From the IMG/VR virus record IMGVR_UViG_3300036832_001492, positions 1 to 20,154 of that record: a stretch of DNA of 20,154 bases. The stretch is one strand, 5' to 3'. Shown here one piece after another: positions 1-20,154 of this stretch. Each line of letters opens with the position of its first letter. The stretch's first letter is position 1. The DNA is from a virus. The notes beneath the pieces are model-generated. The model made no database searches. It saw only the letters and a program-made list of their open reading frames with translations, and had not been told where the DNA came from. Position numbers and translations under genes: made by a program.

Positions 1-88
1 ACATTGCTGGCGCGCCCTTGAAACTGGGCATCTCTTGGAAATGGGTTTTTCTCAGGGCATGATACGCGCCGCACCCTGGGAGGAAGCT

Positions 89-721
89 ATGGCCCGAACT
101 GCTGTGCGACGACGTCGAGCGGAGCCTGCGCCGCCGCCCGTCGCTCCCGCGCCGCCGATGCCGCTCTGGCCGGCTGACGAGGTCAAGCGCGTGCCGATCG
201 GCGACCTGCGCCCGTATCCGGGCAATGCGCGCACGCACTCGCCCGAGCAGGTGGCGCAAATCGCGGCGTCTATGCGTCAATGGGGCTGGACGATGCCGGT
301 GCTGCGTGACGAAGCGGGCTTTATCGTGGCCGGTCATGCGCGCGTCGAGGCGGCCAAGCAGGCGGGCTACACCGAGGCGCCCTGCATGACGGCGCGCGGC
401 TGGAGCCGGGAGCAAATCCGCGCCTATGTCATCGCCGACAATCAGCTTGCGCTGAACGCCGATTGGTCGAAGGAAATTCTGGCGACCGAGATCACCCAGC
501 TTGCCGCCTCGGCGTTCGATGTGTCGTTGCTGGGATTCAATCTGAGCGAATTGCGCACCGCGATTCTGCCCGGCCGTGAGGAAAATCGAAGACTTAGCAG
601 GAGTCGGCTGGCGGGCCTGAAATATCAATTGGTGGTCGATCTCCCCGACGAGAATGCGCAGGGCGAATTGCTAGGGGAACTGCGCGAGCGCGGTTTCGCC
701 TGTAAGCCGATGATCCTCTGA
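89..721 (+). CDS. ParB/Srx-type nuclease-fold domain protein
   Basis: 210-residue protein. After an Arg/Pro-rich N-terminus (about residues 1-30) comes a ParB-N/sulfiredoxin-like domain with the typical opening VPIGDLRPYPGNAR, then GHAR at residues 82-85 followed by VEAAKQAG (the ParB GxxR-type motif), and IADNQLAL. A separate C-terminal segment starts at KYQLVVDLPDE. Phage proteins of this fold are DNA-binding or nicking proteins and often sit beside DNA-modifying enzymes; the exact role here is unknown. I chose the ATG at 89 because GGGAGGAAG precedes it; the frame is open further upstream, with ATGs at 41 and 59 and no good ribosome site. Its TGA overlaps the ATG of the ABC-GNAT gene (TGATG at 719-723), so the two are probably translated together. 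The lack of a helix-turn-helix centromere-binding domain argues against a true plasmid-type ParB. Confidence 0.85.
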   Translation: MARTAVRRRRAEPAPPPVAPAPPMPLWPADEVKRVPIGDLRPYPGNARTHSPEQVAQIAASMRQWGWTMPVLRDEAGFIVAGHARVEAAKQAGYTEAPCMTARGWSREQIRAYVIADNQLALNADWSKEILATEITQLAASAFDVSLLGFNLSELRTAILPGREENRRLSRSRLAGLKYQLVVDLPDENAQGELLGELRERGFACKPMIL

Positions 722-1836
722 TGGAAATCAATCTTGCGGTCGAGACGGCGATCAGCACGAGCGTCCGCGCGGCGCAGGTGTCTTCGATGTTCGATGTGCC
801 CGCGCAGGCGAAAGCGCGCATTGAATGGCATGGCAAATTGCCGATCGAGGAAAAGCCCTGGCAGATCGGGCTGATCGTCGGACCCTCGGGCGCCGGCAAG
901 AGCACGATCCTGCAAGGTGTATTCGGCAAACCTGCGGAATTCAAATGGTCGGGCAAATCCGTCATCGACGATTTCGACAAACGACACACTGTCGAGGCGG
1001 TGGCGGCGATCTGTCAGGCGGTTGGCTTCAACACGATCCCAGCTTGGTTGCGGCCTTATGGCGTGCTGTCGAACGGGGAGAAATTCCGGGTTGATCTGGC
1101 GCGCAGGCTGATCGAGGGCGGCGACTTGATCCCGTGCGACGAGTTCACTTCGGTTGTCGATCGGCAGGTCGCCAAGATTGGCGCGCACGCGGTGCAGAAG
1201 CACATGCGGCGATCGTCCGGACGCAAATTCGTGGCGGCTACGTGCCATTACGATCTGGAAGAATGGTTGCAGCCAGATTGGGTTCTGGAGCCTGCCACCA
1301 TGACTTTCAGATGGAGGTCGGTTCAGCGACGCCCCGCCATCAACTGCGAAATCCGCCGCGCCCCTTACGATGCCTGGACGCTTTTCTCTCGCTTTCACTA
1401 TCTGACCGCGAGCCTGCATCACGCCGCCAAATGTTACGTGCTTTCGATCGAGGGCCAGCCGGCGGCGCTCGCCGCTGTATTGTTCCGACCGCACCCATCG
1501 GCCAAGAATATTTATGGCATGTCGCGGCTGGTGACGTTGCCGGATTTCCAGGGCCTCGGGCTGGCGTTCGCGCTCGCCGATCGCGTCGCTGGTGCGCACA
1601 AGGCGTTTGGCCTGCGTTATCACGCGTATCCGGCGCATCCTGGGTTGATCCGGTCGTTCGATCGCTCGCCGGCCTGGGCGATGACGAAAGCGCCGGGGAT
1701 GACGTCAACGAACAATCGGGCGAGTGGCGGCGTTCAAGTGGGATCGTTTGGTGGTCGTCCGTGCGCCGTCTTCGAATATTGCGGGCCGGCGCTGCCGATT
1801 GATCAAGCCGAGCGGATCGTCAGCGTTCGGTCCTGA
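721..1836 (+). CDS. ABC-type ATPase fused to GNAT acetyltransferase-like domain
   Basis: 371 residues in two parts. Residues about 40-190 form an ABC-type ATPase: Walker A GPSGAGKS at 54-61, signature LSNGE at 116-120, Walker B ending in DE at 140-141, and a switch His in ATCHYD at 176. There is no membrane segment, so it is not a transporter. Residues about 200-371 look like a GNAT fold: FHYLTASLHHAAKCY, then RLVTLPDFQGLGLA with the acyl-CoA loop QGLGLA at 277-282. Phage Mu Mom, which modifies adenine in DNA, is also a divergent GNAT enzyme, and this C-terminal half has a similar HY-containing start; a Mom-like role is therefore possible but unproven. It is coupled to the upstream ParB-like gene by a TGATG overlap, and its last 17 bp overlap the 3' end of the convergent ASCH gene. 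Domain assignment is strong for the ATPase and moderate for the GNAT part. Confidence 0.82.
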   Translation: MEINLAVETAISTSVRAAQVSSMFDVPAQAKARIEWHGKLPIEEKPWQIGLIVGPSGAGKSTILQGVFGKPAEFKWSGKSVIDDFDKRHTVEAVAAICQAVGFNTIPAWLRPYGVLSNGEKFRVDLARRLIEGGDLIPCDEFTSVVDRQVAKIGAHAVQKHMRRSSGRKFVAATCHYDLEEWLQPDWVLEPATMTFRWRSVQRRPAINCEIRRAPYDAWTLFSRFHYLTASLHHAAKCYVLSIEGQPAALAAVLFRPHPSAKNIYGMSRLVTLPDFQGLGLAFALADRVAGAHKAFGLRYHAYPAHPGLIRSFDRSPAWAMTKAPGMTSTNNRASGGVQVGSFGGRPCAVFEYCGPALPIDQAERIVSVRS

Positions 1837-2134
1837 TGTCGGTCAGTTTCAGGACGACGCATTCGACGTCGCCGAGTAGATCGCGACGTTCCTCGGTGTC
1901 GGGCTGGCGATACTCGACGGCTGCGAGCGTCGCATGCAGGCGGCGATCAGCGTGCTCTGGACAGATCGCGGAAGCGTAGCCCAACGTCAGGATGACGGGC
2001 CGGCCGGGCCAGCAGTGGCGCGCGTTCCAGCGCGCGCCATGCCGTCTCCATTCCTCGGTCTTCTCCCCGCGTGCGAAGGCTTCGAACCATTGACGCTTCA
2101 AAGGCACGATCAGCGGGCGGGGAGCATCGGCCAT
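1820..2134 (-). CDS. ASCH (PUA-like) domain protein
   Basis: 104-residue protein, essentially one domain. The N-terminal PLIVPLKRQWFEAFARGEKTEEWR, followed by RWN and GRPVILTLGY, matches the ASCH domain, a PUA-like beta barrel thought to bind RNA or modified nucleotides; it is common in phages. The start is the ATG at 2134, with GGAG seven bases upstream on the minus strand; the longer open frame to 2293 begins with an Arg-rich run that is the shadow of the preceding gene. It is last in the leftward cluster and its 3' end overlaps the 3' end of the rightward ABC-GNAT gene by 17 bp. ASCH proteins have been proposed to recognise modified bases, which would fit a nearby modification system, but this is inference. 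Confidence 0.75.
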   Translation of the reverse strand: MADAPRPLIVPLKRQWFEAFARGEKTEEWRRHGARWNARHCWPGRPVILTLGYASAICPEHADRRLHATLAAVEYRQPDTEERRDLLGDVECVVLKLTDIRTER

Positions 2135-2135
2135 G

Positions 2136-2399
2136 TCAGTTCTCCAGATGTTTGATTGTGAGCAGCAGCGGTAGATCGCGGCTCGTGGCTTCCTCGCGCA
2201 GCAGCGTTTCCGCCTCGCGTTCGCTCGACGTCGTGCGCGCGGGAAAGAACGCGTTCCGCAGGCGGAAGCGGCAGCACCATTCGCCTTCGGCAATCTGCGT
2301 GATGAAGCCCTCGATCCGCGCGTGCGGCTTTTCAGGCAGGGGATAGTCGATGCCGGGGATGCGCTTGGCCCAGATCGGCGGCGTCGGCAGGTTCGACAT
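2136..2399 (-). CDS. small phage protein of unknown function (87 aa)
   Basis: 87-residue soluble protein starting MSNLPTPPIWAKRIPGIDYPLPEKPH. The middle (GEWCCRFRLRNAFFP) is predicted beta-strand-like and the C-terminal half (SEREAETLLREEA) helical. I do not recognise a family. The ATG at 2399 overlaps the stop codon of the upstream gene (TGATG on the minus strand), so it is part of the leftward polycistron; one base separates its stop from the ASCH start. The longer open frame up to 2732 is a shadow of the neighbouring gene. The position argues for a real gene; function unknown. Confidence 0.65.
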   Translation of the reverse strand: MSNLPTPPIWAKRIPGIDYPLPEKPHARIEGFITQIAEGEWCCRFRLRNAFFPARTTSSEREAETLLREEATSRDLPLLLTIKHLEN

Positions 2400-2668
2400 C
2401 ACGCGGCCTCCCCCGGCCAGGAGTCGGGCACGAAGATCGCGGCCAGCGTGTTGGCCTCCAAGGCATAGATGACTGCGCGACGGCCATACTTCCCGTGCGC
2501 AACATTCAAGCGCGCCTCGATCGTGCGGGCTTCCTCGATCGTTCCCGCGGTCTCTCGATAACGTTCGAACGGGGCCTTGACGAACACGACGACGAAGCTG
2601 GTCGCCTTGGCGATGCGATCGAGATCGGCTTGGTCGGCTGGATGGATCGGCTTCGGCTTGCGCATCAT
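2399..2668 (-). CDS. small phage protein of unknown function (89 aa)
   Basis: 89-residue protein starting MMRKPKPIHPADQADLDRIA. It contains a hydrophobic strand (ATSFVVVFVKAPFE), a helix rich in Glu/Ala (TIEEARTIEARLN), then RRAVIYALEA and a C-terminal IFVPDSW. The alternation suggests a small alpha/beta fold. No family is recognised. Two tandem ATGs (2668 and 2665) overlap the stop of the upstream zinc-ribbon gene; GGAAGG lies about a dozen bases upstream. Its own stop overlaps the start of the 87-residue gene, so three genes here are chained by overlaps. Confidence 0.65.
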   Translation of the reverse strand: MMRKPKPIHPADQADLDRIAKATSFVVVFVKAPFERYRETAGTIEEARTIEARLNVAHGKYGRRAVIYALEANTLAAIFVPDSWPGEAA

Positions 2669-2889
2669 GACATGAACGCCTTCCGACAGGAGAACGAGCA
2701 AAACAGATCAGGGTCGGGATAGCCGTAATCACGCGGGCCGGCGTCGCGCTCGATGCTGAATTGAATCAGCTTCCCGTGCTTGCGCAGGCTGCCGCAATTC
2801 GCGCACGTGCAGCCTCTGGGCGCGTCGACTTCCTTTCCGATCGTTGTCTGGCGGGCGAACTGATCGCGGTTTCGATAGGCGTATGTCAT
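2665..2889 (-). CDS. small zinc-ribbon protein
   Basis: 74 residues with two pairs of metal-binding Cys: CTCANC (C27, C29, C32) and LFCSFSC (C64, C68) near the C-terminus, the latter like the FCSxxC half of MYM/YacG-type zinc ribbons. Length and layout suggest one small zinc-binding domain, perhaps for nucleic acid or protein contacts; no specific function can be given. Translation starts at the ATG at 2889, eight bases after AGGAG in a leader that is identical over 20 nt to the leader of the amidoligase gene. The stop overlaps the next gene's start codons. Confidence 0.72.
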   Translation of the reverse strand: MTYAYRNRDQFARQTTIGKEVDAPRGCTCANCGSLRKHGKLIQFSIERDAGPRDYGYPDPDLFCSFSCRKAFMS

Positions 2890-2906
2890 CGGATATGCTC
2901 CTGATG
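2887..2906 (-). repeat. repeated translation-initiation leader, copy 1
   Basis: Start codon plus upstream AGGAGCATATCCG of the zinc-ribbon gene. The 20 nt are identical to 5260-5279 before the amidoligase gene, 2.4 kb away, and a near copy (one insertion, one substitution) lies at about 3139-3157 before the 66-residue gene. The copies share spacing between AGGAG and ATG. Confidence 0.7.
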
Positions 2907-2928
2907 GGGGCGGCGGGATGCCGCCCCC
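2906..2928 (-). other. intercistronic hairpin, 9-bp perfect GC stem
   Basis: GGGGGCGGC at 2906-2914 pairs perfectly with GCCGCCCCC at 2920-2928 around a five-base loop. It lies 12 nt past the stop of the 66-residue gene and just before the AGGAG of the zinc-ribbon gene. No T-tract follows on either strand, so it is not a canonical Rho-independent terminator; it may stabilise or separate transcript segments. Confidence 0.6.
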
Positions 2929-2940
2929 GATTAACAGACG

Positions 2941-3141
2941 TCAAATCTTCTCCTGCTCCACGAAGGCGACCATGACATCGCCGACTTCCTGGGCGGTCTT
3001 GCCGGCGGCGATCGCCTCGCGCGCCTGCTTGAACAACTCGGGAATCCGCATGACGTTGATCTGCATTCCCTGGCACCGCGCGCGATAGAGTTGATCGATC
3101 GCGCGATCGACGGCCTTTTCCTTGTTCGACAGCTTCGGCAT
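2941..3141 (-). CDS. small phage protein of unknown function (66 aa)
   Basis: 66-residue, mostly helical, mildly charged protein (MPKLSNKEKAVDRAIDQLYRA, then IPELFKQAREAIAAGKTAQEVGDVMVAFVEQEKI). No Cys pair, signal peptide or membrane segment. The helix-turn look of AIAAGKTAQEVGDVM is suggestive of a small regulatory or DNA-contact protein, but nothing specific can be claimed. It starts at the ATG at 3141 behind a near copy of the AGGAG leader seen before the genes at 2889 and 5262. It stands alone between two hairpin-bearing gaps. Confidence 0.65.
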   Translation of the reverse strand: MPKLSNKEKAVDRAIDQLYRARCQGMQINVMRIPELFKQAREAIAAGKTAQEVGDVMVAFVEQEKI

Positions 3142-3162
3142 TCGGATGTGCTCCTGAATTCC

Positions 3163-3228
3163 GGCGGCAGAATCGCCGCCGTTCTGGGACTGGCCCCATA
3201 CGCAGGCAGGGGAATTGCTCCCCCTGCC
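3163..3228 (-). other. two tandem hairpins in the 3142-3238 gap
   Basis: GGCGGC at 3163-3168 pairs with GCCGCC at 3175-3180 (six-base loop). GGCAGGGG at 3205-3212 pairs with CCCCTGCC at 3221-3228 (eight-base loop). The second begins 10 nt past the stop of the leftward 117-residue gene. Neither is followed by a T-run. They resemble the hairpins in the other gaps of this cluster. Confidence 0.5.
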
Positions 3229-3238
3229 GTCGCATGCG

Positions 3239-3592
3239 TCAGTTAGCGCGACGACGGCGCGCGGCGGGCTCGGGCTCGATCGCGGGCGCGGCCTCGATCG
3301 CTGCCGCTTCCGGTTCCGGCGTGGGCGCCGCGAGCAGCGTGCCCGACTGCGCGGCCGTCAGGAGTTCCGTGGCGGAAACGCCCAGCTTCTCCGCGACGGT
3401 CTCGAACGGCTCCAACACGGCGAAGCCGCCCCCGTCAGTGAACGTGATGCGCGTGCCCGGCTGGTTATCCTTGCGGGGATAGAAGCAGCGGACGGCGGTG
3501 GGATTGATCACGCACGGGGTCGTGCGGACGCTCTCGCCTTCCTCGTTGTTGGTGTAGCGATCGGCGGCGGTGATCTTGTTCAGAACGATCAT
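3239..3592 (-). CDS. small phage protein of unknown function (117 aa), possibly FlbD-like N-terminal fold
   Basis: 117 residues. The first 75 look like a small beta-rich domain: MIVLNKITAADRYTNN, then VINPTAVRCFYPR, TRITFTDGGGFAVLE and a closing helix FETVAEKLG. The order strand - INP - TxITFxDG - VxExxExVxxKL recalls the FlbD-type small beta domain, a resemblance only. The last 35 residues are an Ala/Glu/Pro-rich tail ending in RRRRAN, likely disordered with a basic tip. The start is the ATG at 3592 with GGAG seven bases upstream. A 93-nt gap with two hairpins separates it from the GGCT gene. Confidence 0.65.
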   Translation of the reverse strand: MIVLNKITAADRYTNNEEGESVRTTPCVINPTAVRCFYPRKDNQPGTRITFTDGGGFAVLEPFETVAEKLGVSATELLTAAQSGTLLAAPTPEPEAAAIEAAPAIEPEPAARRRRAN

Positions 3593-3610
3593 GTCAAGTC
3601 TCCAAAATTA

Positions 3611-3676
3611 GCCAGCGTGATTTCTATTCCGGTCGCTGGCATGTCCGGCATTCGTCAGGAAGGCGATAAGCCTTCC
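3611..3676 (-). other. two tandem hairpins in the 3593-3685 gap
   Basis: GCCAGCG at 3611-3617 pairs with CGCTGGC at 3634-3640. GGAAGGC at 3658-3664 pairs with GCCTTCC at 3670-3676 around the loop GATAA, and the stem extends by GTC/GAC after one mismatch. The latter lies about 9 nt past the stop of the GGCT gene. No T-tract is present, so transcript stabilisation or processing is more likely than intrinsic termination. Confidence 0.5.
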
Positions 3677-3685
3677 CGACCAATT

Positions 3686-4201
3686 TCATCGTGCGATCGC
3701 CTTGCAGAGCGCGAGCGAGGGCCGGCCGTTCCGGCGATGGCGTTGACGTTCAACGTGGCTCGGCTTCTTGTCATCCCATGACGCGCGCAACGCGCTGTCG
3801 AGTTCGCGATATGCGACCTTCGGCATTCTGAAATCCCGATACCCGTCGCGGATTACATCGAAATAGTATTTCGACGGGGGCATGATCCCCTCGGAATTCA
3901 TCCGATAGACGAGCATCGAATCGCCGTGTTCACAGGGCTCAATCGGAATGTAATCTTTCCAATACATGCCCGAGCCGTCCGCGCGGCAGCCTTCGTAGCG
4001 ATCGAGCACGCGTTCACATTCCTCGGTGATTACCCAGACGCCGCCGTAGCAGACGGCTCCCTCTTCGGGGACGCAATCCGCGACTCCCCGAAACACGAGG
4101 CGCCAATCCTCCAATTTCAAGCGGCCGAGGGACGTAGCGCGGGGGCAACGGACATCCATTTGCCCGAGATTGAGATTTGAGCCGTAGGCGAACATCAACA
4201 T
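3686..4201 (-). CDS. gamma-glutamylcyclotransferase (AIG2/GGCT-like) family protein
   Basis: 171-residue protein of the GGCT/AIG2 fold. It opens MLMFAYGSNLN, with the family loop YGSN at residues 6-9, continues with LEDWRLVFRG and GGVWVITEE, and has LDRYEG at 66-71, where E70 is the likely catalytic acid. Family members cyclise gamma-glutamyl amines to 5-oxoproline and release the amine. Here it starts 17 nt after the amidoligase stop, the classic amidoligase-GGCT pairing in which one enzyme makes an amide or isopeptide bond and the other can remove it. The start at 4201 has GAAGG just upstream; the ATG at 4195 is an alternative. The open frame to 4549 upstream is a shadow of the amidoligase gene. 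The C-terminal basic tail (HVERQRHRR) is unusual for the family. Confidence 0.85.
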   Translation of the reverse strand: MLMFAYGSNLNLGQMDVRCPRATSLGRLKLEDWRLVFRGVADCVPEEGAVCYGGVWVITEECERVLDRYEGCRADGSGMYWKDYIPIEPCEHGDSMLVYRMNSEGIMPPSKYYFDVIRDGYRDFRMPKVAYRELDSALRASWDDKKPSHVERQRHRRNGRPSLALCKAIAR

Positions 4202-4218
4202 GATACCTTCGTTCCTTG

Positions 4219-5262
4219 TTACGCGGCCCACGCCACGGGGCCAGACATTGCGGCGGTGCGAGTGCGGAAGTATTCGGCCTCTGACGGCTCGCATTCGAGC
4301 GTTGCCATCATCGAGTCGAACGTGCCGGTCACGGGGGCGATCGGCGCAGACTGCGCGGCCGGCGCGGCCGGCGCGGAAACGGTCCCCGTTGCGAAGTAGC
4401 GAGTCTGGCCCGCGGCGCGTTCCGTGCGGACGGTCAATCCGCATGCGCGGGCGATTGACGTCATGAAGACGGAATTCCATCCGATCGCGGCGGCGCATTC
4501 CTCGGCGGTCACTCCCTCGGGGCGCAACATCATCTGGCCGGCGCGCCATACTTTCGTCCCCTGACGGACGGCGCGGCGCGCGGCGCGGGGAGCCATCGTC
4601 GGCTGCCCCGGCCCGCGTCCCTTTGCGGCGTCCACCATCCGCAGGCAGAGGGTGATCCAGTTCTGGGCCTTCCCCGCGTCGAGCGTTCCGGAATGCTGGC
4701 GGAATTCAACAGTCTGGTAACGCGCGAAAGCGGCGAGGTTCAGCTTGTGGTAACGATCCGCATACATCGCGAGCAATTCCTGCGCTGTCCGCGCGCGGTC
4801 GCCGCAATCGCCGAGAAGCACCATTGACTTGCAATAATGATTCGCGTTGCCCCGGCGGGACGGCGGCATGAATGCGTCAATGATCGGCTCGTAAGCGGCG
4901 TAGAGCTTCACGAGATTGCGGAAGAACGCGACATCGGCATCAGGGGCGCCGACATGCACGTGAAATCCGCATGCGCGGGAAACGGTGCAGCCGAAATCCG
5001 ACAACGCGTTCATCACGATCGCCGCGGCGTCGAGGCCGGCTTGTCCGCGTAGGATGGGGGAAACGATCTCGATCCCCCTGCGCATATCCCCGAGCGATCC
5101 GTCGGTGACAATTTTCCAGGTCGTCGGCGTCGAGTGATTGTAATGCTGCGCGGCGCAGGGAACGCCCCGGCTCGTGATCGCGGCAGCAACGTGTGAAGAG
5201 ATCGCGCCTTCCGGCATGTAGCATTCGATCTCGATTCCGAACGTGCGGTTGGGGAAAGCCAT
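4219..5262 (-). CDS. putative amidoligase (COOH-NH2 ligase, glutamine-synthetase-like fold)
   Basis: 347-residue member of the putative amidoligase family. Visible motifs: FGIEIECY at 8-15 with paired Glu, TDGSL at 53-57, GIEIVSPIL at 63-71, GFHVHVG at 99-105 and VEFRQHSGTLD at 185-195, in the expected order for the metal/ATP-binding core. The last 120 residues are a variable tail with an Ala/Pro-rich stretch. Such enzymes form amide bonds between a carboxylate and an amine using ATP; the substrate here is unknown (small molecule, peptide or a modified protein). It is first in the leftward cluster, followed at 17 nt by the GGCT gene. AGGAG eight bases before the ATG lies in a leader identical over 20 nt to that of the zinc-ribbon gene. 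A possible promoter lies 46 bp upstream. Confidence 0.88.
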   Translation of the reverse strand: MAFPNRTFGIEIECYMPEGAISSHVAAAITSRGVPCAAQHYNHSTPTTWKIVTDGSLGDMRRGIEIVSPILRGQAGLDAAAIVMNALSDFGCTVSRACGFHVHVGAPDADVAFFRNLVKLYAAYEPIIDAFMPPSRRGNANHYCKSMVLLGDCGDRARTAQELLAMYADRYHKLNLAAFARYQTVEFRQHSGTLDAGKAQNWITLCLRMVDAAKGRGPGQPTMAPRAARRAVRQGTKVWRAGQMMLRPEGVTAEECAAAIGWNSVFMTSIARACGLTVRTERAAGQTRYFATGTVSAPAAPAAQSAPIAPVTGTFDSMMATLECEPSEAEYFRTRTAAMSGPVAWAA

Positions 5263-5279
5263 CGGATATGCTCCTGATG
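5260..5279 (-). repeat. repeated translation-initiation leader, copy 2
   Basis: Start codon and ribosome-binding leader of the amidoligase gene, identical over 20 nt to 2887-2906. Identity spans the Shine-Dalgarno core, the spacer and the ATG, but not the coding sequence after it. Confidence 0.7.
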
Positions 5280-5510
5280 TGTGTTTCGTCGTCGTTCCGT
5301 GACAACATATATACGCGTCCGAATTGGCTTTGTCGGCAGAAAAGTGGCGATTCCCGTGCTAATTTCGCTGCGAAGCCGTGCTATGGGCGCAAGAAAATTA
5401 GCGACCCCGGATTGTTCGGCGCAGCAAAGCTGCATCCGCTAATAATATTGCGCCCCAAACGCGCCCGGCGCAGTTTACCGAGGCAGGTATCAACGGGTGA
5501 GACTCAGGCG
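5263..5510. other. non-coding divergent region with inverted repeats; candidate packaging (cos) region
   Basis: This 248-bp gap separates the leftward amidoligase from the rightward small terminase and holds no convincing gene. GCTAATTT at 5358-5365 is mirrored by AAATTAGC at 5395-5402. GCAGC-AAA-GCTGC at 5421-5433 forms a short hairpin. CGGCGCAG occurs at 5417-5424 and again at 5466-5473. Sequence upstream of the small terminase gene is where cos-type phages commonly carry terminase binding and cutting sites; the repeats fit that, but the assignment is inference. Confidence 0.35.
5308..5336 (-). promoter_or_regulatory. candidate leftward promoter for the amidoligase-led cluster
   Basis: On the minus strand a -35-like CCGACA (5336-5331) and a -10-like TATATA (5313-5308) are 17 nt apart, in the most AT-rich part of the gap and about 46 bp upstream of the amidoligase ATG. 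Each hexamer matches the sigma-70 consensus in four of six positions, so this is a weak prediction supported mainly by position. Confidence 0.3.
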
Positions 5511-6062
5511 ATGCGCGGACGGAAACCCAAGCCCACGGCCTTGGCCCTATTGCATGGGGAGACGAACAAGGGAAAGAAGATCAATCGATCCGAGCCGCTT
5601 CCGCCCGGCGATCTCGACGAGCCGCCGGAATGGCTGACCGAAGAGCAGAAGGCCGGATGGCGTTATGCGATGGATAACGCGCCCCCTGGGCTCATGCGCA
5701 GGCTCGATAGAGGCATGCTGACGGTCTGGGTGGTCGCCGAGGATACGCACCGGCGGGCGGCCATGCTGCTGGCCCAGACCGGCGGGGATACGTTGCTGAT
5801 GCGCCGCGGTGAAGAGGCGCTTCCGTTCCCGTCGCTCTATCTCAAGATGATGAATCAACAGGCGCTCATCATGGTGAAGGCGGCGAGCGAATTGGGCTTT
5901 TCGCCGGCTGCGCGTGCACGCGCATACGCTGGCGCTGGGGCCACCGATGGCGGGCTGATCGCGGCCGCACAGGCGGCGCCCAAGGGCGGCGGCCGCCAGC
6001 CGGCGCGCAAGAGCCTCGCCGACTTCCTCGCCTCGGCGCCACCGCGCCCGGTGCTCAACTGA
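5511..6062 (+). CDS. terS: terminase small subunit, P27 family
   Basis: 183-residue protein beginning MRGRKPKPTALALLHGETNKGKK, the hallmark N-terminus of P27-type small terminases, then a helical region (PPEWLTEEQKAGWRYAMDN to AMLLAQTGG) and the typical C-terminal part PSLYLKMMNQQALIMVKAASELGFSPAARAR. The protein recognises viral DNA at the packaging site and works with the large subunit to start packaging. A longer open frame begins at 5193, but the family start is the ATG at 5511; only a weak CAGG lies before it. The last 30 residues are Ala/Gly/Pro-rich. The stop overlaps the next ATG (TGATG). Confidence 0.93.
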   Translation: MRGRKPKPTALALLHGETNKGKKINRSEPLPPGDLDEPPEWLTEEQKAGWRYAMDNAPPGLMRRLDRGMLTVWVVAEDTHRRAAMLLAQTGGDTLLMRRGEEALPFPSLYLKMMNQQALIMVKAASELGFSPAARARAYAGAGATDGGLIAAAQAAPKGGGRQPARKSLADFLASAPPRPVLN

Positions 6063-6337
6063 TGGACCCGCGGCAGGAAGCGTATGCGGCGCAACGCCGC
6101 GAGCATACCGAGCACGTGCGCAAACAGATTGCGCAGCGCGTCGCCGAGGCGAGCCTGATCATTGAAGCGGCCGGCTTCGATCCCCGCGACCCGAAATCGG
6201 CGACGGAATATCGGAGGCTGCATGAAGCGCAAAACCCCGGCGAGCCCGCCAGGGTGGCGAGCGGCGCGAGTGACGTCGGGCTCAACGCTGCGCGGGCCGA
6301 TCCTGGTGCCGCCGGCGCGACCGCTCCGTCGGTTTGA
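6062..6337 (+). CDS. small protein of unknown function between terminase subunits (91 aa)
   Basis: 91 residues: a charged helix (RQEAYAAQRREHTEHVRKQIAQRVAEASLIIEAAGF) followed by an Ala/Gly-rich tail, probably disordered. The ATG overlaps the small terminase TGA, which supports translational coupling. Its 3' part overlaps the large terminase start by about 116 nt in another frame. No family is recognised. It could be a packaging accessory, or its product may be incidental and serve to carry ribosomes to the large terminase start. Confidence 0.55.
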   Translation: MDPRQEAYAAQRREHTEHVRKQIAQRVAEASLIIEAAGFDPRDPKSATEYRRLHEAQNPGEPARVASGASDVGLNAARADPGAAGATAPSV

Positions 6338-9053
6338 CCCGGTCTCGACCTATGCTTGGGATGTGCTCGACGGCCGCATAACCGCCGGCCGATATGTCGT
6401 GCTGGCGTGCGAGCGCCACTTCGCCGATCTCGTGCACGGCGGCTCCCGCGGGTTGACCTTCTCCCGACAATGGGCGTTGTTCGCCATCAGTTTCTTTCGC
6501 GATTATCTGCGGCACAGCAAAGGCGAATGGGCCGGCCGGGCTTTGCTGTTGGCGCCCTGGCAGGAATTCGCGGTCGGCAGCGTGTGGGGCTGGCATCGAA
6601 GGGACGGCACGCGGCGGTTCCGGACGGCGTATAAAGAGGTCGCCAGGAAAAATGGTAAAGCCTTGGCGATCGAGACGCCGATTGCCACGCCGGACGGCTG
6701 GAAAGCTCATGGCGAACTGGAGCCGGGCGATCTGGTGTTTGATCCCTTCGGTAAGCCCGTGGCGGTGCTAGGCACCACCGGGCCTTATCCTGGCCCATGC
6801 AGGCGGCTGGAATTCTCGGATGGCACCGCGATCGTCGCCCATGATCGCCACGAATGGCGCACGCGGCGCACGGCGCACACCGGGAGGCCGCACGGCTCGC
6901 GCAAGCCGCTTCCGCTGATCGAGAGTGTCCAGATCGCCGCGACGCTGCGGCACGGCGCGCGGGCCGACCTGACGCACGGCATACCAACAGCCGCGCCGCT
7001 CGATCTCGGCCCTGGCGTTCTGCTGCCGGTGCCGCCCTACACGTTCGGCGCATGGCTGGGCGACGGCCATTCCCTCGGCCCGAGAATCACGAGTGCCGAC
7101 CCTGAGATCGTGGCGGCGATCGAGGCCGAGGGCGTGCCAATGCAAATCAGCAAGATCGCGGCGCGGGGAGCGGCGGCGTTGTATTCGATGGCCTCCCCTC
7201 GGCGGCGAGATGCCACCGGCGGTTTCGCCTCGCATGGGCTGCATGCGGGCCTGCGGAGCCTTGGCACGCTCGGCAACAAGCATGTGCCGACGATCTATTT
7301 GCGCGCATCGATTCGGCAGCGGCGGGAATTGCTGGCCGGCGTCGTCGATACTGACGGGCACATCACGGCGCGCGGTCAATGTGAGATCGTGCTTACGCGG
7401 CGCGCTCTGTTCGATGGCGTGGTCGAACTCGCTCGGTCGCTCGGCTTTAAGCCGACTGTTACAAAAGACCGGGCGACGATCGATGGGGTCGATAAAGGGC
7501 CGCGATACCGCATGCAATTCTGGCCGGCGATCGGCGAATTGCCGTTGCGCGTGCCGCGCAAACGCGACCGGCTGCGCTCGATCCCGCCGGGAAGGTCCCG
7601 GACGCGGATGATCATGGCTTGCAATCCGATCGGCGAGCGAATGGTCAATTGCATTGCGGTCGAAGGCGGCATGTATCTCGCCGGCGAGGCGATGGTGCCG
7701 ACGCACAACAGCACCGAGGCCGCCGGCGCCGGGCTCCTGGGATTGATCGGCGATAAGGAACCGGGCGCCGACGTCTACGCGGCCGCGACGCGCCGCGAGC
7801 AAGCCCGGATCATCTTCGACGAAGCGAAATCGATGGTGCGTCGGTCGCCCGAATTGCTGTCGCTGTTGTCGGTGTTCAAACTCAACATGTCGATGAACAG
7901 CACGGCCAGCAAATTCGAGCCGCTGTCGGCGGACGAGCGCACCCTCGATGGCCTGAATCCGCATCTCGTGCTGGTCGACGAACTGCATAAGCATCGCACG
8001 CGCGCCGTGCTCGACGTGCTCGATACCGCGCTCGGTGCGCGGCGCAATCCGTTGATCTGGATCATCACCACTGCTGGCGACGACAATCCGGAGTCGGTCT
8101 ATGCGGCCGAGAACGCCTACGCCATTCAGGTGCTTGAGGGCACGGTCGAAGACGACACCTATTTCGCGGCGATCTACACGCTCGACAAAGACGACCGCTG
8201 GGATGATCCCACCGCCTGGATCAAGGCGAACCCCAATCTGGGCGTCAGCGTCAAACTCGCCGATCTGCGCCGGCAGGCATTGAAGGCATCACGCTCGCCA
8301 CCGGCGTTGAACGCGTTCAAACGCCTGCGACTGAATGTCCGGACGTCGTCGGCCTCCAGGGCGATCGATATGGCGGTCTGGGCCAGGAACAACGGCGGCC
8401 CGTTCGACCCGGCGGAGATGCAGGGGCGGCGCTTTTATGCCGGGCTCGACATCAGCGCCAAGATCGATTTGACGGCCTGGGTGAAGCTGTTTCCGCCGCA
8501 GGATGGTGAAATCCGCTGGCGCATAGTGCCGCGGTTCTGGATGCCCGCTGACACTGTTGAGGCGAAGTCAGATCGGGATCGGGTTCAATACCAGCGCTGG
8601 ATTGACGCCGGCCTGATCGAGGCGACCGAGGGCAACGTGGTCGATCAGGCGGAGATCGAGGCGGCCGTGCTGGAAGATTGCAGGCTGCACGAATGCCTGA
8701 GTTGTGCTTATGATCCATGGAATGCCACCGCGCTCGCGGTCAAGCTGACCGGCCTGGGCGTGCCAATGATCGAGTTTGTGCAAGGCAGCAGGTCTTACAC
8801 TGCGCCCACGAAAGAGTTAGAGGCGATGCTTTTGCAGGATCGCCTCGACCACGGCGGCAACGAAGTGTTGGCATGGATGGCGGCCTCGATGATGGTGCTG
8901 ACAGATCGCAATGAGAATCGCATGCCGAGCAAAAAGCACTCGGTCGGGCGCATCGACGGCATGACGAGCCTGATCATGGCGATCGGGCGCTCGATGGCCG
9001 AAGACCCGAACGCGGGTCTGGACGGCTTCCTGACCGATCCGATATCGCTCTGA
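6222..9053 (+). CDS. terL: terminase large subunit (HK97/P27-type) interrupted by an intein
   Basis: 943 codons encode a precursor; removing the 350-residue intein leaves about 593 residues, a normal size. The extein starts with YAWDVLDGRITAGRYVVLACERH, typical of this terminase family. The P-loop reads ARKNGK, is broken by the intein after K146, and resumes STEAAGAG at S497. Then come Walker B HLVLVDELHKH (D586, E587 in the precursor), the coupling motif IITTAG, and an RNase H-like nuclease with GLDISAKIDLTA, CAYDPWNA and a late DRLDHGG. It is the packaging motor and DNA cutter; without splicing the ATP site would be split, so activity should depend on splicing. ATG 6222 is preferred because GGAGG lies just upstream; ATG 6162 is the alternative. 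The portal gene follows two bases after the stop. Confidence 0.94.
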   Translation: MKRKTPASPPGWRAARVTSGSTLRGPILVPPARPLRRFDPVSTYAWDVLDGRITAGRYVVLACERHFADLVHGGSRGLTFSRQWALFAISFFRDYLRHSKGEWAGRALLLAPWQEFAVGSVWGWHRRDGTRRFRTAYKEVARKNGKALAIETPIATPDGWKAHGELEPGDLVFDPFGKPVAVLGTTGPYPGPCRRLEFSDGTAIVAHDRHEWRTRRTAHTGRPHGSRKPLPLIESVQIAATLRHGARADLTHGIPTAAPLDLGPGVLLPVPPYTFGAWLGDGHSLGPRITSADPEIVAAIEAEGVPMQISKIAARGAAALYSMASPRRRDATGGFASHGLHAGLRSLGTLGNKHVPTIYLRASIRQRRELLAGVVDTDGHITARGQCEIVLTRRALFDGVVELARSLGFKPTVTKDRATIDGVDKGPRYRMQFWPAIGELPLRVPRKRDRLRSIPPGRSRTRMIMACNPIGERMVNCIAVEGGMYLAGEAMVPTHNSTEAAGAGLLGLIGDKEPGADVYAAATRREQARIIFDEAKSMVRRSPELLSLLSVFKLNMSMNSTASKFEPLSADERTLDGLNPHLVLVDELHKHRTRAVLDVLDTALGARRNPLIWIITTAGDDNPESVYAAENAYAIQVLEGTVEDDTYFAAIYTLDKDDRWDDPTAWIKANPNLGVSVKLADLRRQALKASRSPPALNAFKRLRLNVRTSSASRAIDMAVWARNNGGPFDPAEMQGRRFYAGLDISAKIDLTAWVKLFPPQDGEIRWRIVPRFWMPADTVEAKSDRDRVQYQRWIDAGLIEATEGNVVDQAEIEAAVLEDCRLHECLSCAYDPWNATALAVKLTGLGVPMIEFVQGSRSYTAPTKELEAMLLQDRLDHGGNEVLAWMAASMMVLTDRNENRMPSKKHSVGRIDGMTSLIMAIGRSMAEDPNAGLDGFLTDPISL
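6660..7709 (+). other. class 3-type intein with LAGLIDADG homing endonuclease inside terL
   Basis: 350 residues between K146 of the P-loop and S497. Block A starts with Ala (ALAIETPIATPDG), so there is no N-terminal Cys or Ser nucleophile. Block B is GTAIVAHDRHEWRT with H64 at position 10 and W66 at position 12. Block F is MVNCIAVEGG with C331 at position 4. Block G is AMVPTHN followed by Ser, with T348 at position 5 and H349-N350 at the end. W-C-T at these positions is the defining set of class 3 inteins, which splice through the block F Cys. Between the splicing blocks are two LAGLIDADG motifs, TFGAWLGDG (D135) and LLAGVVDTDG (D232), so the homing endonuclease looks intact. Base composition resembles the flanks. 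Confidence 0.93.
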
Positions 9054-9055
9054 CG

Positions 9056-10390
9056 ATGTTGGCCGCTCTCGCAAGGATCGGGCGCAAGGCGGTCGATACG
9101 ATCCTGACCGGGGTCAATATTTCCGACCCGCGCGTGATGCGCCTGTTCAGTCCCGGCCCAACGCACGCGGGCGAACTGGTCAGCATCGACACCGCGATGC
9201 AGCTTTCGGCGGTCTGGGCGTGCGTGAAACTGATTTCGCAAACCGTGGCGACGCTGCCGCTGATGCTTTACCAGCGCGACGCGCAGGATTTCGGCACCGT
9301 CAACCGCGACCATCCCTTGTTTCCGATCTTGCATGACTCCCCGAACGCCGAGATGACCGCGGTTGAATTCTGGGAGGCAATGTGCGGCGCGCTCTTGATG
9401 TGGGGCAACGCCTACGCGCAGATCATATTGAGCGGACGGCGAGTTATCGCGCTGATACCGATGCGGCCGGATCGGGTTCAGGTGAAGCGCAATCAGGACG
9501 GCAGCCTGACCTACATGTATTCATGGATGGGCACGAGCGTGGAACTGCCCGAAGAGGAAGTGTTCCACATCAAGGGATTCTCGCTCGATGGCATCATCGG
9601 GTTGAGCGTGCTGGCGCAGGGTCGGCAGACGATGGGCAGCGCGATCGCTGCCGAGCGCGCTTCCGGCAATTTCTTTCGCAACGCGATGCGGCCCAGCGGC
9701 GTGCTGACGGCGCCACAATATCTGACACCAGAACAACGAAAAAGAAAACAGGAGTGGATCGACGAATACACCGGCGCGATCAATAACGGCCGCGTGCCGC
9801 TGCTCGAAGGCGGCTGGAAACTTGAGACGCTTTCTATTCCGCCCGAAGACGCGCAACTGCTGGCGGTGCGGCAATTCGGCATCGAAGACTTGTGCAGATG
9901 GTTCAATGTTCCGCCACCGATGATCGGGCACACGCAATCGGCGACCGCCTGGGGCAGCGGGTTGGAGCAGATGCTCCTGTGGTTCCTACAATTCTGCCTG
10001 CGGCCGCAGCTAAAGCGGATCGAGGCGCGCATAACGAAGTGCCTGATCGCTCCCGGCGAGCGGCGAACGGTCTATGCCGAGTTCAATGTCGAGGGACTAT
10101 TGCGAGCGGATTCGAATACGCGGGCGCGGCTCTACGCGACCATGGTCGATCATGGCCTGAAGACGCGGAACGAAATCCGGGCGCTGGAAAACGATCCGCC
10201 GATGAAGGGTGGCGACGACCTGACTGTCAATGCGGCGCTGTTGCCGATCGAACTGCTCGGCGAGTTCGTGCGCGGAAAGCAGGACAAGCCATTGCCTCCG
10301 GGCTATAAGCCGCCCGAAGGGCCGGCCGAGCCGGGCGGCACGGTTGGGCCGGAAGGTGAGGCGACCACGCGCCAGGACGCTGCGGCGTGA
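9056..10390 (+). CDS. portal protein, HK97 family
   Basis: 444-residue portal of the HK97 gp3 type. Recognisable parts: ISDPRVMRLFSPGP, SAVWACVKLISQTVATLPLMLYQRD near residues 50-75, ALLMWGNAYAQI, the RPDRVQ strand, EEVFHIKGFSLDGIIGLSVL, FFRNAMRPSGVL, and FNVPPPMIGHT. Twelve copies form the ring through which DNA enters the head and on which the neck assembles. The ATG at 9056 is two bases after the terL stop. The C-terminal 40 residues are Gly/Pro/Glu-rich and probably disordered. Length is normal. Confidence 0.95.
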   Translation: MLAALARIGRKAVDTILTGVNISDPRVMRLFSPGPTHAGELVSIDTAMQLSAVWACVKLISQTVATLPLMLYQRDAQDFGTVNRDHPLFPILHDSPNAEMTAVEFWEAMCGALLMWGNAYAQIILSGRRVIALIPMRPDRVQVKRNQDGSLTYMYSWMGTSVELPEEEVFHIKGFSLDGIIGLSVLAQGRQTMGSAIAAERASGNFFRNAMRPSGVLTAPQYLTPEQRKRKQEWIDEYTGAINNGRVPLLEGGWKLETLSIPPEDAQLLAVRQFGIEDLCRWFNVPPPMIGHTQSATAWGSGLEQMLLWFLQFCLRPQLKRIEARITKCLIAPGERRTVYAEFNVEGLLRADSNTRARLYATMVDHGLKTRNEIRALENDPPMKGGDDLTVNAALLPIELLGEFVRGKQDKPLPPGYKPPEGPAEPGGTVGPEGEATTRQDAAA

Positions 10391-10408
10391 GCGAAAGGAA
10401 AACAGGCG

Positions 10409-11293
10409 ATGACTGAGCTAGGGCGGTTTGTCGCGCCGGTCGAATTCAAGTTTATCACCGAGGGCGAGGCGACGCCGGGCACGTTCGAAGGCTACGCCTC
10501 CGTGTTCGGCACTCAGGACTGGCATGGCGATATGGTCATGCCGGGCGCGTTCACCGAAACGCTGGCCGAGCACAAGGCGGCGGGCACGATGCCGGGCCTG
10601 TTCGCTGAGCATTCCTTCGCGTTCTTCGGTGGCGATCCACTGCCGATCGGGAAATGGCTTTCCTTCGAAGAAGACGACAAGGGCCTGCGCGGCGTCGGCA
10701 AGATCAGCGCGCTCGACAGCGATCATGGAAAGCGGATTATCGGGCTGATGCGCGACGGCGCGTTGCCCTCGCTCTCGATCGCATACGAGATTCCAGATGG
10801 CGGATCGCGCAAGGGCAAACAGCCCGGAGAACCAAAGCGCTGGCTCGACAAGCTGACGCTGCACAGCGTCGACGTCGTGCACGCACCTTCCAACCCGCAG
10901 GCGAAAATCCTCTCGGTCAAGGCGGTGATGGCGCAGGCGGATCACGCGACCGCTTTGTCGGCGATTCAAGCGGCGCTCGCCTTACACGAACAAAGCATGA
11001 GCGGCGGCGATTCTCCGACGACCGAAGAGCGCGCCCAGATGCGCGATCATTTGCGGACGGCGCATCGCGCCCTCACAGGGAACGAGCCGAAATCCGCTCC
11101 AAACACGATCCGCGGCTTCGAAGAGTTCCTTCACGATGAAGGAAAATACTCACGCCGCGTTGCCCGCGAGATAGCCGCTCGCGGGTGGAAAGCAGCGCTA
11201 TCGCCTCGGGATGAGGCCGCGTCTGTGGCTGAGGTGGCTGAGGCAATGAAGAGCATTGCCGAGTCGCTTCGCGGGCTGACATTCGCAGCTTAA
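10409..11293 (+). CDS. HK97-family prohead protease (S78-like) with long C-terminal extension
   Basis: 294 residues. The first 170 form the herpesvirus/HK97-type serine protease: GTFEGYASVFGTQDWHGDMVMPGAF, FAEHSF with likely catalytic His68, and ALPSLSIAYEI with likely nucleophile Ser123, then KLTLHSVDVVHAPSNPQAKI. It cleaves the capsid delta domain during head maturation. Residues about 180-294 are a charged helical extension (ALSAIQAALALHEQ, RDHLRTAHRALTG, FEEFLHDEGKYSRRVAREIAARGWKAAL) not needed for protease activity in smaller relatives; it may act as an internal scaffold or targeting segment. AAGGAAAACAGGCG precedes the ATG. Confidence 0.93.
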   Translation: MTELGRFVAPVEFKFITEGEATPGTFEGYASVFGTQDWHGDMVMPGAFTETLAEHKAAGTMPGLFAEHSFAFFGGDPLPIGKWLSFEEDDKGLRGVGKISALDSDHGKRIIGLMRDGALPSLSIAYEIPDGGSRKGKQPGEPKRWLDKLTLHSVDVVHAPSNPQAKILSVKAVMAQADHATALSAIQAALALHEQSMSGGDSPTTEERAQMRDHLRTAHRALTGNEPKSAPNTIRGFEEFLHDEGKYSRRVAREIAARGWKAALSPRDEAASVAEVAEAMKSIAESLRGLTFAA

Positions 11294-11310
11294 CCCCATA
11301 GGAGGCAGAG

Positions 11311-12513
11311 ATGCCGCTTGACGACACTGGCGCAGCCGAACTGAAGGACCTTGCCGCCGGCCTGAAGAAGGCGACGGACGACGTGAAAGGGTGGGCCGAG
11401 AAGGCCCAGACCGAGATGAAAAATCTCGGCACAATGACGGAGGAAACAAAAGCCTCCGCCGACAAAGCGCTGACCACGATGAACGAACTCTCCGGCCGGA
11501 TCGGAGAGATCGAGCAGAAGATGGCGCGCCGGCCCGGCCCGGCTGCCGACATGCCGAAAACGCTCGGGCAGATGGTTCTGGAAGGGCCGGAAATCAAAGC
11601 GCTGCTGGAACGCAAGAACGGTCAAGGGCGGATTACGGTCGAATTGAAGGATATCATCAGCGGACCGCCGACCTGGGGCGGCGGCGTCTCCCAATCGACT
11701 TCGCTCACTATCCCCGATCGCCAGCCGATCGTGCAGCCGCCGCTGCGCCCGTTGGTGGTGCGTGATCTGATCACGCCGGGCTCGACGACGTCGAATGCGA
11801 TCGAATATCCGGTGGAAACCGACAATCCGCTCAATACCGCGGCCGCCGTGGTTTCGGAAGGCGGGCTGAAGCCGCAGAGCAATATCACCTTCGACCTGAA
11901 ATCGACGCCGGTTCGCACGATCGCCCACTTCATGCGGGCGTCGCGGCAGATCATGGACGACGCGCCGCAACTTCAATCCTACATCGACGGGCGGTTGCGG
12001 TTCGGGCTGGCCTACGTCGAGGAAAACGAAATGCTTTACGGTGATGGAACCGGACAGCATTTGTTCGGCATCATCCCGCAGGCGAGTGCCTACTCGGCCC
12101 CGTTCACGCCGGCGAACCTTCAGAACATCGACACGCTGCGGCTGGCGTCATTGCAGGCGACACTGGCGCTCTACCCGGCCAGCGGTTACGTGCTGCATCC
12201 GACCGACTGGGCCAAGATCGAACTGACGAAGGACCTGCAAGGGCGCTACATCGTCGGCGACCCGCAATCGCAGATCGCCAAGACGCTGTGGGGCCTGCCG
12301 GTGGTGCAGTCGATGGCGATGCAGGTCAGCCACTTCCTCGTCGGCGCGTTCAAACTCGGCGCGCAAATCTTCGACCGGCTCACCATGGAAGTTCTGATCT
12401 CGACCGAGAACGCCGACGACTTCGTCCGCAACATGATCACGATCCGGGCGGAAGAGCGGCTGGCGTTGGCGGTGTATCGCCCGCAGGCGTTCATCTACGG
12501 CACACTGAGCTAA
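11311..12513 (+). CDS. major capsid protein, HK97 fold
   Basis: 400 residues, the usual size for an HK97-type coat protein with its own delta domain. Residues 1-75 form a coiled coil (LKDLAAGLKKATDDVKGWAEKAQTEM onward), the scaffold-like part expected to be removed by the protease; the mature domain probably begins near residues 75-105. Later features are typical: PPLRPLVVRDLITPGSTTSNAIEYPVE, ASRQIMDDAPQLQSYIDGRL, ENEMLYGDGTGQHLFGI, VLHPTDWAKIELTKD and a C-terminal RAEERLALAVYRPQAFIYGTL. The strong AGGAGG six bases upstream of the ATG fits the highest expression in the module. A 10-bp hairpin follows the gene. Confidence 0.96.
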   Translation: MPLDDTGAAELKDLAAGLKKATDDVKGWAEKAQTEMKNLGTMTEETKASADKALTTMNELSGRIGEIEQKMARRPGPAADMPKTLGQMVLEGPEIKALLERKNGQGRITVELKDIISGPPTWGGGVSQSTSLTIPDRQPIVQPPLRPLVVRDLITPGSTTSNAIEYPVETDNPLNTAAAVVSEGGLKPQSNITFDLKSTPVRTIAHFMRASRQIMDDAPQLQSYIDGRLRFGLAYVEENEMLYGDGTGQHLFGIIPQASAYSAPFTPANLQNIDTLRLASLQATLALYPASGYVLHPTDWAKIELTKDLQGRYIVGDPQSQIAKTLWGLPVVQSMAMQVSHFLVGAFKLGAQIFDRLTMEVLISTENADDFVRNMITIRAEERLALAVYRPQAFIYGTLS

Positions 12514-12558
12514 CGGTTCGCGCGCTCGGGAAAGCCTCCCGCCGGCGGCGCGGACGGT

Positions 12559-12594
12559 GGGGAACGGGGAAGCCCTGACACGGTCCCGTTCCCC
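12559..12594 (+). terminator. hairpin after the major capsid gene (terminator-like, no T-tract)
   Basis: GGGGAACGGG at 12559-12568 pairs perfectly with CCCGTTCCCC at 12585-12594 around a 16-base loop, 45 nt past the capsid stop. Only GCTTGT follows, so intrinsic termination would be weak. It may protect the capsid message or reduce downstream transcription. A smaller hairpin, CGGGA/TCCCG, lies at 12527-12541. Confidence 0.5.
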
Positions 12595-12614
12595 GCTTGT
12601 CAGGAGAGTCCCCG

Positions 12615-12716
12615 ATGCTGCTTATTGCCGCACTCGGAGCCTGGCTCGCGATGGTGATGTGGACCGAGGCGGTCTACGAACTCGCAATGTATTGGAGGGA
12701 TGACGACGATGAGTGA
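12615..12716 (+). CDS. 33-residue membrane microprotein candidate
   Basis: 33 codons: one hydrophobic stretch (MLLIAALGAWLAMVMW) followed by TEAVYELAMYWR and an acidic DDDDE end. CAGGAGAG lies 6 to 14 bases before the ATG, and its stop overlaps the start of the next gene, so it has the signals of a real gene. One transmembrane helix with an acidic tail is the only structural statement I can make. A phage small membrane protein or a translated leader of the next gene are both possible. Confidence 0.5.
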   Translation: MLLIAALGAWLAMVMWTEAVYELAMYWRDDDDE

Positions 12717-12996
12717 AACACAAGGCGCGGGGCAGACAACGCCGGGGCCGGAAGAACCGGAAGCCGATCCGCCCGTCACCGCGGCGATCAAGCAGGCTCG
12801 GGCCGAGTTGAGCGCGATCGGCGCCAAGCTGCGCAAGATCGTCAACCGAATCCGGGGCGCGACCGACGCGCAGGAACCCGCGCCAGTCGAAGCGCACGAG
12901 GCGCAGGCGTCATCGCTGATGCAGGCGACCGAGGAACTGAAGAAGAGCATCGAAGACATGAAGATGCTGGTGGAAGAAGTCGGCAAGTTCGTCTGA
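12709..12996 (+). CDS. small coiled-coil protein of unknown function (95 aa)
   Basis: 95 residues starting MSETQGAG. An acidic Pro/Glu-rich N-terminus is followed by a helix AIKQARAELSAIGAKLRKIVNRIRG, a linker, and a second helix SSLMQATEELKKSIEDMKMLVEEVGKFV with heptad-like hydrophobics, so a coiled coil is likely. No family is recognised. GGAGGG nine bases upstream favours the ATG at 12709 over the in-frame ATG at 12700, which would sit directly on the Shine-Dalgarno. Position after the capsid gene is typical for small structural or accessory proteins. Confidence 0.65.
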   Translation: MSETQGAGQTTPGPEEPEADPPVTAAIKQARAELSAIGAKLRKIVNRIRGATDAQEPAPVEAHEAQASSLMQATEELKKSIEDMKMLVEEVGKFV

Positions 12997-13000
12997 CGTC

Positions 13001-13819
13001 ATGGTGCGGATGGTCGCACTCAAGCCTTGGTTTAACCGCGACGAAGAGGGCTCGGTCGCGGCGGGGACGTTTTTCGAGGCGCGCGAAAGCCGGGCACGGG
13101 AACTGAGCCGCGCCGGACTGGCAACGCCGGCGATCGGCGATGGCAGCAAGATCAGGGTTCCCGCCGACGTCCCCGCCGAAGGGCCGCCACCAAAGCGCAA
13201 ACGCGCCGGCCGCAAGGCGATCGTGCAACTGGCGGCCGGTCCCGAATATGTCCGCATGCTCGATCTGACGGCGGACATCCATGCCCGCTATTGCTCCGCC
13301 TGGGGGGCGGAGTTCATCGCCTATCGCGAGGCGCGCCCGAAGAAAGCGCGCCGCCCGCCGCACTGGCGCAAGGTCGAGGTCATCCGCAAGGCGCTCGACG
13401 ACGGGTTCGAGCAAGTGCTCTGGCTCGACGCCGACAGCGTGATCGTAGACGCGGCGATCGACCTGTTCGCCGTATGCCGCTGGGGGATTGGCCTGTGCGA
13501 GTGCTGGGATAGCCCCAAGGAGCCGCCGCACCTGAACACGGGGGTCGTGTGGCTCAACGCCTGTAGCGACGTCCTGGCCCTTGTGGAGGCATGGAATGCG
13601 ATGCCCTCGGGGATGCAATGGGAAGATCAGGGCGCGTTGATTGCGCTCATGCAGAAGCGCCGGTGGCGTTCGCTGTTGACGGTCCTGCCGAACCGCTACA
13701 ATTGGGTGCAGGAACACATGGAGGCGGCCGATCCCGTCATCCGGTCGTTCCACGGCGAGCCGCACCGGCTGAACCGCATGGAAGCGCTCTTGTTGCAGGG
13801 CACGGAAGCGGCAGCGTGA
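13001..13819 (+). CDS. GT-A glycosyltransferase-like protein (GT34-type) with phage N-terminal domain
   Basis: 272 residues. Residues 1-70 (MVALKPWFNRDEEGSVAAGTFFEARESRARELSRAGLATPA) resemble a small stand-alone head-region protein of HK97-like phages (parameter: changed residues 'FxxDE..G..FEA....A.EL...G.A'). From about residue 75 a GT-A core follows: YCSAWGAEFIAYR, HWRKVEVIRKALDDGFEQVLWLDADSVIVD with DAD at 143-145 as the metal/sugar-nucleotide motif, then HLNTGVVWL, WEDQGALIALM, VLPNRYNW and a late SFHGEPH. The order matches GT34-like galactosyl/mannosyltransferases. The sugar donor and acceptor are unknown. Five bases after the coiled-coil gene and one base before the next, it is clearly in the late operon. 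Confidence 0.8.
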   Translation: MVRMVALKPWFNRDEEGSVAAGTFFEARESRARELSRAGLATPAIGDGSKIRVPADVPAEGPPPKRKRAGRKAIVQLAAGPEYVRMLDLTADIHARYCSAWGAEFIAYREARPKKARRPPHWRKVEVIRKALDDGFEQVLWLDADSVIVDAAIDLFAVCRWGIGLCECWDSPKEPPHLNTGVVWLNACSDVLALVEAWNAMPSGMQWEDQGALIALMQKRRWRSLLTVLPNRYNWVQEHMEAADPVIRSFHGEPHRLNRMEALLLQGTEAAA

Positions 13820-13820
13820 C

Positions 13821-14717
13821 GTGCTGCGCCCGCTGATCATCCGCGCGCCCTACGGGCTCGGCGACGGCATCTATGTGCGGCCAGTCATTCGCGAGCAGGC
13901 GCGGCACAGGCAGGTCTACGTCGACACGCCATGGCCGGAACTCTACGAGGATATCCCCGACGTTTTTTTCTTGGAGCCGCAGACCGGGCTGCGGGTGCAG
14001 TCGGCGCACATCAGGCGGCAGCTTGCTTCGCGCTGGTCGAACCCGCCCCCGGTCGCTGACAGCGCGACGCTCTATTACGACATCCCGGCGCTGCGAGAGG
14101 GCAGCGTATACCACGCGATGGCGTCCAAGATGCCGGCGGTGCCGATCCCGGTCTGGGACCTGCCGGATTTCGGCCCCTCGCCGTTCGATACGTCGGACGC
14201 GCCGCTGGTGCTGGTGCGCCCATCAGTTCGGCGCACAGATTGGGACAACAAGGCGCGCAACCCACGGCCGGAATATATTTGCGAGATCGCCGACGATCTG
14301 AAGCGGCGCGGCTACGCAGTCGTGGTGATCTGCGATCTCTCGATCGGCGAGGAATGGATCGAGGGCGAGATGCCGCCGCACAATCTGGCACTGACGCATG
14401 GCGAACTAACGACCCGGCAATTGTTTGCCGCGGTCCGTGACGCGGCGTTGCTGCTGGGCGGCGTCGGCTGGATAGTCCCGGCGGCGATCGCCACTGCTAC
14501 CCCGGCCTTCGTGGTCCTGGGCGGCAACGGAAAGGCGAACGCACCGGAGAAGATTATCGACCACCGGATGGACGCCTCTAGAATAGGGTTCGCTTGGCCG
14601 GAGAATTTTTGCAGATGCGACGAGATGCAGCACGACTGCAACAAGACGATCCCGAACCTGATGGAACAGTGGCACCGCTGGCGGGAGACGATGCGCCCTC
14701 GGGGTTATTGCCTCTGA
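13821..14717 (+). CDS. GT-B glycosyltransferase-like protein (GT9/heptosyltransferase-like)
   Basis: 298 residues. The opening LIIRAPYGLGDGIYVRPVI matches the GLGD start of GT9 heptosyltransferase-type enzymes. The C-terminal half has LVLVRPSVR, YICEIADDLKRRGYAVVVICD, LTTRQLFAAVRDAALLLGGVGWIVPAAIATATPAFVVLGG, the nucleotide-binding half of a GT-B fold, in which the GGVGWIVPAAIA loop replaces the usual GxDxGxxHxAAA; loss of the usual acidic residue there makes activity uncertain. It ends with a Cys-containing FCRCDEMQHDC. Translation starts at GTG 13821, one base after the previous stop. It probably acts with the neighbouring GT and methyltransferase. The family assignment is moderate. Confidence 0.68.
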   Translation: MLRPLIIRAPYGLGDGIYVRPVIREQARHRQVYVDTPWPELYEDIPDVFFLEPQTGLRVQSAHIRRQLASRWSNPPPVADSATLYYDIPALREGSVYHAMASKMPAVPIPVWDLPDFGPSPFDTSDAPLVLVRPSVRRTDWDNKARNPRPEYICEIADDLKRRGYAVVVICDLSIGEEWIEGEMPPHNLALTHGELTTRQLFAAVRDAALLLGGVGWIVPAAIATATPAFVVLGGNGKANAPEKIIDHRMDASRIGFAWPENFCRCDEMQHDCNKTIPNLMEQWHRWRETMRPRGYCL

Positions 14718-15328
14718 TCGACATTCTGCGGCAACGCGACTCGCTGCAATGGTTCCCTGAACTCGCGCTCGGCTACTATCCGGTCAAGGCGCCGCCGACA
14801 GAAATCTACAATGCAGCCTACTTCGCGAAATATGAGGGCTATGCCGCGACCGATCTCGGCCGGACGCTGAACCGCATCCGCGTGGCTTTCGTCCGCAAAT
14901 ACTATGCGGGCGAGGTTGTCGACGTGGGGATTGGCTGCGGCTCGTTCGTCCGCGCGCTCGGCGCGCGGGGATACGATGTCAGCCCGACCGCCATTCGTTG
15001 GCTCATGAGCGAGGGGCTGTTTCACGATCCCTACATTCACGGGGCAGAAGCGGTGACGCTCTGGGACACGCTGGAACACGTCGAAGATTTCCCGGCGCTG
15101 CTGCGCAATGTGCGCAGCTACGTGTTCATGTCGCTGCCCATCTTCCGCGACATGGATGAAGTGCTGCTCTCAAAACACTATCGCAAGAACGAACACTGCT
15201 GGTATTTTACCCAACACGGCTTGATCATGATCATGGCGCGGCTGGGCTGGCAGTTGATCAGCGCAAACGATGCGGAGACAAAAGCGGGTCGGGCAAATAT
15301 CGGCTCGTTCGCATTCCAGAGGGAGTGA
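14615..15328 (+). CDS. SAM-dependent methyltransferase (class I, type 11/23-like)
   Basis: About 207-238 residues depending on start. The class I fold is visible as GEVVDVGIGCGSFVRALGARGYDVSP (motif I, SAM-binding Gly loop), then AVTLWDTLEHVEDFPALLRNVRSYVFMSLPIF, the acid-DTLEHV-LP order of type 11/23 methyltransferases that often act on small molecules or sugars. The later HYRKNEHCWYFTQHGLIMIMARLGW is a helical substrate cap. The substrate is unknown. The ATG at 14615 overlaps the previous gene by 103 nt; TTG 14708 would reduce the overlap to 10 nt and is equally likely, because residues before it look like out-of-frame translation. Confidence 0.78.
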   Translation: MRRDAARLQQDDPEPDGTVAPLAGDDAPSGLLPLIDILRQRDSLQWFPELALGYYPVKAPPTEIYNAAYFAKYEGYAATDLGRTLNRIRVAFVRKYYAGEVVDVGIGCGSFVRALGARGYDVSPTAIRWLMSEGLFHDPYIHGAEAVTLWDTLEHVEDFPALLRNVRSYVFMSLPIFRDMDEVLLSKHYRKNEHCWYFTQHGLIMIMARLGWQLISANDAETKAGRANIGSFAFQRE

Positions 15329-15334
15329 CGGGCA

Positions 15335-15511
15335 ATGAACCTTATCACGCTGCTGATCGTGCTCTTGATCCTGGTGATGCTGTTCGGTGGCGTTGGTTAT
15401 CGCGCGGGATGGTATCCGGCCGGGCCGCCCTACTATGGCCCGTCACTGCTCGGCCTGCTGGTCGGGATTATTCTGATCGTGCTCGTGCTGCGCCTGCTGG
15501 GACTGTTCTGA
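15335..15511 (+). CDS. 58-residue two-helix membrane protein
   Basis: 58 codons: helix 1 LITLLIVLLILVMLFGGVGY, a short aromatic loop GWYPAGPPYYGPS, helix 2 LLGLLVGIILIVLVLRLLGLF. The layout resembles small DUF3309-type membrane proteins, and two-helix length also fits a holin, but the position in the neck module does not favour lysis. GGGAG lies about 10 bases upstream of the ATG at 15335. It is six bases after the methyltransferase stop and one base before the connector start. An overlapping frame (15325-15516, 63 codons) is rejected because its product is low-complexity. Confidence 0.75.
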   Translation: MNLITLLIVLLILVMLFGGVGYRAGWYPAGPPYYGPSLLGLLVGIILIVLVLRLLGLF

Positions 15512-15512
15512 G

Positions 15513-16436
15513 ATGACCGCGCTCGGCACGCTCGCGCCGGGAGATGTCGGCTACTACGTGGTCGATTGGAGCCAGCAACTTGCCGCCGTCAGCGGCGACA
15601 CACTATCGGGCAACCTGACGGTAGAGTCCGAACTGCCCGATCTCGAAATCACCAACATCAAGCCAAGTGGCTCGGCGGCGGTGTCGTTCAATGCGTCGTC
15701 CGATGTCGCGGCGCTCTACCGGCTCACGGCGCGCGCGGCGTTCTCGCCATCGGGGCGCAAGCTGTCGCAAACAATGGACCTGATGGTCGGCCTGCCGCCG
15801 GCGGTCGAGCCGATCAGCCTCGTGGAGGCGCGCCAGCATCTCCGGCTCGATACCGAGGGTAATCCGCCCGCGCATCCCGACGACCAACTGGTCGCCTCGC
15901 TGATCACCGGCGCGCGGCAGACAGTCGAACTCGACACCGGGCTCACGCTGGTCACGCGGCCGCGGACGGATTATCGCGACGCCTGGGAACAGGTGACGAA
16001 GAGCTACGGGACGCCCGGCTGGGGCACCTATCCCGGCGCCGCCGATTATCTCCACTATGGCGATTACACGACCATGGTGCGGCCGTCGTTCCTGCTGGAG
16101 CACGCGCCGGTTATTTCGGTTGATGAAATCCGCTACCTCGACCCGGACGGCAATTCGCTGGTGCTCGATCCAGCGGTCTATCGCGTCACGCCGGACGGGG
16201 TTCTCACGCGCATTGAAGCGGCGATCGGCCAAACGTTCCCCGCTGCCTATTACGGCGGGCATGCGGTCATCGAGATCGATTACACCTGCGGGTTCGAAAC
16301 CACGATCGATGAAGCGCTGCGCTCGGCGATCAAGCTGCTGCTGACGATCTACTACGAAAACCGCGGCGTGCTCGATCGCACCGCGGCCGTGCCACAGGGC
16401 TACAGCGAACTGATCGATCCCTATCGGGTGCTCTGA
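15513..16436 (+). CDS. head-tail connector (phiE125 gp8 / gp6-like) fused to an N-terminal beta domain
   Basis: 307 residues in two parts. Residues 1-93 (APGDVGYYVVDWSQQLAAVSGDTLSGNLTV, LYRLTARAAFSPSGRKLSQTMDLMV) look like a small immunoglobulin-like beta domain that is usually a separate phage protein. From about residue 98, EPISLVEARQHLRLD, DDQLVASLITGARQTVELDTGLTLVTR, HAPVISVDEIRYLD, and ALRSAIKLLLTIYYENRG match the phiE125 gp8 / gp6-like connector family. The connector forms the ring below the portal. The stop overlaps the next ATG (TGATG). Fusion is the odd feature; both halves appear complete. Confidence 0.85.
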   Translation: MTALGTLAPGDVGYYVVDWSQQLAAVSGDTLSGNLTVESELPDLEITNIKPSGSAAVSFNASSDVAALYRLTARAAFSPSGRKLSQTMDLMVGLPPAVEPISLVEARQHLRLDTEGNPPAHPDDQLVASLITGARQTVELDTGLTLVTRPRTDYRDAWEQVTKSYGTPGWGTYPGAADYLHYGDYTTMVRPSFLLEHAPVISVDEIRYLDPDGNSLVLDPAVYRVTPDGVLTRIEAAIGQTFPAAYYGGHAVIEIDYTCGFETTIDEALRSAIKLLLTIYYENRGVLDRTAAVPQGYSELIDPYRVL

Positions 16437-17041
16437 TGTCGGTCGCGCACATTCCGGATTTCGTGCTCCCGACAATCTCGCCCGAGATCGTGCCGCCATA
16501 CTGGACACGGTTCGAATTCCTCTCGTTCCTCGTGCGCAAGTTGGACTGGAAAGCCGGCGCCGAAATCGGCGTATCTGACGGGCTGACGATCAGCTACCTG
16601 CTGGCGCGCAATCCGGCGCTGCACATGATCGGCGTCGACGCCCGGCGCGGCTTCCCCGACCACGCCGGGCCGGACGATTTCATGGACTGGCCCCATGACG
16701 ATCTGGCGCGGTTGGCCGTGAGCAAGCTGGAACCCTACCATGAACGCTGCCTGCTGCTCACCGGCCTGAGCGTCGAGGCGGCGGACGTCGTTCCTGACGG
16801 ATCGCTCGACTTCGTGTTCATTGACGCCGACCACTCGGAAGCCGGCTGCCGGGCCGACATCCTGGCGTGGCTGCCGAAGCTGCGGGCGGAGGGCTGGATT
16901 ACCGGGCATGACATCTCCTGGCCGGGCGTGAAACGCGCGGTCAGCGACACGATCCCTGGCTACCAGATCGGTCCCGACGTCGTGTGGTTTCGCCCCGTGC
17001 ATCCTTGGGCGAACTGGAAACGGTGGCTGCACCATGGATGA
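16436..17041 (+). CDS. SAM-dependent methyltransferase (Methyltransf_24-like)
   Basis: 201 residues. GAEIGVSDGLTISYLL at 41-56 is motif I, D68 in MIGVDARRGF is the likely adenosine/ribose acid, and LDFVFIDADHSEAGCRADILAWLPKLRAEGWITGHDI carries the DADH at 130-133 with the strand-4/5 layout of Methyltransf_24, a family common in glycan and small-molecule modification clusters. The substrate is unknown; small hydroxyls of sugars would fit the glycosyltransferases nearby. It sits between connector and adaptor genes, coupled by TGATG upstream and an 8-nt overlap downstream, so it is part of the virion operon rather than an isolated insertion. Confidence 0.85.
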   Translation: MSVAHIPDFVLPTISPEIVPPYWTRFEFLSFLVRKLDWKAGAEIGVSDGLTISYLLARNPALHMIGVDARRGFPDHAGPDDFMDWPHDDLARLAVSKLEPYHERCLLLTGLSVEAADVVPDGSLDFVFIDADHSEAGCRADILAWLPKLRAEGWITGHDISWPGVKRAVSDTIPGYQIGPDVVWFRPVHPWANWKRWLHHG

Positions 17042-17417
17042 GCGACGGGCGAAGAAGGGCGATGTCGTGATCTACCGCAGCCAAAGCGGCGACGATGTCG
17101 AAGGCGTCATCAGCGAGCTATCGAAGGACGAAGTCGCCACGCTCGATCTTGCTGACGGTAAGCGGGTCTCTGGCATTGAACGCAATACCGCTGGCGCAGC
17201 GGGCGCGTTCGTCAACTCGTGGTGGCTGGCCGAGCAGTTCGTTGTTCCGACCATCGAAGAGGGACCGATCTTCCTGGAAGCGCTTGCGGCCGGACTTATC
17301 GTCATGCTGATGGACGCCGCTGACGGGCAATTCACGCTCGACGCGAACGGGCTGCCCGCGGCGTTGCAGGCGTTCAAGCGCGGCGTTGGGCTGGTGCTGG
17401 CGCCGCGGAGCGAGTGA
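17034..17417 (+). CDS. protein of unknown function (127 aa) in the neck module
   Basis: 127 residues. The first 45 look like a small beta domain (KKGDVVIYRSQSGDDVEGVISELSKDEVATLDLADGKRVSGIERN), reminiscent of SH3-like barrels. The rest includes FVNSWWLAEQFVVP and a hydrophobic helix IFLEALAAGLIVMLMDAADG, probably buried rather than membrane-spanning. No family is recognised. The ATG overlaps the methyltransferase stop by 8 nt and the TGA overlaps the adaptor ATG. In related operons this slot can hold a minor head protein, but that is inference. Confidence 0.6.
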   Translation: MDERRAKKGDVVIYRSQSGDDVEGVISELSKDEVATLDLADGKRVSGIERNTAGAAGAFVNSWWLAEQFVVPTIEEGPIFLEALAAGLIVMLMDAADGQFTLDANGLPAALQAFKRGVGLVLAPRSE

Positions 17418-17797
17418 TGGCGCTGCGGACCCAGCAGGCGCAGGCCGGGCTACTCCGCGAGCGGATCAGGATCGACACGCGCGCCACCGTCGCCGATGGC
17501 ATGGGCGGCGGTCAGGTGGGCTGGACGCTGCTGACAGTGACCTGGGCGCTGGTGACGCCGATGCCGCTGGCGACCGAGCAAACGGAGGGCGGCGGGATCG
17601 CCATGGTGGCGATGTATGAATTCATGATCCGCCGCAGAACCGACATGGTGCCGACGATGCGCATCGTATGGCCGGTCGACCCGATCAGCGGAGACGACAT
17701 TCCCGCGTCGCGGCAATTCAATCTCCGCGCGATCAACCTGCCCGGCAACCGCGAACTCTATATGACGCTGAATGCCGAAATGGGCGTCGCGATCTGA
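17417..17797 (+). CDS. head-tail adaptor / joining protein (SPP1 gp16-like)
   Basis: 126 residues starting MALRTQQAQAGLLRERIRID. The sequence order RERIRIDTRATVADGMGGGQVGWTLLTVTWALVTPM, then YEFMIRRRTDMVPTMRIVW and FNLRAINLPGNRELYMTLNAEMG, matches the head-tail adaptor/joining family: a compact beta barrel that docks under the connector. The ATG overlaps the previous TGA (TGATG); an in-frame GTG three bases upstream is less likely. A 38-nt gap with GGGAG separates it from the glycoside hydrolase, which is unusual because the next gene in this module is normally a gp10-like protein. Confidence 0.88.
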   Translation: MALRTQQAQAGLLRERIRIDTRATVADGMGGGQVGWTLLTVTWALVTPMPLATEQTEGGGIAMVAMYEFMIRRRTDMVPTMRIVWPVDPISGDDIPASRQFNLRAINLPGNRELYMTLNAEMGVAI

Positions 17798-17835
17798 TCT
17801 TGTGGTAAGCTGCCCGTGCATAGGGAGACGCAGCC

Positions 17836-19248
17836 ATGCCCGTAACAGTGCCGTCGACCGCCGAATTCGATAAGCTGACCGCGCGCGTGACCGCGCTGGA
17901 GCAAGCGAAGCCGCCGCAGCCGATCCCGCCGAACCCCAATCCCAGCCCCGGCACAGGCAAGCAGGCGAAGCGAGTCGCCGATGGGCTGATCGAATTGTTC
18001 GGCGTGAACACGTTCTCTTCGCTCGATCAGAATAATGTCTGGGGCAGCTATCCCGCCGACTACCGGCCCGGCACCGTCGTCGACGCGCTCAAGTATCTGA
18101 CGTCGAGCACGGCGTTCCGCCTGCGGCTGCGGGAATATCACTACGACAATCGCACCGATATGCAGCGGCAGTGGCTCACGCAAGTTCTCAACTCGCTGCC
18201 TAACACCAAGGTGACGATGTGCGTGGGCGCGAGCGGTAGTCAGGCTGACGTCCCGAGCCTGATTTCCCTTGCCGCCGATCCGCACTGCGGCATCAATTGG
18301 ATCGAGGGCTTGAACGAGCCGAACACGGATTTCGGCTGGGGCACCACGCCGGTCGACAGGACCATGGCGATCCAACGGGATTGCTTCCACTCCGGCAAGC
18401 CGACGATGGGACCTTCGGTCGTGGCGGGCATGCCGCATCCAGAAGGCTGGATCACCGGCTACTTCGGCGGCAGCATGGCGGAAGTGAATTCGCTGCTGCA
18501 TTGGGGCAATGGTCACTACTATCCGCCGCACTGTCCGGATCTGACTGGCGACGGGACTTCGATCCAGGAATATGTCGGCGGCTTGTGGGAGGCTTACGGG
18601 CATCATCCGATCATGCTGACCGAGTTTCATCCCAGCCTCTACAACAACCAGGGCCATGGCCCAGGGCAAAAGAGCGCGCATACCGAATTTGTCGAGGCCG
18701 AAGCGCACGCGGTTGCTTCGCAAACCGATGCCACGCTTGCAGCGCCAGGATGGGACGGCGCGCGGGACGCCTACTATACCCTGCTGACGCTGTTCCGCAC
18801 GGCGCTCTGCGGCGTCACCGGCGTGTGGTGGTATGCGCTGTTCGATTACGGATCGACCTATCAATGCGGGCTGTTCCCGGTCAACGCAACGAACCCGCGG
18901 CCGGCGGCGAACGCGATCCGCAATCTCTGCAAGCTTTGCTCGGACTCTGGCAATCTTCGCACCTTCACGCCGGGGAAACTCGACGTCGCCGTGCACGGCC
19001 TCACCGATCGCTGCGGCTGGGACCTGTATCAGCGCAGCGACGGGCTGTTCTACATCACGCTATGGCAGTCGGCGAACGAACAGGACGGCGCGCAGCCGAT
19101 ATCGACGACACTTGAATTCGGCCAGACCGTGAATGTCTCGGAATGGGATGTGGTCACCGACACGCTCGTGCAGCACGCTGACAGCGTGAAGAGCTACACC
19201 ACCGCGCTCCCCGCGCGGGCGCGGTTGCTGATGGTCAAGGCACACTGA
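17836..19248 (+). CDS. clan GH-A-like glycoside hydrolase with coiled-coil and proline linker
   Basis: 470 residues. Residues 1-25 form a short coiled coil (EFDKLTARVTALEQ), followed by a Pro/Asn-rich linker to about 45. The (beta/alpha)8 part begins GLIELFGVNTFSS. WIEGLNEPN has the acid/base Glu at 161, and IMLTEFHPSL gives a likely nucleophile Glu at 263, 102 residues later, the usual strand-4/strand-7 spacing of clan GH-A. GVWWYALFDYG is strand 8, and a C-terminal beta domain (VAVHGLTDRCGWDLYQ to end) follows. No signal peptide. Phage virion glycosidases can cleave capsule or exopolysaccharide; the coiled-coil/linker N-terminus suggests attachment to a larger assembly. The substrate and the GH family (5, 39 or other) cannot be fixed by eye. 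GGGAG precedes the ATG. Confidence 0.78.
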   Translation: MPVTVPSTAEFDKLTARVTALEQAKPPQPIPPNPNPSPGTGKQAKRVADGLIELFGVNTFSSLDQNNVWGSYPADYRPGTVVDALKYLTSSTAFRLRLREYHYDNRTDMQRQWLTQVLNSLPNTKVTMCVGASGSQADVPSLISLAADPHCGINWIEGLNEPNTDFGWGTTPVDRTMAIQRDCFHSGKPTMGPSVVAGMPHPEGWITGYFGGSMAEVNSLLHWGNGHYYPPHCPDLTGDGTSIQEYVGGLWEAYGHHPIMLTEFHPSLYNNQGHGPGQKSAHTEFVEAEAHAVASQTDATLAAPGWDGARDAYYTLLTLFRTALCGVTGVWWYALFDYGSTYQCGLFPVNATNPRPAANAIRNLCKLCSDSGNLRTFTPGKLDVAVHGLTDRCGWDLYQRSDGLFYITLWQSANEQDGAQPISTTLEFGQTVNVSEWDVVTDTLVQHADSVKSYTTALPARARLLMVKAH

Positions 19249-19249
19249 G

Positions 19250-19738
19250 ATGGCGTTCGCCAAGATGAGCGTGCGGGAAGATCGGCGCATCAAGCGGCTG
19301 TTGAACCGCCTGCCTGATGAATGCACAGGGCAGGTAAAGGACGCGATCGCGCATTCCGGACAGGAGTTGTTCGACGCCATGGTGCAGCGCGTGCCGATCC
19401 GGACCGGCAAGCTGGCGGCCTCGATCGGGTTCCGAACGGCGAGAAACGGGCTGGCGGCGCTGGTCGGGTTCTCCAAGCAGGAATTCCCGAAGCAGTGGAA
19501 GGAAGCTGGCTTTCGCGCGCATTTCACCGAATTCGGAACCAAGGGCAGTTCGGGCGGGGGAGTTAGCAAAAGCGGCGGCAGAAAGCGTCGGCACGTCGCG
19601 ACGCCCGCGCGCCCGTTCGTGCTCCCCGCCCTGATTGAGAAAGGGCCTACGATCATCGAGGAACACAAGCGGGCGGTCGATCAAGCGTTGCAGCAAGCCT
19701 CGGCCTATGCTGGCGATAGCGTGCTTGAGGACATTTGA
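19250..19738 (+). CDS. HK97 gp10-like tail completion protein
   Basis: 162 residues. The family signature is clear: QVKDAIAHSGQELFDAMVQRVPIRTGKLAASIGFR, then FRAHFTEFGTKG and RHVATPARPFVLPALIE. HK97 gp10-like proteins close the head-tail junction. A Gly/Ser/Lys/Arg-rich insert (about residues 98-118) lies between EFGT and the ARPF motif and is longer than usual. The ATG is one base after the glycosidase stop, so this gene is directly linked to it. The TGA overlaps the DUF3168 ATG. Confidence 0.9.
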   Translation: MAFAKMSVREDRRIKRLLNRLPDECTGQVKDAIAHSGQELFDAMVQRVPIRTGKLAASIGFRTARNGLAALVGFSKQEFPKQWKEAGFRAHFTEFGTKGSSGGGVSKSGGRKRRHVATPARPFVLPALIEKGPTIIEEHKRAVDQALQQASAYAGDSVLEDI

Positions 19739-20130
19739 TGGACGCCGGGACGGCCTTGCAGGCGGCGGTATTTCTGGCCCTCACGGCCGATCCGCCGATC
19801 GGCGCGAATGTCGCCGACAGCATTCCGAACGACGCCCAATATCCGCAGATCGAGATCGTGGGCGGCATCTCCCGCACGTGGCGTTATCAGGGCGTGTGGG
19901 GCGAGCAGCCTATGGTCGAGATCCATGTCTGGTCGCGCTATAACGGCTACAAGGAAGCGCGCTCGCTGATGTCAGAAATTCGCAATCGCCTCGACGAAAT
20001 CGATCTGGCGCTGAATGGAGTGGCTTTGGTCGACATCCAATTTTATAACGAAGACCTGATGATGGATGTTGACATGATGACACGCCATGGGATCGTGCGG
20101 CTTCTGGCAACAGTTGTGGTGCCGCGCTGA
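19738..20130 (+). CDS. DUF3168-type tail terminator / completion protein
   Basis: 130 residues. The DUF3168 order is visible: N-terminal helix TALQAAVFLALTADPPI, VADSIPNDAQYPQIEIVG, VEIHVWSRYNGYKEARSLMSEIRNRLD, then a C-terminal strand LLATVVVPR. Proteins of this family cap the tail tube near the head. The ATG at 19738 overlaps the TGA of the gp10-like gene; an in-frame TTG three bases upstream is ignored. The next gene overlaps its TGA. Confidence 0.9.
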   Translation: MDAGTALQAAVFLALTADPPIGANVADSIPNDAQYPQIEIVGGISRTWRYQGVWGEQPMVEIHVWSRYNGYKEARSLMSEIRNRLDEIDLALNGVALVDIQFYNEDLMMDVDMMTRHGIVRLLATVVVPR

Positions 20131-20154
20131 TGTGGGTTCGGATGAGCAAGCTTT
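20130..20154 (+). CDS. start of the next gene, cut by the window end
   Basis: An ATG at 20130 overlaps the DUF3168 TGA (TGATG), and the frame (MWVRMSKL) is open to the window edge; a second in-frame ATG is at 20142. In HK97-like phages the next gene is commonly the major tail protein, but too little is visible to confirm. Confidence 0.45.

Follow-up and report, generated by a model that had tools for sequence, protein, structure and literature searches.

A class 3 intein with a LAGLIDADG endonuclease domain in the Walker A motif of a phage large terminase

Background

The TerL1-a inteins of mycobacteriophages are class 3 inteins inserted between the invariant Walker A lysine and the next Thr/Ser of the large terminase, TerL (PMC5050341, mBio 2016). 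The K↓T site in TerL (arrows mark the point of insertion throughout) is there called the "classic" P-loop insertion, and splicing was fast in a reporter for five TerL inteins from other sites (b, c, e, f and g), two of which also cut the intein-free allele (PMC5050341). Class 3 inteins carry a signature of Trp B:12, Cys F:4 and Thr G:5 (WCT) and have no nucleophile at residue 1 (PMC5050341, PMC5222942). Their +1 residue is Ser or Thr, and proven class 3 inteins with this signature require Cys F:4 (PMC5222942). Members of the class also have His B:10 and Asn G:7, and their splicing passes through a branched intermediate at block F.

The window analysed here is a stretch of 20,154 nucleotides of viral DNA with a terL gene that carries an in-frame insert. 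The insert, in the Walker A motif of a phage TerL, is almost certainly a class 3 intein that includes a LAGLIDADG endonuclease; it would splice as class 3 inteins do, and its endonuclease would drive homing. Its class, host protein and exact K↓S/T site are already published for mycobacteriophages, so that it counts as an ordinary case within a large group that is already well described. Mycobacterium phage Eureka has a homologous arrangement, with an Ala1 WCT class 3 intein at IELARKNGK↓TEL of its TerL; the two inteins share 36% identity, and the window terL belongs to another group, for which the phage records compared contained no close relative (best match 40%). The class 3 DnaB1 inteins of Mycobacterium (6bs8, 6rix, 6riy) share its HINT fold and, in register, its class 3 residues, but these are mini-inteins without an endonuclease and are hosted by a replicative helicase. 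The two-part HINT and LAGLIDADG architecture is shared with PI-SceI, the yeast VMA intein (20% aligned identity), which, unlike the window intein, uses Cys1 and belongs to class 1. The intein designated L002, in a terL on IMG/VR contig 3300036804_000202, is 71% identical to the window intein, shares its insertion site and WCT residues, and likewise carries the two LAGLIDADG motifs. It differs in having Met at position 1 and in a terL of a different clade.

Terminase gene and insertion site

The large-terminase gene occupies positions 6222 to 9053 (+) and is split in frame at 6660–7709; by translation, the N-extein, insert and C-extein of TerL form a single open frame. The exteins matched Pfam TerL_nuclease (3e-47), Pfam TerL_ATPase (7e-32) and phrog_9 (5e-149), and by family the terminase is of the PF03354/PF20441 type. 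The N-extein (6222–6659, +) begins at a candidate ATG at 6222, the presumed start, and runs from the start of the ATPase domain to the Walker A motif, ending in YKEVARKNGK. The C-extein (7710–9053, +) starts with STEAAG and holds the remaining ATPase domain and the nuclease domain. The Walker A motif is cut between Lys and Ser (ARKNGK↓STE).

A script joined the two exteins, and the joined sequence was compared by alignment with 49 terL loci from viral contigs, obtained by a search with the C-extein. Forty-six of these read through the site without an insert and aligned gaplessly across the junction (for example L003, RRFRTAYEEVARKNGK↓STTAAG), one (L032, on the same contig as L002) has an intein at the site, and two (L044 and L045) stop short of it. 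The closest intein-free relatives reached a C-extein identity of 79%. Because 46 alleles are uninterrupted, the ends of the insert are fixed at exactly the residues predicted. The original prediction had placed the insertion between the Walker A Lys and Ser and had proposed looking for intein-free terL alleles; the alignment provides those alleles and agrees with the placement.

A Lys↓Ser/Thr insertion in the Walker A motif of a Terminase_1-type TerL is also what the TerL1-a inteins have (PMC5050341). The setting is not unusual, as 66 of 82 related inteins lie at a GK↓S or GK↓T junction and the TerL K↓T site is the "classic" one (PMC5050341). Class 3 inteins at GK↓S/T in many phage P-loop proteins fit published statements on P-loop insertion and are not a new principle. 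The window extends the known range of P-loop class 3 inteins to a terL lineage beyond the well-sampled actinobacteriophages, and it supplies another example of alleles with and without an intein.

Intein anatomy and class

The insert (6660–7709, +) is 350 residues long, begins with ALAIETP, ends with VPTHN and contains zero stops. Its coordinates and all of the residues named beforehand were found exactly where they had been predicted. As an in-frame insert that is absent from homologues and has a HINT fold in the predicted structure, it belongs to the intein (HINT) superfamily. Residue 1 is Ala (6660–6662, +), a non-nucleophile. Block B has His64 (B:10) and Trp66 (B:12) at 6849–6857 (+), and block F has Cys331 (F:4), the predicted first nucleophile, at 7650–7652 (+), which the alignment pairs with the block F Cys of Msm DnaB1 (numbering of PMC5222942). 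Block G, together with the +1 residue (7701–7712, +), comprises Thr348 (G:5), His349 and Asn350 (G:7) followed by Ser+1, which is the Walker A Ser.

In a PDB search with the single sequence, both ends of the insert matched the class 3 DnaB1 inteins 6bs8, 6rix and 6riy (E ~1e-15), with Ala1, His64, Trp66, Cys331, Thr348, His349 and Asn350 in register; in the DnaB1 structures the block B residues are numbered His 65 and Trp 67 owing to a one-residue gap. When eight inteins from phages and plasmids were combined into a profile, 6bs8 was matched at 2e-36. E values this low, for the single sequence as for the profile, exclude a chance match to class 3 DnaB inteins.

Conservation was examined in an alignment of 82 inteins, with 80 further loci from viral contigs that were the best of at least 572 relatives; the sample was picked by similarity to the query, and its counts describe a family and are not independent tests. 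His64, Trp66, Cys331, Thr348, Asn350, Asp230 and Asp232 are invariant (82/82), and Asp135 is retained in 78. Position 1 is Ala in 64 inteins, Gly in 7, Met in 3, Asp in 3, Arg in 2, and Cys, Leu and Pro in one each. Residue 1 thus drifts while the Trp, Cys, Thr and Asn are fixed, which fits residue 1 as a non-nucleophile. The +1 residue is Ser in 46 inteins and Thr in 36.

A class 2 intein would also lack a residue-1 nucleophile, and Ala1 does occur in that class (PMC7664689); the +1 residue would then attack the N-terminal junction directly, with the Trp, Cys and Thr present by chance. The assignment was rejected, as class 2 inteins have no block F Cys or WCT signature and the full WCT is present here. 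Invariance of block F Cys, B:12 Trp and G:5 Thr across the 82 relatives, nearest solved splicing domains that are class 3, and the need for Cys F:4 in proven class 3 inteins of the same signature (PMC5222942) together make class 2 very improbable. The class 3 assignment made beforehand stands: Trp66, Cys331 and Thr348 occupy columns B:12, F:4 and G:5 in the alignment with inteins proven to be class 3.

In L002 (2247–2249), the nearest relative of the intein, residue 1 is Met instead of Ala, which fits a position without a nucleophile. At the 3' ends of the L077, L092, L122, L125 and L140 inteins the penultimate His is replaced by Cys, Gly or Phe, and the L077, L092, L122 and L125 inteins are placed after PQK and before SGK/TGK, inside the P-loop and ahead of GK.

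Predicted fold and endonuclease domain

The endonuclease core (7029–7370, +) has two LAGLIDADG motifs, block C FGAWLGDG with Asp135 and block E LLAGVVDTDG with Asp232, with the conserved Lys207 between them, and matched Pfam Hom_end at 1.3e-8. An AlphaFold model built from an input of 32 sequences had a mean pLDDT of 91.2 and a pTM of 0.90, and residues 72–78 were the sole segment below 50. Aligned with VIA-align, the model scored Z 26–27 against PI-SceI entries, over 313–339 residues, and Z 21–22 against class 3 DnaB inteins (rmsd 1.3–1.8 Å, 122–126 residues). With PI-SceI and the class 3 DnaB inteins as the nearest folds, the predicted architecture is a HINT domain with an inserted LAGLIDADG domain. 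The original prediction had suggested modelling the fold, and its claim of an intact two-motif endonuclease is supported at the level of sequence and modelled fold: both catalytic Asp residues are intact and the predicted fold is PI-SceI-like.

Proposed splicing and homing

Splicing, its class 3 order of steps and DNA cutting are proposed by analogy with proven class 3 and TerL inteins. After translation, Cys331, activated by His64 and aided by Trp66 and Thr348, would attack the Lys-Ala peptide bond. The N-extein would be transferred from Cys331 to Ser+1, Asn350 would cyclise with the assistance of His349, and ligation of the exteins would restore ARKNGKS and with it a complete ATP-binding loop. 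The endonuclease, for its part, most likely cleaves the DNA of intein-free terL at the conserved site, and repair would copy the intein in.

The reverse case, a splicing-dead relic that leaves the terminase inactive, is the least probable reading considered. The source record is a 20 kb viral contig that carries no host assignment, which leaves some room for a relic, but the insert has no stop and no frameshift, the signature residues for splicing and for the endonuclease are all preserved, and the neighbouring head genes are also intact frames.

A protein with an intein in its active site cannot work until the intein has been spliced out. With the insert in the ATP-binding loop, the unspliced protein should be inactive, and the original prediction had proposed a switch late in infection. 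On such a reading, slow or triggered splicing would delay the TerL ATPase until late infection, and assembly of the packaging motor would be timed or stress-gated by splicing. Mycobacterial DnaB inteins can be condition-sensitive (PMC6195587). Against such a switch, the five TerL inteins assayed at other insertion sites spliced quickly (PMC5050341), and the close terL relatives are intein-free, which argues that this phage group needs no such splicing control. No feature of the window intein points to a regulatory role; the switch is an unsupported part of the prediction and is considered highly unlikely.

Distribution among terL alleles

In a tree of C-exteins the window grouped with the intein-free L004 and L005 (100/100), and L002 fell inside a different group (100/99) in which the other alleles are intein-free, so that the tree requires at least two changes of intein state. 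Gain in both clades, or several losses, would explain two intein-bearing alleles in separate clades. Homing accompanied by gains and losses would be expected to leave such a patchy distribution in this terL group.

Between the window and L002, protein identity was 71% in the intein and 57–64% in the exteins, and third-position identity was 42% in the intein and 44–46% in the exteins. Synonymous sites are saturated between the two inteins, and there is therefore no sign of recent exchange between the two lineages. A recent transfer of the intein between the window and L002 was considered and found to be unsupported, as third positions are no closer in the intein than in the exteins. L002 was the only close relative of the window intein found, and none of the intein-free terL alleles compared was near-identical at the site in its DNA, the best sharing 54 of 75 bases; recent homing is for these reasons unsupported. 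No second target-like site was found within the window, no relative of the intein or C-extein was found in the genome_contigs collection, and a repeat scan of the window gave weak short families only, unlinked to the intein.

Other genes in the window

The frame at 17836–19248 (470 residues), which adjoins a tail-completion gene, matched neither Pfam nor PHROG at E 0.001. Accessory frames lie between the head and tail genes (13001–17041); two have no assignment (13001–13819 and 13821–14717), and two encode methyltransferase-like proteins (14594–15328 and 16436–17041). At the other end of the window, a ParB-like protein (35–721) adjoins the frame at 721–1836, a phage protein (PHROG 11143, unknown function) that has an ABC-type ATPase motif in its N-terminal part and matches GNAT acetyltransferases in its C-terminal part.
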